Assembly (NCBI RefSeq): GCF_900103785.1
Contig: NZ_FNHE01000017.1
Coordinates: 1-64,000, forward strand
Length of the DNA stretch: 64,000 bases
Source of the DNA: Geodermatophilus siccatus
GTDB lineage: Bacteria > Actinomycetota > Actinomycetes > Mycobacteriales > Geodermatophilaceae
Reading direction: 5' to 3'
Part shown: one piece after another, positions 1 to 64,000 of the stretch
How the letters are laid out: each line of letters starts with the position of its first letter
How positions within the stretch are numbered: position 1 is the first letter of the stretch
Notes under the pieces: model-generated
What the model saw: only the letters and a program-made list of their open reading frames with translations
The model's database searches: none
What the model was told of the DNA's origin: nothing
Translations under genes and position numbers: made by a program

Positions 1-497
1 GCATCGAGCCGGTCCAGGTAGTGGGCCACCGCCTTGGCCACGTCGGCGTGTGGCCGCTCGCGGGCCACCCCGGTGAGCAGTCGGTCGACCACGGCCAGGT
101 CGACGTCCTGCCCAGCGGCCAGCGCGAGCGCCTCGGGCTCGGCCACCCGGGCGATCACCGCCGCCTGCTCACCGGTCACCTGCCCGGCGGCGCACGCGGC
201 GGCCAGGCCCGGCAGGTGCGCCAGCGCCCGGCCGGCGCGCACCACCCCCGCGGCCTCCCCAAACGACAGGTGACCGTGCCCGCGCAGCCAGGAGGCCATG
301 GACCTCAGCCCGTCGACCTCCGCGGCACCGGACACCTCGGCCTCCCGCACCGTGCGGGCGACCTCGGCGGCGAGCCGGTTCTGCGCGGCCAGCAGCGGGC
401 CCAGCCGGTCCAGCAGCGCCGGGCCGAACAGCGGTGCCAGGTCCTCGGCGGCCAAGGCGTCGAGGGAGGCGAGCAGCTCGTCCACGACACCTCCCAC
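1..497 (-). CDS. DUF222 domain protein (13E12/HNH family), 3' part missing
   Basis: The reading frame translates to an alpha-helical N-terminal DUF222 domain, with the segments VGGVVDELLASLDALAAEDL and later GQVTGEQAAVIARVAEPEAL. In this family DUF222 precedes a C-terminal HNH nuclease domain, which would lie beyond the window edge; these genes occur in many copies in Geodermatophilaceae and mycobacteria. I chose the GTG at 497 because an in-frame stop lies about 50 bases upstream and no ATG lies between. The function of the family is unsettled (13E12 repeat, mobile or competition-related). The domain call is good; the start is less certain. Confidence 0.75.
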   Translation of the reverse strand, partial: MGGVVDELLASLDALAAEDLAPLFGPALLDRLGPLLAAQNRLAAEVARTVREAEVSGAAEVDGLRSMASWLRGHGHLSFGEAAGVVRAGRALAHLPGLAAACAAGQVTGEQAAVIARVAEPEALALAAGQDVDLAVVDRLLTGVARERPHADVAKAVAHYLDRLD

Positions 498-754
498 CGG
501 ATCGATCAGATGTTCGAATTCTAGCCGATCGAGGATGTCGCCGCAGCCTGAATCCCCAGCTCAGCGGCTCGTCCACAGAATCGCGACGCGCCTTGACATG
601 TGAGGTCTACGCCCAGCCGCGACGGCTCGGCGAGGTCGTGGGGAGAAGCCCGAGCCCGCCTGCGAGCCGTTGGCGCCATCCGGCCAGGGGCGCCCATCAG
701 GGGCGGCGGTGCCACCTCTGGACAAAAGCGAGCGCTGCATTCACGATTCCCCGC

Positions 755-2167
755 ATGCTGATCGCCGAGCGTGACTACCGCGGCTGGGACGCCGTGGAGA
801 TGGCCCGGCTCGTCCGCGCCGGGGAGCTCACCGCCGCCGACCTGGCCGAGACGGCGATGGACCTCCTCGACCGCGTGCCTGCGCTGAACGCCGTGGCCGA
901 CGTCGCTGAGCGGCTCGACCTCCCCGGGAGGGCCACCGGTCCGCTGGCCGGGGTCCCCTTCGCGGTCAAGGAACTCCTGGGCTGGCCGGGCCTGCCGTGG
1001 ACCATGGGCTCGCGGCTCCTGGTCGGTCACCGCGCTCCCGGCTTCTCGCCGTACGCCGCCGCGATCCGGGATGCCGGGCTGCAGGTCCTGTGTTCCACCA
1101 CCAGTTCGGAGTTCGGGCTGCTCGGGAGCACCGAGACCGCGTTGCACGGCACGACGCTCAACCCGTGGGGAGAGGGGTTGTCGGCCGGCGGGTCGTCGGG
1201 AGGATCGGCGGCGCTCGTCGCGGCGGGGGTCGTCCCGATGGCCCATGGCAACGACGCCGGCGGGTCGCTGCGGGTCCCGGCGTCCCTCACCGGTCTGTTC
1301 GGCTTCAAGCCGTCGAACCGCCGGTGCGCACCCACCGGCCCCGAGGTCCCCGGCCTGGGCGCACTGGTCGTGGACCACTGCATCAGCAGGTCCGTGCGGG
1401 ACAGCGCCCACCTGCTGGCCGCCACGGAGCGCACCGGCCCGGACGCCATCCACCCGCCGGTCGGGCTGGTCGACCGCCCGGGCCACGACCGGCTCCGCAT
1501 CGCGGTGCTCGTGCCGACGCTCATGGGTGAGGAGCCGGAGCCCGCCGTCCGACGGGAGCTGGACCGGGCGGCCGCGCTGTGCGAGGCCCTCGGGCACGAC
1601 GTCGTCCCTGCGGAGTGGCCGGGCGTCGACGGGGAGGCGCTCAGCCGGGCGTTCTTCGTGGCCGCGGCGCGGACGATGTCCGAGGTGGCGCGGTCGGTCG
1701 TCCCGCTGCTCGGCCGACCACCGGGCCCCGACGAGCTCGAGCCGTTCACCCTGGAGCTCATGGCGTGGGCCGGGACGCTGGGACCGGAGGTGGACGCGGA
1801 GTGCGACCGGGCCCTCGTGCAGGCGAACCGCGCGTACCTGGGCCTGTTCGAGCGCTGCGACGTCATCCTCAGCCCCACCCTCGCGCGGCTGCCCTGGCCG
1901 CTCGGTCACCTCGCGCCGGCAGCGGGCCGTGGGGTCCTGGTACGGCGCACAGAGGAGGCGGTCGGGTACACGCCGATCCACAACACGGCGGGGTGTCCAG
2001 CGATGTCGGTGCCGCTGGGCCGGTTCGACGGCGTACCGGTCGGCATCCACTTCGCGGCGGCCCCGGGCGCGGACCGGCTGCTGCTGCAGCTCGCCCTCGC
2101 CCTCGAGGAGGCCGCTCCGTGGGCGGACCTCCGGCCGGACCTCGGCTGGCTGGAGCGGGCGGCCTGA
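755..2167 (+). CDS. Amidase signature family hydrolase
   Basis: This 470-residue protein has the full Ser-cisSer-Lys arrangement of the amidase signature family: Lys72 in VPFAVKELLG, the Gly/Ser-rich loop LSAGGSSGGSAA at about 143-153, and the nucleophile Ser171 in NDAGGSLRVPAS. The family hydrolyses carbon-nitrogen bonds of amides; the substrate cannot be read from sequence. The ATG at 755 has no clear Shine-Dalgarno sequence, so the message may be leaderless. Its stop overlaps the start of the following TetR gene by one base (TGATG), so the two are probably co-transcribed and the regulator may control the amidase. Confidence 0.9.
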   Translation: MLIAERDYRGWDAVEMARLVRAGELTAADLAETAMDLLDRVPALNAVADVAERLDLPGRATGPLAGVPFAVKELLGWPGLPWTMGSRLLVGHRAPGFSPYAAAIRDAGLQVLCSTTSSEFGLLGSTETALHGTTLNPWGEGLSAGGSSGGSAALVAAGVVPMAHGNDAGGSLRVPASLTGLFGFKPSNRRCAPTGPEVPGLGALVVDHCISRSVRDSAHLLAATERTGPDAIHPPVGLVDRPGHDRLRIAVLVPTLMGEEPEPAVRRELDRAAALCEALGHDVVPAEWPGVDGEALSRAFFVAAARTMSEVARSVVPLLGRPPGPDELEPFTLELMAWAGTLGPEVDAECDRALVQANRAYLGLFERCDVILSPTLARLPWPLGHLAPAAGRGVLVRRTEEAVGYTPIHNTAGCPAMSVPLGRFDGVPVGIHFAAAPGADRLLLQLALALEEAAPWADLRPDLGWLERAA

Positions 2168-2769
2168 TGGCGCAGGTGCTCAAGCCGGCCGTGCGGGCGG
2201 GGATCGAGGCGGCGGCCCTGCGCTGCTTCGCCGACGCGGGGTACGGCGGCACGTCCGTGGCCCGGATCGCCACCGCGGCCGGGACGGCGCCGGCCAACGT
2301 GTACCGGTACTTCCCCTCCAAGGCGGCCCTGTTGGACGCGGTCGTCCCCGCGGACCTCCCCGTCCGGCACGACCGGCTGCTCGACGTGCGGATCGAGGCA
2401 CTGGCGAGGGGAGCCGAGGGTGGCGCCGCCGCGGCCGCCGAGCTGCTCGAGTTCTGGCTCGACCACCGCCTGGCCGTCGTCGTGCTGCTCGACCGGGCCG
2501 AGGGCACCCCGTTCGCGGACTACCCGGCCGCCTTCGTGCAGCGGCTCGTCGCCCACGTCGAGCGGTCCCTCGGCGTCCCGCTGAGCGCGGTGCACCGGGA
2601 GCTGCTCGACCTCGTGTTCGACAACACCCGCCGTGCCCTCGCGCGGATCCTGCGCAGCCCCGGGGACCGCGAGCACGCCCGCGCCCTCGTCACCGGTTTC
2701 TGGAGCTACCAGGTCCCGGGGCTCGACGGCCTCGTGGCCGCCATCCGCGCGGACGCCACCGGTTCCTGA
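2167..2769 (+). CDS. TetR family transcriptional regulator
   Basis: This 200-residue protein has an N-terminal TetR helix-turn-helix (residues about 9-55: CFADAGYGGTSVARIATAAG, then ANVYRYFPSKAALLDAV). The variable C-terminal domain binds an unknown ligand. Its ATG overlaps the amidase stop by one base, which implies translational coupling and probable autoregulation of the pair. A repressor role is the family default and is inferred here. Confidence 0.9.
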   Translation: MAQVLKPAVRAGIEAAALRCFADAGYGGTSVARIATAAGTAPANVYRYFPSKAALLDAVVPADLPVRHDRLLDVRIEALARGAEGGAAAAAELLEFWLDHRLAVVVLLDRAEGTPFADYPAAFVQRLVAHVERSLGVPLSAVHRELLDLVFDNTRRALARILRSPGDREHARALVTGFWSYQVPGLDGLVAAIRADATGS

Positions 2770-2884
2770 GGCGGCCCAGCAGCAAGGCGACGTCACCTCA
2801 CGACGGGTGAGCCCACGCGGCGATCGGCCGTCGACCGGTGATCACGTCCGCTACGTTGCCCCGGTCGTCGTCGGGAGGTCCCAG

Positions 2885-3922
2885 GTGCCGTTCCTGCTGG
2901 CGCGCCTGACGCGCCTGCTGCGCGTGAGGCTGCCCGGGTGGCGGCTGCCGCTGGCCGTCGCGGTCGTCGTCTTCCTGACCAGCTGGGCGGCCATGGCCGT
3001 GGTCGAGCCGGCCGGGACCGGCATCGCCTCGCCGGGCACCTACTGGTGGTACTTCGTCGTCACCGCGGCCACCGTGGGCTACGGCGACGTCTACCCGGCC
3101 TCGCCCGGCGGCCGCGTCGTCGGCGCGTACGTCATCGTCGGCGGCATCGTCACGCTCACCCTGCTCTTCACGCAGCTGTCCGCCGCGCTGCAGTCGGTGA
3201 GGGGCAAGAGACTGAGGGGGCTGGTCGAGCTGGACCTCGCCGACCACGTCGTCCTGCTCGGCTACACGCCGGGGCGGACGGCGCGCATCGTCACCGAGCT
3301 GTGCGCCGAGGGCCGCGCGCGCGTGGTGCTCTGCGCCTGGGACGACGACGTCCCCGAGGACCCGCTGCCCGAGCGGCTGGACGTGCAGTTCGTCCGCGGC
3401 GACCTGACCTCCGAGGAGGTCATGGCCCGCGCCTGCGTGGCCCGCGCCCGGACGGCGGTCGTCGACGTCCGCGACGACAACGAGGCCCTGGCCGTCGCGC
3501 TCGCCGTCACCCACGCCAACCCGCGGATCCACCTGGTCGCCGCCCTCCGCGACCTCGGCCGGCTGGACACGCTGCGCTACGTGCACCCCGACGTCCAGGC
3601 GGTGCAGTGGCACATGCCCTTCCTGCTGACCGAGGAGGCCACCGACCCCGGCATCGCGCAGGTCTACAGCGACCTGATGACCAGCGGGGGGCACGGCAAC
3701 ACGTACTCGACCCGCGTCCCGAGCGGCTTCGCGCACCGCACGTTCGGCGACTGCCAGACCTGGTTCGGCCGCACCTTCGGTGCCACGGTGCTGGCCCTGC
3801 GCACCGACGGCGGGCCACTGGTGGTCAGCCCTGGTTGGGGCACCCCGGTGCCCGAGGGCACGACGCTCTACTACGTCGCCGGTCGGCGCATCGACGACGA
3901 CCGGCTGCGCGCCGGCAGTTGA
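2885..3922 (+). CDS. Potassium channel with RCK/TrkA-N domain
   Basis: This 345-residue protein has two membrane helices (about 21-41 and 77-99) flanking a pore loop with the classic K+ selectivity filter TVGYGD at residues 63-68. A cytosolic TrkA-N/RCK regulatory domain follows (LADHVVLLGYTPGRTARIV onward). This is the MthK-like two-helix layout, in which ligand binding to RCK gates K+ flux. The GTG at 2885 is preceded by GGGAGG at a good distance. The RCK dinucleotide loop reads GYTPGRT, a relaxed form of the GxGxxG loop, so ligand preference is uncertain. A C-terminal region of about 110 residues resembles other actinobacterial channel tails. Confidence 0.88.
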   Translation: MPFLLARLTRLLRVRLPGWRLPLAVAVVVFLTSWAAMAVVEPAGTGIASPGTYWWYFVVTAATVGYGDVYPASPGGRVVGAYVIVGGIVTLTLLFTQLSAALQSVRGKRLRGLVELDLADHVVLLGYTPGRTARIVTELCAEGRARVVLCAWDDDVPEDPLPERLDVQFVRGDLTSEEVMARACVARARTAVVDVRDDNEALAVALAVTHANPRIHLVAALRDLGRLDTLRYVHPDVQAVQWHMPFLLTEEATDPGIAQVYSDLMTSGGHGNTYSTRVPSGFAHRTFGDCQTWFGRTFGATVLALRTDGGPLVVSPGWGTPVPEGTTLYYVAGRRIDDDRLRAGS

Positions 3923-3925
3923 TCC

Positions 3926-4465
3926 TCAACGCCCCAGCAGGCCGCGCACGTAGGCGGCCTGGCCCAGGTGCTGCAGGTCGTCCGACAGCACGCTGACCAG
4001 CCGCACGCCGAGGGTGACCGGCGGGTCCCAGCGGGTGTCGACGACCCGGTCGAGGTCCTCGTCGGAGAGGCCGCGCAGGAACTCCGCGGACCGCGCGTGC
4101 ACGGCACGGGAGTAGCCCAGCAGCAGGTCGGCCGAGGGCACCCGGACGGCGTCCACCTCGTCGTCACCCATCCCGTAGCCGATCGCCGCGTCGTCCACGG
4201 GGAGGCCGAAGCGGCCGGCCCAGCCCTCGGCGGTCCACACCTGCTCGGTGCCGGCGACGTCGGCGACGTGGTCGTCCTGCACTCGCAGCAGGTGCCAGGC
4301 CAGCCAGCCGATCGGGTTGGCGCCGGGCTGCACCCGGCGGTTCAGGTCGTCGGGCTCCAGCCCCTCGACGGTGCGGGTGAACGTCTCCTCGATCTGCTCG
4401 TAGGCGTAGGTGAGGACGTCGCGGCTGCGCATGGTCGGCCCGCTACCCGCGGGCCGGCCGGTCAC
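3926..4465 (-). CDS. DinB-like (mycothiol-dependent type) protein
   Basis: This 179-residue four-helix protein of the DinB superfamily has the metal-binding signature WLAWHLLRVQDDH early and DDLQHLGQAAY near the C-terminus. In mycothiol-producing actinobacteria many such proteins are mycothiol-dependent transferases or detoxification enzymes. I chose the GTG at 4465 because it overlaps the stop of the 40-residue ORF upstream as GTGA; an internal ATG at 4432 is the alternative. It converges on the potassium channel with only three bases between the stops. Confidence 0.8.
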   Translation of the reverse strand: MTGRPAGSGPTMRSRDVLTYAYEQIEETFTRTVEGLEPDDLNRRVQPGANPIGWLAWHLLRVQDDHVADVAGTEQVWTAEGWAGRFGLPVDDAAIGYGMGDDEVDAVRVPSADLLLGYSRAVHARSAEFLRGLSDEDLDRVVDTRWDPPVTLGVRLVSVLSDDLQHLGQAAYVRGLLGR

Positions 4466-4584
4466 TCGCCGTCCGGGCCCTCCTCGGGCTCGCTCTGCGC
4501 CTCCAGGTCGGCGGCCTGCTCGGGTGTCTCCATCTCCAGGGCGATGTCGCGCGGTTGCGGGGTGTCCGGGGACGGCGTCGTCAT
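4462..4584 (-). CDS. Small acidic 40-residue protein coupled to the DinB gene
   Basis: The ATG at 4584 opens a 40-codon frame (begins MTTPSPDTPQPRDIALEMET, ends EEGPDGE) that is strongly acidic. Its stop overlaps the GTG of the DinB-like gene by four bases (GTGA), an arrangement typical of translational coupling. Codon use resembles its neighbours. No function is recognised. It could be a leader peptide or a small partner of the DinB protein. Confidence 0.5.
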   Translation of the reverse strand: MTTPSPDTPQPRDIALEMETPEQAADLEAQSEPEEGPDGE

Positions 4585-4618
4585 GGCTCGAGCCTGCCCG
4601 AGGTGGGGCCGGTTCGCG

Positions 4619-5869
<1,251 letters not shown>

Positions 5870-6022
5870 GGGCGGACGGTACGCCGGGGCGGGCGTCGTT
5901 GCGCCCTCGATCGCGCGCGGGAACCGAGGGCCTTGTCGACTCCCGGGAGGCCGCGCATGCTCGGCGGTGCCGGTCGTCCGTGGGCACCGGGGCCCTCGGC
6001 CGGCCGGTCGGAGGAGGCCGAC

Positions 6023-6601
6023 ATGACCGAGCAGGCCGAGAGCGTCGACCAGCCGCAGGCGCGAGGGCCACGCGTCGTGGTGGGTGTGGACGGCTCGGCG
6101 GGAGCGCGGGCCGCGCTGCGGTTCGCCATCGAGGACGCCGTCCGCCGTGGCGTGCCCGTCGAGGCGGTCATCGCCCACCGCCCGCCCGAGGCCTGGATGG
6201 ACTTCGACGCGATCGGTGAGTTCTCCTACGCCGAGGCGGAGGCCGAGGCGGTGCAGCGTGCCGAGAGGTTCCTCGCCGAGGTGCTGCGTGACATCCCGGA
6301 GCCACACCCGGAGATCCACGTGACGGCCGTCCTCGGCTCGGCGGCGGACGCCCTCATCCGGGAGTCGGCCGGCGCGGACCTGCTGGTGGTCGGCAGCCGG
6401 GGGCACGGCGGGTTCTCCAGCATGCTGCTCGGGTCGACGAGCATGCAGTGCACCCTGCACGCGTCGTGTCCGGTGACCGTCGTCCACTCGCCCGAGTCGC
6501 ACCGGGAGCGGTTGCACCTGCGGCGCCACCACGACGGGGAGCGGGTGCAGGCCCGGCGGAGGCGCTTCCGTGGGGCCACGGCCGACTTCAGCGGCCCCTG
6601 A
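6023..6601 (+). CDS. Universal stress protein (UspA family)
   Basis: This 192-residue single-domain UspA protein carries the ATP-binding motifs GVDGS (21-25) and GSRGHGGFSSMLLGSTSM, the G-2x-G-9x-G-(S/T) pattern of nucleotide-binding members. A basic tail rich in Arg and His extends about 30 residues beyond the usual fold. GAGGAGG lies at a suitable distance before the ATG. Such proteins bind ATP and support survival under hypoxia or stress in actinobacteria. The gene ends in stop-proximal palindrome copy A. Confidence 0.92.
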   Translation: MTEQAESVDQPQARGPRVVVGVDGSAGARAALRFAIEDAVRRGVPVEAVIAHRPPEAWMDFDAIGEFSYAEAEAEAVQRAERFLAEVLRDIPEPHPEIHVTAVLGSAADALIRESAGADLLVVGSRGHGGFSSMLLGSTSMQCTLHASCPVTVVHSPESHRERLHLRRHHDGERVQARRRRFRGATADFSGP

Positions 6602-6608
6602 CGAACGG

Positions 6609-6665
6609 CCTCCCTGCAGGGGCCCGCCGCGAGCTGGCGAGTGGTGGGGGCAGGGAGGTCCTCCT
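6609..6665 (-). repeat. Stop-proximal palindrome, copy A
   Basis: CCTCCCTGC (6609-6617) pairs perfectly with GCAGGGAGG (6650-6658), enclosing an inner G/C-rich arm and the conserved GCGAGC-type loop. It lies between converging genes and directly follows the stop codon of the DUF2505 gene on the minus strand. It may act as a bidirectional terminator. Confidence 0.7.
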
Positions 6666-7166
6666 TCAGTCCGGGGAGCCCAGCCAGCGGCGCAGCACGT
6701 CGTCCTCACGGCGCAGCACGACCATCGCCAGCTCGCGGACGGCCGCCTCGGCCTGCCGTCCGACCACCGGCGCGTCGACCTCCGCCTCCCCGGTGACCGT
6801 CGACCGGGTGCCCTGGGCGGTCGGCCGCAGCCGCCGCTCGCCGCGCACCGCCGCGGTCCGGCCGAGGATGCGGGACTCGACCTGCAGGACGGCCCGGTGC
6901 CCCCCGTCGCCGTCGGTCGTCCAGTTGCGCCGGTCGGCGACGGTGACCTCGCGGCCGACGAACCGGGTGAACACCCCCGGGACGCCCAGCGTGGGGACGA
7001 CGAGCCGCAGCACGGTGCGTGGGCTGCCGCCGTCCGGGGTGCTCTCCAGCGACTCGAGCCGCGCGCCGAGGGCCTGCGCGTAGTCGCGGAGGAAGGCCTC
7101 GTCGGTGAGGACGGCGAGGACGTCGTCCGGGGCGGCCGGGAACGTGGCGGTGTGGTCGATGGGCAC
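6666..7166 (-). CDS. DUF2505 (SRPBCC-like) protein
   Basis: This 166-residue protein begins MPIDHTATFPAAPDDVLAVL and ends in a long C-terminal helix, matching the DUF2505 actinobacterial family related to the START/SRPBCC ligand-binding fold. The GTG at 7166 gives the expected family N-terminus. No catalytic residues are known; a hydrophobic-ligand role is inferred from the fold. Its stop lies directly against palindrome copy A. Confidence 0.8.
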   Translation of the reverse strand: MPIDHTATFPAAPDDVLAVLTDEAFLRDYAQALGARLESLESTPDGGSPRTVLRLVVPTLGVPGVFTRFVGREVTVADRRNWTTDGDGGHRAVLQVESRILGRTAAVRGERRLRPTAQGTRSTVTGEAEVDAPVVGRQAEAAVRELAMVVLRREDDVLRRWLGSPD

Positions 7167-7290
7167 GTGCAATCCTGCGACGGCCCGCGCGTCCGCGCCC
7201 GTCGAGGCGGAACGCCGGAGGAGGACGCCGACCCGGCCCCCATGCGCCTCCTCCCGGCGCCACGGTCCCGCCGTGCCGGCCAGGCCGTAG

Positions 7291-7611
7291 GCGTACCTGA
7301 GCCACCCCGACGCCGCAGCCGCCCTGCTCTGGCTCGAGGCGGTCGGATTCGCGACGGTCCGTCGCCAGGACGGCGACGACGGCGACGACGCCCCGTACAC
7401 GAAGCCGGCGTTGGCCGGCCGGTCCACCGGGCAGGGCCTCCACCTGCTGGTGGACGACGTCGACGCGATCCACGCCCGCGCGCTCGCCGCCGGTGCCACC
7501 GAGGTCTTCGCGCCGGAGGACACCGGGTGGGGCACCCGTCGCGCCCGCGTGCTCGACCCGGGCGGCACGGAGTGGAGCTTCGGTACCTACGAGCCCGGGG
7601 CGAGCCGGTAG
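7291..7611 (+). pseudogene. Glyoxalase-fold (VOC) gene remnant with internal deletion
   Basis: The frame opens right after an in-frame TAG with YLSHPDAAAALLWLEAVGF, the N-terminus of VOC-family proteins. It then jumps through an Asp/Gly-rich stretch to TGQGLHLLVDDVDAIHARAL and the C-terminal PGGTEWSFGTYEP. About 25-30 residues that normally form the central strand region are missing, and no start codon precedes the conserved N-terminus. It is most likely a decayed gene; a short functional half-barrel starting at the TTG at 7411 cannot be excluded. Confidence 0.6.
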
Positions 7612-7769
7612 CCAGGACACCCCGCGGCGCTCGCACACCGGACGGGCTTCCCGCCGTCGGCGCCGCGGGTGGTCCTGGAGTGGTTGCTCGCGGCCAGGCG
7701 GCCGCGGACCCGGGCCGCGCGGGTGGCCACGATCGTCACCAGGTCGTCGGTCAGCCGTCCCCCGACCCC

Positions 7770-8195
7770 TCACCTCTGGTGGGTGGTGGGCAGGCGACGG
7801 GCGACGGCCGGGACGACGATCGCCGCGGCCACGAGGTGGGTGACCACCAGCAGCACCCGGGTGTCGGTCGTGGCGTCGGCGACCACGTCGGGGACCAGCG
7901 ACAGCGCGGTGAGCACCACGGTGGTGCGCACGAAGGTGCTGCGCGGCCGGCGGGCGCGACGGGCCAGCACGGCGGCCAGCACGACGCCGACCAGGGAGAA
8001 CACGACGGTCAGCACGGCGAAGCCGGACACCGGGATGGGCGCCCCGCTGACGTCGAGGCTGATCCCGGCGGCGGAGCCCGCGGCGGCGACGGTGGTGGTC
8101 GCGAGGGCGGCGACCGCCGTGGCGGCCAGGCCGGCGCCGGCGATCGAGCCGGTGCCGCGGCGGGTGGTGGCGGTGGTGGTCAGCGTGCCGGTCAT
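7770..8195 (-). CDS. DUF6069-like small membrane protein
   Basis: This 141-residue protein has four hydrophobic segments and a Thr-rich N-terminus (MTGTLTTTATTRRGTGSIAG), as in the DUF6069 family of actinobacterial membrane proteins. GGAGG lies six bases before the ATG at 8195. Function is unknown. It is followed by about 160 bases without a gene before the VOC remnant. Confidence 0.7.
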   Translation of the reverse strand: MTGTLTTTATTRRGTGSIAGAGLAATAVAALATTTVAAAGSAAGISLDVSGAPIPVSGFAVLTVVFSLVGVVLAAVLARRARRPRSTFVRTTVVLTALSLVPDVVADATTDTRVLLVVTHLVAAAIVVPAVARRLPTTHQR

Positions 8196-8412
8196 GACGT
8201 CCTCCGAGGGCGACGGCCGGCTCGGTACCGGCCTCTCACCAGGACGTCGAACGGCCGCGGCCCGGATCGACACGGTCGCCGAGGATTCCTCCCGAGGCGT
8301 CCCCGCCGCCGGTCCGCCAGCCGGAGCAGGCCCCCCGTCGCGCCGCGCGGGAGGCGCGGCGTGGCGGCGGGCACGGGCACGCCGCCGTCCTGGAGCCCGT
8401 CGTCGGCGCCGG

Positions 8413-8616
8413 TCAGCCGGAGCCGTGCTGCAGGAGGGCGGCCGGCTCGCCGGGGCCGCGGTACAGGTGGGCGCGGAGCCCCACCCGCGCCGCGGCGTCG
8501 ACGTCGACCTGCTGGTCGTCGACGAAGACGCACCGGTGCGGCGGCAGGCCGAGGGCCGAGCAGACGGCGGCGGACACCTCCGGGTCGGGCCTGGCCACCG
8601 CGGCTCGCAGGCTCAT
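8413..8616 (-). CDS. Stand-alone HAD-superfamily C-terminal segment
   Basis: This 67-residue product reads PDPEVSAAVCSALGLPPHRC followed by VFVDDQQVDVDAAARVGL. That is the motif III to motif IV part of a HAD hydrolase. Motif I (DxD) and the cap are absent, and the motif III lysine is replaced by arginine (ARPDPE). The ATG at 8616 overlaps the stop of the APH-like gene as ATGA, so it is still positioned for translation at the end of the operon. It is either a decay remnant or a small domain retained for a non-catalytic role. Confidence 0.55.
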   Translation of the reverse strand: MSLRAAVARPDPEVSAAVCSALGLPPHRCVFVDDQQVDVDAAARVGLRAHLYRGPGEPAALLQHGSG

Positions 8617-9422
8617 GCGGGGAAGAGCCACGCGAGGCTGCGGCGGGCGGCCGCGGCGTACTCCGCACGGCCCGTGCGCAGGCCGTACCCGAGGTCCTCA
8701 AGGGCGGCGCAGCGCGCGAAGAACTCGATCCGCGGGCCGGCGCCGGGCAGGCCGCCGTACGCCTGCAGGGCCTCGGCGAGGAAGGCGGGCCCGAAGTCGC
8801 GGTGGAGGCGGGCGAAGTCCAGGGCCGGGTCGGTGACCGCGCAGTCCGACCAGTCGATCACGCCGGTGAGGCCCGTCCCGTCGGCGAGGAGGTGTTCGGC
8901 GCCGAGGTCCGCGTGGGCCACCACGCGCAGTGCGGACGGCCGCGGCACGCTCGACCGGACCACGCGCAGCAGCTCGGCGGGCCCGTCGAGGTCCGCCAGC
9001 CACTCGGCGGGGTCGGCGTCGTCCTCGTCGACGAACCCGCGCACCGTGTCCGGGTCGGTGGCGTGCAGGTCGCGCAGGAACCGGCCGAGCACGGCGGCGG
9101 TGCCCGGCGCCGGCGTCCGGCCGAGCAGCGACCGTCCCGGCAGCAGCCGGTGGCCGAGGACCCCGGCGTCCGCGTCGGCGAACACGGGGACGGGGACGGC
9201 CAGCGGCAGCCGCGGCGCGAGGACTCCCAGCAGGCCCGCCTCGCGCTGCACGTCGTGACCGTCGGCCACCCGGAGGACCAGCTCCCCCGCGGCGAAGGCC
9301 GTGTTGTCCAGCCCGCGGCCCAGCTCGCGCAGCGGCAGGTCGGCGAGCTCGGGAGCGTGCGTCCGGAGCGCCCGGGCGGCGCGGGCCGCAGCCGGCCCGG
9401 CGTCCCCTCCGCCGGCGGTCAC
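8613..9422 (-). CDS. Aminoglycoside phosphotransferase (APH) family kinase
   Basis: This 269-residue protein has the APH/choline-kinase fold, with the catalytic loop VVAHADLGAEHLL and the metal-binding segment GVIDWSD. The Asn usual two residues after the loop glycine is replaced within GAEH, a variant also common among uncharacterised actinobacterial members. The substrate is probably a small metabolite hydroxyl or amine. The GTG at 9422 overlaps the stop of the permease gene by four bases (GTGA), so it belongs to the cyclase-ligase-permease operon. Confidence 0.82.
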   Translation of the reverse strand: MTAGGGDAGPAAARAARALRTHAPELADLPLRELGRGLDNTAFAAGELVLRVADGHDVQREAGLLGVLAPRLPLAVPVPVFADADAGVLGHRLLPGRSLLGRTPAPGTAAVLGRFLRDLHATDPDTVRGFVDEDDADPAEWLADLDGPAELLRVVRSSVPRPSALRVVAHADLGAEHLLADGTGLTGVIDWSDCAVTDPALDFARLHRDFGPAFLAEALQAYGGLPGAGPRIEFFARCAALEDLGYGLRTGRAEYAAAARRSLAWLFPA

Positions 9423-10879
9423 TCGCGGGGCGGGGCGGCCACCGCGCGCCGGTGCAGCGGGCTGTCCGGGTTCAGCAGCGAGTGCCGGCGGCCGTAGGTG
9501 AAGTAGAGGACCAGCCCGATGAGGAGCCAGACGCCGAAGCGCAGCCAGGTCTCCCAGTGCAGCTGGGCGATGAGGAACAGCGACGCCAGGACGCCGAACG
9601 CGGGGACGACGGGCATCAGCGGCAGGCGGAACGAGCGCGGCGCGTCGGGCCGGGTGTAGCGGAACAGGATGACGGCGACGCACACGACGACGAACGCCGA
9701 CAGGATGCCGATGTTCGTCAGGTCCGCGACGGCGCGGATCGGGAAGACGCCGGCGAGCACGGCCGACCCGATGCCGGCGATCCAGGTGACGCGCTGCGGG
9801 GTGCCGTGGCGGTCGGTGCGGGCGAACCACGGGGGCAGCAGCCCGTCGCGGCTCATGGAGAACCACACCCGGGTGACGCCGAGCAGGAAGGTGAGCATCA
9901 CGGTCAGGATGGACAGCACCGCGAACACCGAGATGATGCTGGCGATCACCGGCAGGCCGGCGTTGGTGAACGCAGAGGCGAAGCCCGCGGTCGGGTCGAT
10001 CTCCCGGTAGTCCTGCATCCCGGTGAGCACCAGCGTGGCGAGGACGTAGAGCACCATCGCGATGACCAGCGACAGGACGATCGCCTTGGGCATGTGCCGC
10101 CTGCCGTCCTGGGCCTCCTCGGCGGCGGTGCTCATGGCGTCGTAGCCGAAGACGGCGAAGAAGACGGTGGCCGCACCGGTGAGCACCGGGCCGAAGCCGG
10201 CGGGCATGAACGGGTCGTAGTTCGCGGTGTCGATGTAGAAGACGCCGAGCCCGATGATGAACAGGATCAGCAGGATCTTGATCCCCACCGCGATCAGCTC
10301 GAACCGGCCGAACGTCCTGGTCCCGGCGCTGAGGATGGCGGTGACGAGCAGGCAGATCACGACGGCGGGGACGTTGACGACCCCGCCCTCCTCGGCGGAC
10401 GCGGTGACCGCCGCCGGCAGGGCGACCCCGAAGCCGTCGAGGAACGCCTCCAGGTAACCGGAGATGCCGATCGCCACGACCGCGACGATCGCGATGTACT
10501 CCAGGAGCAGGTCCCAGCCGATGAACCAGCCGATGACCTCGCCGAGGGCCACGTAGCCGTAGGTGTAGGCGGAACCGGCCCGCGGGATCATGCCGGCGAA
10601 CTCGGCGTAGGACAGCGCCGCGGCCGCCGAGGCCAGACCCGCGACGAGGAACGCGATGAGCACCGCCGGCCCGACGCCGGGGTTGTCGGCGTCGCCGTGC
10701 GCCACCAGCCCGGCGAGGGAGAAGATCCCGACGCCGATGATGCCGCCGACACCGATGGCGGTCAGCTGCCAGAGCCCGAGGCTCTTGGTCAGCGCGCCGG
10801 CGCCGCTCTCCGCCTCCAGTTCCTCCATCCGGTCGACCGGCATGCGCCGCCAGATGGAGTGCCTCGCCTGCGTGCTCAC
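9419..10879 (-). CDS. APC family amino acid permease (cationic amino acid transporter type)
   Basis: This 486-residue protein has about 12 membrane helices. It carries the APC substrate-binding motif GVGGIIGVGIFSLAG in helix 1 and the conserved segment FFAVFGYDAMSTAAEEAQD in helix 6, as in CAT-type transporters such as YfnA or GkApcT. GAGGGG precedes the GTG at 10879. It probably imports an amino acid by proton symport. It sits 29 bases after the acyl-CoA synthetase and is coupled to the APH-like kinase, so its substrate may feed the same pathway. Confidence 0.9.
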   Translation of the reverse strand: MSTQARHSIWRRMPVDRMEELEAESGAGALTKSLGLWQLTAIGVGGIIGVGIFSLAGLVAHGDADNPGVGPAVLIAFLVAGLASAAAALSYAEFAGMIPRAGSAYTYGYVALGEVIGWFIGWDLLLEYIAIVAVVAIGISGYLEAFLDGFGVALPAAVTASAEEGGVVNVPAVVICLLVTAILSAGTRTFGRFELIAVGIKILLILFIIGLGVFYIDTANYDPFMPAGFGPVLTGAATVFFAVFGYDAMSTAAEEAQDGRRHMPKAIVLSLVIAMVLYVLATLVLTGMQDYREIDPTAGFASAFTNAGLPVIASIISVFAVLSILTVMLTFLLGVTRVWFSMSRDGLLPPWFARTDRHGTPQRVTWIAGIGSAVLAGVFPIRAVADLTNIGILSAFVVVCVAVILFRYTRPDAPRSFRLPLMPVVPAFGVLASLFLIAQLHWETWLRFGVWLLIGLVLYFTYGRRHSLLNPDSPLHRRAVAAPPRE

Positions 10880-10908
10880 GCGTTCCCCTCGCGGGTCGGA
10901 TCGGCCGG

Positions 10909-12561
10909 TCAGGACCCTCCGCGCAACTCCCGGCGGAGGATCTTGCCGGTGACGGTCTTGGGCAGTTCGTCGACGAGGACCACGCTGCGCGGGTACTTGT
11001 AGGCCGCCATGCGCTCCTTGCAGTGCGCGATGAGCTCCTCGGGCGTCGCGCTGGCGCCGGGCACGAGGCTGACGAAGGCCCGCACCGTCTCCCCGCGCTT
11101 CTCGTCGGGGACGCCGACGACTGCGGACTCGCGGACCGCCGGGTGCTCGGCGAGGACGTCCTCGACCTCGCGCGGCCACACCTTGTAGCCCGACGCGTTG
11201 ATCATGTCCTTCTTGCGGTCGACGATGAACACCCAGCCCTCGGGGGTCATGAAGCCGACGTCACCGCTCTTCAGCGCGCCGCCGGGCAGGTTGGCGGCGG
11301 TCTCCTCCGGCTTGCCCCAGTAGCCGGCCACCACCTGCGGCCCCTCGGCGACGATCTCGCCGACCTCGCCGAGCGGGAGGTCCTTGCCGTCGTCGTCCTG
11401 GATGCGCACGACCGTGCTCGGCGCCGGGACGCCGACCGACAGCGCGCCCGACTCGGGATCGACGGGGGACGGCGAGCCGAACGGCGTGACCGTCATCGGC
11501 GAGGTCGTCTCGGTCAGGCCGTAGGCGTTGTGCACCTGCTTGCCGGTGGCCTCGAGGAACCGTCGTTCGGCGGCCGGCGAGATCGGCGCGCCGCCGGAGT
11601 AGATCGACGTGAACGACGAGAAGTGGTCCCGGCTGACCCCGGGCGCGTTGAGCAGGGCGCTGAACGCGGTGATCGCGCCGATGGTGAACGCCGGCCGGTG
11701 CTCGAGGAAGGCGTCGAGGACGACCTGCGGCTCGAACCGGTAGGCCAGCACCAGCGGCGCCGGCACCAGCATGCTGACCGCGATGTGCCCGATCAACCCG
11801 GTGATGTGGAACAGCGGGGCGATGCCGAAGATCGCGCCGTCCCGCCCGGCGTGCACCCAGTCGCGGTAGACCTGCGCGGTGAAGACGACGTTGCGGTGGG
11901 TGTTCATGGCGCCCTTGGGCACCCCCGTCGTCCCCGAGGTGTAGGTCAGGAACGCGACGTCGTCCGGGCCCAGCTGCACCGGGGGCGGAGTCTGCCCGCG
12001 GTGCTCGGCCAGGAACTCGCCGAGGTCCGTCGTCCCCTCGTGGCGCTGCCGGCTCACCCCGGCGAACAACCGCTCGTCGTCGCGGGTCTGGAACTCCAGC
12101 TCGCTGGTCGTGAGCACCAGCCGGACGTCGGTGCCGGGCACGACGTCGCGGGCGACCTGGTCGTACAGCGACTCCAGGGACACCAGCACCGTGGCTCCGG
12201 AGTCCTGGAGCAGGTAGGAGAGCTCACGGGCCCGGCTCATCGGGTTGATCGAGACCATGATCCCGCCGGCCTTCCAGGCCGCCACCATCGCGATGACGAA
12301 CTGGGGCACGTTCTGCAGGTAGACGGCCAGCCGGTCACCGGGGGCGAAGCCGTTGGCGAGCAGGCCGCTGGCCAGGGCGTCGCTGAGCTCGTCGAGCTCC
12401 CGGCGGCTGACGACGCCGTCGAAGTACCGCAGCGCGTCGCCCGAGGGGTCCCGGGCCAGCCCCGCGCGGAACATGCTCAGGGCGTCGCCGAACTCGATCT
12501 CGTAGTCGGCCGGCTGATCGCCGTAGCGCGCCAGCCAGGGTCGTTCGTCGTAGTCGCTCAC
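10909..12561 (-). CDS. AMP-forming acyl-CoA synthetase
   Basis: This 550-residue member of the ANL superfamily has the P-loop-like motif TYTSGTTGVPKG (206-217), YGLTETTSP, and the C-terminal hinge with the catalytic lysine in KTVTGKILRREL. It would activate a carboxylic acid to an acyl-adenylate and then an acyl-CoA; chain length is not evident. The GTG at 12561 lies 10 bases after the cyclase gene, so the two are co-transcribed. Confidence 0.9.
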   Translation of the reverse strand: MSDYDERPWLARYGDQPADYEIEFGDALSMFRAGLARDPSGDALRYFDGVVSRRELDELSDALASGLLANGFAPGDRLAVYLQNVPQFVIAMVAAWKAGGIMVSINPMSRARELSYLLQDSGATVLVSLESLYDQVARDVVPGTDVRLVLTTSELEFQTRDDERLFAGVSRQRHEGTTDLGEFLAEHRGQTPPPVQLGPDDVAFLTYTSGTTGVPKGAMNTHRNVVFTAQVYRDWVHAGRDGAIFGIAPLFHITGLIGHIAVSMLVPAPLVLAYRFEPQVVLDAFLEHRPAFTIGAITAFSALLNAPGVSRDHFSSFTSIYSGGAPISPAAERRFLEATGKQVHNAYGLTETTSPMTVTPFGSPSPVDPESGALSVGVPAPSTVVRIQDDDGKDLPLGEVGEIVAEGPQVVAGYWGKPEETAANLPGGALKSGDVGFMTPEGWVFIVDRKKDMINASGYKVWPREVEDVLAEHPAVRESAVVGVPDEKRGETVRAFVSLVPGASATPEELIAHCKERMAAYKYPRSVVLVDELPKTVTGKILRRELRGGS

Positions 12562-12571
12562 GGTGGCAGCC

Positions 12572-13537
12572 CTACTTGATGACGACGGGGTTGACGGGGG
12601 AGCCGCTGCCCTTGGCGACCTTGAGCGGGGCGGCGACGTAGAGGAAGGCGTACTGGCCGTCCCCGGCGCAGTCGGCGGCCAGCTGCTCGAGGTCGGCGAT
12701 CTCGGTGAGCGTGACGCCGAGGTTGCGCATCAGCGCGTTGTGCAGGACCAGGGCGACGCCCGTGTTGGGGTCGGTGGTCACCTCGTTGGCGATGGTGTCG
12801 GTGACCAGGTTGGGGATCTCCATGTCCTGGAACCACCGCACGAGCTCGGGGCTGTACACCAGGCCGGGCTCGTTGAAGCCCTCGTAGAAGGCCTCGCCCT
12901 GCTCGAAGAACAGCTGCAGGAAGTTGGTCCGGATGATCAGGATGTCCCGCTTCTGGATCTCCACGCCCTGGGCCTGCGCGCAGGCCACCAGGTCCTCGTG
13001 CGTGAAGGTCTCGCCCTTGTCGAGGGTCTCCTTGCCGCGGAAGCGGGCCATGTCGAGCAGGACCGCCCGGCCGACGACGCCGCGCTGGGCGATCGGCTCG
13101 ACGCTGGCCTTGTCCAGACCGCCGATGGTGGTGCGGGCGTCGTAGCCGTTCCAGATCTTCCCGCCGTACCAGACGTGGCCCAGCCCGTCGTACTGCGTCG
13201 AGCCCTGGAGGAAGGCGTTGATCTTGTCGTCGGCGTAGTGCAGGCCGCCGGGGTACTGCGGCGCGTCGGGCGAGTCCCAGGTCGACTCGTCGAGGATCTG
13301 GGTCCGCTCGGCGGGCGTGCGCCCGGGCCACACCGGGTCGCCCTTCGGGTCGCCGATCAGCCGCTGCAGGGTGAAGACCTTGCCGGAGCGGACCAGCCGG
13401 GCGGCGGCGAGCACCTGCTCCGGGCCGAGGTAGTTCAGCGATCCGACCTCGTCGTCCGGGCCCCACTTGCCCCAGTTCGTCGGCGCGTCGGCGAGCAGGT
13501 CGTCGAGGGCGGGGACGGTGGGGGGCGCGTCGGTCAC
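12572..13537 (-). CDS. Cyclase family protein (kynurenine-formamidase-like fold)
   Basis: This 321-residue protein of the PF04199 cyclase family contains the metal-site region STQYDGLGHVWYGGKIWNGY, equivalent to the GTHxDxPxHF motif. The substituted first part (STQYD for GTHFD) is typical of the long actinobacterial subgroup that is not true KynB. It probably hydrolyses an amide, lactone or related bond. AGGAGGT lies before the GTG at 13537. It is the first gene of a five-gene operon divergent from the iron alcohol dehydrogenase. Confidence 0.82.
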   Translation of the reverse strand: MTDAPPTVPALDDLLADAPTNWGKWGPDDEVGSLNYLGPEQVLAAARLVRSGKVFTLQRLIGDPKGDPVWPGRTPAERTQILDESTWDSPDAPQYPGGLHYADDKINAFLQGSTQYDGLGHVWYGGKIWNGYDARTTIGGLDKASVEPIAQRGVVGRAVLLDMARFRGKETLDKGETFTHEDLVACAQAQGVEIQKRDILIIRTNFLQLFFEQGEAFYEGFNEPGLVYSPELVRWFQDMEIPNLVTDTIANEVTTDPNTGVALVLHNALMRNLGVTLTEIADLEQLAADCAGDGQYAFLYVAAPLKVAKGSGSPVNPVVIK

Positions 13538-13606
13538 GGGTACCTCCTGGGCTGGGAGCGGGCCGCCGGGTGGCGGACGGATCGGTGTCGTGGACTATCC
13601 CGTCGG

Positions 13607-13622
13607 TGTGGTGCGGACCACA
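13607..13622. promoter_or_regulatory. Perfect palindrome TGTGGT-N4-ACCACA between divergent genes
   Basis: A 16-bp perfect inverted repeat lies in the 146-base gap between the divergent cyclase operon and the alcohol dehydrogenase gene. Its size and symmetry suit a dimeric regulator; TGGT/ACCA half-sites are typical of FadR-type GntR proteins. No such regulator gene is adjacent. Confidence 0.5.
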
Positions 13623-13683
13623 ACCACGTGCAACATTCGGCGCAACGCCACCCAGCCGCACCCCGACCGCAGAGAGGGACGTC

Positions 13684-14973
13684 ATGAGCACCGTCGCGCC
13701 CGCCCACCCCGAGTCCGTCTTCACCTACGGGGCGCCGCAGCTGAAGTTCGGGAGCGGGGCCTCCGACGAGATCGGCCACGACCTGAGCAGGTACGGCGTC
13801 CGGCGGGTGCTGGTGGTCACCGACGCGGGTCTCGCGGCCACCGGCATCCCGCAGCGCGTGGCCGACCAGATGGCGCAGTTCGGCATCGAGGCGCACGTGT
13901 ACGACGGCGTCCACGTCGAGCCGACCGACGTCAGCCTGGTCGCCGCGATCGAGGAGGCCCGCTCGACCGGGCCCTGGGACGCCTTCGTCGCCGTCGGCGG
14001 GGGCTCCTGCATCGACACGGCCAAGGCGATCGACCTGCTGACCACCAACCCCGGCGAGCTGATGGACTACGTCAACGTGCCGGTCGGGAAGGGTCAGGCG
14101 CCGTCGAAGCCCCTCAAGCCGCTGATCGCCGTCCCGACGACCACCGGCACCGGCTCGGAGAGCACCACCATCTGCGTGATGGACGTGATCGCGGCGCGGG
14201 TGAAGACCGGGATCAGCCACGCGATGCTGCGCCCGACCCTGGCCGTGATCGACCCGGACCTCACGCTCACCCAGCCGCCCGGGGTGACCGCGGCGTCGGG
14301 CATGGACATCCTGTGCCACGCCCTGGAGAGCTACACCGCGCGCTGGTACACGACCTACGAGCACAAGACGCCCGAGCAGCGGGTGCCCTACTGCGGCTCG
14401 AACCCCATCTCGGACATGTGGTCGGAGAAGGCGCTCACCCTGCTGGCCGGCTCCTTCCGGCGGGCGGTGCGGCACGGGGACGACGTGCAGGCACGCACCG
14501 ACATGTCGATGGCGGCGACCTTCGCGGGCATGGGCTTCGGCAACGCGGGGGTGCACATCCCGCACGCCAACGCCTACCCGATCGCCGGGCAGGTGAAGGA
14601 CTTCCACCCCAAGGACTACCCGGCGGACGAGCCGATGGTCCCGCACGGGATGTCGGTCGCGCTGACCGCGCCGGAGGCCTTCCGCTTCACCTTCGAGGCC
14701 TCGCCGGAGCGGCACGTGCGGGCGGCCCAGCTGCTGGCGCCCAACGCGGGGATCCCGACCGAGGCGGTCGACTTCCTGCCCATGGTCCTGACCGACCTCA
14801 TGCGCGACATCGACATCCCCAACGGCGTGGGCGCGGTCGGCTTCGGCGAGGGCGACATCCCGGACCTGGTCGAGGGCACGATGAAGCAGCAGCGGCTGCT
14901 GGCGACCTGCCCCCGCGAGGTCACCGAGGACGACATCGCCGGCATCTTCCGCCGGTCCATGTCGCTGTGGTGA
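13684..14973 (+). CDS. Iron-containing alcohol dehydrogenase (hydroxyacid-oxoacid transhydrogenase type)
   Basis: This 429-residue group III alcohol dehydrogenase resembles ADHFE1. It has the nucleotide-site motif GGGSCIDTAKAID, TTTGTGSESTT, and the metal-site segments GMDILCHALES, GVHIPHANAYPI and VPHGMS, which supply the Asp and His ligands. ADHFE1-type enzymes couple oxidation of 4-hydroxybutyrate to reduction of 2-oxoglutarate; this substrate is inferred. It is divergent from the cyclase/ligase operon and ends immediately against the thioesterase on the other strand. Confidence 0.9.
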   Translation: MSTVAPAHPESVFTYGAPQLKFGSGASDEIGHDLSRYGVRRVLVVTDAGLAATGIPQRVADQMAQFGIEAHVYDGVHVEPTDVSLVAAIEEARSTGPWDAFVAVGGGSCIDTAKAIDLLTTNPGELMDYVNVPVGKGQAPSKPLKPLIAVPTTTGTGSESTTICVMDVIAARVKTGISHAMLRPTLAVIDPDLTLTQPPGVTAASGMDILCHALESYTARWYTTYEHKTPEQRVPYCGSNPISDMWSEKALTLLAGSFRRAVRHGDDVQARTDMSMAATFAGMGFGNAGVHIPHANAYPIAGQVKDFHPKDYPADEPMVPHGMSVALTAPEAFRFTFEASPERHVRAAQLLAPNAGIPTEAVDFLPMVLTDLMRDIDIPNGVGAVGFGEGDIPDLVEGTMKQQRLLATCPREVTEDDIAGIFRRSMSLW

Positions 14974-15390
14974 TCAGCCGAGGCGGACGACGCTCTTGGT
15001 GACCTGGGCGGTGGCGACCAGCTCGCCGTCCACCACGGCCTCGGCGCGCATGAACGCGACCGCGCGGCCGCGGCGCAGCACGGTGGCGGTGACGTCCACC
15101 CGCTTGTCGGCGGCCACCGGACGCAGCAGCGACACGGTCTGGTCGTGGGTCACCGCGTGCTCGGCGTCGGACAGCCGGGGGAGCAGCGCGAGGTAGCTCG
15201 CCGTGTCGAGCAGCGTCGTCACCACGCCGCCGTGCAGCACCGCCGCCTGGTTCTGCGCCGAGCGGCCGACCGGGAACCACAGGCCGGCGGCGGGGTCGGC
15301 CGGGTCGCGCAGCTGCATGCCCAGGAAGCGGTTGAGCGGGATGTCGAGGACGGCCTGCACGCGGGCGGCGGTCTCGGTCTCGGACGGCAT
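14974..15390 (-). CDS. PaaI-type hotdog-fold thioesterase
   Basis: This 138-residue protein has the hotdog signature AAVLHGGVVTTLLDTASYLAL, in which the HGG loop and the Asp form the active site of PaaI-like thioesterases. It would hydrolyse acyl-CoA, possibly a product of the neighbouring acyl-CoA synthetase. GAGAGG lies eight bases before the ATG at 15390; a GTG nine bases upstream is the alternative. Its stop directly abuts the stop of the alcohol dehydrogenase. Confidence 0.88.
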   Translation of the reverse strand: MPSETETAARVQAVLDIPLNRFLGMQLRDPADPAAGLWFPVGRSAQNQAAVLHGGVVTTLLDTASYLALLPRLSDAEHAVTHDQTVSLLRPVAADKRVDVTATVLRRGRAVAFMRAEAVVDGELVATAQVTKSVVRLG

Positions 15391-15504
15391 GCGGGCCACC
15401 TCTCGTCGGGGGACCCGCCGAGCCTCGCACGCGCCGGTCGTCAGCCGCCTGGCCCCACCCGGTGTCTGCGCCGGGGCGCGGGGGCGGCTGACCGACGAGG
15501 TCGA

Positions 15505-15681
15505 TCACCCCGCGGGCGGGGGGACCGGCTCCTCGAGCCAGTTCCAGCTGTGGTGGCTGAACAGGGTCTTGTTGCCCTGGGCGTCGTACACGACGAGGTG
15601 ACCGGTGGCGGTGAAGCTGAAGCGGGCGTCGTCACCGAAGCGCATCACTTCACCATCGGCTCGGTAGAGGTCGAAGGCCAT
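15505..15681 (-). CDS. Small 58-residue hypothetical protein
   Basis: The ATG at 15681 opens MAFDLYRADGEVMRFGDDAR, continues FSFTATGHLVVYDAQGNKTL and ends WNWLEEPVPPPAG. Alternating strands suggest a small beta-rich fold, and codon use is normal for the genome. No family is recognised. It stands alone between the thioesterase and the M28 peptidase on the same strand. Confidence 0.55.
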   Translation of the reverse strand: MAFDLYRADGEVMRFGDDARFSFTATGHLVVYDAQGNKTLFSHHSWNWLEEPVPPPAG

Positions 15682-15780
15682 CCCCGGAGCCTGGCACGAG
15701 TGGAGCCTGCCCGTGCCGATCCACCGTGGGTGCGTCGACGGGCGGCCGGCACGACGACGTCGTCGGGCTGCGGGTCGTCC

Positions 15781-18117
15781 TCAGAGCCGGGCCGTCCGCG
15801 TCACCCACAGCTCCGGGGTGACGAGCACGCGCCCGTGCGGCGGCGTGGACCCGGGTACGACGCCGAGATCGGTGCTGCGGTCGCCGAGCCGGAGGGTGAG
15901 CGTGTCGGCGCGCTGGTCGAGCACCAGGCGCACCTCCACGCCGTCCGCCGGCACCGCCGCCAGGACGAACCCGAGGTCCCAGGGCCCACGGGGCCCGTGC
16001 ACCGCGAGGTCGCGCCCGGCGACGCGGGCCTGGCGCACGGAGGCGCCGGCGGCGTCCACCCACAGGCCCACCGCGGGCGCGCCGCGGGCCGAGCGCAGGC
16101 GGAGGACGAGCTCGCGCTCCGTGCCTCGCCGCGTGTCGGACAGGACGGCGACCTCGGGGGGCGGCAGGTCCACGGCCGGTGCCGGCCCGTGCGCGAGCAC
16201 CCGCCCGTCGGTGTGGGGGAGGACGTCGTCGAGCGCGGCGGTCGGCTCGGTCAGCAGCGCGGCGCTCCAGGCACTGGGTGGTGGGCGCAGGGAGGCCCAC
16301 GTCGCCCGTCCGGTGTCGGCGTCGAGGCCGTAGAGCAGCCGCTCCTGCCGTGGTGGCGTCGCGCCCTCGCGGTTGACGACCAGTCCGGCTCCGGTGAGCG
16401 CCGCCGCGAGGACCAGCGCTGCCACCGGCGTCCCCGCCGTCCGCCAGCCCCCTCGTCCGGCCCCCCGCCGGTCGGCCCCTGGCAGCCGGGCGGAGCGCAC
16501 CACCGGCAGCACCAGGAGGACGAGCAGCCCGGCGAGCACCGCGCTGAACGGCCCGCCCAGCCCCAGGCCGACGTCGAAGCCGAGCCAGGCGCCGGGACCC
16601 AGCAGCACGGCGACGCCGGCGGACGCGAAGAACACGGCCGCGGCGCGCAGACCGGCCCACCGCCGTGGCACGAGGTCGTGCACGACGGCCCCGGCCGCCG
16701 CGCACAGGGTGGGCAGGACCAGCACCCCGGAGACGCCCGGGACGGTGAGTACGACCAGGACCCCGGTGACCGCGAGGACGGCCAGGGCGCCGACGGTTGT
16801 GGCGTCGGGCCCCGTCCAGCGGCGCAGCAGCCCCACCACCGCCAGCACCGCACCGGCCGCGGCCAACAGCACCGCCGCCTGGTAGAGCACCGGGCGGTAC
16901 GGCTCCCCGACCACCGCGGAGGCCTGCCCGGGGTCGATGGCGAGCGCTGCCTGCCACACACCCCACCCGGCCAGGCCGGCGACGGCGAGCGCCGCGACCG
17001 CCCCGAGAGCGCCGAGTGCGGTGCGGGGCAGCGTCAGCGCGCGCTGCCCCCGGCGGATGACCAGCACCACGACGGCGAGGACGAGAGCGCCGAGGGCGAG
17101 CGGGACCTCGAGCCCCTGCGGGTAGCGCAGCAGCCCCCACGGCAGGGTGGTCACGACCTGCTCGGTGCCGCGGGGGACCGCCGCCAGGTCGGCGGCGGTG
17201 AGGTGCCGGGTCACCGCGAGGCTGACCTCGCCCATCTGCTGCACGGAGGCGGGGCTCAGGTGCTCGAGGTCGTCGACGGGGGAGTGGTAGTGCGCTCCGC
17301 CGGCCGAGATGGCCGTGTCGAGCCCGTGCAGCCCGGCCGCGGCGAAGGGGGTGAGGTCGCTGTCGTTGGGCAGGGCCTCGAAGGCCGCTTCCGCGGCGGA
17401 CTCCGCCATGGCCCCGGGGGAGCCGGCGAGGGCGTCGAGCAGGGCGCTGTTGGGCGACGTCGTCCGGAAGGTCGCCGGCGTGCCCCAGGCCCCGCGCGCC
17501 TCGTGGTTGAGGACCACGGTGGTCCCGAGGGAGGCAGCCCGTTCGCGGGTGAAGGCCTCGGCGCCCAGCAGCCCCGCCTCCTCGGCGTCGGTGAACAGGA
17601 CCACGACGTCGTTGCGGGGTGGTGGGACCCTCTCGGCGGTCAGGGCCCGGGCGATCTCGAGCAGCACTCCCATCCCCAGGCCGTCGTCGCCGGCTCCCGG
17701 TGAGGCGGCGACCGTGTCGTAGTGGGCGGCGAGCAGCACGGTCCCGGTGGGGTCGGAACCCGGCAGGGACGCCACGACGTTGCGCACGAGCGCCACCGGT
17801 TGCGTGCCGGGCCGGCCGAGGTCGGTGGCCCCGACGGCCTGGTGCACCTCGGTGCGCCACCCCCGGGCGTCGAGGACGGCCAGCAGGCGGTCGCGCACCC
17901 GGGCGTGCTCGACCGACCCGACCGGACGCGGGGCGACGGCGACCTGCCCGAGCTCGTCCATCGCCCGGGCGGCACTGAACTCCTCTGCCGGAGCCCCGGA
18001 GCCCCGTGGCGCGGCGGGAGCGAGGACCAGCACCGACACGACGGCGACGGTCAGGACCCCGACGAGCGCGAGGACGCCGGCCGGCCGGGGTGCCCGGAGT
18101 CCCGGAGGAGTCGTCAT
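15781..18117 (-). CDS. Multi-pass membrane M28 family metallopeptidase
   Basis: This 778-residue protein has an N-terminal signal-anchor helix and then an extracytoplasmic M28 peptidase domain. Zinc ligands are evident in AAHYDTVAASPGAGDDG, FTDAEEAGLLGAEAF and GGAHYHSPVDDLEH. The C-terminal half has about eight membrane helices and a soluble tail, an architecture like eukaryotic ERMP1/Fxna and bacterial Vps70-like aminopeptidases. It probably removes N-terminal residues from peptides outside the membrane. It is followed (upstream on the minus strand) by helR, seven bases away. Confidence 0.87.
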   Translation of the reverse strand: MTTPPGLRAPRPAGVLALVGVLTVAVVSVLVLAPAAPRGSGAPAEEFSAARAMDELGQVAVAPRPVGSVEHARVRDRLLAVLDARGWRTEVHQAVGATDLGRPGTQPVALVRNVVASLPGSDPTGTVLLAAHYDTVAASPGAGDDGLGMGVLLEIARALTAERVPPPRNDVVVLFTDAEEAGLLGAEAFTRERAASLGTTVVLNHEARGAWGTPATFRTTSPNSALLDALAGSPGAMAESAAEAAFEALPNDSDLTPFAAAGLHGLDTAISAGGAHYHSPVDDLEHLSPASVQQMGEVSLAVTRHLTAADLAAVPRGTEQVVTTLPWGLLRYPQGLEVPLALGALVLAVVVLVIRRGQRALTLPRTALGALGAVAALAVAGLAGWGVWQAALAIDPGQASAVVGEPYRPVLYQAAVLLAAAGAVLAVVGLLRRWTGPDATTVGALAVLAVTGVLVVLTVPGVSGVLVLPTLCAAAGAVVHDLVPRRWAGLRAAAVFFASAGVAVLLGPGAWLGFDVGLGLGGPFSAVLAGLLVLLVLPVVRSARLPGADRRGAGRGGWRTAGTPVAALVLAAALTGAGLVVNREGATPPRQERLLYGLDADTGRATWASLRPPPSAWSAALLTEPTAALDDVLPHTDGRVLAHGPAPAVDLPPPEVAVLSDTRRGTERELVLRLRSARGAPAVGLWVDAAGASVRQARVAGRDLAVHGPRGPWDLGFVLAAVPADGVEVRLVLDQRADTLTLRLGDRSTDLGVVPGSTPPHGRVLVTPELWVTRTARL

Positions 18118-18124
18118 GCCGGCG

Positions 18125-20272
18125 TCAGGGGCTCGTGAGGACGACGAGTCGCTGGGTGGCCCGGGTCATCGCGACGTAGCGGTCGACCGCTCCCTCGATG
18201 CCCTCGCCGAAGGCCTGGGGGTCGACGAGGACGACGAGGTCGAACTCGAGCCCCTTCGCCAGCTCCGGGCTCAGCGACCGGACGCGCGGCCTCTCCGCGA
18301 CCGTGGGGTCGCCGATGACGCAGGCGGTCCCCTCGGGGTGCGCGGCGAGCCAGGTGTCCAGCACCGCGCCCAGCCCGGAGGTGGACCCGTGGACGACGGG
18401 GACGCCGGTGCTGCGGATGGACGTCGGCACGTTGGCGTCCGGGAGCACGGCCCGGATGACCGGCTCGGCCTCCGCCATGACCTCCGCCGGCGTCCGGTAG
18501 TTGACGGTCAGGGAGGCCAGGGTGACGTCGTCGAGCCCGATCCGTGCGAGCCGCTCCCGCCACGACTCCGGGAACCCGTGCCGCGCCTGCGCGCGGTCGC
18601 CGACGATGGTGAGGCTCCGCGACGGGCAGCGGCGCAGCAGCACCTGCCACTCCGCGTCGGTCAGCTCCTGGGCCTCGTCCACGACGACGTGCGCGAACGG
18701 GCCGGCGAGCGCGTCCCGGTCGGCGGTGGGCAGGGCGGCGTCGTCGACCAGGGCGTCCTGCAGGTCCTGGTGGCGCAGGCTCGTCATCAGCAGCAGCTCG
18801 GAGTCGTCGGCCGCGATCAGCTCGTCGATGACGCCGGCCATGCGCTCGCGTTCGGCGGCGACCACGGCGTCCTGCCGGCGCTTCCGCCGCGACGCCCCCG
18901 GGTCGCCGAGCCGCTGCCGGGCCGCGTCCAGCAGCGGCAGGTCCGACACCGTCCAGGCCCGGGGATCCCCACGCTGCAGGGCCCGGACCTCGTGAGGGCT
19001 GAGCCAGGGCGCGCACCTCCGCAGGTAGGCCGGCACGGACCACAGGTCCCCGACGAGGTCGGTCGCCTCCAGCAGCGGCCAGGCGCGCTCGAACGCCGTG
19101 CGCAGCTCCCGGTCCCGCGCCAGCGCGCTGCGGACGACGTCGTCGTCCACCTCGCCGTCGTGCGCGTCCACCACGATCGACAGCAGCGCCTCCCACACCT
19201 GCTCGCGCGCCTCGTTGTGCGGCGTCCCGGGTTCGCGGGCGTCGAACGCCTCGGCCCAGTCGTCGGGACCGAGCTCCACGTCGGACCAGGGGGTCTCGAC
19301 CGTGATCCCCTCGCGGGGCGGCTCCTCGTGGAACCGGACGGCCGCCTCGATCGCCGTCCCCATCTCCGCGGACGACTTCAGGCGGGCCACCTCCGGGTCG
19401 GCCTCCACGCCGGCGGCGGCTCCTTCCGGGACGAGGTCGCGCAGCGTGCAGGTGAGCACGCCCTCCTCGCCGAGGCTGGGGAGGACGTCCGCGACGTAGG
19501 AGAGGTAGGGCTGGTGCGGACCGACGAACAGCACGCCGCCCCGGTGGTGCCCGAGGCGCGGGTCGGAGTACAGGAGGTAGGCGGTGCGGTGCAGCGCCAC
19601 GACGGTCTTCCCCGTGCCCGGACCGCCGTCGACGACGAGGGCGCCGCGGGACCCCGCGCGGATGATGGCGTCCTGGTCGGCCTGGATGGTGCCGAGCACG
19701 TCCCGCATCCGGGGTGACCGGCTGCTGCCCAGGCTGGCGATGAAGGCGGATTGGTCGTCGAGCGCGGCGGCGTGCCCGTCGAACCCGTCGGCGGTGAACA
19801 CCTCGTCCCAGTAGTCGGTGATCCGGCCGCGGGTCCAGCGGTACCTGCGGCGGCTGACCAGACCCATCGGGTCGGCGTGGGTCGCTCCGAAGAACGGCTC
19901 GGCCGCGGGGGAGCGCCAGTCCACCAGCAGCCGACGGCCCGTGCTGTCCGTGAGACCGAGCCGTCCGACGTACACGGGCTCGGGGTCGTCCGTGCGAACG
20001 ACGTGCCCCAGGCACAGGTCCAGGCCGAAGCGGCGCAGGGCGCGCAGGCGGGCGGTCAGCCGGTGGACCTCCAGGTCCCGGTCCAGCGCCGCCTGGCCGG
20101 TGCCGCCGGGCGCCCTGCGCTCGGCGTCGAGGCGGTCGGACAGGTCGGCGATCGACCGCTGGAGGCTCTCCGCGACGGCCGTGAAGTGCTGCTCGTCACC
20201 GGCGATCAGCGTGGGGTCGGCCTTGGGGGACCGGTCGGGGAGGGCGAACACGCTGGTGGTCAGAGAGGTCAC
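18125..20272 (-). CDS. helR: RNA polymerase recycling motor ATPase HelR
   Basis: This 715-residue UvrD-like SF1 ATPase of the HelD/HelR group begins with the characteristic TTSVFALPDRSPKADPTLIA. It contains LLVDWRSPAAEPFFGATH, Walker A GGPGTGKT and motif II DEAQE. HelR binds RNA polymerase, removes stalled or rifamycin-blocked enzyme from DNA and confers rifamycin tolerance in Streptomyces. The GTG at 20272 follows GGAGC. The 19-bp palindrome of the rifamycin-associated element lies 113-131 bases upstream, supporting both the identity and antibiotic-responsive control. Confidence 0.93.
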   Translation of the reverse strand: MTSLTTSVFALPDRSPKADPTLIAGDEQHFTAVAESLQRSIADLSDRLDAERRAPGGTGQAALDRDLEVHRLTARLRALRRFGLDLCLGHVVRTDDPEPVYVGRLGLTDSTGRRLLVDWRSPAAEPFFGATHADPMGLVSRRRYRWTRGRITDYWDEVFTADGFDGHAAALDDQSAFIASLGSSRSPRMRDVLGTIQADQDAIIRAGSRGALVVDGGPGTGKTVVALHRTAYLLYSDPRLGHHRGGVLFVGPHQPYLSYVADVLPSLGEEGVLTCTLRDLVPEGAAAGVEADPEVARLKSSAEMGTAIEAAVRFHEEPPREGITVETPWSDVELGPDDWAEAFDAREPGTPHNEAREQVWEALLSIVVDAHDGEVDDDVVRSALARDRELRTAFERAWPLLEATDLVGDLWSVPAYLRRCAPWLSPHEVRALQRGDPRAWTVSDLPLLDAARQRLGDPGASRRKRRQDAVVAAERERMAGVIDELIAADDSELLLMTSLRHQDLQDALVDDAALPTADRDALAGPFAHVVVDEAQELTDAEWQVLLRRCPSRSLTIVGDRAQARHGFPESWRERLARIGLDDVTLASLTVNYRTPAEVMAEAEPVIRAVLPDANVPTSIRSTGVPVVHGSTSGLGAVLDTWLAAHPEGTACVIGDPTVAERPRVRSLSPELAKGLEFDLVVLVDPQAFGEGIEGAVDRYVAMTRATQRLVVLTSP

Positions 20273-20384
20273 GTCAGCTCCGATCGGATTCCCCCGCGAC
20301 TCGTGGGTCGACGACGGCACAGGCACCTCGCGACTCCCGTTCCCGCAGGTCCGGGCCTCGGCCGGCGATTCTCCGGCCCGTCCC

Positions 20385-20403
20385 GGGTCTTGCCGCAAGT
20401 CCC
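20385..20403. promoter_or_regulatory. Rifamycin-associated element (RAE) upstream of helR
   Basis: The 19-bp imperfect palindrome GGGTCTTGCCGCAAGTCCC (minus strand GGGACTTGCGGCAAGACCC) matches the known RAE type, with its CTTGC-GCAAG core. RAEs precede rifamycin-resistance genes, including helR and rph, across actinobacteria and mediate rifamycin induction. It lies just upstream of helR, which supports function. Confidence 0.85.
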
Positions 20404-20450
20404 CCCGCGCGCTATACGTTGGTGTGGAGGGACATGACCTGCCCCGCCTC

Positions 20451-21245
20451 TCAGGCGAGCGCCTGCTGCAGCACGTCGACGTTGTCGAGGTACCAGCGGC
20501 GCGTCCGTTCGGCCCGTCGCATCGCCCCGCCGGCCAGGTACTCCGAGAAGGCGGGGTGGCCGTTCGCGGCCGCCGTCCCGACGATGTCGTACAGCCACTG
20601 GTGGTTGTGCAGGACCGCGGGGACGAGGGCCTCCCGGTCACCCCGGTCCAGGCCGTAGCTGTCCGCGAAGAGCCGGAGGCGGTCGAGCGCCCGGCCGCGC
20701 CTGCTGTCGTCGATGTAGCGGTCCGGCCGCAGCGGGGCCCACAGTCGCGTGGCACAGGCGACGTCCCACACCCGGCAGCCCGGGCTGGCGAGGTCGAAGT
20801 CGATCAGCGCGACGGCCCGCCCGTCGCGGAAGACGACGTTGTCCAGGTTGACGTCGTTGTGGCTGATGAGCTGCCCGGCGAAGGGTGGGGGCGGCGACGG
20901 CGGCCACAGGTGCGGCACCGGGGAGAAGGTGCTGACCGCCCGGTGGTAGTCGCGCAGCAGGTGGGCGACGCTGACGAGCGCCTCGTCGCTGAGGGCCCAG
21001 GCGGGGTAGGGCGGCGTGATGGCCGTCCCGGGGACGTAGGAGAGGACCTCCCGCCCCTGCTCGTCCACGCCGAGGAACCGGGGAGCGCCGTCGAACCCGA
21101 CGTCGGCGAGGTGGCGCAGCAGGGCGTGGGTGGCCGGACTCGTGGCGCGCTGGGGCCGCCGGACGGTGTCGCCGACGCGCACCACCTGTCCGCGGTTGGC
21201 GGTGCCGCCCAGGAGGAGGACCTCGGACTCGGTCTCGCCCGGCAT
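20451..21245 (-). CDS. APH family phosphotransferase
   Basis: This 264-residue aminoglycoside/choline-kinase-fold protein has the catalytic loop ISHNDVNLDNVV and the metal motif LIDFDLA, both complete, so it is expected to be active. Its substrate is unknown; true aminoglycoside resistance is only one possibility. GAGGAGG lies four bases before the ATG at 21245. It lies upstream of helR on the same strand, with the RAE between them. Confidence 0.85.
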   Translation of the reverse strand: MPGETESEVLLLGGTANRGQVVRVGDTVRRPQRATSPATHALLRHLADVGFDGAPRFLGVDEQGREVLSYVPGTAITPPYPAWALSDEALVSVAHLLRDYHRAVSTFSPVPHLWPPSPPPPFAGQLISHNDVNLDNVVFRDGRAVALIDFDLASPGCRVWDVACATRLWAPLRPDRYIDDSRRGRALDRLRLFADSYGLDRGDREALVPAVLHNHQWLYDIVGTAAANGHPAFSEYLAGGAMRRAERTRRWYLDNVDVLQQALA

Positions 21246-21285
21246 CGGCCTCCTCAGGTCGTCCACGGCCGGTCGGCGCAGGCGC

Positions 21286-22233
21286 TCACTCCTCGAGGAC
21301 GGCGTGGGCCAGGGCCGTGTGCGTCACGATGCCACCGATGAGCCCGCTGCGGAGCGCGGCGCGGACGGCGGGGCTCTTCGACTCGCCGTAGGGGACGACG
21401 ACCACCTCGGGGATGGCCCGCATCTGCTCCGCGTCGATGCCGATCATCCGCTCGGACAGCTCCGTCCGGATCGCCTCGCCCTCGGCCGAGAGGAAGACGC
21501 CGGACACGTCGGCGCAGACCCCCAGGCGGTGCAGTGCCGCGCGGTCGTCCTCGGACAGGGCGTCGTACAGGGTGGACTGGCCGGGCTTCCAGAGACCGAC
21601 CCCGGCCACGGCCTTGGTCACGAGGGGCAGCTGGGCGAAGGCGCGCGCCACCTCGGGCTGACGCCGGAGAGCCCGCGCGGTGGCCGCGTCGGGGACCGTG
21701 AAGGGCGCGTAGAAGACGTGCGCCGCGCCGCCCGATGCGCTGGCCACCTCCCGGACGACGTCCACCGACGTGTCGGGTCCGTCCGGCAGCGAGAGCGCCC
21801 CGGTGAGCTGGACGACCGGGGTCCCGGGCAGTGGCGGCAGCGCCCGGGCCATCGCGCTCACCGCCCGGGCCCACGCCAGACCGAGCACGTCCTGCGGCGT
21901 GATGATCTCCGCGAGCAGCCGGGCCGCCGCCCGCCCGAGGTGCCCCCGGAGCGAGTCGGCGTCGTCGTCGGGCGTGTCGATGACGACCGAGTGCTGCAAC
22001 CCGAACCGGTCCTGCAGCCGCGCGGACAGGTCGACGTCGATCTCGCCCTGGTGGCGGATCTCGATGCGCACCAGCCCGCTCGCGCGGGCCGCGTCGAGCA
22101 GCCGGGCGACCTTGAAGCGGCTCAGGCCGAACTCCTCGGCGATCTCGACCTTCGACCGGCCGTCGAGGTAGTACCGGCGTGCGACGGATGCGGTGAGGAC
22201 GACCCGGGCCGGGCCGTCGTGCGCCTCTGCCAT
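21286..22233 (-). CDS. SorC/DeoR-type sugar-binding transcriptional regulator
   Basis: This 315-residue protein has an N-terminal helix-turn-helix (SKVEIAEEFGLSRFKVARLL) and a C-terminal SorC sugar-phosphate-binding domain with the typical GVGLWKPG and VSGVFLSAEGE segments. It diverges from the polyol transport operon and is expected to control it in response to a phosphorylated or free polyol. AGGAG lies six bases before its ATG. Palindromes that look like its operators lie at 22244 and 22340. Confidence 0.9.
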   Translation of the reverse strand: MAEAHDGPARVVLTASVARRYYLDGRSKVEIAEEFGLSRFKVARLLDAARASGLVRIEIRHQGEIDVDLSARLQDRFGLQHSVVIDTPDDDADSLRGHLGRAAARLLAEIITPQDVLGLAWARAVSAMARALPPLPGTPVVQLTGALSLPDGPDTSVDVVREVASASGGAAHVFYAPFTVPDAATARALRRQPEVARAFAQLPLVTKAVAGVGLWKPGQSTLYDALSEDDRAALHRLGVCADVSGVFLSAEGEAIRTELSERMIGIDAEQMRAIPEVVVVPYGESKSPAVRAALRSGLIGGIVTHTALAHAVLEE

Positions 22234-22243
22234 GCGCGTCTCC

Positions 22244-22257
22244 TGCTCATGTGAGCG
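22244..22257. promoter_or_regulatory. SorC-type operator palindrome 1
   Basis: TGCTCATGTGAGCG contains the perfect palindrome-like core GCTCA-TG-TGAGC. It lies 11 bases before the regulator's start, suited to autoregulation. Copy 2 at 22340 is its reverse complement over 12 bases. A half-site TGCTCAC lies at 22264. Confidence 0.6.
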
Positions 22258-22283
22258 TTCCGGTGCTCACTATGGCACACCCC

Positions 22284-22312
22284 TTGACGTCACCCGATCG
22301 TGTGATGAGACT
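22284..22312 (+). promoter_or_regulatory. Possible promoter of the polyol operon
   Basis: TTGACG (22284-22289) is followed after 17 bases by GAGACT, a weak -10 element. It lies between the two operator palindromes and points toward the binding-protein gene. The -35 is good; the -10 is poor. Confidence 0.35.
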
Positions 22313-22339
22313 CACCCCACACACATCTGAGACCCCCTC

Positions 22340-22353
22340 TGCTCACATGAGCG
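22340..22353. promoter_or_regulatory. SorC-type operator palindrome 2
   Basis: TGCTCACATGAGCG has the same TGCTCA-YR-TGAGCG pattern as the copy at 22244 and lies downstream of the likely promoter, 31 bases before the binding-protein start. The pair is 96 bases apart, so looping by a tetrameric SorC protein is plausible. Confidence 0.6.
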
Positions 22354-22384
22354 AGCGCGTGGTCGGCCCGGGGAGGACTGCACC

Positions 22385-23752
22385 GTGCACAGACACGTGC
22401 GACCTGCACTCGCCGCTGCGACGGCGACCGCACTGGCCGTGGGGGTGGGCGGGTGTGCCGGCTGGGGCGGGGGTCCCGCCGCCGGCGGGGCCAACAGCAT
22501 CAACGTGCTGATGGTCAACAACCCGCAGATGGTCGACCTGCAGCAGCTCACCGCCGAGTACTTCACCGCGGAGACCGGCATCACGGTCAACTACACGGTG
22601 CTGCCGGAGAACGACGTCCGGGACAAGATCAGCCAGGAGTTCTCCAGCCAGGCGGGGCAGTACGACGTCGCCACCCTGAGCAACTTCGAGATCCCCATCT
22701 ACGCCCGGAGTGAGTGGATCGCCCCGCTGGACGAGTACGTCGCGGCCGACGCGGAGTTCGACCAGGACGACGTCCTCGGCCCGCTCACGGCGTCGCTGTC
22801 CGGTGACGACGGCCGGCTGTACGGCGAGCCCTTCTACGGCGAGTCCTCGTTCCTCATGTACCGCAAGGACGTCCTCGACGGGGCCGGCATCCAGATGCCG
22901 GCGAACCCGACCTGGCAGGAGGTCGCCGACATCGCGGCCGAGGTCGACGGCATCGAGCCCGGGATGGCCGGGATCTGCCTGCGCGGCCAGCCCGGCTGGG
23001 GTCAGCTGTTCGCGCCGCTGACCACGGTGGTGAACACCTTCGGCGGCACCTGGTTCACCGAGGACTGGCAGCCGCAGGTCGACAGCGAGGAGTTCCGGAC
23101 GGCCACCCAGTTCTACGTGGACCTCGTCCGGGAGCACGGCGAGGTCGGTGCACCGCAGGCCGGCTTCACCGAGTGCCTCAACAACGTGGTCCAGGGCAAC
23201 GCGGCGATGTGGTACGACGCGACCTCGGCCGCCGGGTCGCTGGAGGCCGCCGACTCGCCGGTCAAGGGCAAGATGGGGTACGTCGCCGCGCCGGTGGTCG
23301 AGACCGACAGCTCGGGCTGGCTCTACGCGTGGTCCTGGAGCATCCAGCAGGCCAGTGCGAAGAAGGACGCGGCGTGGGAGTTCATCTCCTGGGCCTCCAG
23401 TGCGGAGTACGAGCAGCTCGTGGGCGAGGAGCTCGGCTGGTCCAAGGTCCCCGCCGGCAAGCGGGCGTCGACCTACTCCAACCCGGACTACCTCGCGGAG
23501 GCGTCCGCCTTCGCCGAGCCCACGCTGGCGGCCATCGAGTCCGCCGACCCGAACGACCCCGGCGTGCAGCCCCGCCCCGCACCCGGCATCCAGTTCATGG
23601 GGATCCCGGAGTTCCCGGACCTGGCCACCCAGGTGTCGCAGGACGTCAGCTCCGCGATCGCCGGCCGGACGACCGTGGACGAGGCGCTCGAACGGGGGCA
23701 GCAGCTCGCCGAGGACGTCGCCGAGCGCTACCAGGAGCGGGAGTCGAAGTGA
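22385..23752 (+). CDS. Polyol ABC transporter substrate-binding lipoprotein
   Basis: This 455-residue family 1 extracellular solute-binding protein has a lipoprotein signal with lipobox VGGC (Cys near residue 24), then the binding-protein domain (NSINVLMVNNPQMVDLQQLT onward). It resembles mannitol/sorbitol binding proteins (SmoE type). GGGAGG precedes the GTG at 22385. It is the first gene of the transport operon; polyol specificity is inferred from the two downstream polyol dehydrogenases. Confidence 0.9.
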   Translation: MHRHVRPALAAATATALAVGVGGCAGWGGGPAAGGANSINVLMVNNPQMVDLQQLTAEYFTAETGITVNYTVLPENDVRDKISQEFSSQAGQYDVATLSNFEIPIYARSEWIAPLDEYVAADAEFDQDDVLGPLTASLSGDDGRLYGEPFYGESSFLMYRKDVLDGAGIQMPANPTWQEVADIAAEVDGIEPGMAGICLRGQPGWGQLFAPLTTVVNTFGGTWFTEDWQPQVDSEEFRTATQFYVDLVREHGEVGAPQAGFTECLNNVVQGNAAMWYDATSAAGSLEAADSPVKGKMGYVAAPVVETDSSGWLYAWSWSIQQASAKKDAAWEFISWASSAEYEQLVGEELGWSKVPAGKRASTYSNPDYLAEASAFAEPTLAAIESADPNDPGVQPRPAPGIQFMGIPEFPDLATQVSQDVSSAIAGRTTVDEALERGQQLAEDVAERYQERESK

Positions 23753-23789
23753 CCGAGCCGGCAGGACGATCCCAGGGGGAGGCAGCGGG

Positions 23790-24776
23790 ATGAGCACCGC
23801 TCTCGAGACCAGCCGCGGGCGCGGTCAGCAACCGCCGACACCGCCGCCGGCACCGCCGTCGCCCTCGCCGGGCGGAGCGCTCCGCCGGTCCGCCGACTGG
23901 GCCCGCCGGGCGCCGCTGCTGCCCGCGCTGGTGTTCACGATCGTCGTCACCCAGCTGCCGTTCGTGGTCACGTTGATCGTCTCGTTCATGGACTGGAACG
24001 CGTACTACCCGGACGAGCGCGGCTTCGCCGGGTTCGGCAACTACGCGAGCGTGCTGACCGACGTCAACATGCGCCAGGCGATCGTCACCACGGTCATCCT
24101 GACCGCGGTCGTCGTCCTGGTCAGCCTGCTGCTCGGCATGGTCATCGCCCTGCTGCTGGACCGGCAGTTCCGCGGCCGGGGCGTGGTGCGCACCATGATG
24201 ATCACGCCGTTCCTCATCGTCCCGGTGGCCGCGGCGCTGCTGTGGAAGCACGCGCTGTTCAACCCCGAGTACGGCCTGCTCAACGGGACGCTCACCGCGA
24301 TCTGGCGGCTGTTCGGCTCCGACGACGCGCCGCAGCCGGACTGGATCACCGCGGCGCCGCTGGTGTCGGTCGAGGTCGCCCTCATCTGGCAGTGGACGCC
24401 GTTCATGATGCTGATCCTGCTGGCCGGCCTGCAGAGCCGGCCGCTGGACGTCATCGAGGCCGCGCGGATCGACGGCGCGAGCAGCTGGCAGATCTTCCGC
24501 TACATGACCTTCCCGCACCTGCGCCGCTACCTGGAGCTGGGCGGGCTGCTGGGGTCGATCTACATCGTGCAGAACTTCGACGCGGTCTTCACGATCACCT
24601 CGGGCGGCCTGGGCACGGCGAACCTCCCGTACGTGATCTACCAGACCTTCTACCAGGCCCACGACTACGGCCGGGCCTCGGCAGCCGGCGTCGTCGTCGT
24701 CATCGGCACGATCGTCATCGCCACGCTGGCGCTGCGGACGGTGTCGACGCTGTTCCAGGAGGAGAACGCGCGATGA
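23790..24776 (+). CDS. Polyol ABC transporter permease 1
   Basis: This 328-residue MalF/SmoF-type permease has six membrane helices after a proline-rich cytosolic N-terminus. The EAA loop reads EAARIDGASSWQIFRYMTFP and contacts the ATPase. GGGGGAGG lies before the ATG at 23790. Its stop overlaps permease 2 by four bases (ATGA). Confidence 0.92.
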   Translation: MSTALETSRGRGQQPPTPPPAPPSPSPGGALRRSADWARRAPLLPALVFTIVVTQLPFVVTLIVSFMDWNAYYPDERGFAGFGNYASVLTDVNMRQAIVTTVILTAVVVLVSLLLGMVIALLLDRQFRGRGVVRTMMITPFLIVPVAAALLWKHALFNPEYGLLNGTLTAIWRLFGSDDAPQPDWITAAPLVSVEVALIWQWTPFMMLILLAGLQSRPLDVIEAARIDGASSWQIFRYMTFPHLRRYLELGGLLGSIYIVQNFDAVFTITSGGLGTANLPYVIYQTFYQAHDYGRASAAGVVVVIGTIVIATLALRTVSTLFQEENAR

Positions 24777-25666
24777 GCTCCGTCACCGACGTCGCACCGG
24801 TCGCCGCCACCCGCACGCCCGAGGGCCGGCCCCGCCGGCCGCGCAAGCCGCGGTCCGGTGCCCTGCTGGGGCTCGCCGCCTGGTTGATCGGCTTCCTGTT
24901 CGTCGTGCCCGTGCTGTGGATGGTGCTGACGTCGTTCCACAGCGAGGAGGCCGCGGCCACCAACCCGCCCTCGCTCTTCGCGCCGCTGACCGTCGCCGGC
25001 TACCGGGAGTTCTTCGGCGTCGGCACCGGCACCAGCCCCTGGCCGTCGCTGCTCAACTCGCTGACCGCCAGCGTGGTCTCGACGATCATCGTGCTGCTGC
25101 TGGCCATCCCGGCCGCCTACGCGCTGTCGATCAGGCCGGTGCGCAAGTGGACCGACGTGATGTTCTTCTTCCTGTCCACGCGCATGCTGCCGATCGTCGC
25201 CGGGTTGCTCCCGATCTACCTGTTCGCCCAGTGGAGCGGTCTGCTGGACAACATCTGGCTGCTCATCGTCCTGTACACGGCCATGAACCTGCCGATCGCG
25301 GTCTGGATGATGCGCTCGTTCCTCGCCGAGGTCCCCGTCGAGATCCTCGAGGCGGCCTCGATGGACGGCGCGGGGCTGCTGCTCACCCTCCGCCAGGTGG
25401 TGGCGCCCATCGTCCTGCCGGGCATCGCCGCCACCTCGCTGATCTGCTTCATCTTCAGCTGGAACGAGCTGCTGCTGGCCCGGACCCTGACCGGCACCGT
25501 GGCCGGCACCGCGCCGGTCTACCTGACCGGCTTCGTCACCAGCCAGGGGCTCTTCCTCGCGCAGGTCTGCGCGGCCGCGTTCGTGGTGTCGCTGCCGGTG
25601 CTCGTCGCCGGCTTCGCCGCCCAGGACAAGCTGGTCCAGGGGCTCTCGCTCGGAGCGGTCAAGTGA
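24773..25666 (+). CDS. Polyol ABC transporter permease 2
   Basis: This 297-residue MalG/SmoG-type permease has six helices and the EAA loop EILEAASMDGAGLLLTLRQV. It starts at the overlapping ATG at 24773, and its own stop overlaps the dehydrogenase GTG by four bases (GTGA). With permease 1 it forms the membrane channel. Confidence 0.92.
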   Translation: MSSVTDVAPVAATRTPEGRPRRPRKPRSGALLGLAAWLIGFLFVVPVLWMVLTSFHSEEAAATNPPSLFAPLTVAGYREFFGVGTGTSPWPSLLNSLTASVVSTIIVLLLAIPAAYALSIRPVRKWTDVMFFFLSTRMLPIVAGLLPIYLFAQWSGLLDNIWLLIVLYTAMNLPIAVWMMRSFLAEVPVEILEAASMDGAGLLLTLRQVVAPIVLPGIAATSLICFIFSWNELLLARTLTGTVAGTAPVYLTGFVTSQGLFLAQVCAAAFVVSLPVLVAGFAAQDKLVQGLSLGAVK

Positions 25667-26733
25667 GCGCCGCGACCGGGACGGTGCCGGGGACCGGCGA
25701 CCTCGGTCCGGCGGCCACGATGCGGGCCTCGGTCCTGCGCGGCCCCGGGGACGTGGCCGTGGAGGAGCGGGCCGTCCCGCAGCCGGGGCCCGGTGAGGTG
25801 GTCGTCCGCGTCTCCTCGGTCGGGGTCTGCGGATCGGACACGCACTACTACGACCACGGGCGCATCGGCCGGTTCGTCGTCGAGTCCCCGCTCGTGCTGG
25901 GCCACGAGGCGGCGGGGGAGGTGGCCGCCCTCGGCCCCGGCGTCGCCACGCTGTCGGTCGGGCAGCGGGTGTCGGTCGAGCCGGGGGTGCCGGACCTGAC
26001 CTGTCCGCAGTGCCTGGCCGGGCGCTACAACCTGTGCCCGGGCATGCGCTTCTTCGCGACCCCGCCGATCGACGGCGCCTTCGCCGAGTACGTCGTCGTC
26101 CACGCGGCCTTCGCCCACCCGGTGCCCGAGACGATCAGCGACGACGCCGCCGCACTGCTGGAACCCCTGTCGGTCGGCATCTGGGCCTGCCGCAGAGGCC
26201 GGGTGGGCGCCGGCTCCCGGGTGCTGGTCACCGGTGCCGGACCGATCGGGCTGGTGAGCGTCCAGGCGGCGCTGGCCTTCGGCGCCACCGAGGTCGTGGT
26301 GTCCGACGTCAACCCCGCCCGGCTGGCCCTGGCCCGTGACCTCGGGGCCACCGAGGTCGTCGACGCCCGGACCTCGCGCGTCACCGACCTGCCGCGCCCG
26401 CCCGAGGTGCTGCTCGAGTGCTCGGGGCACCCGGTCGCGACCGCTGACGCGATCCGCGCTCTCGACCGCGCGGGCCGGGCGGTGCTCGTCGGCATGGGCG
26501 GGGACGAGCTGGCCCTGCCGCTGTCGGTGGTGCAGGAGCGCGAGCTCGAGGTGACCGGCACCTTCCGCTACGCCGGGACCTGGCCGACGGCGATCGCGCT
26601 GGTCGCCGCCGGGCGGATCGACCTCGACCGCCTGGTCACCGGCACCTACCGCCTGGACCAGGCCGAGGACGCGCTGACGGCCGGTCGCCGCGACCCGCGG
26701 TCGGTGAAGGTCGTAGTCCACCCCCAGACCTGA
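25663..26733 (+). CDS. Zinc-dependent polyol (sorbitol/L-iditol type) dehydrogenase
   Basis: This 356-residue medium-chain dehydrogenase has the catalytic zinc ligands in GVCGSDTHYYDHG and GHEAAGEV and the NAD loop GAGPIGLVSV. The structural-zinc lobe has only three cysteines (C-x2-C-x7-C) instead of four, a common trait in the sorbitol dehydrogenase branch. It would oxidise sorbitol or a related polyol to the ketose. It is translationally coupled to permease 2. Confidence 0.88.
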   Translation: MSAATGTVPGTGDLGPAATMRASVLRGPGDVAVEERAVPQPGPGEVVVRVSSVGVCGSDTHYYDHGRIGRFVVESPLVLGHEAAGEVAALGPGVATLSVGQRVSVEPGVPDLTCPQCLAGRYNLCPGMRFFATPPIDGAFAEYVVVHAAFAHPVPETISDDAAALLEPLSVGIWACRRGRVGAGSRVLVTGAGPIGLVSVQAALAFGATEVVVSDVNPARLALARDLGATEVVDARTSRVTDLPRPPEVLLECSGHPVATADAIRALDRAGRAVLVGMGGDELALPLSVVQERELEVTGTFRYAGTWPTAIALVAAGRIDLDRLVTGTYRLDQAEDALTAGRRDPRSVKVVVHPQT

Positions 26734-26770
26734 CGCCCCCTGACCTCTGGCTCCAGCGAGGAGAGATCCC

Positions 26771-27883
26771 ATGGCCTCCGTCACCTACGACCGGGCGACC
26801 CGCATCTACCCGGGCGCCGAGAAGCCCGCGGTCGACGCCCTCGACCTCGAGATCGCCGACGGCGAGTTCCTCGTCCTGGTCGGCCCCTCCGGCTGCGGCA
26901 AGTCGACCAGCCTCCGGATGCTCGCCGGTCTGGAGGACGTCGACGACGGGGCGATCCGCATCGGGGACCGCGACGTCACGCACCTGAAGTCCAAGGACCG
27001 GGACATCGCCATGGTGTTCCAGAGCTACGCGCTGTACCCGCACATGACCGTCGCGGACAACATGGGCTTCGCGCTCAAGATCGCCGGGGTGGGCAAGGAC
27101 GAGATCGCCCAGCGCGTCCGGGAGGCGGCGAAGATCCTCGACCTCGAGACCTTCCTCGACCGCAAGCCCAAGGCCCTCTCCGGCGGGCAGCGCCAGCGCG
27201 TCGCCATGGGCCGGGCGATCGTGCGCTCGCCGCAGGTGTTCCTCATGGACGAGCCGCTGTCCAACCTCGACGCCAAGCTGCGGGTGCAGACCCGCACGCA
27301 GATCGCCGCGCTGCAGCGTCGGCTGGGGACCACGACGGTCTACGTCACCCACGACCAGGTCGAGGCGATGACGATGGGGGACCGCGTGGCGGTGCTGCGG
27401 GCCGGCGTCCTCGAGCAGTGCGACACGCCCCTGCGGCTCTACCAGGAGCCGGCCAACGTCTTCGTCGCCGGGTTCATCGGGTCCCCCGGCATGAACATCG
27501 CGGAGTTCCGGCTGGACGACGGGCACGCGGTGCTCGGGCGGGCGCGCCTGCCGCTGCCCACCACGGCCCTGAGCGCGCTGTCGGCGGAGGGGGCCGACCG
27601 CGTCGTCGTCGGCTTCCGGCCGGAGTCCCTCGACCTCGCCACGGAGGGCGACGTCGGCGCCTTCCCCGTGGACGTCGGGGTGGTGGAGGAGCTCGGCTCC
27701 GACGCGTTCCTGCACGGGACGCTGCCCGAGCTCCGCGAGCCCTCGGGCCCGCTCGCCGACAGCATCGTCGCGCGGGTCGACCCCGCCCGGCCGCCCGCGA
27801 AGGGGGAGCGGGTGCACCTGCGCATCCAGCCGGGCAAGGAGCACCTCTTCTCCCCGTCGACCGGGCGCCGGATCACGGCCTGA
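26771..27883 (+). CDS. ABC transporter ATPase (MsmK/UgpC type)
   Basis: This 370-residue protein has Walker [10 protein letters not shown], the Q-loop region [12 protein letters not shown], signature LSGGQRQR, Walker B VFLMDEP and the H-loop THDQ. A C-terminal TOBE/OB regulatory domain follows. GAGGAGAG precedes the ATG. It energises the two permeases above. The regulatory domain is somewhat shorter than in MalK. Confidence 0.93.
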
Positions 27884-27905
27884 GAGCCGGGCGGGAGGAC
27901 TCACC

Positions 27906-29420
27906 GTGCAACAGCTCAGCACCGCGACCCTGGCGTCCCTCGGCGGCTCGCTGCCCGTGCCGTCCTACGACCGGACGCAGCTGCGGACCGGGATCGTGCA
28001 CCTGGGGGTGGGCGCCTTCCACCGGTCGCACCAGGCCATGTACGTCGACCGGCTCCTGGAGCAGGGACAGGCGCGGGACTGGGGCATCTGCGGCGTCGGG
28101 GTGCTGCCCTCCGACCGCCGGATGGCCGAGGTGATGGCCGCCCAGGACTGCCTCTACACGCTCGTCGTCAAGCACCCCGACGGCGCCATGGAGCCGCGGG
28201 TCGTGGGATCGATCGTCGAGTACCTCCTCGCGCCCGACGACCCCGAGGCGGTCGTCGAGAAGATGGCGGCCGAGACGACCCGGATCGTGTCGCTGACGGT
28301 TACCGAGGGTGGGTACAACATCGCCGCGGTCACCGGTGAGTTCGACGCGACCCATCCCGACGTCGTCTCCGACCTCCGGCCGGGCGCCGCGCTGCGGACG
28401 TCGTTCGGCCTGGTCACCGAAGCGCTGGTGCGCCGGCGCGACCGCGGGCTGGCCCCGTTCACCGTGGTGTCCTGCGACAACATCCAGCACAACGGGGACG
28501 TCGCCCGCCGCAGCTTCGCCGCCTTCGCCCGGCTGCGGGACCCGGAGCTCGGCGCGTGGGTCGAGCGGGAGGTGCCGTTCCCGAACTCCATGGTCGACCG
28601 GATCACCCCCGCGACCACCGACGACGACCGGGCCGAGGTGGCCCGGCGGTTCGGTGTCGACGACGGGTGGCCGGTGGTCTGCGAACCCTTCACCCAGTGG
28701 GTCCTCGAGGACCGCTTCAGCCTCGGGCGCCCGCCGCTGGAGGACGCCGGCGTCCAGGTCGTCGACGACGTGGACCCCTACGAGCGGATGAAGCTGCGGC
28801 TGCTCAACGCCAGCCACCAGGGGCTGGCCTACCTCGGCCGCCTCGCCGGCTACCGGCTGGTCCACGACGCGGCGCAGGACCCGCTCTTCCAGGCGTTCCT
28901 GCTCGGCTACATGGAGGAGGAGGCGACCCCGACCCTGCTCCCGGTCCCCGGCATCGACCTCGACGACTACCGGCGGGAGCTCATCGCCCGCTTCTCCAAC
29001 CCCGCCATCCGCGACACCCTCGCGCGGCTGGCCTTCGACGGCTCCGAGCGGCTGACGAAGTGGCTGCTCCCGGTCGTCCGGGACCAGCTCGCCCGCGGCG
29101 GGGAGGTGCGCCGCTCGGCCGCGGTCGTCGCCGGCTGGGCGCGGTACTCCGAGGGCGTGGACGAGCAGGGCGAGCCGATCGAGATCGCCGACCGGAGGCG
29201 GGAGTCGCTCCGGTCCGCCGCCCTCCGCCAGCGGGAGGACCCGCTCGCCTTCATCGCCGACCGGGAGCTGTTCGGGGACCTGGTCGACGACGAGCGGTTC
29301 ACCGGCCCCTACCTCGCGGCGCTGACCTCGCTGTACGAGCGCGGTGCCCGGGCCACCCTCGAGGAGTTGGTCGACCGGGGGCGGACGCCGTCGACCGCGC
29401 TGGGCAGCACCGGGTCCTGA
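27906..29420 (+). CDS. Mannitol 2-dehydrogenase family long-chain polyol dehydrogenase
   Basis: This 504-residue protein of the polyol-specific long-chain dehydrogenase family has the N-terminal nucleotide-binding part GIVHLGVGAFHRSHQAMYVD. Its catalytic signature KLRLLNASHQGLAYLG contains the K-x4-N-x2-H residues. It would oxidise mannitol (or arabinitol) to fructose (or xylulose) with NAD. GGGAGG precedes the GTG at 27906. It is the last recognisable gene of the operon; no sugar kinase follows. Confidence 0.92.
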   Translation: MQQLSTATLASLGGSLPVPSYDRTQLRTGIVHLGVGAFHRSHQAMYVDRLLEQGQARDWGICGVGVLPSDRRMAEVMAAQDCLYTLVVKHPDGAMEPRVVGSIVEYLLAPDDPEAVVEKMAAETTRIVSLTVTEGGYNIAAVTGEFDATHPDVVSDLRPGAALRTSFGLVTEALVRRRDRGLAPFTVVSCDNIQHNGDVARRSFAAFARLRDPELGAWVEREVPFPNSMVDRITPATTDDDRAEVARRFGVDDGWPVVCEPFTQWVLEDRFSLGRPPLEDAGVQVVDDVDPYERMKLRLLNASHQGLAYLGRLAGYRLVHDAAQDPLFQAFLLGYMEEEATPTLLPVPGIDLDDYRRELIARFSNPAIRDTLARLAFDGSERLTKWLLPVVRDQLARGGEVRRSAAVVAGWARYSEGVDEQGEPIEIADRRRESLRSAALRQREDPLAFIADRELFGDLVDDERFTGPYLAALTSLYERGARATLEELVDRGRTPSTALGSTGS

Positions 29421-29466
29421 CGCCGGGGCGCGTCGCCGTCCGCGCCGGCGAGGTGGTGGACGCCGA

Positions 29467-30300
29467 CTACGACGCGGTGCGGGCCGTCATGCCGGCGAGC
29501 GAGACGACGTAGTCCCCGGTCTGCTCGTCGACGTCGATGGCGTAGGTGGTCGGGTAGTAGGCGCTCTTCTGGAAGGCCTGCGGCTGCTTGAGCGGCAGCT
29601 CGACGTCGGGCCCACTCATGAGGAACTCCTTGGTGATCATGGGCTCGTCGAAGGTGCGGCGGCCGTCCCAGCTGCCGTTGAGGACGATGTGCTGGAAGTC
29701 GTAGGTGCCGGGGACGAGGCTGGTGTCGCTGGCGTCGAACCAGTGCACGCCCATGCCCGGTACGGCCTGGGCAGCGACGGGCACGTCCTTCGGGACCTCG
29801 TAGTCCTCCGGCATGTACCTGGCCTCGGGCAGGTGTTCGGCCTTGGCGGCGTAGCCGGGGTCGTCCGGGGTGATGCCGTGCATGGCCGCCATGTCGACCA
29901 TGTCGAAGTGGAAGTCGAAGTGCGGCTTGCCGAACAGCTCGACGGGGTGGTGTCCCTGGGGGTTCCAGTTGAGCATGACGTGGTCGAACGCGGTGGTGGC
30001 GGCCTGATCGGGGAGGTCGAGCATCAGCATGCTCCCCGACTCGGGCAGTCCCTCCAGGGCGGTGCTCGACAGTCGCACGCCCACTTCGGTGGGTCGCCCG
30101 TCGCCGTCCAGGGTGACGTAGGTCCTGGCGTGGCCGTTCCCGAGCCCCTGGGAGGGGCCGACGACCGTGTCGCCGGCGCTGGCCGGCACGGGGGTGTCGG
30201 ACCGCGCGCTCTCGGCGCGGCAACCGGTGAGGACGGACAGTGCCGAACAGGTGACCGCGGCGGTCAGTACCGCGTTCCGGAGGGGTCGATGGACCCGCAT
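29467..30300 (-). CDS. DUF5602/TTHB210-like secreted lipoprotein
   Basis: This 277-residue protein has a lipoprotein signal peptide with lipobox LTGC (Cys at about 27). The mature part contains a His-rich metal-like segment (NWNPQGHHPVELFGKPHFDF) and GTYDFQHIVLNGSWDGRRTF, as in proteins with a TTHB210-like domain. Function is unknown; a metal- or stress-related envelope role is inferred. It is divergent from the CAP-domain gene, with paired PHO-box-like repeats in the gap. Confidence 0.7.
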   Translation of the reverse strand: MRVHRPLRNAVLTAAVTCSALSVLTGCRAESARSDTPVPASAGDTVVGPSQGLGNGHARTYVTLDGDGRPTEVGVRLSSTALEGLPESGSMLMLDLPDQAATTAFDHVMLNWNPQGHHPVELFGKPHFDFHFDMVDMAAMHGITPDDPGYAAKAEHLPEARYMPEDYEVPKDVPVAAQAVPGMGVHWFDASDTSLVPGTYDFQHIVLNGSWDGRRTFDEPMITKEFLMSGPDVELPLKQPQAFQKSAYYPTTYAIDVDEQTGDYVVSLAGMTARTAS

Positions 30301-30825
30301 GGTCCTCTCCTTTCCTGAGGGCGGCCCAGACCGCGGGACCCGCGGATCGCGCCGGCTCGGAGGAGACCCCGGAGCACGTGAGGTGGCCTCGAGGAGCTGG
30401 CGGTGGGCCGGTCGTCGACGCGCCTGGTCGCCCGGCGTTCGGGTGATCCACTCGCCGGCACGCTAGGGAAGGGACGTCACTGCGGCATCACGGGGGCATC
30501 ACTCCCGGGCTGTGCGGGGGCCCGTGCTGACCTCTCGGGCGCAGGTCGCTCGGAGCGTGGGTCACCGAGCACTCGGGTGGTGCCACGACGCACCAGCTCT
30601 CCCCGCCTCCCGAGGAGGAGCCGGGGTTGTCGGATCTCGCGGCCAGGTCCGGAGCTGCCCGCTCCCGGAGCAGTGATGCGGGGGTGATGCTCCGATGACG
30701 CTCGCCGAGCAGGTTCGGGACGTCGCACCGTGACTGCGGTGCTACCCCCTGATGCCGAGATGCGTGGCCCAGCGGCTACCAGGCCCGCGAGGGCGCGCAT
30801 GGCCGGCAACGCGAGAGGAGCAACG
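30301..30825. other. 525-base divergent intergenic region with 7-N4-7 direct repeats
   Basis: No convincing gene is seen here. It holds two pairs of direct repeats: GCATCAC-GGGG-GCATCAC at 30485-30502 and GTGATGC-GGGG-GTGATGC at 30673-30690, facing in opposite directions toward the two divergent secreted-protein genes. The 11-base periodicity is that of PhoP-type response-regulator boxes. Confidence 0.5.
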
Positions 30826-31371
30826 ATGAACAAGGCAGCCAGGTCCCTCGGGGCGATCGGGGTCAGCGCGGCCGTTGTGCTCGGTCTGCCCGGTACGGCG
30901 TCGGCTGGTCTGAACACCGGCCAGAAGGACGCGTTCGTGGCACAGCACAACCAGTACCGCGCCGAAGTGGGCACCCCGTCGCTGGCCTGGGACAACACCG
31001 TCGCCGCAACGGCACAGGCCTACGCCGACAAGCTGCTGCCCACCGTGCAGAGCCAAGGCCTGGTCCACGACCCCAACACCCCGTACGGGGAGAACCTCTA
31101 CTACGCCTGGCGTTCGGGAAGCGGAGCGACGGCACCCGACCCCCTCAACGCCATGGCCTCCTGGTACGCGGAGAAGGCCTTGTACGACGCGAAGCCCGAA
31201 CCGGTGGCAAACCCCGTCCAGAAGTGGGGCCACTACTCACAGATGGTGTGGCGGAACACCACGAAGGTCGGCTGCGGCGCTGCCAGCGGGTTCCAGAACG
31301 GTCGATGGGACACCGTTGTCGTGTGCCGTTACGACCCGGCAGGCAACATCATCGGTCAGAAGCCGTACTGA
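30826..31371 (+). CDS. Secreted CAP (SCP/PR-1) domain protein
   Basis: This 181-residue protein has a Sec signal peptide (MNKAARSLGAIGVSAAVVLG, cleavage near ASAG) and then one CAP domain. Signature segments are VAQHNQYRAEVG, YGENLYYAW, GHYSQMVWRNTTKVGCG and VVVCRYDPAGN, the last typical of the family C-terminus. The conserved His and Glu of the CAP cavity are present. GAGAGGAG precedes the ATG. The biochemical role of bacterial CAP proteins is unclear (lipid or sterol binding, or proteolysis). Confidence 0.92.
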   Translation: MNKAARSLGAIGVSAAVVLGLPGTASAGLNTGQKDAFVAQHNQYRAEVGTPSLAWDNTVAATAQAYADKLLPTVQSQGLVHDPNTPYGENLYYAWRSGSGATAPDPLNAMASWYAEKALYDAKPEPVANPVQKWGHYSQMVWRNTTKVGCGAASGFQNGRWDTVVVCRYDPAGNIIGQKPY

Positions 31372-31377
31372 GGTCGT

Positions 31378-31416
31378 CCTGCGGACGTGGCCCTCGTTTC
31401 GGGCCACGTCCGCAGG
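31378..31416 (+). terminator. Strong hairpin after the CAP gene
   Basis: A 16-bp perfect stem (31378-31393 with 31401-31416) with loop TCGTTTC starts seven bases after the stop codon. No U tract follows, as is common in high-GC actinobacteria. Confidence 0.75.
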
Positions 31417-31843
31417 ATCTCCAGCGTCCTGAGAGGGTCACCGCCGCCGGCCTGCAGCCGGTCACTGCTCACGAAACGACGGCGCGGTTCTTTCTCCACT
31501 CCCGGAACGGGGTGTTGACGCGCCTCGCCACAGCCCAGCGCCGCCGCAGCTCATCCCGGAGCGGCCAGCCAGGCTCTGGGGTAGATGGTTCCAGGTCATG
31601 CTGCCTCTTGAGCTCATTGTGATGTATCGGTGACAGACCGGTGACGCTGCACAGAGACGCTGATGTGACACCGCCGCGTCGCACGCAGAGGTGTCCGAGT
31701 CACTACCCGGCAGAAAAGACCCCACCGGGCATCAGCAACGTGCTCAGACGACGCCTCCCCAGCTCACCCCCAGGACAGTTCTCGGTGGGAGAGGGGGCGT
31801 GGCCCCTCCAGCGAGTCCTTCTCCCACCAGGCAGGAGACAGCC
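31417..31843. other. Intergenic stretch with no assigned gene
   Basis: About 430 bases separate the CAP gene terminator from the M6-like gene. A minus-strand frame at 31469-31684 ends with WRKNRAVVS and is rich in Arg and Trp, but it has no recognisable start signal or family and may be a decayed gene end. Confidence 0.4.
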
Positions 31844-34633
31844 ATGAGCGATGCCAAGCTCGACGTGCAGCCGGAATCCGACAGAGCCACCGGCCTCGAG
31901 CTCGACGAGGAGCCGGCGATCGCCCGGGTCACACCGCGTTCGGTGCTCCCCGGGAGCTTCGTCCAGATCCACGGCACCGGCCTCGGCCACGCCTACAACG
32001 ACGTCCGCGCGTTCCTCGGTGACCAAGAGATCCGCGTCATCGAGGTCACGCCGCACAAGGTGACGGTGCGCATGCCGGCCGAGCCTGGCTTCGATCTCGA
32101 GGGGCTGCGGCTGGAGGTGCTCGACCGTGGCGTTTCCTACCGGCGGTCGCTGCGACCGGCGCCGGAGCCGCGGGAGGGGTACGTCGGCGATGAAGGGCCG
32201 CCGCTCGTGCTCGCCGGTGGCGGAACCGCCGGGGCCGGGCTCACGAGCAGCGGCCGCGGGCAGCGCATCCTGGTCGTCTTCTGCCATCCGAGCGACAAGA
32301 GCCCGACGTCGCCCGGCATGACGGCCGCCGAGGAACGCCGGCGCCAGATCGACTCCTTCGAGCACCTGGTCAATCCGGCGTTCCGGCAGATGTCGTTCAA
32401 CCGGACGGACTTCGACTTCGACTACACGGACTGGCTCGCGCTCCCGGAGACCGACGACTTCTACTTCTGGCGCCAGTCGGACATCACGGCGGCCCAGAAC
32501 GCGCTGAACGCCCTGCCGCCCAACGATCCCAACCGCCCGGCGGCCGAGGCGGCGCTGCAGGCCGCGCAGGACGGCCAGGCGCTCATGCAGGAGACGAGGG
32601 AGCTGTTCCACGACGGGCTCAAGCGCGCCGCCGACGCCGGATGGACTCTCGCGAGTTACGGCGGGATCATGCTCTGCCTCGCCACCGACTTCCTGCGCGG
32701 GCAGGCGACGGGGACCTGGAACCAGGTGACCGACAACAGCGGTCACACGGTGAACCTCGCGGCCAACACCTACCTGTGGGTGATCCACTGGGACGCCCAC
32801 TGGGGCCGGCGAACGCACGAGATCGGCCACGCCATCGCATCCGGCGACCTGTACAGCGCCACCGGCTTCATCCACGACGGCGTGCTCTGGGACATGATGG
32901 GCGAGCACAACCGGATGCCGCTGTTCTCCGGTCACAACATGGTCGAGCGGCTCGGCTGGTACAAGCGCGAGTCCGACGTGGCCGATCCGAGTCAGGCCAA
33001 CGTCAAGGCGTTGACGTGGTCCGGGACGACCGACCACAACCAGGTCTACACGGTGCGCGCGCACGACGCCACGGAGGACACCGCCGACAACAGCTTCCAC
33101 ATCATCCGGCTGCAGGTGTTCCCCGGGCTCGTCTACTACGTCGAGGTCCGCCAGGAGCCGGCCGTGCTTCCCGCGGACCTCGACACGTCGTCGGACAGCC
33201 GGGCGGTGCTCGGGCCCGCCGTCACGGCGGCGCAGGCCAACCCGGCCCAGCTGCTGTTCGACACGCACGTCGAGTTCCCTGGGGCCGAGCCGGCGCACAA
33301 GGGCGGCGTGATCGTCACCAAGGCGGTCGACAGCACCAACAACCTCAACCAGAACTATCGCCAGATCACGCTGCTGTCCCCGGAACTCATGCAGGTCGGC
33401 GATGACGTCGTCGACGCGGCCCGGCGGATCCGCATCTCGGTCGAGTCCAAGGTCCAGGACCGGCCGCTGACCTACAGCGTGCGTGTCCAGTGGACCGACG
33501 ACGTGACCGCGGACCCGAACGGCAAAGTCAACCTGCGGCTGCGCCCGTGGGACTCGAGCTGGCAGACCAACGACATCTGGGTCGACAGCGAGGCGAACGG
33601 GTGGGACACCTACGAAGGCGCGCTCGAAGCCGGGACCAGCAACCCGACCGGCAACGGCGACCGGCCGTGGGTCAACCACTGGAACCGCGTCTACGCGAGC
33701 GTGGCGAACACCGGTCCGGTCGCGGCGTCCGACGTCGAGGTCACCTTCTACACGAACAGCCCACCGGCGATCGGTGACGCCGGGACGTGGGTCCCGCTGC
33801 GCGTGCACTCGATCGCGTCGCTGCCGGGCAACGACCGACGCCGGGTCTCGGCGGACTGGTATCCCCGCGCCGGGGAGCACACGTGCCTCAGGGTCGCGGT
33901 GGAGACCCAGCTCGGCGAGATCGACATCGGGGACAACACCGCGCAGGAGAACGTGTTCATGTTCAACACGGTCGGTTCCAGCCCGCACGAGCCGATCTAC
34001 TTCCCGGTCAGTGTGCAGAACCCCCTCAAGGAGTGGGCACTCGTGCACCTGCGCGGCGAGGGCGTCGAGCCGGGCTGGGAGCTGACCCTCGAGCACAGCT
34101 GGCTGTGGCTGCCCCCGCGAGGGACGAAGGAGATGCGGGTCGCGCTGGTCACCGATCGCGGCCGCTGGTCCGGAGAGGACGACGGGAACCGCGAGGACCA
34201 CGAAATTCCGAAGGAGGTCAGGGTGCGCGTCACCGGAGCCGTCTACCGCGACTACGAGGAGGGTCCGAATACGGAGATGCGGGCCGAGCACCTCGAGGCG
34301 ATCGGGGGGATCCACGTGCTCGCGCAGGCGCGCCGGCGCGCCGACCTGTCGCTCCAGGCCGACGACGACGCCGGGCACGGCGCCGTCTCCGTACGCGGCG
34401 AACTGAGGCCGGCGTTCGGCGGGGTGCCGGTCGTGATCGAGCTGACCGACGAGGACGGCCGATCACAGGTCCACCCGGTCGAGACCGACGAGCGCGGGCG
34501 CTTCACCTGGCACTCGCGCAGGGCGCAGCTCGAGCTCGAGCCCGGCGGCTACGTCGTGCAGGCGTTCGTGCAGGCGCACGAGCTTGTGGCCGACACAGAG
34601 TCCCCGCCGGTCCACGTGGAGCTCGAGGGGTAG
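31844..34633 (+). CDS. Large IPT/TIG plus M6-like metalloprotease without signal peptide
   Basis: This 929-residue protein has an N-terminal IPT/TIG-like Ig domain (about 24-95) and a Gly-rich linker. An M6-type peptidase domain (about 140-440) follows with RILVVFCHPSDK, AFRQMSFNRTDFDFDYTDWL, zinc motif HEIGH (325-329) with third ligand D335 in GDLY, and DMMGEH as the likely Met turn. After this come CARDB-like beta domains (about 630-760) and a final Cna-B/carboxypeptidase-regulatory-like domain (about 850-929). No signal peptide or membrane helix is visible at the ATG at 31844. The gene ends 28 bases before the left tRNA fragment. Confidence 0.75.
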   Translation: MSDAKLDVQPESDRATGLELDEEPAIARVTPRSVLPGSFVQIHGTGLGHAYNDVRAFLGDQEIRVIEVTPHKVTVRMPAEPGFDLEGLRLEVLDRGVSYRRSLRPAPEPREGYVGDEGPPLVLAGGGTAGAGLTSSGRGQRILVVFCHPSDKSPTSPGMTAAEERRRQIDSFEHLVNPAFRQMSFNRTDFDFDYTDWLALPETDDFYFWRQSDITAAQNALNALPPNDPNRPAAEAALQAAQDGQALMQETRELFHDGLKRAADAGWTLASYGGIMLCLATDFLRGQATGTWNQVTDNSGHTVNLAANTYLWVIHWDAHWGRRTHEIGHAIASGDLYSATGFIHDGVLWDMMGEHNRMPLFSGHNMVERLGWYKRESDVADPSQANVKALTWSGTTDHNQVYTVRAHDATEDTADNSFHIIRLQVFPGLVYYVEVRQEPAVLPADLDTSSDSRAVLGPAVTAAQANPAQLLFDTHVEFPGAEPAHKGGVIVTKAVDSTNNLNQNYRQITLLSPELMQVGDDVVDAARRIRISVESKVQDRPLTYSVRVQWTDDVTADPNGKVNLRLRPWDSSWQTNDIWVDSEANGWDTYEGALEAGTSNPTGNGDRPWVNHWNRVYASVANTGPVAASDVEVTFYTNSPPAIGDAGTWVPLRVHSIASLPGNDRRRVSADWYPRAGEHTCLRVAVETQLGEIDIGDNTAQENVFMFNTVGSSPHEPIYFPVSVQNPLKEWALVHLRGEGVEPGWELTLEHSWLWLPPRGTKEMRVALVTDRGRWSGEDDGNREDHEIPKEVRVRVTGAVYRDYEEGPNTEMRAEHLEAIGGIHVLAQARRRADLSLQADDDAGHGAVSVRGELRPAFGGVPVVIELTDEDGRSQVHPVETDERGRFTWHSRRAQLELEPGGYVVQAFVQAHELVADTESPPVHVELEG

Positions 34634-34660
34634 TCCTGCCGATGCTCGACTCGTTGCGAA

Positions 34661-34698
34661 GCGGGTGGGCTCGAGCCCATGACCCAGGGATTATGAGT
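34661..34698 (-). repeat. Degenerate 3' half of tRNA-Met (left att-like site)
   Basis: This matches the intact tRNA at 37394-37432 over 38-39 positions with one indel and two substitutions; the last 18 bases, GACCCAGGGATTATGAGT, are identical and include the anticodon. The T-loop motif is damaged (GTTCGA to GCTCGA) and the acceptor 3' strand is lost after four bases. It looks like the displaced host half of a tRNA used as an integration site. Confidence 0.8.
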
Positions 34699-35436
34699 AC
34701 TCACGCACTGAGCGCTGTGCTCGGCTGCGTCGATACGGGTCGGCGTTAAGCGTAAGAGGTCGAGTACTCGGGTTAAGCAGACAGCCTCATGACGTGTCCC
34801 ACTCTCGGTCGACCGGGCCGGAGCTACTGGTGACGGGCGTAGCGGCAGCCAGCATCACGACGCATCATTGCGGCACGGCCTCAGCCACGTCGTCCTCGAG
34901 ACCACGGCCGACTCGCCTACGCCCAATCCACGATGACGAGGCTGGCCCGACCGCCGATGCGGTGCGGCGCTGGGCTCCCCTCAGGTGGCCGCCTGCGGCA
35001 TCATCGCCCAGCGGGTGCTCCCGACAACGGCGGCTGCTCCGCAGGCGGGATTGGGCCGTCGCCTGCGCCCATTCGGCATCGCCGCCGAAGGGGCCGGCCC
35101 ATCACCCTGGGCCGCCTGAAAAGTCAAACGCTGTAACCGCACCATGACCGCCGGATGGGCCTCCGCTCAGCGTCAGTAGCGCGGCCGACCGCCGAGCGGC
35201 CTCCCCTGGATGGCTGCACACCTGCAGCCATCACCGAACCCACACCGCCCGTGATGGCCAACCGCCAATCCGCCGTGTCAATGAACTACCTGATCACTAC
35301 AGCTAGGTCATGCGCGGGGCGCCGACTGGAGAACCTCGGCCGTACGTCTGTTGAATCGTCCATCATGCGCTCACTCTGGAGTGGTGTCACCCCTGGACGG
35401 CCTCCGTGCCGCGACCCGATTGTTTTCCTAATAGCG
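34699..35436. other. Gene-poor stretch inside the element
   Basis: Nearly 740 bases without a supported gene. Composition is mixed, with lower GC near 35250-35450. Short frames on both strands show no family, start signal or consistent codon bias. It may hold the ruins of an integrase or transposase, but nothing recognisable remains. Confidence 0.4.
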
Positions 35437-36156
35437 TCATGGCAACCACGCGAGCAGGTCGGCCGGGTCTGGATCACCAGCGGGGAAGATCGGCCGCTCG
35501 GCCTCCAACGGCGCCGTCACCTCTCCGTCGAGCTCCAACAGGAAACCCTGGGGGGTGGTGAACCACCACAGCGGCGCGCCCGAGGGAAGGGGGGGTTCCG
35601 CGGGAACCACCGGCTCGTCTGCCGCCGCGGGCACGAGCTCTAAGAACAGCAGGGCCCTGGCTCCACGCGGAGTCCTCGCGTCGAACGTCGCTGCCGGGTC
35701 CTGCCCCGGCTTGGGCACCTCGACGTACAGCGTCCCCGGGACGTTTCCCCGGTGGGCTCGTTCGAGCTCGAACACGAACACCAGGTTGTCCGTGCGTCCC
35801 GGGTCAGAGCGGGAGGAACCCAGTACCCGCCCCTCCCGGATTCCGGTCAGCCGCGCCACCGCGACGGCGTCGGAGCGGGCGGCGAGGTCGGCGGGGGTTG
35901 TGCCGGGCTCGTAGTCGGCCGAGTAGCTGCCCAGCCGTGCGAGGAACTCGCGCACATCTTGCCGACTCTGCGTCGCCGCTGGGGCCGAAGCCTCGAAGCG
36001 GTCCGCTGGTGCACAGGCGGACACCCCGCCGAGGAGCAACGAGCACAGCAGCAGCAATCCCGCCTTCCTTCGAAGCCGCCGCGTTTCCGGCGCCGGCCGG
36101 GAGACCGGTGCCGGAAACGACCAAGAGGACTCCACGGTTCTCTTGTGCTGACTCAT
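35437..36156 (-). CDS. Putative lipoprotein, unknown function
   Basis: This 239-residue protein has a long basic N-terminus (SRPAPETRRLRRKAG), a hydrophobic stretch and the lipobox VSAC. The mature part is beta-rich (DAVAVARLTGIREGRVLG, FVFELERAHRGNVPGTLYVE) and ends DPDPADLLAWLP. No family is recognised. The ATG at 36156 lies just after the stop of the metzincin gene; TTG/GTG starts 9-12 bases upstream are alternatives. The close spacing suggests the pair is co-transcribed and both products work outside the membrane. Confidence 0.7.
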   Translation of the reverse strand: MSQHKRTVESSWSFPAPVSRPAPETRRLRRKAGLLLLCSLLLGGVSACAPADRFEASAPAATQSRQDVREFLARLGSYSADYEPGTTPADLAARSDAVAVARLTGIREGRVLGSSRSDPGRTDNLVFVFELERAHRGNVPGTLYVEVPKPGQDPAATFDARTPRGARALLFLELVPAAADEPVVPAEPPLPSGAPLWWFTTPQGFLLELDGEVTAPLEAERPIFPAGDPDPADLLAWLP

Positions 36157-36168
36157 TGGTTTCACCAA

Positions 36169-36801
36169 CTAGCTCTCGCTGGGGGTTCGGGAGTTGGCGT
36201 GATCGACGTGGTGGTCATTGTACTGCCGCCAAATGTTGCCGTCAGGCACCGTACCATTTTTCATACAGTCGTTGTATTCATGATTCGTGTTATTGGCCGG
36301 GTTGTTGCCGTGCTTCAGTCCGACGGAGTGCCCGATCTCATGGCAAATTGTCTTGCGCCGCTCTTGGTCATCAGTCAGGACGCCCGCCCTGGAGTTGATG
36401 CGGATGATGGCGCTTTCGCACCGCTCGTCGCCGGAGTCGGGCTTCCCGTCCGGCCCGTTGTTCCACAGGCGGCACTCGTAATCACCGCGGGTGGAGGTGC
36501 CCATCGTCGTGCTCAGCTGGAACCAGACGTCCGTGATGTTCGCACAGGGGCCCGGTTGCGGGAACAGGTCGGTGTACGAAGTCTGGGTGTCCAGGTTGGC
36601 CATCCGGCCGTGCACGAGGTTCTGCCACTCGCTCGTCCACCCGCTGCCGTCGAAGCAGTACGTGTGGGTGAAGTTGTCCGGAATGCCCCCGACACCGCCG
36701 ACAAGGTCGTTCGGCAGGTCGAGCCCGAAGGCGTCGGCCTGGGCCGGCGCTGCGAATGTCAGCGAAGCGAGCAGCCCAGCGGCCACGGCGACCAGGCGCA
36801 T
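36169..36801 (-). CDS. Small secreted metzincin-type zinc metalloprotease
   Basis: This 210-residue protein has a signal peptide (MRLVAVAAGLLASLTFAAPA, cleavage near AQA) and then a compact catalytic domain. It has the full HExxHxxGxxH zinc site, HEIGHSVGLKHG at 154-165, and a likely Met turn at M180 in NDCMKNG. Several cysteines (for example in TYCFDG, GPCANI, YECRLW, ERCES) suggest disulfides. The frame extends upstream to 36939, but the signal peptide supports 36801. Three direct repeats at 37005 resemble a PHO box controlling it. Confidence 0.8.
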   Translation of the reverse strand: MRLVAVAAGLLASLTFAAPAQADAFGLDLPNDLVGGVGGIPDNFTHTYCFDGSGWTSEWQNLVHGRMANLDTQTSYTDLFPQPGPCANITDVWFQLSTTMGTSTRGDYECRLWNNGPDGKPDSGDERCESAIIRINSRAGVLTDDQERRKTICHEIGHSVGLKHGNNPANNTNHEYNDCMKNGTVPDGNIWRQYNDHHVDHANSRTPSES

Positions 36802-37389
36802 TCTCAGCCGGCGATGCCGGTTTCGGCATCGCAAGGTCTTGGGCCCGCCCTCTGATCCGCGAAGTGGCGAGCGATCTGCAGAATCGCAGGGAAAAGCGGC
36901 CAAGGCTCCAGCGGAGGCCGCTGCAGAAAATGCAGGCATGATCGTGGTCCTACGTCCAGAGGTACCGCTGGTGGTCCCCGTCCACAGATGCTGCCGCCAC
37001 GGACGTCACCCGAACGTCACCATTGCATCACCGGATAGGCGAGCAGGCGTTCAGCGGTAGTGCTTCGCAGCCAGCCGCAGGGGGAGGGGTTCAATCAGGT
37101 CGACGAGGCGTGCCTCGACGCACCCCCGGGCGATCACGTCGGCATGCCGTGCTGAATCAGACGGTCCCGGACGCTCGACCGATGGTGGGGTAGGAGTCGA
37201 TCATTGCTGGGCTGCGGTTCTTGGCATGCAGGTCTCGTCGCGAGTCCTCGACCAGGGACTGGATTCTACCGACAGCCACCGCGGAGGCGTGGTGTCCCGC
37301 CGTATGAGAATTGCGCTCCGCTGTACGAGCGCTGTGCGGGAGTCTCTCCTATGTTCCTCCTTCTGTTTTCACAGGTAGGAGGCCGCTTG
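36802..37389. other. Intergenic region between metzincin and tRNA-Met
   Basis: It contains the possible N-terminal extension of the metzincin frame (to 36939) and the triple PHO-box-like repeat. Beyond that I see no gene. GC content drops locally. Confidence 0.4.
37005..37032 (-). promoter_or_regulatory. Triple 11-bp direct repeat resembling a PHO box
   Basis: GTCACC (37005), GTCACC (37016) and ATCACC (37027) recur at exactly 11-base spacing. Streptomyces PHO boxes are 11-base direct repeats with a TCAYY core bound by PhoP. It lies upstream of the metzincin-lipoprotein pair. Confidence 0.5.
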
Positions 37390-37463
37390 TGGGGCGGGTG
37401 GGGCTCGAACCCACGACCCAGGGATTATGAGTCCCTTGCTCTGACCGGCTGAGCTACCGCCCC
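37390..37463 (-). tRNA. tRNA-Met (anticodon CAT), intact
   Basis: The minus strand folds into a complete 74-nt cloverleaf: acceptor GGGGCGG/CCGCCCC with discriminator A, D arm GCTC/GAGC, anticodon stem AGGGA/TCCCT with loop CTCATAA, and T arm GTGGG-TTCGAGC-CCCAC. CCA is not encoded. CAT can also mean tRNA-Ile2 with lysidine, which sequence alone cannot exclude. It is the only intact copy between two half copies at 34.66 and 45.62 kb. Confidence 0.93.
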
Positions 37464-37604
37464 CACCTGCGGAAACGCTCTGCCGCAGGTCCCCCGGTGT
37501 CCGCATCCGAACCCCATCCGTGCACGGGCCCCGAGGTGTTCGGAGCGTACCTGTCGCCAGGTGGACCTACTCTGCGGCCAACGGCGCGCTGAGGGGGTCC
37601 GCGG

Positions 37605-38015
37605 ATGCGGGAACAGTGGAAGCCAGTCCGGGGTGTCCCGGCCTACAACGTGTCGAACCTGGGCCGTGTGCGCTCGCGCCGCCGGTCCCGGGAGCCGGTC
37701 GTCCTGGCCGGCTGGATCTCGGACACCAACGGCTATCGGCACGTGTGGCTGTGCACGGACGCCGGCAAGACCTGCCGGACGGTGCACACCCTGGTCTGCG
37801 AGGCGTTCCACGGCCCGCGCCCGAGGGGCCACGAGGCCCGCCACCTGGACGGGGACTCGCAGAACAACCGGGCGGACAACCTCCGGTGGGGCACGCCCAG
37901 CCAGAACCGGCTGGACTCCGTCCGCCACGGCACGCACCGCATGGTGCAGCTGGCCGCCGCGAATCGAAGGAAGCGGCTGGCCCGCACCGTCGATTGTTCG
38001 GCCGCGGTCATCTGA
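37605..38015 (+). CDS. NUMOD4/HNH homing-type endonuclease
   Basis: This 136-residue protein begins MREQWKPVRGVPAYNVSNLG, a NUMOD4 motif. It has an HNH domain with VHTLVCEAFHGPRP, HLDGDSQNNRADNLRWGTPS and a short basic tail (NUMOD-type DNA contact). Such proteins are found in phages and near introns. All HNH residues (H, N, N) are visible. It is the first phage-like gene after the tRNA and may be a free-standing homing nuclease. Confidence 0.88.
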   Translation: MREQWKPVRGVPAYNVSNLGRVRSRRRSREPVVLAGWISDTNGYRHVWLCTDAGKTCRTVHTLVCEAFHGPRPRGHEARHLDGDSQNNRADNLRWGTPSQNRLDSVRHGTHRMVQLAAANRRKRLARTVDCSAAVI

Positions 38016-38110
38016 CACGTCGGCGCGAAACCGACACGCCGGACTCGCACCTAACGGTCCCCGCTGCCGAACTCGCGCCGGGTCGTCGGAGTGGTCATCC
38101 GGCCGCCCGC

Positions 38111-38122
38111 GGGGGGGGGGGG
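38111..38122. repeat. 12-G homopolymer tract
   Basis: An uninterrupted run of 12 G lies about 110 bases before the 38235 gene. Such tracts are prone to slippage and to sequencing error. Confidence 0.9.
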
Positions 38123-38234
38123 CAGCCGAGGGGGCCGCGCGGGGTGATCCGCCGCCCCGAGCCGCCTACCATCGGTGTGCCACTTCTTCCCCGAGCGGCG
38201 ACGGCGACCGGATCGCAGGGGAGGAGTGCAGGTC

Positions 38235-38672
38235 GTGGCCGAGAGGCTGACCGTCGAGCAGCTGACCGCCCTGGCCCCAGGTGACCCGGTGACCATCGAG
38301 TCCCACCGGGAGGGGTTCTCCCGCACCCGGCGCTGCACCGGCACAGTCGCCCGGGTCGCCGCCTCGGGCCTCCTGGTCAAGATCGCCAACCCTCGCGGTG
38401 GCCGCCCGTCGGTGGAGCGGTACGACCGCCGGACCGGGCTGCGGCAGGGCGGGGTAACCACCGCGCTCCTGGTCAACGGCGACCCCGGCGAACCGACCTC
38501 GGAGCGGCAGCGGCAGGCCGGGCAGATCGACCGCCTGTACCTGGCGTGGCGGCGGAATCGGTGCGACGTGGACGCGCTGCGGGAGCTGCATGCCGCCATC
38601 GCCGAGCAATTGGCCGGGTCCGCCGGCCCCGGCCGACCGGGTGGAGGAACGTGCGCGGTGACGCGTGGGTGA
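38235..38672 (+). CDS. Hypothetical phage-like small protein
   Basis: This 145-residue protein has an N-terminal half that looks like a small beta barrel (GDPVTIESHREGFSRTRRCT, GTVARVAASGLLVKIANPRG) and a C-terminal half that is helical (IDRLYLAWRRNRCDVDALRE). No family is recognised. The GTG at 38235 follows GGGGAGGAG; a GTG nine bases upstream is possible. It may bind nucleic acid, given its basic content, but that is inference. Confidence 0.65.
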   Translation: MAERLTVEQLTALAPGDPVTIESHREGFSRTRRCTGTVARVAASGLLVKIANPRGGRPSVERYDRRTGLRQGGVTTALLVNGDPGEPTSERQRQAGQIDRLYLAWRRNRCDVDALRELHAAIAEQLAGSAGPGRPGGGTCAVTRG

Positions 38673-38768
38673 CGTAAACGTGACGCGACCCGGGGAGACT
38701 AGCTAAGCGTCAGATCCCGAGAGTGGCCGATCCACTGGCTTGGTACGGATGGCGGGAGCGCATTGGCC

Positions 38769-38936
38769 ATGCCCTTGATAGAGCAGTCCTCTGGCTGGCT
38801 GACCGTCGTCATGAACGACGGTGTTGCCGCCGAATCGTGGATGATTCGGATCAATCCCGGCCGTAACATCTTCGCAGAAATCGCACTTATTACGTACATC
38901 GATCCTGGACCTGGACTAGGCGCGCCGTTACGCTAA
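38769..38936 (+). CDS. Small 55-residue ORF in an AT-richer island
   Basis: The ATG at 38769 opens MPLIEQSSGWLTVVMNDGVA and the frame ends GPGLGAPLR. Base composition (about half GC) differs sharply from neighbours, suggesting recent acquisition. GGGAG lies about 10 bases before the ATG. No family is recognised. It could be a fragment. Confidence 0.35.
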   Translation: MPLIEQSSGWLTVVMNDGVAAESWMIRINPGRNIFAEIALITYIDPGPGLGAPLR

Positions 38937-39442
38937 ATTGGGCCAAGTGCGGAATAACGCAGGTAGTCAGCAACGGAGAGACGGAGAACTTCGACCTTGA
39001 CCAAGAGAATCTTGAGAACCCGACGATTCATAAAGATAACGCAACTAGCATCACGTTCATGGTCTTAGCCAGGTACTGTCGAACATCGGCGCGGTATGTG
39101 ATCAATTACTGGTCATAGGAGAGCCGCACCGCGGGTAGCTCTGGCGGCGGGTCATGTCGAGAGCGCCACCCATGCCCGAGGTCTCCAGAAGCGTCACACC
39201 GTAACCTTCCGGCCGGTGTGACAGAGTGTGATCTTGACCCATGAGTCGGAAGTTGAGGCAAGACCCGAGTATTTCGACGGACCCGGGTCGCAACCTGCGG
39301 CGAAACAGCGACGACGCACCGCACTAGCCGAGGTGGCGAAGCGCTCGCCGACGCCGCCATCGCCGAGCAGCTTGCGGCGTCCGCCGGCCTCCGCTGACCC
39401 CCCACCCCCCGGGCCGGGGGAGAGAAAAGGACACCCCGAGGG
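38937..39442. other. Low-GC stretch without a supported gene
   Basis: About 500 bases of lower GC than the rest of the window, with stops in all frames. It may hold a remnant of foreign DNA or a regulatory region for the gene at 39443. Nothing specific is identified. Confidence 0.4.
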
Positions 39443-39991
39443 GTGTCCCGGCCGCGCTGGGTGACCCCGCTTAGGCTCCGGCGCGTGACGGCGTGGGTGA
39501 CGGCACTGGTGCCGCTGCTGGTGGCCCTGGTGTCTGCGGCCCGCTGGCCCACCCTGGGCAAACGCATCCGGGACCACGCCGCGCTGGTCAAGGAGCTGCC
39601 CCCGGACGCGGCCAAGGAGCTGCAGGCCCTGCTGCTGACCGAGGTGCGCAGCCTGGCCGAGCGGGACCGGCGGCGGCTGGACCGCCGGGTGGACTGGTGG
39701 CTCAACGCCCGGCGGGTGGGGCTGACGGTGCTCCTCCTGGCCGCCGTCTTCGGGGTGATCTGGCTGGTGTCGTTCCTGGATTCCGCGCTGACCTCGGCGG
39801 GGGAGCGGTTCGACGAAATGTCGCTGGCCTTCTGGGCCTTCATCGGCGTGACCACGGGTGGGGTGCTCACCGTCGCCGCGTCCGCCGCGTCCGCCGCGGC
39901 CGACGGGCGCAAGCGCCGGGCGGCCGAGAGGTCGGACATGGATGCGGAGATCCGCCAGGCGGAGCGCCAGGAGGACCGGGCCGCCGGCTAG
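39443..39991 (+). CDS. Hypothetical membrane protein
   Basis: This 182-residue protein has a hydrophobic N-terminal helix (VTALVPLLVALVSAA), a helical soluble part with KELPPDAAKELQALLLTEVR, two further membrane helices (VGLTVLLLAAVFGVIWLVSF and FWAFIGVTTGGVLTVAASAA), and a charged C-terminal coil. No family is recognised. The start is uncertain (GTG at 39443 or GTG at 39485). Its stop overlaps the stop of the small minus-strand gene by four bases. Confidence 0.6.
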   Translation: MSRPRWVTPLRLRRVTAWVTALVPLLVALVSAARWPTLGKRIRDHAALVKELPPDAAKELQALLLTEVRSLAERDRRRLDRRVDWWLNARRVGLTVLLLAAVFGVIWLVSFLDSALTSAGERFDEMSLAFWAFIGVTTGGVLTVAASAASAAADGRKRRAAERSDMDAEIRQAERQEDRAAG

Positions 39992-40191
39992 TCCCTGGGG
40001 CGGACCTGGTCGGCGTCGACGGCCCGCAGGAACGTCGAGCCCGGGGCCACGGTGTAGGAGACGTGCGCCCGCCACGAGCCGTCGTCCTGCCGGATCCACC
40101 AGGTCTGGAACGCCTCGTACCACCGGCCGTCGTCGTGGAGGGCCCACACCGGGCGGGCTGGGTCGAACCGGTGGCGGTCGGGGACGGGCAT
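39988..40191 (-). CDS. Small 67-residue phage-like protein
   Basis: The ATG at 40191 opens MPVPDRHRFDPARPVWALHD and continues DGRWYEAFQTWWIRQDDGSW, an aromatic-rich, strand-like pattern. Codon bias is good. No family is recognised. It converges on the membrane-protein gene. Confidence 0.6.
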   Translation of the reverse strand: MPVPDRHRFDPARPVWALHDDGRWYEAFQTWWIRQDDGSWRAHVSYTVAPGSTFLRAVDADQVRPRD

Positions 40192-40307
40192 GCCGTGAGG
40201 TCCGCCTCCGCCTGACCCGGCAGGGAGCCCGCACCGATCCGACCTCGGGGCGGGCTCCACTCCCCGCCCCACCACACCACCCCCCGAAGGGCTCCGATGA
40301 GCACTAC

Positions 40308-40699
40308 CTAGTCGTCGGCGTGCCGCTGTAGGTAGCGGACCGCGGCCCGCAGCCCGGCGACGTCGTCGGCGAAGTTGCCCAGCCCCCAGTTGCAGTCGAC
40401 GCACAGCAGCCCGCGGTTCCCCCCGCCTTCGTGGCAGTGGTCCACGACCAGCTTCGCACTCGGCGCGGCCGGGCTGCCGTCCCGCCGCGGCCGGCCCCCG
40501 TGCGCACCGGCAGCTCGTCCTCGTGCCGCCGGCAGATCGCGCACCGGTAGCCCTGGGCCTTGCGGAGCGCGTCGTACTCCTCTGGCGTGATGCCGTATGC
40601 GCGCCGGAGGTTGTCCCGACGGATCCGGCTCGACTTCCGCTTGCCGCAGCCGCAGCGTTGCTTGTCGGTTCCGTCGCAAGTGTGGTCAACGGGTGGCAT
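40308..40699 (-). pseudogene. Endonuclease VII-like HNH gene, frameshifted
   Basis: The N-terminal part (MPPVDHTCDGTDKQRCGCGK, then RRAYGITPEEYDALRKAQGY and RCAICRRHEDELP) matches recombination endonuclease VII proteins. The C-terminal part (KLVVDHCHEGGGNRGLLCVD, CNWGLGNFADDVAGLRAAVR) continues in another frame. The switch occurs near 40470-40510. Zinc cysteines and the catalytic DHCH are all still present across the two frames, so the shift may be recent or a sequencing error. Confidence 0.75.
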
Positions 40700-40721
40700 G
40701 GAGTAGTCGTATCCGGCTGGT

Positions 40722-40868
40722 GTGACATCGCTACCTCGCCGGTCGGTGTTCGCCGACCTGTGCCTCGACTGCCGGCGGATCCTGTGCCTGGCTGAGGTGG
40801 ACCGGGAGGGGCAGGAGGTCATGGGCCCCGGCCCCGGTCGCGCCCGCAGGATCGAGCCCACCCCCTGA
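40722..40868 (+). CDS. Small 48-residue Cys-containing protein
   Basis: The GTG at 40722 opens MTSLPRRSVFADLCLDCRRI and continues LCLAEVDREGQEV. The LCLDC-x4-C cluster resembles half of a zinc ribbon, common among short phage proteins. It is divergent from the endonuclease VII-like gene. Confidence 0.45.
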   Translation: MTSLPRRSVFADLCLDCRRILCLAEVDREGQEVMGPGPGRARRIEPTP

Positions 40869-40932
40869 GCAGCGTCACGCAACGAACCCTCCGCCCCGTG
40901 TTCGCTCGGGGTGGGGGGTTCCGCACGTCAAA

Positions 40933-40984
40933 TCTAGAAGTAGACGCGCAGGTCTATGCAGCGCCGTTCGTCTAGATCTAGACT
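40933..40984 (+). promoter_or_regulatory. Element promoter repeat, copy a (leaderless start)
   Basis: GAAGTAGACGCGCAGGT (about 40937-40953) is followed by TCTAGATCTAGA at 40971-40982. The -10-like TAGACT (40979-40984) ends seven bases before the ATG at 40992, the spacing of leaderless actinobacterial mRNAs. Copy b at 42458 has the same layout with the same 38-base offset. Confidence 0.6.
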
Positions 40985-40991
40985 GTGTGAC

Positions 40992-41283
40992 ATGACGACG
41001 ACCACCACCCCGAAGCTCTCCGCCACCGAGCGCCGGACCGCCTGGATCCACGAGCTGGCCCAGCCGGTCAACGCCCACATCGTCGCCCACCGCGGCGAGC
41101 CGGTGCCGGCGCACATCTGCCTGGAGTATCTCCGCCGCATCCGCGAGGAGGGCCCGGCCCTGGGCCGCGCCGCCCGCTGGCAGGACGCCATCGGCCTGGC
41201 ACGCCGAGCAGGTCGAGGCCGGCGCGGACGTGCAGTGGGTCATCACGCAGGGCTCCGTCTACCTCGCCATCGCCAACGCCTGA
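40992..41283 (+). pseudogene. Small phage-like gene, frameshifted
   Basis: The frame from the ATG at 40992 reads MTTTTTPKLSATERRTAWIH and continues HICLEYLRRIREEGPALGRA. Sensible coding then continues in another frame (WHAEQVEAGADVQWVITQGS, VYLAIANA then stop at 41283). The break is near 41195-41205. No family is recognised. A single-base indel would restore a product of about 96 residues. Confidence 0.6.
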
Positions 41284-41367
41284 CCGGACCACCCCGGGAG
41301 TCCCGGCCGCTCGCAACAGCCGGGGCCCCCACCCCTCACTCACCCATCGCACACCCCGGAGGACACC

Positions 41368-42219
41368 GTGACCGCTCCCACCGCCACCCCCGTCCGCTAC
41401 ACCACCGACCGCATCGACGGCACCTGGGCCGTCCTGCGGGTCACCGACGCCGGCCGCGAGCCCGTGGCCGAGTGCTCTAGCCGCGAGTGGGCGCGCCCCG
41501 AGGCCCACCGGCGCAACGAGGAGGCCGCCAGGCGGGCCCACGGTGAGCAGGACGCGGCCCTGGCCGCCGAGGCCGCCGGGGACCTCGAGGTGGAGGCCAC
41601 CGAGCCCGAGCCCGCCCCGGTCGAGGAGGCCCCGGTCGAGGAGGCTCCGGTGGTCGAGGCCCCGGCCGCCCCGGTCGAGCGGGTCGCGATCCCCAAGCAC
41701 CTGCGCTCGACCCTGGCCCGGGTGTCTGTCGGGGACCGCCTCGTCACCGAGCTGGACGAGCACGGCCGCGCCGTCTCCTGCCGGTTCACCGACGGCACGG
41801 TCCGCACCGTCGCCGAGGTCACCACCCGGAAGGCCACCGGGAACGAGATGCCGGGCACGCTGTACGTCCTGGTGTTCGAGGACGGCACCGTCACCGAGGA
41901 GCGGTACGGCACGACGAGCCACTACCGGGCCGAGGTGCTCGAGCAGGTCGCCCCGGCCGCGGAGTCCACCGAGGCCCCGGCACCGAAGGCCCCGAAGGCC
42001 AAGAAGCCGGCCGCCCCGAAGGTCGCCACCGAGCCCAGCCGGGCCGGGAAGCTGGTCAAGGGCTCTCGCCTCGTCCTTTGGAATGTCGGAGTGGTCACCG
42101 TGGATGGGGCGTCCAAGATGGGCGCGGGCCGCCTGGAGGTGGCCTACCTCGACGCCGACGGGGAGCCCGGGGTCCGGGAGATGTGGTCGAGCACGAACGT
42201 CCGCGTGGCCACCGCCTGA
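41368..42219 (+). CDS. Hypothetical Ala/Pro/Glu-rich element protein
   Basis: This 283-residue protein has an N-terminal segment (TTDRIDGTWAVLRVTDAGRE), a low-complexity acidic linker of repeated VEEAP units (about 75-105), a central domain (VSVGDRLVTELDEHGRAVSC, GTLYVLVFEDGTVTEERYGT), a Lys/Ala/Pro linker, and a C-terminal strand-rich segment. CCGGAGG precedes the GTG at 41368. No family is recognised. The two linkers suggest three small domains joined flexibly. Confidence 0.7.
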   Translation: MTAPTATPVRYTTDRIDGTWAVLRVTDAGREPVAECSSREWARPEAHRRNEEAARRAHGEQDAALAAEAAGDLEVEATEPEPAPVEEAPVEEAPVVEAPAAPVERVAIPKHLRSTLARVSVGDRLVTELDEHGRAVSCRFTDGTVRTVAEVTTRKATGNEMPGTLYVLVFEDGTVTEERYGTTSHYRAEVLEQVAPAAESTEAPAPKAPKAKKPAAPKVATEPSRAGKLVKGSRLVLWNVGVVTVDGASKMGAGRLEVAYLDADGEPGVREMWSSTNVRVATA

Positions 42220-42277
42220 CCCCTCCCCACCGCCAACCCGCCCGGTGTCGTGTCCCTCATCTGAGCTAGGAGTCACC

Positions 42278-42403
42278 GTGACCTTCCTGTCGTGGATCAT
42301 CCTGTCCGCCATCGGCCTCGCCCTCCTCTACGCGCTGATCACGGCCGCGGTGTCCGGCGGCATCCGGCACGCCAAGAGCAAGGAGCGCAGGTCCAAGGAC
42401 TGA
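42278..42403 (+). CDS. Small 41-residue single-pass membrane protein
   Basis: The GTG at 42278 opens MTFLSWIILSAIGLALLYAL and continues ITAAVSGGIRHAKSKERRSK: one membrane helix with a strongly basic cytosolic tail. It could be a small holin-like or regulatory membrane peptide. It lies 58 bases after the preceding gene on the same strand. Confidence 0.6.
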   Translation: MTFLSWIILSAIGLALLYALITAAVSGGIRHAKSKERRSKD

Positions 42404-42457
42404 CCCCCTTCCCTCGCGGCCCCGTCCGGCACCCTTGACGGGCGGGACCAATCTATG

Positions 42458-42509
42458 TCCAGAAGTAGACCCGCAGGTGTTGCGGCCTGATGCCGTCTAG
42501 AACTAGATT
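42458..42509 (+). promoter_or_regulatory. Element promoter repeat, copy b (leaderless start)
   Basis: GAAGTAGACCCGCAGGT (about 42462-42478) and TCTAGAACTAGA (42496-42507) are arranged as in copy a. TAGATT (42504-42509) ends six bases before the ATG at 42516. Confidence 0.6.
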
Positions 42510-42515
42510 CAAGCC

Positions 42516-42988
42516 ATGATGAACACCGCCACCACCGCCCGGACCACCGTCTACCTGCGCCACGTCGTCCACGTCGCCATCGCCGGGGACGAGCACAGCC
42601 TGTGCGGCGTCCGCCTCATCGGCGCGATCGACACCGAGGCCCCCGCCACCGGCCCCGCCTGCGCGACCACACCTTCGAGCAGCACCCGGAGATCTAGAGC
42701 AAGGTCGAGGGGTTCGGCGAGCGCGGCGAGGTCGGTGGCCTCCCGGAGTCCACCGTCGGGGAGCCCTCCGAGGTCGTCGAGACCATCCCGGCCGGCGAGC
42801 TGGCGATCGGCGACGTCGTCCTCGACGACGAGGGCGACCGGCTGTGGGCCGCGTTCGACGTCGAGTACGACTCGAACATTGACCGCCACGTGGCCGCCTG
42901 GACCTCGGTTCGCGACCAGGACGCCGGGCACCCCCGGGTCTACTTCCTGCTCCCCATCGCCCCCGTCACCGTCCGCCGCCGCGCCTGA
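42516..42988 (+). pseudogene. Phage-like gene with a frameshift and an in-frame TAG
   Basis: The N-terminal frame reads MMNTATTARTTVYLRHVVHV and continues GDEHSLCGVRLIGAIDTEAP. A shift near 42660 leads into DHTFEQHPEI, then TAG at 42695-42697, then SKVEGFGERGEVGGLPESTV and IPAGELAIGDVVLDDEGDRL, ending VRRRA at 42988. Coding character is clear on both sides, so one frameshift and one nonsense mutation disable an ancestral product of about 157 residues. Confidence 0.6.
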
Positions 42989-43034
42989 CACGCTTTACCG
43001 AGGGCCCCCACCATCCGACCTGGTGGGGCTCTCC

Positions 43035-43047
43035 CTAGCTCTAGACT
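43035..43047 (+). promoter_or_regulatory. Element promoter repeat, partial copy c
   Basis: CTAGCTCTAGACT matches the paired CTAGA part of copies a and b; TAGACT (43042-43047) may be a -10 element for the gene at 43085. The upstream GAAGTAGAC part is missing. Confidence 0.45.
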
Positions 43048-43084
43048 CGCTGCCGCCAGGCACCCGCACCCCAGGAGGACCCCC

Positions 43085-43288
43085 GTGGCCAGCCAGTCCC
43101 GCAGGAAGGTCGAGCGCCTTGCGGCGAAGTTCGCCAAGGCGCAGGCCGCCCGCGACGCGGCTCTGCATGAGCTGCAGGAGGGGCTCCGGGAGGCGGACGC
43201 CACCGGGGAGTTTACCCGCAAGGAGCTGATCGCCCTGTCCGGGCTGGCCCGGCAGACCGTGTTCGACGCACTGAAGCCGAAGTCGTGA
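43085..43288 (+). CDS. Small helical, possibly DNA-binding protein
   Basis: This 67-residue protein begins with a basic coiled coil (MASQSRRKVERLAAKFAKAQ) and ends with a helix-turn-helix-like segment, ELIALSGLARQTVFDALKPK. CAGGAGG precedes the GTG at 43085. A regulatory or accessory DNA-binding role is inferred. Confidence 0.65.
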   Translation: MASQSRRKVERLAAKFAKAQAARDAALHELQEGLREADATGEFTRKELIALSGLARQTVFDALKPKS

Positions 43289-43410
43289 CCGAGCGGACGA
43301 TCCCGCCGACTGACCGGCGGCGTCGAGGCGGCCGATAGCCGCTCCCGATCCTCCCGGTCCCACTTCATCCGCCAGTGCGTCTCCCAGTCCACGCGCCGCC
43401 ACCCGACCGG

Positions 43411-43927
43411 GCTGGCGGTCGATCGCCGACGCCAACGGCATCCGCGCGCCCTACGTCATCCGGGTCGGCCAGGTGCTGACCCTGTCCGGGTCGGGCCCGG
43501 CCCCGGGCGTGGTCTCCCCGGTCCCGTCGTCCCCGGCCCCGCGCCCGCGCCGGCCCCGGCGGCTGTGCCGTCCTCGGGGAAGGGTGCAGCGGCTGTAGCG
43601 TTCGCGCTCGCCCAGCGTGGCGACCGGTACGTGTACGGCGGCAACGGCCCGAACGCGTGGGACTGCTCGGGTCTCACCGTCGCGGCGTGGAAGCAGGCAG
43701 GGGTCAACCTTCCCCGCACGTCGAAGGCTCAGTCGACGTTCGGGACGTCGGTGTCCCGCGCCAACCTGCAGCCCGGTGACCTGGTGTTCTACTAATCGCC
43801 GGTCAGCCACGTCGCCATCTACATCGGCAACGGCCAGGTGGTGCACGCGTCCAGCTCGCGCTACCCAGTGCACGTGACCGCCATCGACTAGGCCGGCAGC
43901 CCGGTGGGGTTCAAGCGGCCCGCCTGA
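43411..43927 (+). pseudogene. Decayed LysM plus NlpC/P60 endolysin gene
   Basis: A LysM half (WRSIADANGIRAPYVIRVGQ, VLTLSG) and a Pro/Ala linker lead, after a one-base shift near 43540, into an NlpC/P60 domain with catalytic WDCSGL and later SHVAIYIGNGQVVHAS. The domain is interrupted by TAA (43793-43795) directly after VFY and by TAG (43889-43891) after VTAID, both where TAC (Tyr) is expected. The final stop is at 43927. The N-terminus of the LysM region is missing. Confidence 0.75.
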
Positions 43928-43945
43928 GCATGGGATCCTGTCGTA

Positions 43946-43955
43946 CCCCCCCCCC
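43946..43955. repeat. 10-C homopolymer tract
   Basis: A run of 10 C lies about 65 bases before the ATG at 44020, the second long homopolymer in the element. Confidence 0.85.
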
Positions 43956-44019
43956 GAGCACCATCCCGGCGCACGGGGGTACGGCGGGCGTCCCCCTTGG
44001 GCCCTCGGAGGGGGAACCG

Positions 44020-44271
44020 ATGGAGGTGCGGACACGACTGGTCGCCTCGACGCCGCAGGCCGCCCCGGTCGCCGCGGCGCAGGAGTCGGCCACCACGGCG
44101 CAGGAGCAGTGCTGCGTCCCGGTGTGGCTGCCCTACGGCTGGTACCCGACCAAGGCGAAGTGCGAGGCCGAGGGCCGGCGGCTCATGCGGGAGTCCGTCG
44201 GGGTCGTCGCGTACAAGTGCTACAAGCAGGAGGACGGCGGGTGGAAGCTCTACCTGTTGGAGTCCGCATGA
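44020..44271 (+). CDS. Small 83-residue Cys-containing element protein
   Basis: It begins MEVRTRLVASTPQAAPVAAA and contains QCCVPVWLPYGWYPTKAKCE and VVAYKCYKQEDGGWKLYLLE, with Cys spaced as in a small disulfide or zinc-stabilised fold. GGAGGGGG precedes the ATG. Its stop overlaps the next ATG by four bases (ATGA). Confidence 0.65.
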   Translation: MEVRTRLVASTPQAAPVAAAQESATTAQEQCCVPVWLPYGWYPTKAKCEAEGRRLMRESVGVVAYKCYKQEDGGWKLYLLESA

Positions 44272-44531
44272 CGAGCACGACCGAAGGAGAGCGCATGGAC
44301 GGCAGCATGGCCGGAGTCACCCCGGAGCAGGCCGCGGCGATTCTGGACAGCGTGCCCGAGGACTGGCCGCTGGTTGCCGCCGGCGAGGCGCAGGTCGCCG
44401 ACGGGCGGCACGTGGTGCTCCTGGAGGTCGAGGAGGCCACCCCGGAGATCCGGGCGTGGCTGGCGCAGCAGCCGCCCGGGGCGGTGCACCTGACCGCCGT
44501 CGTGCGCGGGGCCGCCGGGGGGACCGCCTGA
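44268..44531 (+). CDS. Small 87-residue element protein
   Basis: It begins MTSTTEGERMDGSMAGVTPE; the core is SVPEDWPLVAAGEAQVADGR followed by HVVLLEVEEATPEIRAWLAQ. It is translationally coupled to the gene before it. No family is recognised. An internal ATG at 44295 is possible. Confidence 0.6.
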   Translation: MTSTTEGERMDGSMAGVTPEQAAAILDSVPEDWPLVAAGEAQVADGRHVVLLEVEEATPEIRAWLAQQPPGAVHLTAVVRGAAGGTA

Positions 44532-44593
44532 CCGGCGGCCGCTCCTCGGACCTGGCCGGGCGCTTCGGCCCCGGCTGCGACCCCGCCTGAGAG

Positions 44594-44627
44594 AAGGCCC
44601 CCCACACCAGCAGGTGTGGGGGGCCTT
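44594..44627. terminator. Bidirectional hairpin terminator
   Basis: A perfect 15-bp stem (44594-44608 with 44613-44627) with loop AGCA is followed on the plus strand by TTTCC. It lies between converging genes. Confidence 0.85.
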
Positions 44628-44663
44628 TCCTCATGCCCGGGGCTTACCGGGCGGGGGTGACGG

Positions 44664-45428
44664 TCAGTTCCCGGCGTTGGCCTCCCTCTCGGCCTCGTTG
44701 ATCGCCTCGTCCTGCTCGGGGCTGCACCCGTAGCCGATGCACTCGTCGGCCGGCCGCGGAGGCGGGGCGTCGGTCAGCAGCGTCTGGACGTCGGTGAACG
44801 TCCACGGCGTCATCGGCCCGTTCCACACCGGGGTCACCTGGAACGCCAGCGTGCCCAGCTCGGCACCAGGCAGGTAGGCGCTGAAGATCTTGTCGGCGCT
44901 GGTGCCGGGCCGCAGCTGCAGGGGCAGGTCGTTGTCCCCGTCGTACATATAGCCGCTGGCCGGGTACCGGTTGGCCCCGTACAGCAGGTCGCCGTCCGGG
45001 CCGCCCTCCATGATGACGTTCGGGTCGCCGCCCCAGTCAAAGGCGGCGGTGCCGTTGTTCGTGAAGCGCACCGTCACCAGGGCGTGGGTGTCGTTGTACG
45101 GGTTGTCGTACTCGGGGTCCGCCTCGGTGGTCACGGACACCACCTGCGCGGCGATCCCGTTGTCCCACTGGTGGGGCTCGCTGACCGGCCCCTCGGGGGA
45201 GCAGAACTCGGTCCACTCGGCCTGGGTGAGCGCCACGTCCGGGTTCTCGCAGTCGGCGGCGCTCACGCCCTCGCGGATCTCCTCCGGGCTCGTGGGCTCG
45301 GGCAGCCCGGCAGCCTCGGTGGCCTCGGGCTCGGCCTGGTCGCCGTCGCCGCCGTCGTCGCCGCCGCAGCCGGCCAGCAGCCCGGCGGTCACCAGCGCCA
45401 CGGCCAGGCCTCGCATCCTCGTACGCAT
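44664..45428 (-). CDS. DUF4352-like Ig-fold lipoprotein
   Basis: This 254-residue protein has a lipobox LAGC after MRTRMRGLAVALVTAGLLAG, then an acidic linker and an Ig-like telokin/DUF4352 domain (about 90-215: VVSVTTEADPEYDNPYNDTH, ALVTVRFTNNGTAAFDWGGD). The tail has a CIGYGCSPEQDEAINEAERE motif. It is the last gene inside the right tRNA fragment and may be element cargo displayed on the cell surface. A -10-like TAGACA lies about 23 bases upstream. Confidence 0.8.
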   Translation of the reverse strand: MRTRMRGLAVALVTAGLLAGCGGDDGGDGDQAEPEATEAAGLPEPTSPEEIREGVSAADCENPDVALTQAEWTEFCSPEGPVSEPHQWDNGIAAQVVSVTTEADPEYDNPYNDTHALVTVRFTNNGTAAFDWGGDPNVIMEGGPDGDLLYGANRYPASGYMYDGDNDLPLQLRPGTSADKIFSAYLPGAELGTLAFQVTPVWNGPMTPWTFTDVQTLLTDAPPPRPADECIGYGCSPEQDEAINEAEREANAGN

Positions 45429-45450
45429 CTCGCGTCCCCCAACGTCGAAG

Positions 45451-45467
45451 GTGTCTAGTCCTGGACA
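45451..45467 (-). promoter_or_regulatory. Element promoter-like repeat, partial copy d
   Basis: The minus strand reads GTCCAGGACTAGACACC, related to the GTCCAGAAGTAGACCC part of copy b. TAGACA may serve as the -10 of the lipoprotein gene. Confidence 0.4.
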
Positions 45468-45616
45468 CGGTAACGGGGTGGTCCGTCCGGACCGCCCGTC
45501 CGAACACGATCCGAACACCGGATAGAACTTCCTGGACCGTGGTGGACGGAGTTGAACACGTGGCGAACCACCAGCCAGCACTGACCAAAAGGCCCAGGCA
45601 GATGCGGAAGCGTCGG

Positions 45617-45659
45617 GGGATTATGAGTCCCATGCTCTGACCGGCTGAGCTACCGCCCC
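45617..45659 (-). repeat. 5' half of tRNA-Met (right att-like site)
   Basis: This matches 37421-37463 of the intact tRNA at 42 of 43 positions, from the acceptor 5' strand GGGGCGG through the D arm and anticodon. Identity stops at the anticodon 3' stem. It complements the 3' half at 34661, as expected of an integration event that split a tRNA. Confidence 0.85.
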
Positions 45660-45692
45660 GCGGTGTCCAGCCTGCCAGATGCGCGGGCCGTC

Positions 45693-46793
45693 TCAGGACG
45701 CGGTGGTGATGGCGTCGATCGCCGTCCGCGCCTCCGCCCGCAACGTGTCGGAGATCGGCGCGGAGCCGGCCACCTCGGCAGCCGCGTCCTGGCCCTCCTC
45801 GCTGGTCACGTACGTCATGAAGTCCGCGACCAGGTCGGCGGTCAGCTGGTCCGCGTACGCGATGCAGCCCAGGTGGTAGCTGACCAGGACGATCGGGTAG
45901 CTGCCGGACTCGGCCGTCGTCCGCTCGAGCTCCAGGGCGAAGTCGTACGGACCGCGGCCGGGCAGCGGTTCGGACCCCTCCACGACGGCGGCCGCGGCCT
46001 CGGGCGTCGGCGCGACGAACTCGCCGCCGACGCCGATGCGGGCCACGCCCAGGTCGCCGGCCTGGGAGAGGTCGGCGTAGCCGATGGTCCCCTGCCCGCC
46101 GGCGACGGCGGCGACCACGCCGGAGTTGCCCTGGGCCGACTCGCCGCCCTCCACGGGCCACTCGCCGTCGGGCTCGAACGCCCAGGCCCCGGGTGCCGCG
46201 GCGGCCAGGTACTCGGTGAAGTTCTCCGTCGTCCCGGACTCGTCGGAGCGGTTCACGGGGGTGATCGGCAGAGGAGGCAGCGCGACGCCGGGGTTGTCCG
46301 CAGCGATCGCCGGGTCGTCCCAGCGGGTGATCTGCCGGGCGAAGACCCCGGCCAGGACCTCGGGGGAGAGGGCCAGCTCCGCCACCGCCGGGAGGTTGTA
46401 GACCACAGCGATCGGCGAGATGTAGTTCGGCAGCTCGAACACCTCGCCGCCGCAGCGCTCCCGTGCCGCGACGAGCTCCTCCTCGTCGAGCGGCGCGTCC
46501 GAGCCGGCGAAGTCGATGCCTCCGGCGACGAACTGCTCCCGGCCACCTCCGGAGCCGACCGGGTCGTAGTCCACGGTGACGCCCGGCTGGACGGCCGAGT
46601 ACCCGGCCGTCCAGCCCTGCATCGCCGCCTGCTGGCTGCTCGCCCCGGCGCCCACGAGGGAGCCGCTGAGGTCACCGGCGGCTCCCGCGCCCTGGCCGCG
46701 CTCGTTGGGGGGCACGTACTGCGACAGCGCCACCGCTGCCCCGGCCACCGCGGCGACCCCGACGGCAGCGGCGACCTTCCTCCGGGCCGACAC
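45693..46793 (-). CDS. pstS: Phosphate ABC transporter substrate-binding protein PstS
   Basis: This 366-residue PBP-like protein has the phosphate-contact segments GAGASSQQAAMQGW, DPVGSGGGREQF and NRSDESGTTENFTEYL. The N-terminus (VSARRKVAAAVGVAAVAGAA) is a signal or anchor segment, but no lipobox cysteine is present, unlike most PstS lipoproteins. AGGAGG lies six bases before the GTG at 46793. No pstC, pstA or pstB follows; the right tRNA half begins 34 bases after its stop. Confidence 0.9.
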   Translation of the reverse strand: MSARRKVAAAVGVAAVAGAAVALSQYVPPNERGQGAGAAGDLSGSLVGAGASSQQAAMQGWTAGYSAVQPGVTVDYDPVGSGGGREQFVAGGIDFAGSDAPLDEEELVAARERCGGEVFELPNYISPIAVVYNLPAVAELALSPEVLAGVFARQITRWDDPAIAADNPGVALPPLPITPVNRSDESGTTENFTEYLAAAAPGAWAFEPDGEWPVEGGESAQGNSGVVAAVAGGQGTIGYADLSQAGDLGVARIGVGGEFVAPTPEAAAAVVEGSEPLPGRGPYDFALELERTTAESGSYPIVLVSYHLGCIAYADQLTADLVADFMTYVTSEEGQDAAAEVAGSAPISDTLRAEARTAIDAITTAS

Positions 46794-47247
46794 CCGCGTC
46801 CTCCTGCCATCCGGCCCCGCACCGCGCGCCGGGCGTCCGGACACGACCCTAGGCGGCGTTCCTGTCCCCGACTGATCGGCACCCGGAGGCGCCACTACAC
46901 GGGTTGCGCACCCGGCGGCGAGGGCTGTGGACCATGCCGGGGCGACGTCCACAGCCCCCCGATCGGGTGGCCCCGTGGTCGAGATCACACTGAAAGCGGG
47001 GTGTGGGAGCCGGTCGAGCCGGGAATCCGCGGGATTCCGGCGTTCGTGCTGGTCGCCTCGCGCGTCACGCCTGCATCACCGGTCACCGATCCGCGGTTGC
47101 GCGCTGACGCCGCGTAGTGGAGACGGTGCTCCAGCGGCAAGCCGGCGCCCCGGCTCCGTTACCCGATCGTGACCCGAGGCCCGGATCCGTGTAGGTTCCC
47201 CGACGGCCCTGCCGGGCTCAGCTCCTCGGGAACCGAGGGCCTCGGCA
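46794..47247. other. Divergent intergenic region before pstS and the riboswitch
   Basis: No gene is seen. It contains a PHO-box-like repeat: GTCACG at 47064 and ATCACC at 47075 (11-base spacing), plus GTCACC at 47082. This is apt for phosphate control of pstS, although 270 bases from its start. Confidence 0.45.
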
Positions 47248-47400
47248 CGGCCCCGCCGAACCGCCGACGTCCCGATCCGGGGCCGAGGTGGACCGGGGAC
47301 CCACCGAACACCTGGGGTGAGTCCTGCCTGCGCAGGTGCTGCGCAGGCAGGTAGGGCGCCGTCCGGCCCGAACCCGTCAGCTAACTCGGTAGGCGGTAGC
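47248..47400 (+). ncRNA. Cyclic-di-AMP riboswitch (ydaO-yuaA type)
   Basis: The leader contains CCGCCGAACC at its 5' side, CCTGGGGTGAGTCC in the middle, and the hallmark 3' block CCGAACCCGTCAGCTAACTC then GGTAGGCGG, whose end pairs with the 5' CCGCC. This is the conserved pattern of the actinobacterial ydaO/kimA riboswitch that senses c-di-AMP and usually controls cell-wall hydrolase or Rpf genes. It ends about 20 bases before the M23 peptidase start. Confidence 0.9.
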
Positions 47401-47421
47401 GAGGATGGGAGAACCGTCGCC

Positions 47422-48642
47422 TTGGCGACCCTGCACCGCCTGAACGCCGTGGTCCGCTGCGCCACCTCATCCCGGAGTCGCTCGCGTGGTCCGCGTCGAG
47501 CCGTCCTCGTCGCCACCGCGGTGGCCGGGCTCCTGGCCGGCACGCCCGTCGTCGCCGGGGCCGCACCCGCCCCCGCCGCCTCGGAGCAGGCCTCGCTCGA
47601 GGAGCAGGTCGCCGCCCTCGAGGCGCAGGTCAAGGCCGCGGAGGAGCAGCTCCAGCGGATGACCATCGAGGCCGAGGCCGCCGCGGACGCCGCGCTCGTC
47701 GCCCGCGCCCAGCTGGCCCAGGGCCAGGCCGAGGCCGAGCGGACCGCCGCCGAGCTGGCCGCCGCCCAGGCCGACGTCGCCGGGGCCGAGGAGGACATCG
47801 CCCAGCTGGGCCGCGAGGCCTACATGGGCGCCGAGGAGCGCTACGGCGACCTCGAGCTCATCCTCGACGCGCAGAGCCCGACCGAGTTGTTGCAGCAGGC
47901 CGCCACCATGGAGCAGCTCGGCGACCACCGTGCCGACCGGCTGCAGGAGTTCCTCACCGTCCAGGCGCGGGTCGAGGAGGCCGACCGCGCCGCCCGGGCC
48001 GCCGTCGCGCAGCTCGGCGAGCTCGCCCGCAAGGCCGACGAGGCCGAGCGCGCGGCGAACGAGCACCTCGCCCGGGCCCAGGCCGACTACGACGCCCGCG
48101 CAGCGGAGAAGGCCCGCCTCGACGAGGAGCTCCGCCTGGCCGGCGAGCGGCTGCTCGCCGCGCAGGGCGCTGCCGACGCCGCGGCCGCGTGGAGCGCTCG
48201 CCAGGCCCAGCAGCAGCAGACGCTGGCCAGCGCCTCGGGCACGTCCGGCATGCCGACCGCCGGCCGGGTGACGTCCTGCTACGGCCCGCGCTGGGGGACC
48301 ATGCACCAGGGCGTGGACATCGCCGCCCCCATCGGCACCCCGATCTACGTGCCCGAGGACGGCGTCGTCCTGCAGGCCGGCGCGGCCAGCGGCTTCGGCC
48401 AGGCCGTGTACGTGCAGCACGGCGACGGGCAGATCACCCTCTACGGGCACGTGAACCAGTTCTACGTCGGCGCCGGTCAGGTCGTGCAGGCCGGGGACCA
48501 CATCGCCGACGTCGGCAACAAGGGCCAGTCCACCGGGCCGCACCTGCACTTCGAGGTGCACCAGGGCGGGCTCTACGCCAGCCGGGTCAACCCGATGCCG
48601 TGGCTCCAGTCGCACGGCATCGCGCTGGGCGGCGCCTGCTGA
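47422..48642 (+). CDS. Secreted M23 peptidoglycan endopeptidase with coiled coil
   Basis: This 406-residue protein has a signal peptide (RRAVLVATAVAGLLAGTPVV, cleavage near GAAPA). A long coiled coil (about 50-275) of the RipA/EnvC kind follows, then a LytM/M23 domain with HQGVDIAAP (first His and Asp ligands) and HLHFEV (His ligand and general base). It cleaves peptide cross-links. The TTG at 47422 follows GGGAG just after the riboswitch; a later GTG is less likely. Confidence 0.9.
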   Translation: MATLHRLNAVVRCATSSRSRSRGPRRAVLVATAVAGLLAGTPVVAGAAPAPAASEQASLEEQVAALEAQVKAAEEQLQRMTIEAEAAADAALVARAQLAQGQAEAERTAAELAAAQADVAGAEEDIAQLGREAYMGAEERYGDLELILDAQSPTELLQQAATMEQLGDHRADRLQEFLTVQARVEEADRAARAAVAQLGELARKADEAERAANEHLARAQADYDARAAEKARLDEELRLAGERLLAAQGAADAAAAWSARQAQQQQTLASASGTSGMPTAGRVTSCYGPRWGTMHQGVDIAAPIGTPIYVPEDGVVLQAGAASGFGQAVYVQHGDGQITLYGHVNQFYVGAGQVVQAGDHIADVGNKGQSTGPHLHFEVHQGGLYASRVNPMPWLQSHGIALGGAC

Positions 48643-48745
48643 GGGGGGACCCCGTCCTCCACACCGTGGGAGAACCCGGTCCTCCCCACCCCTCGGAGAA
48701 GGACCCCGTCCTCCTCGCTCGCACGCTCGGGACGAGCCCATGGAC
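48643..48745 (+). repeat. Stop-proximal repeat, variant copy G
   Basis: Directly after the M23 stop, GGACCCCGTCCTCC occurs twice, the second time followed by TCGCTCGCACGCTCGGGACG. This is related to the head and loop of the palindrome family seen at 54.8 and 61.3 kb, here on the plus strand in the same orientation relative to its gene. Confidence 0.5.
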
Positions 48746-48815
48746 GGGGCCGACCCCCGGGCGGCACCGGCGGCGAGCCCCTGGACGGGGCCTGGTGTGG
48801 GCCCGGGGGGCTCTC

Positions 48816-49715
48816 TCAGCGGCGTCCGCGCAGCCGGCCGACGAGGCCGCCCACGCCGCCGAGAGTCTGCGCCGCCAGCGCCAGGATCGGGCCGCCGGGG
48901 ATGCCCGGCGCCGACTGCACGATCGGCGCCAGGGCCAGCAGGCCGCCCAGCTCGTGCACCCGCAGCCGTCGCCGGGCCAGCGCCGCCACCGGGTTGACCC
49001 GGCCCGAGGCTGCCTCCAGGAGCAGGTCCGCCGGCGCCTCCACCGCGGTGCCGCGGACGTCGCCGGCGGGGGTCGGGCGCACCGTCCAGCCGGAGCCGTC
49101 GGCGGCGAAGGCCCAGCCGCCCTCCGGCGTCGCCAGCGTCGCGCCGCCGCGGACCCCCTCGCGGGCCGCCAGCGCGCCGGTCACGTCGGCCAGCGCGGCC
49201 AGCCCGGACTGCAGGACCGTGGGCGGCGGAGGGGCTGCGCCGCAGGGCACCAGGTCCAGGCCGTGCACCGCGAGCTCGTAGGCCTGCCCGAGGACGACGC
49301 TGAGCAGCGGCAGCCGGCCGACGACGGCCACCGCCGGTGCGGTGTCGAGCTCCGCCGGCTCCTCGGCGAGGTACCGGGCGGTGGCCTCCCGGTTGCGGCG
49401 CAGCGCGGCCAGCACCTCCTCCCGGGAGGCGTCCCGGTGGGCGGCGGTCACCCGCGCGTTCGTGGCGTCGACGTCCGGCGGCGTCCCCACCCCGCCGGCC
49501 CGCGCCGAGACGATGAGGTCGGGCAGCGCGGCGTGGTCGTCCCACAGGCCCAGGTGCACGCACACCTCGTGTGCGCGCCAGCCGGGCAGCCGGGTCGGCC
49601 GCCCGAGGTCGACCTCCGCCGCCTGCTCGAGGAAGGCGTCCCACGCGCCGAGCACCATCGGCCCGACGGTGTCGCGGCCGGCGTCGGCCATGCCCCGGTG
49701 CTGGGTCGGCTGCAT
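48816..49715 (-). CDS. Mycothiol-dependent maleylpyruvate isomerase-like protein
   Basis: This 299-residue protein has the N-terminal DinB-like metal-binding helix bundle (LPGWRAHEVCVHLGLWDDHA) of the MDMPI family, a middle SCP2-like part and a C-terminal extension. AGGAGG lies six bases before the ATG at 49715. Family members use mycothiol for isomerisation or conjugation; the substrate is not known. Confidence 0.8.
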   Translation of the reverse strand: MQPTQHRGMADAGRDTVGPMVLGAWDAFLEQAAEVDLGRPTRLPGWRAHEVCVHLGLWDDHAALPDLIVSARAGGVGTPPDVDATNARVTAAHRDASREEVLAALRRNREATARYLAEEPAELDTAPAVAVVGRLPLLSVVLGQAYELAVHGLDLVPCGAAPPPPTVLQSGLAALADVTGALAAREGVRGGATLATPEGGWAFAADGSGWTVRPTPAGDVRGTAVEAPADLLLEAASGRVNPVAALARRRLRVHELGGLLALAPIVQSAPGIPGGPILALAAQTLGGVGGLVGRLRGRR

Positions 49716-49837
49716 GGCCGCCTCCTACCCCGGGGGGACGGCGGCAGGCGTGGCGTGGGTCTCGCCGCCGTCCGGTGAGCCACCCTCCGGGGGTGAGGTC
49801 GGTCAAGGGGCAGCCACCCCGCGTCGATGCTGGGGCC

Positions 49838-50992
49838 ATGGACGACAGGCCGGTCCCGGACCGCCGCTCTCCCCGTGGGAGCGGGGGGCGCGGTCGCCGG
49901 GCCGTGCTGCGTGCCGCGCTCTACCGGCAGCTGGCTGCCGACGACGACCGCGCCGCCTACTGGGTGCGTCATGTGCGCCTGGGCGTCTGGCTCACCGAGG
50001 TCAGCGCCCTGGCGGTGATCGGCTACGCGCTCCTGACCCCGGGCACCGCCACGCGCACCGCCGTCCTCCTGGCGCTCGCGGGCACCGCGGTCCTGGCGGC
50101 GCCGCTGCTGCTGGTGCTCCCGGTGGCCGCGATGGTCCGCGACCGCCGCGGCAGCCTGCTGTTCTACGGCTGGAGCCTCGCGGTCACCGGGCTGGTCACT
50201 GCCGGCACCCAGGTGGACGGCGGGGCGGGCAGCCCGCTGTACGCGCTGCTGTTCATCACCCTCGGCTTCCTGGCGGTGGCCTACCCGCCATGGGGCGTCG
50301 TCGCCGTGGGCGCCGTGATGACCGGGGCCTACCTGGTCTGCGTGGCCGGCGGTGACCTGGACTCCTCGGGGTCCTTCATCGCGGTCGTCATGGCCGCCTA
50401 CACGGTGCTCTGCGCGATGGCCTCGGCCAACCAGTGGGAGTCCTACGAGCGGCAGCAGCTGCTGCTGCGCACGTCCGCCGTGCTGGCGGCCACCGATGCG
50501 CTGACCGGCTGCCTCAACCGTCGCGCGTTCCTCGACCGGCTCGACCGTGTCGCGGCCGGCGCCGAGGAGGGGTGGGTGGTCTGCCTGGTCGACCTGGACG
50601 GCTTCAAGGGCGTCAACGACCGCAGCGGCCACGCCGCCGGGGACGCCGTCCTGCGGGCGGTCACGGCCGCACTGAGCGGCGTGGTGCGGGGGAGCGACAC
50701 GGTGGCCCGGCTCGGCGGCGACGAGTTCGCCGTCCTCGCGGAGGTGGACCCCGGCGGGAGTCAGGCCCTGGCCGCCCGGCTGCGGGACGCCGTGGCCCGG
50801 ATCGGTGCCGGCACCGGCGTCAGCGCGAGCGTCGGCGTCACCGACGTCCGGCCCGGCGACGAGGGGCACGAGGTCCTCGGCCGCGCCGACCAGGCCATGT
50901 ACCGGGCCAAGGGCGCCGGCGGCAACCGGGTCACCGCGTTCGTCTCTGAACCGACGCAGGTCCTGCCCGCGGATCGCAGCTACCGAGCGTGA
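49838..50992 (+). CDS. Membrane diguanylate cyclase (GGDEF)
   Basis: This 384-residue protein has about six membrane helices (50-205) and a short coiled signalling helix. The GGDEF domain has TDALTGCLNRRAFLDRL, the active-site RLGGDEFAVL, and an I-site RGSD five residues upstream, so product inhibition by c-di-GMP is expected. It would make c-di-GMP from two GTP. The start is the ATG at 49838. No EAL domain is present. Confidence 0.92.
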   Translation: MDDRPVPDRRSPRGSGGRGRRAVLRAALYRQLAADDDRAAYWVRHVRLGVWLTEVSALAVIGYALLTPGTATRTAVLLALAGTAVLAAPLLLVLPVAAMVRDRRGSLLFYGWSLAVTGLVTAGTQVDGGAGSPLYALLFITLGFLAVAYPPWGVVAVGAVMTGAYLVCVAGGDLDSSGSFIAVVMAAYTVLCAMASANQWESYERQQLLLRTSAVLAATDALTGCLNRRAFLDRLDRVAAGAEEGWVVCLVDLDGFKGVNDRSGHAAGDAVLRAVTAALSGVVRGSDTVARLGGDEFAVLAEVDPGGSQALAARLRDAVARIGAGTGVSASVGVTDVRPGDEGHEVLGRADQAMYRAKGAGGNRVTAFVSEPTQVLPADRSYRA

Positions 50993-51313
50993 GCGGATTC
51001 CGGCGCGTTCCCGTTCGTACCGTGACCTCCTGTGGACCCGCGGGGGAGATCCTGTGGACGGCGTGTGGGGTGTCGGTGGATCGGGGATTCCCGGCCGCAA
51101 CTCGCCAGTACGCCACTGACCAGCACGTAGGCGCTGAGCGCAGAACCGTCCCGTCACACCGGACGCAACTGTCCCGTCCGCACTGGCGCGATCGGGTGAC
51201 CATCGTGCACACTGTCACCAGGACCCCGGGTCCGAGATCGTCGAACACAGCCTGTCACCGAATCGATCGTCCGTTGGGGAAGACGAGACCGATCGAGTCG
51301 ATGGAGGTGCCCC

Positions 51314-51814
51314 GTGCAGCGACGGTCTACCCAGGGTGTCGTCTTCGTGCACGCGTGCCCGAAGGCGCTCTGCCAGCACGTCGAGTGGGCGCTCGAGCGC
51401 GTCATCGGCGCGCCGGTCTCCCTGTCGTGGGCCGACCAGCCCGCGGCGCACGGTGCCTACCGTGCCGAGGTCGCCTGGACCGGGGCTCCCGGTACGGGCG
51501 CCAAGCTGGTCGCTGCGCTCCGCGCGTGGCCGATGCTGCGCTTCGAGGTCACCGAGGAGGCCAGCTACGGCAACGACGGTGAGCGCATGTCGTACGTGCC
51601 CGGCCACGGCGTCTTCCGCGCACCCACGAGCGCCAACGGCGACCTCGTCGTCAGCGAGCAGCAGCTGCGCAACCTCGCGGCCAACGCCACGTCCATCGAG
51701 GCGTTCCGGCACGGCGTCGACGAACTGCTCGGCGCCGCCTGGGACGCCGACCTCGAGGTCTACCGGCACGCCGGCGACGGCAGCCCGGTCACCTGGCTGC
51801 ACCAGGTGGTCTAG
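51314..51814 (+). CDS. DUF3145 family protein
   Basis: This 166-residue protein begins MQRRSTQGVVFVHACPKALC and contains HVEWALERVIGAPVSLSWAD, matching the DUF3145 family restricted to actinobacteria and almost always found beside the fatty-acid synthase genes. GGAGG lies six bases before the GTG at 51314. Function is unknown; a link to lipid metabolism is suggested only by conserved position. Confidence 0.88.
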   Translation: MQRRSTQGVVFVHACPKALCQHVEWALERVIGAPVSLSWADQPAAHGAYRAEVAWTGAPGTGAKLVAALRAWPMLRFEVTEEASYGNDGERMSYVPGHGVFRAPTSANGDLVVSEQQLRNLAANATSIEAFRHGVDELLGAAWDADLEVYRHAGDGSPVTWLHQVV

Positions 51815-51996
51815 GCCCCGCCGCAGGGGTCCTGCATCACGAACCGGCCACGACGGGGCGGCGCCCCCGCACCTCTCGTCGTAGGCTCAGACCGGTCGTC
51901 CGGACGTCGTCGGGGAAGCGGCGTCCGGACGACCAGCACCCGCTCCACCGCCGGGCCCGGCACCTCCGCGGAGGTGCCGGGCCCGGTCGCGTGCGC

Positions 51997-53406
51997 TCAC
52001 AGCGGGATGTTGCCGTGCGCCCCGCGGCCGGACGGCGCCGCTGCCAGGGCGGCCACCAGTCGCTGCCTGGTCCGCGCGGGGTCGACGACCTCGTCGACCA
52101 CACCGATCTGCAGGGCCCGGTTCACGCCACCGGCGATCCGCTCGTGCTCCGCGGCCAGCTGCGCGTGCAGCGCCTCGCGCTCGCCGGGCGGGACGGCGGC
52201 CAGCTTCTTGCGGTGCAGGATGCCGACGGCGGCCTTGGCGCCCATGACCGCGACCTCGGCCCCCGGCCAGGCGAAGACCGCCGTCGCGCCGAGCGAGCGG
52301 GCGTTCATCGCGATGTAGGCCCCGCCGTAGGACTTCCGGGTCACCAGCGTCACCCGGGGCACCACGGCCTCGGCGAAGGCGTGCAGCAGCTTGGCGCCGC
52401 GGCGGACCACGCCGTCCCACTCCTGGCCGACGCCGGGCAGGTAGCCGGGGACGTCGACCAGCACGACCAGCGGGACGCCGAAGGCGTCGCACATCCGCAC
52501 GAAGCGGGCCGCCTTCTCCGCCGAGGCCGAGTCCAGGCAGCCGCCCAGCCGCAGCGGGTTGTTGGCGATCACGCCGACCGTGCGGCCGGCCAGCCGGCCC
52601 AGCGCGGTGACGATGTTGGGCGCCCAGCGCGGGTGCAGCTCCAGGGCCGGGCCGTCGAGGACGGCGGCCACGAGGGGCTTGACGTCGTAGGCGCGGTTGG
52701 CCTGCTCGGGCAGCAGCGCTCCGAGGTCGACGTCCGGCTCGCCCGCGGCCGCGGCGAAGGAGCCCTGTGCGGCCAGCAGGTCGACGGCCTGCCGGGCGGT
52801 CTCCAGCGCCGCCGGCTCGGAGTCGGTCACCACGTGCACCACCCCGCTGCGCCGGCCGTGGGTGTCCGGTCCGCCGAGGCTCTCCATGTCGACGTCCTCG
52901 CCGGTGACCGAGCGGACGACGTCCGGGCCGGTGACGAACACCCGGCCCGCCGGGCCCATGATCACCAGGTCGGTGAGCGCCGGGCCGTACGCGGCGCCGC
53001 CGGCGGCCGGGCCGAGGACCACCGAGATCTGCGGCACGCGTCCGGAGGCCCGCACCATCGCCTCGAAGACCTCGCCGACCGCGTGCAGCGCCGTGACGCC
53101 CTCGGCCAGCCGGGCGCCGCCGGAGTGCCAGACGCCGACGACCGGCAGGCGCTCGCGCAGGGCGGTGTCGATGGTGTCGACGATGTGCCGGCACCCGTCG
53201 AGCCCCATGGCGCCGCCCATCACGGTGGCATCGGTGCAGAAGGCGACCGCGCGGGTGCCCGACACCGTGCCCCGGGCCGCCACCACCCCGGAGGTGTCGC
53301 GCGGCGCCAGCAGGGACATCGAGCCGGTGTCGAAGAACCGCGCCAGGCGGTCCTCGGGGTCGCGCGGGTCGGTGGCGGTCTCAGGAGCGGCTTGGAGCGT
53401 GGTCAC
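51997..53406 (-). CDS. accD: Acyl-CoA carboxylase carboxyltransferase (beta) subunit
   Basis: This 469-residue carboxyltransferase has both crotonase-like halves: the N-terminal half with FCTDATVMGGAMGLDGCRHI, and the C-terminal half with DVPGYLPGVGQEWDGVVRRG and TRKSYGGAYIAMNARSLGA. It pairs with a biotinylated alpha subunit encoded elsewhere and transfers CO2 to acetyl- or propionyl-CoA. As last gene of the fab operon it corresponds by position to mycobacterial accD6 and so probably makes malonyl-CoA. GGAGG precedes the GTG at 53406. Confidence 0.92.
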   Translation of the reverse strand: MTTLQAAPETATDPRDPEDRLARFFDTGSMSLLAPRDTSGVVAARGTVSGTRAVAFCTDATVMGGAMGLDGCRHIVDTIDTALRERLPVVGVWHSGGARLAEGVTALHAVGEVFEAMVRASGRVPQISVVLGPAAGGAAYGPALTDLVIMGPAGRVFVTGPDVVRSVTGEDVDMESLGGPDTHGRRSGVVHVVTDSEPAALETARQAVDLLAAQGSFAAAAGEPDVDLGALLPEQANRAYDVKPLVAAVLDGPALELHPRWAPNIVTALGRLAGRTVGVIANNPLRLGGCLDSASAEKAARFVRMCDAFGVPLVVLVDVPGYLPGVGQEWDGVVRRGAKLLHAFAEAVVPRVTLVTRKSYGGAYIAMNARSLGATAVFAWPGAEVAVMGAKAAVGILHRKKLAAVPPGEREALHAQLAAEHERIAGGVNRALQIGVVDEVVDPARTRQRLVAALAAAPSGRGAHGNIPL

Positions 53407-53483
53407 GGGACCTCCACGGGCCGGACGCGGGCGTGCGGGGGACGGCCCGGGCAGGCTCACGCGCCTGCCCGGGCGGCGTGCTG

Positions 53484-53540
53484 GCCCCGCTGCAGCGCCC
53501 CGCCGCGAGCTCGCGAGTGGCGGGGGCAGCGGGGTCCTTC
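53484..53540 (-). repeat. Stop-proximal palindrome, copy B
   Basis: CCCCGCTGC (53484-53492) pairs with GCAGCGGGG (53525-53533). Compared with other copies both arms carry a matching base change, so the stem is conserved by covariation. It lies 12 bases after the fabF stop. Confidence 0.75.
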
Positions 53541-53552
53541 TCGGGTCCTCGG

Positions 53553-54794
53553 TCAGGCGGTGGTGAACACCAGCGCGATGTTGTGGCCGCCGAAGCCGAA
53601 GGAGTCGTTGACCGCGGCGGTGAGGGACGCCTTGCGCGGCTCCCGTCGGACGATGTCGAGGGCCTGCACGGCCGGGTCGTCGTCGGGGTCGTCGAGGTTG
53701 GCCGTCGCGGGGACGACCTGCTCGCGCAGCGCGAGGATGGTGAAGACCGACTCCAGCGCCCCGGCCGCGCCGAGCAGGTGGCCGGTCTGGCTCTTCGTCG
53801 CCGTCACCAGGGCGTGCTCGCCGATGGTGTTGCGGATGGCCGCGGCCTCCGCGGTGTCGCCGACCGGCGTCGAGGTGGCGTGCGCGTTGACGTGGCCGAT
53901 GTCGGTGGGGGCCAGCCCCGCGTCGCGGACGGCGGCGGCGATCGCCCGGCCGGCGCCCTCACCCTCGGGGTGCGGGGCGACCAGGTCGTAGCCGTCGGCG
54001 GTGCCGCCGGCGCCGGCCAGCCGGGCGTGGATGCGCGCGCCGCGGGCGCGGGCCGCGTCGCCGCGCTCGAGCACCAGCGCGGCCGCACCCTCGCCGAGCA
54101 CGAAGCCGTCGCGGGCCTTGTCGAACGGACGGGAGGCGCGCTCGGGCTCGTCGTTGCGGGTGCTCATCGCGCGCATCGCCGCGAAGCCGGCCATCGGCAG
54201 CGGGTGCACGCAGGCCTCCGCGCCGCCGACCAGCACGACGTCCGCGCGGTCGAAGCGCAGCAGGTCCAGGCCCCAGCGGATCGCCTCGGCGCCGGAGGCG
54301 CAGGCGCTCACGGGGGCGTGCACGCCGCCCCGGGCGCCGATGGCCAGCCCGACGGCGGCGGCCGGGCCGTTGGGCATGAGCATCGGGATGGTGAAGGGCG
54401 AGACGCGCTTGGGGCCCTTCTCCTCCAGGACGTCGTCCTGGCCGAGCAGGGTCAGCGCGCCGCCGATGCCGGTGCCGAAGACGACGGCGACCCGCTCCGG
54501 GGCGACGCCGGCGTCGGCGGCCCCCGAGTCGCGCCAGGCCTCCTCGGCGGCGACCGCGGCCACCTGCTGGCTGCGGTCCAGCCGGCGGGCGCGGACGCGG
54601 TCGAGCTGCCCGGCCGGGTCGGCGGCCAGCCGGGCGACGAGCTGGGCGGGGAATTCCTTCACCCAGTCGTCGGTGATCCGGCTGACCCCCGACCGCCCGG
54701 CCAGCAGCGCGTCCCACGTGCTGGCGACGTCGCTCCCGAGCGGCGTGGTGGCACCGAGACCGGTGACGACGACGTCGCCGACGGACGTGCTCAT
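53553..54794 (-). CDS. fabF: Beta-ketoacyl-ACP synthase II (KasA/FabF)
   Basis: This 413-residue condensing enzyme has the nucleophile C165 in VSACASG and the His residues in NAHATSTPVGD and KSQTGHLLGAAG. It elongates acyl-ACP with malonyl-ACP. AGGAGG precedes the ATG at 54794. It is fourth in the operon fabD-fabH-acpP-fabF-accD; palindrome copies lie on both sides. Confidence 0.95.
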   Translation of the reverse strand: MSTSVGDVVVTGLGATTPLGSDVASTWDALLAGRSGVSRITDDWVKEFPAQLVARLAADPAGQLDRVRARRLDRSQQVAAVAAEEAWRDSGAADAGVAPERVAVVFGTGIGGALTLLGQDDVLEEKGPKRVSPFTIPMLMPNGPAAAVGLAIGARGGVHAPVSACASGAEAIRWGLDLLRFDRADVVLVGGAEACVHPLPMAGFAAMRAMSTRNDEPERASRPFDKARDGFVLGEGAAALVLERGDAARARGARIHARLAGAGGTADGYDLVAPHPEGEGAGRAIAAAVRDAGLAPTDIGHVNAHATSTPVGDTAEAAAIRNTIGEHALVTATKSQTGHLLGAAGALESVFTILALREQVVPATANLDDPDDDPAVQALDIVRREPRKASLTAAVNDSFGFGGHNIALVFTTA

Positions 54795-54837
54795 GACGGG
54801 TTCCTCCTGGACGTTCGGCCGGGGGCCGGGGGTGTGG

Positions 54838-54895
54838 CCCCCCTGCAGGGTCCCGCCGCGAGCCTGCGAGCGGTGGGGGGCAGGGGGGTCCTTCT
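54838..54895 (-). repeat. Stop-proximal palindrome, copy C
   Basis: CCCCCCTGC (54838-54846) pairs with GCAGGGGGG (54880-54888), with the inner loop CGAGCCTGCGAGCG. It begins directly after the acpP stop, in the middle of an operon, so full termination would be surprising; attenuation or RNA processing is possible. Confidence 0.75.
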
Positions 54896-55135
54896 TCAGG
54901 CCTTGTTCTTCTGGATGTAGCTCATGGCGTCGCCGACGGTCTTGATGTTGGCCAGCTCGTCGTCGGGGATGGCGACGCCGAACTTGTCCTCGACCGCGGT
55001 GGCGATCTCGACCATCGACAGCGAGTCGACGTCGAGGTCCTCGGTGAACGACTTCTCCGGGGTGGCGTCGGCGGGCGCCACGCCCGCGACCTCCTCCAGG
55101 ATCTCGGCCAGACCGGTCTGGATGTCCTCGCTCAC
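54896..55135 (-). CDS. acpP: Acyl carrier protein
   Basis: This 79-residue acidic helical protein has the 4'-phosphopantetheine site DVDSLSMVEI (Ser38). It carries growing acyl chains for the type II synthase. The GTG at 55135 follows GAGAGG. It sits between fabH and fabF. Confidence 0.96.
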   Translation of the reverse strand: MSEDIQTGLAEILEEVAGVAPADATPEKSFTEDLDVDSLSMVEIATAVEDKFGVAIPDDELANIKTVGDAMSYIQKNKA

Positions 55136-55209
55136 GCGCGGTCCTCTCTCTCGGTGGGGCGGGGGACTCCCGCCGTCGGGCCCCTGTGGCCCGGGGTCTG
55201 TGGGGCCGG

Positions 55210-56178
55210 TCAGGGCAGGACGACGACCTGGCCGGCGAAGGTGAGGCCCGCCCCGTACCCCAGGATCAGGGCGAGGTCACCACTCCTGGCCTCCCCGGAC
55301 TCCAGCAGCGCCGAGAGCGCCAGCGGGACCGAGGCGGAGGAGGTGTTGCCCGACCGGACGATGTCGCGGGCGATGACGGTGCTCTCGGGCAGCCCGAGGC
55401 GCTTGGCCATCAGCTCGACGATGCGCAGGTTGGCCTGGTGGGGGGCGAAGACGTCGATGTCCTCGGGGCCGACGCCGGCGCGCTCCATGGCCGTCACCAG
55501 GGTGGCGGTGAGCCGGGTGGTGGCCCAGCGGTACACGGCCTGGCCGGCCATGCTCATCGCCTTCTCGCCCTCGGGGATGGCGATGGCGCTGGACTGGTCG
55601 CCGTCACTGCCCCAGACGACCGGCCCGACGCCGGGGGTGTCCGACGCTCCCAGGACGGCGGCGCCCGCGCCGTCGGCGAAGATCACCGCGGTGGTGCGGT
55701 CGGTGAGGTCGGTGTAGTCGGTCAGCCGCTCGCCGCCGATGACCAGGGCGTTGCGCGCCGAGCCGGTGCGGATGGCGTCGGCGGCGGCGCTGAGCGCGTA
55801 GCACCAGCCGGCGCACCCGGCGTTGAGGTCGAACGCACCGGGCCGCTGGGCGCCGAGCCGGTGCGCGACCTCGGGTGCCAGGCCCGGGATCGGCCGCGGC
55901 AGGCTGGCCGAGGCGAGCAGCACCAGGTCGACCTCGGAGGCGTCCAGGCCGCTGGCTGCCAGCGCCTTGCCGCCGGCGGCGACGCTCATCTCCAGCAGCG
56001 TCTCGTCGGGCTCGGCCCACCGGCGCTCGGCGATGCCCACCCGCGCCTGGATCCACTCGTCGTTGGTGTCCATGGTCTGCGCGAGCTCGTCGTTGGTCAC
56101 CCGACGGCGCGGCCGGTAGCTGCCGAAGCCGAGGATCCGCGCGCCGGGCGCCCCGGTGGTCAGCTGGAGTCCGCTCAT
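55210..56178 (-). CDS. fabH: Beta-ketoacyl-ACP synthase III
   Basis: This 322-residue protein has the triad C122 in NAGCAGW, His in APHQANLRI and Asn in VRSGNTSSAS. It starts chains by condensing acyl-CoA (often branched in actinobacteria) with malonyl-ACP. Its ATG overlaps the fabD stop as ATGA. Confidence 0.95.
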   Translation of the reverse strand: MSGLQLTTGAPGARILGFGSYRPRRRVTNDELAQTMDTNDEWIQARVGIAERRWAEPDETLLEMSVAAGGKALAASGLDASEVDLVLLASASLPRPIPGLAPEVAHRLGAQRPGAFDLNAGCAGWCYALSAAADAIRTGSARNALVIGGERLTDYTDLTDRTTAVIFADGAGAAVLGASDTPGVGPVVWGSDGDQSSAIAIPEGEKAMSMAGQAVYRWATTRLTATLVTAMERAGVGPEDIDVFAPHQANLRIVELMAKRLGLPESTVIARDIVRSGNTSSASVPLALSALLESGEARSGDLALILGYGAGLTFAGQVVVLP

Positions 56179-57398
56179 GACTGCACCTCCGGGTAGAGCC
56201 GTGCGATCGGGTCGCCGGCGTCGACGAGGTCGCCCTCCTGGACCAGCCACTCGGCGAGGACGCCGTCGTACCCGGCGGAGACGTCGGCCTCCGCGCGGCG
56301 GCTGCGGATGCGGCCCAGCGGCGTGCCGGCCGGCAGCTGGGTGCCCTCGGCGATCGCGGCGGGGCTGACCGTGCCGCGCACGGGGGAGACGACGACCCGC
56401 CAGTCGGGCAGGTGGTCGGGTTCGGGGCGGCCGCGCTCGGCCTCGATGAGGGCGCGGGCACGGTCGAGGTCGGCCGGGCGGCTGACCGCGAGCACCTCGA
56501 TGTCGCTGTCCTTCCACTCGCGCTTGGCCAGGCCGGCCAGCGCGCCCGCGGGGGGCAGCTCGATGACCGCCGTGACGCCGAGGTCGCGCAGGGTCGCCAG
56601 GCACGCGTCGAACCGCACCGGGCTGGTGACCTGGCTGACCAGCCGGGACAGCACCTCCCGGCCGGTGGTCACCGCGGCGCCGTCGGCGTTGGAGAGCAGC
56701 AGCCGGCTGGGCTCGGCCGGGCGCAGGCCGCCGACCAGGCCCTCGAGCTCGGCGCGGGCAGGGGCCATGTACTCGGTGTGGAAGGCGCCGGCCACCGACA
56801 GCGGCATGACGCGGGCCTTGGCCGGCGGGTCGGCCTTGAGCGCAGCGAGGCCGTCGAGGGAGCCGGCCGCGACGACCTGCCCGCCGCCGTTCATGTTGGC
56901 GGGGGTCAGCCCGTGCTTCTCGAGCGCCGCGGTCACCTCGTCGGGGTCACCCCCGAGGACGGCGGACATCCCGGTTGGCGTCTGCGCGCACGCGGCGGCC
57001 ATCGCCCGGCCGCGGACGGCGGTCAGCGCGATCGCCGCCTCGACGCTGAGCACCCCGGCCAGCGCGGCCGCGGTGAGCTCGCCGACGCTGTGCCCGGCGA
57101 TGACGACGTCCCGGCCGGCCTGCGGCGTGTGCGCCACCGGCCCGGGCAGGCCGCCGAGCTCGCGGGCGACGAACAGGCTCATCGCGACCACCAGCGGCTG
57201 GGTGACCGCGGTGTCCTTGATGGCCTCGGCGTCGCCGGTGGTGCCCAGCGCGAGCAGGTCGGCGTCGGCGATCGCACCCGCCCAGCGGAAGAAGGACTCT
57301 GCCCCGGGCAGCTCGAGCCAGTCGGTGAGCATCCCGGGCTTCTGCGCACCCTGTCCGGGGGCGAGGACGGCCAGCACGTATCTCACCGTTGCAGACAT
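56175..57398 (-). CDS. fabD: Malonyl-CoA:ACP transacylase with extra lipoyl-like C-terminal domain
   Basis: This 407-residue protein has PGQGAQ, the nucleophile elbow GHSVGEL (Ser104) and the catalytic His in GAFHTEYMAP, giving a complete FabD of about 300 residues. Beyond that, about residues 325-407 form a biotinyl/lipoyl-like half-barrel pair (VVVSPVRGTVSPAAIAEGTQ and GVLAEWLVQEGDLVDAGDPI) in which the usual modified lysine is absent. I used the ATG at 57398; a GTG one codon earlier or at 57377 are alternatives. It is coupled to fabH. Confidence 0.92.
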   Translation of the reverse strand: MSATVRYVLAVLAPGQGAQKPGMLTDWLELPGAESFFRWAGAIADADLLALGTTGDAEAIKDTAVTQPLVVAMSLFVARELGGLPGPVAHTPQAGRDVVIAGHSVGELTAAALAGVLSVEAAIALTAVRGRAMAAACAQTPTGMSAVLGGDPDEVTAALEKHGLTPANMNGGGQVVAAGSLDGLAALKADPPAKARVMPLSVAGAFHTEYMAPARAELEGLVGGLRPAEPSRLLLSNADGAAVTTGREVLSRLVSQVTSPVRFDACLATLRDLGVTAVIELPPAGALAGLAKREWKDSDIEVLAVSRPADLDRARALIEAERGRPEPDHLPDWRVVVSPVRGTVSPAAIAEGTQLPAGTPLGRIRSRRAEADVSAGYDGVLAEWLVQEGDLVDAGDPIARLYPEVQS

Positions 57399-57530
57399 CA
57401 CGGCGCCCCGCCGTGGGGAGCGGCACGAAAGGACACCGCTGCTCTTTGGAGGGTTCCCACAACTGGACCGGGTTCTCGCCGGGTGTCACCCCCGGTGGTG
57501 TGGTGGAAACCGCACTGTGCGCCGGTGTGG

Positions 57531-57587
57531 CCTCCGTGCAGGGCCCGTCGCGGGCGCGCGAGCGATGCGGGGCGAGCAGGTCCTCCT
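57531..57587 (-). repeat. Stop-proximal palindrome, decayed copy D
   Basis: This has the same order of blocks (GTGCAGGGCCCG, GCGCGCGAGCG, CAGGTCCTCCT), but the outer arms no longer pair well. It directly follows the fasR stop. Confidence 0.55.
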
Positions 57588-58766
57588 TCAGTGCCAGAGC
57601 GAGCGCTCCTGGTCGAGGGCGGCGAGGGCGAGGGCCACCTGCACGGTCCAGCCGCCGCGCGGATCGGTGGTCGAGACCCCGGTGATCTCCGTGGCCCGCT
57701 TGAGCCGGTACCGGACGGTGTTGGGGTGTACGAACAGCGCGCGGGCGCTGGCCTCCAGGTTGCCCCCGCTGGCGAGCACCGCACGCACCGTCTCGAGGAC
57801 CTCGCCGCCGGCGGCCTGCAGCGGCACCGCGATCCGCTCCTGCAACGTCGCGCGGGCGGTCGGGTCGCCGTCCAGGGCCCGCTCGGGCAGCAGTGCGTCG
57901 GCCGCCACCGGCCGTGGGGCGCCCGGCCAGGCGCGGGCGGCGCGCAGCCCGGCGAGCGCGGCGGCCGCGGAGTCGCCGGCCCGGCCGAGGCCGTCGACGA
58001 CGGGGCCCATCACCACCGGGCCGGGGCCGAACTCGTCGCTCACCCGTTCGGCGGCGGACTGCAGGTCCGACGACCCGCCGAGGACGACGACCAGCTGGTC
58101 GGCGTGGACGCCCACGAGCACCTCGCTGCGCACCTGCCGCGCGGCCCGGCGGGTGGCGCCGTGCACGTCGCCGTCCGACGGTGCCGCACCGACCAGCACG
58201 GTCACCGGGCTCATCCCCGCCCAGCCCAGCGCCGAGGCCCGCCCGGAGAGCTCCTCGGAGCGCTCCCCGCGGACCAGCGCGTCGACCAGCAGGGCCTCCA
58301 GGCGGGCGTCCCAGGCGCCGCGGCTCTCGGCGAAGCTGGCGTAGACCTGCGCGGTGGCGAAGGCGACCTCGCGGCTGTACTGCAGCACCGCCAGCCGCAG
58401 CACGTCGGCGTCCCCGGGCTCGGCGACCGTCTCGACGAAGTCGTCCATCACCTCGACGGTGACCCGCACCAGGTCGACGGTGTGCTTGAGCGGCACGACG
58501 CGGGCCAGCTCACGTGGGGCGGCGCCGAAGACCTCGCCGGTCAGCCGCGGCCGGCGGTCGGGGCTGCGGCACCACTCGACGAAGGAGGCCAGCCCGGCCT
58601 GGGCGACCAGCATCACCCAGGACCGCTGGTCGGCGGGCATGGTCCGGAACCAGGGCAGCTCGTCGTCCATCCGCGCGACGGCGCGGGTCGACAGCGACCC
58701 GGACGCGCGCTCCAGCCGCCGCAGGGTGGCGGCGGAGGGCGGGCGCCTGCTGACCCGGTCGGACAC
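57588..58766 (-). CDS. fasR: PucR-type activator of fatty acid synthesis (FasR)
   Basis: This 392-residue protein has a central GGDEF-like/PucR domain and a C-terminal PucR helix-turn-helix (GGNLEASARALFVHPNTVRY, RLKRATEITGV). Position directly upstream of fabD matches FasR of Streptomyces coelicolor, which activates fabDHPF. The start is the GTG at 58766. The 190-base gap before fabD should contain its binding site. Confidence 0.88.
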   Translation of the reverse strand: MSDRVSRRPPSAATLRRLERASGSLSTRAVARMDDELPWFRTMPADQRSWVMLVAQAGLASFVEWCRSPDRRPRLTGEVFGAAPRELARVVPLKHTVDLVRVTVEVMDDFVETVAEPGDADVLRLAVLQYSREVAFATAQVYASFAESRGAWDARLEALLVDALVRGERSEELSGRASALGWAGMSPVTVLVGAAPSDGDVHGATRRAARQVRSEVLVGVHADQLVVVLGGSSDLQSAAERVSDEFGPGPVVMGPVVDGLGRAGDSAAAALAGLRAARAWPGAPRPVAADALLPERALDGDPTARATLQERIAVPLQAAGGEVLETVRAVLASGGNLEASARALFVHPNTVRYRLKRATEITGVSTTDPRGGWTVQVALALAALDQERSLWH

Positions 58767-58812
58767 AGCGGCCAGCGTGGCACGCAGGACGCCGTCGGGG
58801 AGAGTGGGACGG

Positions 58813-59517
58813 GTGGACGTGGTGCAGCGGGACCCCCGGCGGACGACGGTCCGGCGATCACTGGCGGCGACCGGCGCGGGGATCGTGGTGCTGCTCGCCC
58901 TGGGCCTCGGGGTGCTGGCCGGCTGGGCGCCGCAGGTCCGGCTCGACGACGCGGTCAGCCGCGCGCTCTACGCCGGCGACGACCGCTCCGTCGCCACCGA
59001 GGTGCTGCTGGAGGTGCTGACGACCCCCGGCGTGGCCTGGTTCCGGGTGGTGCTCTCGCTGCCCGTGCTGTTCTGGCTGGGCACTCGCAGGGCGTGGCGG
59101 ACGGCGGGCTGGGTGGTCGCGGCCAACGTGCTGGTGGGCCCGGTGACCGCACTGCTGAAGGAGGCGTTCGGCCGGGTGCGCCCGGCGTTCGAGAACGGCG
59201 GCGCCGGCTACGACACCCTGAGCTTCCCGAGCGGCCACTCCTCGGGCATCGCCACGCTCGTGACCATCGCGCTCGTGCTGGCGTGGCCGCGGCTGACCAC
59301 CCGGCAGCGCCGGCTCGCCCTCGCGGCCGGGCTGGCCCTGGTCGTCCTCGTCGGGCTGACCCGGATGTGGCTGGGCGTGCACTTCCTCTCCGACGTCGTC
59401 GGCGGCTGGGCGCTGGGGGTGGCCTGGACACTGCTGGTGGCCCTCGTCTTCGACGCGCTGCCCGGCGGCCGCGGCGCGCTCCCACCCCGGGAGAACCATG
59501 AGCGGACAGGCGCGTGA
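58813..59517 (+). CDS. PAP2 family membrane phosphatase
   Basis: This 234-residue protein has about six helices and the three PAP2 signatures: KEAFGRVRP, PSGHSSG and RMWLGVHFLSD. It probably dephosphorylates undecaprenyl pyrophosphate or phosphatidic acid outside the membrane. The GTG at 58813 is chosen; the N-terminus is uncertain. It overlaps the pirin gene by 20 bases. Confidence 0.9.
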   Translation: MDVVQRDPRRTTVRRSLAATGAGIVVLLALGLGVLAGWAPQVRLDDAVSRALYAGDDRSVATEVLLEVLTTPGVAWFRVVLSLPVLFWLGTRRAWRTAGWVVAANVLVGPVTALLKEAFGRVRPAFENGGAGYDTLSFPSGHSSGIATLVTIALVLAWPRLTTRQRRLALAAGLALVVLVGLTRMWLGVHFLSDVVGGWALGVAWTLLVALVFDALPGGRGALPPRENHERTGA

Positions 59518-60082
59518 GCATCGCAGCGAGGACACCGTGACCCTGACCTCCGACGTGCTGCTGGAGCCCGACGACGGCTCGCTCGGCCCGCTGCTGCGCC
59601 TGGCCGACGACCGGCTGGCACCCGGCGCCGGGTACGGGCGGCACCCGCACCGTGCGGTCGACGTGGTCGCGGTGGTGCTCGCGGGCTCGCTGCGGCACGC
59701 GTGGGGGAGCGGCGCGGTGCTGACCGCCGGGGACGTCGCCGTCCTGCGCGCCGGCACCGGCCTGGAGCACGACGAGGTCGCCGGGGACGGCGGCGCCCAC
59801 GTCCTGCAGAGCTACCTGCGCAGCTCGCGTCCCGGGGACGACGCCGCGCACGAGGTGCACCCGAACGCGGACGGCTGGGTGGACCTCGGCCGGCCCGACG
59901 CCCGGCTGTGGATCGAGACGGTGGAGGACGGGACGTCGGCGACCGTGCCGCCCGGGCTGCTCGTGCTGGCCGGTCCCGGCGGCGTCCGGGTCGAGCAGCA
60001 GGCGGGCGGCCCGGTGTCCGGTCCCGCGACCGCGGTGGTCTGGCAGCTGGACGTCACCCGCCCCGCATGGGCCGGCTCCTGA
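59498..60082 (+). CDS. Pirin-like bicupin protein
   Basis: This 194-residue cupin of the pirin family has the metal motif GYGRHPHRAVDVVAVVLAG and later GTGLEHDEVAGD. It is shorter than classic two-cupin pirins (about 230-290), with a reduced second domain. The ATG at 59498 lies within the end of the PAP2 gene. Pirins may act as quercetinases or regulators; the role here is unknown. Confidence 0.82.
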   Translation: MSGQAREHRSEDTVTLTSDVLLEPDDGSLGPLLRLADDRLAPGAGYGRHPHRAVDVVAVVLAGSLRHAWGSGAVLTAGDVAVLRAGTGLEHDEVAGDGGAHVLQSYLRSSRPGDDAAHEVHPNADGWVDLGRPDARLWIETVEDGTSATVPPGLLVLAGPGGVRVEQQAGGPVSGPATAVVWQLDVTRPAWAGS

Positions 60083-60101
60083 ACCCTGGGAGAGTGGCGG
60101 C

Positions 60102-61307
60102 ATGCCCATCCCCGCCGCGGACCTGCTGGCCGCCGCCCGTGCCGACGTCGACCGCACCGTGGACCTGCGCCGCCGGCTGCACCGGACCCCGGAGATCGGG
60201 CTGCACCTGCCGCGCACCCAGGCCACCGTGCTCGAGGAGCTCGCCGGGCTGCCGGTGGAGGTGGCGACCGGGACGACCACGACCTCGGTGGTCGGCGTGC
60301 TGCGCGGCGCCCGCCCCGGCCCCACCTACCTGCTGCGCGCCGACCTGGACGCCCTGCCCGTGCACGAGGACACCGGGCTGCCGTTCGCCTCCGAGGTGCC
60401 CGGCGCGATGCACGCCTGCGGCCACGACCTGCACACCGCGATGCTGCTGGGCGCCGCCCGGCTGCTCGCCGAGCGCCGGGACGAGATCGCCGGCCAGGTC
60501 CTGCTCATGCTCCAGCCGGGGGAGGAGGGCTTCCACGGGGCGCGGTACATGCTCGAGGAGGGGCTGCTGGACGCCGTCCCCGAGGCGCCGGTCGTCGGGG
60601 CGTTCGCGCTGCACGTCTTCGCCAACCAGCCCAGCGGCGTGGTCAGCGTGCGGCCCGGGCCGATGATGGCCGCCGCCGACCACTGGGAGGTCACCGTCCG
60701 CGGCCGGGGTGGGCACGCCTCGATGCCGCACGCCGCCGCCGACCCGGTGCCGGTGGCCGCGGAGATCGTGCTGGCGCTGCAGTCGATGGTCACCCGCCGC
60801 GCCCCGGTGTTCGACCCGGCGGTGGTGACGGTGGCCAACCTGGTGGCCGGTTCCACCGACAACGTCATCCCCGACTCCGCCTACCTGCAGGGCACCATCC
60901 GCACCCTCTCGCCCGAGCGGCGGGCCGACGTCGTCGCCTCGGTGCGGCGGGTCGCCACGCACGTGGCCGCGGCGCACGACATGCAGATCGACTTCGTGCA
61001 CAGGCAGGGCTACCCGGTCACGGCCAACGACCCGGCGGTCGCCGACCGGGTGCTGGCGATCGCGGGGGAGCTGGTCGGCCCGGAGCGCAGCGTCGTCGCC
61101 GCCGAGCCGCTCATGGGCGCGGAGGACTTCTCCTACGTGCTGCAGCGGGTGCCCGGCGCGATGGCGTTCCTGGGCGCCTGCCCGCCGGGAGCCGATCCGG
61201 CGAGCGCCGCCGGCAACCACTCCAACCTGGTGGTCTTCGACGAGGGGGCGCTGCCGGCCGGGGCGGCTCTGTACGCCGCGATGGCGCTGGACGCCCTGGT
61301 CGCCTGA
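60102..61307 (+). CDS. M20 family amidohydrolase (N-acyl amino acid / IAA-conjugate type)
   Basis: This 401-residue di-metal hydrolase has MHACGHDLHTAMLLGAAR, the catalytic GEEGFHGARYMLEEG, and C-terminal GAEDFSYVLQRVPGAMAFLG. This is the M20D pattern of hippurate, IAA-amino acid and N-acetyl amino acid hydrolases. The substrate is not evident. The ATG lies 19 bases after the pirin gene. Confidence 0.9.
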   Translation: MPIPAADLLAAARADVDRTVDLRRRLHRTPEIGLHLPRTQATVLEELAGLPVEVATGTTTTSVVGVLRGARPGPTYLLRADLDALPVHEDTGLPFASEVPGAMHACGHDLHTAMLLGAARLLAERRDEIAGQVLLMLQPGEEGFHGARYMLEEGLLDAVPEAPVVGAFALHVFANQPSGVVSVRPGPMMAAADHWEVTVRGRGGHASMPHAAADPVPVAAEIVLALQSMVTRRAPVFDPAVVTVANLVAGSTDNVIPDSAYLQGTIRTLSPERRADVVASVRRVATHVAAAHDMQIDFVHRQGYPVTANDPAVADRVLAIAGELVGPERSVVAAEPLMGAEDFSYVLQRVPGAMAFLGACPPGADPASAAGNHSNLVVFDEGALPAGAALYAAMALDALVA

Positions 61308-61333
61308 GGCCCCGTCCGGGGCGCCGCCCCGAG

Positions 61334-61401
61334 CCTTGACGGCCCCCTGCAGGGTCCCGCCGCGAGCGTGCGAGCGGCGGGGGCAAGGGGGGCCGTCAAG
61401 G
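61334..61401 (-). repeat. Stop-proximal palindrome, copy E (long stem)
   Basis: CCTTGACGGCCCCC (61334-61347) pairs over 14 bases with 61388-61401, and an inner arm pairs CCGCCGC with GCGGCGG. The stop codon of the FAD oxidase lies inside the stem. It separates converging genes and probably terminates both. Confidence 0.8.
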
Positions 61402-62340
61402 GGAGGACGGGGTCCTCCACCGGACCAGGCCGACGACGTCGGCGGCGCAGCCCCAGGAGAGGGTGACGCCGGCGCCGCCGTGCCCGTAGCAGGCCACCAC
61501 CGGTCGCCCGCCGACGTCCAGCCGTTCCAGCCGGACGGTGGGCCGGCCCGGCCGCAGCCCCACCGCCCGCGACAGCACCGGCTGCCCGCGCAGCTCCGGG
61601 ACCAGCGCGCACGCCCGCGCCAGGATCGCGGCCTCCACCGCGGGGTCGGGCTCGGTGCCGGTGGCGCCCTCCACCGCCGTGCCCCCGCAGACGACGTCCC
61701 GCCCGCGGGGGACGACGTAGGTGAGCCCGGCCGGGTCGTCGTCGTCCAGCACCCAGCCGCCCAGGCCCGGGTCGGCCAGCCGCACCACCTGGCCCTGCAC
61801 GGGTACGCAGAAGTCGTCGTCGAGGAGGTGTCCCGCGGCCAGTCCCGCGGCCACCACCACGACGTCCCCCGCCACCTCGTCGAGCGCGGTGACCCGGCCC
61901 GGCACGGTCTGCACCCCGGCCGAGGCGCACGCGCCGACCAGCCAGGGCAGGTACCGGCCCGTGTCCACCACCGGCAGCGTGCAGTGGGTGCCGGCGGGGG
62001 CGCCGGGCGGGAGCTCCTGCGTGGTCGCCGGACGGACGTCGGCCACGCCGGGCGTCCACCAGAGGTCGGGCTCGGGCGTGCGGTGCACGAACGTCCCGGG
62101 CCGGAGCGTCACCCCGGTGGCCGGGTCGGCGGCCAGCCGGGTGAGGACCCCGAGCGAGGTGGCGCCCCACCGCAGGACGGCGTCCGCGGGCGCCGCCCGG
62201 TACGGGAACCAGATCGCGGCGGCCACCGCGGAGGTGGTCGCCGCGATCGGGTCGGCGGTGTGCACCCGGACCCGGTGACCGGCGCGCGCGAGCTCGAGCG
62301 CGCAGGTCAGCCCCACGACCCCGCCGCCGACGACGGCCAC
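61396..62340 (-). CDS. FAD-dependent D-amino acid oxidase family protein
   Basis: This 314-residue protein has the dinucleotide motif VVGGGVVGLTCALELARAG and the DAAO-like C-terminus VACYGHGGAGVTLSWGCA. It also has AAAIWFPYRAAP, typical of D-amino acid oxidases. It would oxidise a D-amino acid to the imino acid with release of hydrogen peroxide. The start is the GTG at 62340. Confidence 0.87.
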   Translation of the reverse strand: MAVVGGGVVGLTCALELARAGHRVRVHTADPIAATTSAVAAAIWFPYRAAPADAVLRWGATSLGVLTRLAADPATGVTLRPGTFVHRTPEPDLWWTPGVADVRPATTQELPPGAPAGTHCTLPVVDTGRYLPWLVGACASAGVQTVPGRVTALDEVAGDVVVVAAGLAAGHLLDDDFCVPVQGQVVRLADPGLGGWVLDDDDPAGLTYVVPRGRDVVCGGTAVEGATGTEPDPAVEAAILARACALVPELRGQPVLSRAVGLRPGRPTVRLERLDVGGRPVVACYGHGGAGVTLSWGCAADVVGLVRWRTPSSP

Positions 62341-62365
62341 CGCGAGGTGGCCGTCACCGGCGGCT

Positions 62366-62426
62366 GTGGCCCCCTGCAGGGTCCCGCCGCGAGCCCGCGA
62401 GTGGCGGGGGGCGAGCGGGTCCTGCC
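62366..62426 (-). repeat. Stop-proximal palindrome, partly decayed copy F
   Basis: CCCCCTGCAGGGTCCCGCCG, then GAGCCCGCGAG and GCGGGTCCTGCC, keep the family order directly after the aceE stop; the outer stem is weaker than in copies A-C. Confidence 0.6.
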
Positions 62427-64000
62427 TCAGGTCGCCGGGCTGGGGTCGGACCGCTCCTCCTCGGGCGCGGCCTGCACGTCGCGGATCTGGTACTTCTCCA
62501 CCGCCTGGCGGACGACGTCACGGTCGACCTCGCCGCGCTGGGCCAGCGAGGCCAGCACCCGGACGACGACCGACTCGGCGTCGACGTGGAAGTGCCGCCG
62601 CAGCGCCGGCCGGGTGTCGGAGAGGCCGAACCCGTCGGTGCCCAGCGTCGCCATCCCGCCGGGGACGTACGGCGCGATGAGGTCGGGCACCGCGCGCATC
62701 CAGTCCGACACCGCGACGACCGGCCCGGGGGCGTCCTGCAGCCGCTGGGTCACGTACGGGACCTGCGGCTCGTCCTCCGGGTACAGCAGGTTGTGCTCCT
62801 CCGCCGCGTCGGCCTGCCGCCGCAGCTCGTTCCACGACGTCACCGACCACACGTCGGCCGACACGCCCCAGTCGTTCGCCAGCAGCTCCTGCGCGCGCAG
62901 CGCCCACGGCACCGCGACGCCGGAGGCCAGCACCTGCGCCTTGGGGCCGTCCCCCTGGCCGGGCGCGTACCGGTACATGCCGGCCAGCAGGCCCTGGACG
63001 TCCAGACCCTCGGGCTCGGCCGGCTGGTTGTACGGCTCGTTGTAGACCGTCAGGTAGTACATGACGTCGGGCGAGCGGGAGCCGCCCAGCGGGGCGCCCG
63101 GGTCGTCGCCGTACATGCGGGCCAACGCGTCCTTGGTGATGTGCCCGACCTCGTAGGAGAACGCGGGGTCGTAGCAGACGACGGCCGGGTTGGTGTGCGC
63201 GAGCAGCAGCGAGTGGCCGTCCTCGTGCTGGAGGCCCTCGCCGTTGAGCGTCGTCCGGCCGGCGGTGGCCCCGAGGACGAAGCCGCGGGTCATCTGGTCC
63301 GCGGCCGCCCAGAACGAGTCGCCGGTCCGCTGGAACCCGAACATCGAGTAGAAGATGTAGATCGGGACCATCGGCTCGCCGTGCGTGGCGTACGAGGTGC
63401 CGACGGCGGTGAACGACGCAGTGGAGCCCGCCTCGTTGATGCCCTCGTGCAGGATCTGGCCCTGCTCGGACTCCTTGTACGCCAGCATCAGCTCGCGGTC
63501 GACCGAGGTGTAGCGCTGGCCGGCCGGGTTGTAGATCTTCTGCGACGGGAAGAGGGAGTCCATCCCGAAGGTGCGGGCCTCGTCCGGGATGATCGGCACG
63601 AAGCGCGGGCCGAGCTCCTTGTCCTTGAGCAGCTCCTTGAGCAGGCGGACGAACGCCATCGTGGTGGCGACCTCCTGCTTGCCCGAGCCGCGCCGCAGGA
63701 CGTCGAGGGCCTTGTCCTCGGGCGCCTTGAGCGTCTTGAACTCCGACCGGCGCCGGGGCACCGCGCCGCCCAGCTGCCGGCGCCGCTCGAGCATGTACTG
63801 CATCTCGTCGGAGTCCGGGGCGGGCTTGTAGTAGGGCGGCAGGGTCTTGTCGAGCTGCTCGTCGGGGATCGGCAGGTAGAGCCGGTCGCGGAACGCGGCG
63901 AGGTCCTCGGCGGTCAGCTTCTTCATCTGGTGGGTGGAGTTGCGGCCCTCGAAGTGGCTGCCGAGGGTCCAGCCCTTGATGGTCTTGGCGAGGATGACCG
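62427..64000 (-). CDS. aceE: Pyruvate dehydrogenase E1 component (AceE type), 5' part missing
   Basis: The C-terminal 524 residues are present: [60 protein letters not shown] and [20 protein letters not shown]. This is the homodimeric AceE type of proteobacteria and actinobacteria, which decarboxylates pyruvate with thiamine diphosphate. The N-terminal ThDP-binding part lies beyond the window. Placement next to the fab operon is usual in actinobacteria, supplying acetyl-CoA. Confidence 0.95.

Follow-up and report, generated by a model that had tools for sequence, protein, structure and literature searches.

The window, a stretch of 64,000 nucleotides of the Geodermatophilus siccatus genome, contains a helR gene on the minus strand, a rifamycin-associated element (RAE) upstream of it, and an APH-like gene beyond the element (Table 1). 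The helR reading frame begins with a GTG at position 20272, an in-frame start that fits HelR, and a Shine-Dalgarno-like sequence precedes it. The sequence GATCGGAGC recurs upstream of helR in relatives.

Table 1. Features of the helR upstream region, and the element that replaces the RAE at other helR loci.
Feature	Position	Strand	Basis or remark
helR, 715 aa, RNA polymerase recycling ATPase HelR	18125-20272	minus	NF041254, 1281.3 bits
Shine-Dalgarno-like GGAG	20278-20281	minus	read from sequence
Predicted transcription start (+/-2)	20361	minus	seven bases past last T of -10 box
Predicted -10 box GAGAAT of helR promoter	20368-20373	minus	21-26 bases from palindrome centre
RAE palindrome	20385-20403, centre 20394		read from sequence
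Far-side box, CCAACGTATAGCGCG on helR strand	20408-20422		AnnnT at mirrored distance in relatives
APH-like gene (PF01636)	20451-21266	minus, same strand as helR	upstream of RAE
Second palindrome in place of RAE (other loci)	52-66 bases before helR		L002, L008, L017, L029, L042, L246, L257, L260, L267, L268, L279, L282, L284, L299, L308, L310, L312

The preliminary description of this DNA spoke of a textbook helR, and the protein bears this out. It matches the NCBIfam model NF041254 over the full length of the model (positions 1-706 of 706), and its 1281.3 bits are far above the cut-off of 750. The nearest solved structure is M. smegmatis HelD (6yxu and others, E 6e-102), along which the HelR sequence aligns. 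The HelR profile has seven matches in this genome, one of them above the cut-off. The 400 bases preceding the best other HelD paralogue of the genome (L043) contain no RAE core.

The APH-like kinase gene had also been pointed out earlier. It is real and lies upstream on the same strand, but it does not belong to the RAE unit. The gene runs in the direction of the RAE and stops short of it, at 20451, which places it outside RAE control. A homologue is found near helR at just 1 of the 41 other loci searched (the window's own copy excluded). It is therefore evidently an incidental neighbour of helR, and its candidacy as part of the RAE unit was ruled out on this count. Farther upstream, positions 21286-22233 of the minus strand encode a SorC/DeoR-type sugar-binding regulator, unrelated to helR. 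The plus strand from 22385 onwards, divergent from this regulator, reads like an ABC sugar transporter.

The palindrome reads GGGTCTTGCCGCAAGTCCC on the plus strand and GGGACTTGCGGCAAGACCC on the helR strand, where more Gs stand 5' of it. Eight of its nine arm pairs are complementary; T faces T six bases from the centre, at a position that is also variable among the 83 non-redundant sites analysed below. The sequence agrees with the 19-bp RAE claimed here earlier and has the features that define the element, namely a 19-base palindrome, the core CTTGCSGCAAG and G/C arms. It lies upstream of a rifamycin-resistance gene and reads towards it, with 112 bases (113 in the preliminary description) between the palindrome and the GTG.

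A single copy of the core is present in the 5.2-Mb genome, which leaves no second gene here with an exact RAE; a reversed control pattern is found at two places. Shuffling predicts 0.59 matches to the bare 11-base core in the 64,000-nt window when up to one mismatch is allowed. The significance of the bare core was therefore dropped as proof, since chance alone yields it at near this rate. Rather, the case against chance is built on position and conservation, as judged by sequence comparison.

On the helR side, the predicted -10 box is separated from TTGCGG in the palindrome by 19 bases. The box, whose A and T stand at +22 and +26 from the centre, would put the RAE palindrome at the -35 position of the predicted promoter, in line with the overlap between an RAE and the -35 of a promoter described for mycobacteria (PMC10719064). 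Transcription would start about 90 bases before the GTG, giving a leader of about 90 bases. A downstream transcription start, which was previously thought to make the palindrome irrelevant, would not do so, because the start predicted here is downstream and has the palindrome at its -35. The earlier account overlooked this placement as well as the two boxes that flank the palindrome. The second of these, the far-side box, contains TACGTT on the plus strand (20415-20420), a TAnnnT facing away from helR. It too is separated by 19 bases from a hexamer of the palindrome, TTGCCG.

The RAE is widely retained at helR. The window's own genome and 60 relatives from the genus, family and order (61 genomes) contain 41 helR loci, and at 34 of these the core, allowing one mismatch, lies no more than 400 bases from the start. 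The distance from the core to the helR start ranges from 37 to 327 bases across these 34 loci. When they are stacked on the palindrome centre, A at +22 and T at +26 on the helR side, and T at -22 and A at -26 on the far side, are each present at 34/34. These flank positions outside the palindrome are as invariant as those inside it. A wider set, covering the order and picked by protein (HelR) and not by palindrome, holds 122 regions upstream of helR. It comprises 108 of the 117 HelR matches above cut-off plus 14 from the 61-genome set; the other nine matches, partial, at contig ends or simply not included, were left out (G345, G485, G515, G519, G525, G577, G582, G637, G661). An RAE is found in 95 of the 122. 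The gene-side AnnnT is present at all 95 of these RAE loci and the far-side AnnnT at 94. Across the phylum, the 17-base RAE pattern is present in 34 of 396 genomes. The preliminary description had taken this locus to extend the RAE-HelR pairing to the lineage. The pairing is indeed general there, but RAE-helR pairs were already known from several actinobacterial genera, according to the available text of PMC8655204.

The same arrangement recurs before other rifamycin-resistance genes. A search of public genomes for GGNCTTGCSGCAAGNCC gave at least 149 matches, which are all those present in L044-L191 and include the window's own site (L166); matches in records named for other phyla were kept, and 118 of the stretches searched are a sample of a larger number. 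Target genes were assigned by tblastn, and the match had to sit within 700 bases upstream of the gene. Among the matches listed, 113 precede a homologue of HelR (43), Rox (44), Rph (10), Rgt (8) or Arr (8). Cluster representatives of HelR (HelD_MYCSM/HelR_2), Rph and Arr score above the NCBIfam cut-offs; those of Rox and Rgt match the rifampin monooxygenase and Rgt models, under their cut-offs. Both AnnnT boxes stand at the exact distance in 109 of the 113 gene-linked matches among those listed, and in 109/109 of these the CAGAAT-type box is the one that faces the gene. The other 36 among the matches listed have both boxes (6), one box (2) or neither (28). Five of the six unlinked two-box matches lie within about 250 bases of an end of the stretch examined, and one precedes an MFS transporter. 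Among 18 further sites, 17 combine both boxes with one of the five genes and one has neither. The centre base of the palindrome was considered as the polarity signal and rejected, as it is C and not G in 21 of the 109 gene-linked sites and the boxes still point to the gene.

Kinship remains in part in every count given here, including the set of 83 non-redundant sites, which was obtained from the 113 by a 75% flank-identity filter. Among the matches listed, 81 of the 83 sites before the five gene families have the gene-side AnnnT at the exact distance, and at any other offset it occurs in at most 19. The far-side AnnnT is present in 80 of the 83, and one other offset (28) reaches 40, again among the matches listed. 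In antisense, the far-side box of the sites listed conforms to TAnnTT (T1 in 81, A2 in 81 and T6 in 80 of 83). As a sense -10 it is disfavoured, for it lacks T1 (C in 74 of 83). The far-side box is a fixed part of the module, and it may be an antisense promoter or a second contact site. The core and the GGG/CCC arms vary less than a -35 hexamer requires, both at the 34 loci, where the core alone is forced, and at the 83 sites among the matches listed, where the search pattern imposes part of the invariance. The far-side genes of 115 RAEs group into families of at most three members, so the element has no regulator gene as a constant companion. Judged by these alignments, the RAE is the centre of a polar, strictly spaced module of about 60-75 bp.

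Several sites depart from the common pattern. In Actinoplanes aureus (L066:121-1797), a two-box RAE module precedes an MFS multidrug-type transporter gene (family by reading), outside the five target families. Three RAEs before rox lie on contigs assigned outside Actinomycetota; both boxes are intact in two MAGs named Gemmatimonadaceae (L078, L080) and degenerate in Bradyrhizobium macuxiense (L119). Before helR at L289 and L303, TATAAC and CAGAATC/CACAATC boxes are kept, by eye about 18 bases further apart and with other sequence between them, perhaps a third promoter variant.

A different palindrome takes the place of the RAE at part of the remaining helR loci. Among the 27 loci that lack the RAE core, 17 carry TC[A/G]TGA 35-150 bases before the start. 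At 17/17 of these a TAnnnT stands at +21 to +26 from the TC[A/G]TGA axis and at no other offset, a count made without TAnnnT in the search pattern. The hexamer is also found in 5 of the 95 RAE loci, with the TAnnnT box at none of the five. In its typical form the second element reads TTGTAGCAG, then CTCATGAG, then CTAAGGTC, the end also being CTAnGGTC. It contains no TTG, and its far-side box, TnnT[AC]GCAG, is not a -10. A longer pattern with at most one mismatch has seven matches in the 61 genomes, six at helR and the seventh (G009) elsewhere. When the second pattern was sought at other target genes, the matches outside helR resembled those of the reversed control, and no wider regulon is therefore claimed for it. 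The presence of a second palindrome at the same place, with TAnnnT at 17/17, fits the palindrome as an exchangeable operator.

RAE and second palindrome are interspersed on a quick HelR tree of 82 rows, which contains many open forks and one doubtful long-branch join. On this quick tree the second palindrome requires 14 changes (shuffled mean 15.7; at least 4 forced by well-supported branches), so the two elements were exchanged repeatedly. Two RAE loci, L014 and L249, contain a decayed second element exactly 53 bases before helR, downstream of the RAE and without its -10. The decayed copies score 14.0 and 20.7, compared with -6.9 for the highest shuffled control, and look like promoter replacements caught in progress. 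Three of the 16 searched genomes with the second palindrome at helR have two-box RAE modules elsewhere, located before rox in G023, before two arr-like genes in G503, and with no recognised target gene close by in G036 (L371 position 1506). Both elements can therefore live in one cell. In addition, helR lies directly behind rgt at L028, L280, L290 and L311 and directly behind rox at L245, and at these five loci seems to form an apparent operon with the rifamycin-inactivating gene.

What the DNA itself shows is a palindrome with two boxes at fixed spacing, a polarity towards the gene, and the replacement of one palindrome by another. These features are probably best explained by a rifamycin-inducible helR promoter whose -35 is covered by the operator of a putative dimeric protein. 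RNA polymerase with the housekeeping sigma factor would start near 20361 by means of the -10 box. Between the palindrome, which would lie over the -35, and the -10 box the 19-base spacer is unusually long, for which reason basal firing should be weak. A putative dimeric protein, encoded elsewhere, would most likely bind the palindrome and let the promoter react once RNA polymerase is occupied by rifamycin. The cell would then make HelR, which would clear the rifamycin-stalled polymerase. A protein dimer is favoured because a -35 alone would not require such constancy of arms and core. With its centre about 33 bases ahead of the predicted start, the palindrome occupies the site of sigma region 4, which speaks more for a repressor than for a classical activator. 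The operator model is weakened on this count, and also because a simple operator would not need a mirrored far-side box and because no binding protein was found and no regulator gene lies beside the RAE; we know of no RAE-binding protein. Rifamycin-induced expression of helR, as forecast in the preliminary description, is a sound prediction by analogy with published RAE-helR pairs (PMC10719064, PMC8655204). In M. abscessus, removal of half of the RAE is reported to abolish induction (PMC10719064, available text). The genes that rifampicin induces most in M. smegmatis, independently of SigB, include rox, arr and the helR gene MSMEG_2174, according to the accessible part of PMC6529629.

The far-side box is central to a rival explanation, in which the switch would be intrinsic to RNA polymerase. 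The palindrome would represent two overlapping, back-to-back -35 elements, and the far-side box would serve as -10 to a divergent promoter in antisense whose spacer is likewise 19 bases long. Polymerase could sit in either direction, and low rifamycin would tip it towards helR without a dedicated regulator. Such an arrangement would be consistent with AnnnT at exactly mirrored distance on either side of the palindrome and with the far-side box having the -10 bases in antisense and lacking T1 in sense. No gene family uses the antisense side, so the box would be kept for its own sake. A two-promoter system that senses rifampicin, with a 19-base spacer in its antisense promoter, is described as proven for B. 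subtilis helD in the available text of PMC12802891, but there the promoters converge, with starts 39 bp apart, whereas the pair here would be divergent and overlapping. Moreover, AnnnT is self-complementary, so the motif does not prove the strand, and a rifamycin-stalled antisense polymerase would be expected to block helR rather than free it. The antisense-promoter reading is further lowered because the second palindrome lacks both TTG and an antisense -10. A polymerase-intrinsic switch is thus conceivable but doubtful.

Two other explanations fare worse. Control at the RNA level, with a transcript from an upstream promoter carrying the RAE as a leader hairpin (attenuation), has a precedent in the upstream promoter P1 of M. 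smegmatis, which has the RAE in its leader (PMC10719064, available text), and the palindrome is able to form a stem. Attenuation is nevertheless very improbable here, as the fixed spacing to the gene-side -10 and the mirrored box are promoter-like and not leader-like, and the distance from RAE to start varies between 37 and 327. That the RAE is a chance palindrome without a role, with helR driven from elsewhere, would accord with the roughly 0.6 bare-core matches expected per window at one mismatch and with the absence of the core at 7 of 41 related helR loci. Against such an accident, position and flanking boxes are kept at 94 of 95 helR loci, and polarity and boxes are common to five unrelated gene families, so that chance is scarcely credible. 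The module as defined here names the bases to change, in the gene-side box, the far-side box and the palindrome arms, and changing them would separate the two main models. Rifamycin-response genes can also be sought with it precisely, and through the second palindrome nature offers a test of whether the signal is set by the palindrome.

The locus is that of a genuine RAE before a genuine helR. What is added here is the full module, the rule on its polarity, and the swapping of the RAE for a second palindrome. The protein resembles HelR and the class II HelD proteins (M. smegmatis HelD, S. venezuelae HelR) in its full-length match to NF041254 and its homology to the M. smegmatis HelD structures. 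With respect to the mycobacterial HelD branch represented by NF041258 and NF041465, it scores 437 and 401 bits, under both cut-offs, and belongs to the NF041254 branch. The element shares with the RAEs of helR, rox, rph, rgt and arr the 19-base palindrome, the core, the place before a resistance gene and the overlap with a -35, as reported for promoter P2 of M. smegmatis in the available text of PMC10719064. Published descriptions, in the parts available, cover the palindrome itself and, for mycobacteria, a pair of sense promoters; the far-side box, the fixed distance in five families and the polarity rule are absent from them, and the primary papers (Spanogiannopoulos 2014, Surette 2022, Hurst-Hess 2022) may describe more. 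A literature search, with the primary RAE and HelR papers outside its scope, found no text describing boxes or an antisense promoter at the RAE, nor one describing another palindrome at helR.

The mechanism by which the RAE senses rifamycin was said in 2026 to remain to be elucidated (PMC12802891, available text). According to the same text, B. subtilis helD senses rifampicin by promoter interference, and shortening the helD/pps alarm by 17 bp kills the response. A bolder and rather improbable proposal is that RNA polymerase itself is the rifamycin sensor, acting through a two-sided promoter with the RAE as its common centre, much as an actinobacterial counterpart of the B. subtilis alarm, and that the second palindromic promoter, repeatedly exchanged for the RAE, makes two independent sensing routes to helR. 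The two systems have in common a HelD-type gene, a long 19-base spacer and a possible antisense promoter. However, the sense and antisense promoters of B. subtilis are convergent, and its authors set the RAE apart in the text available, whereas the boxes here lie on either side of the palindrome and, if both are promoters, would be divergent and fire apart.
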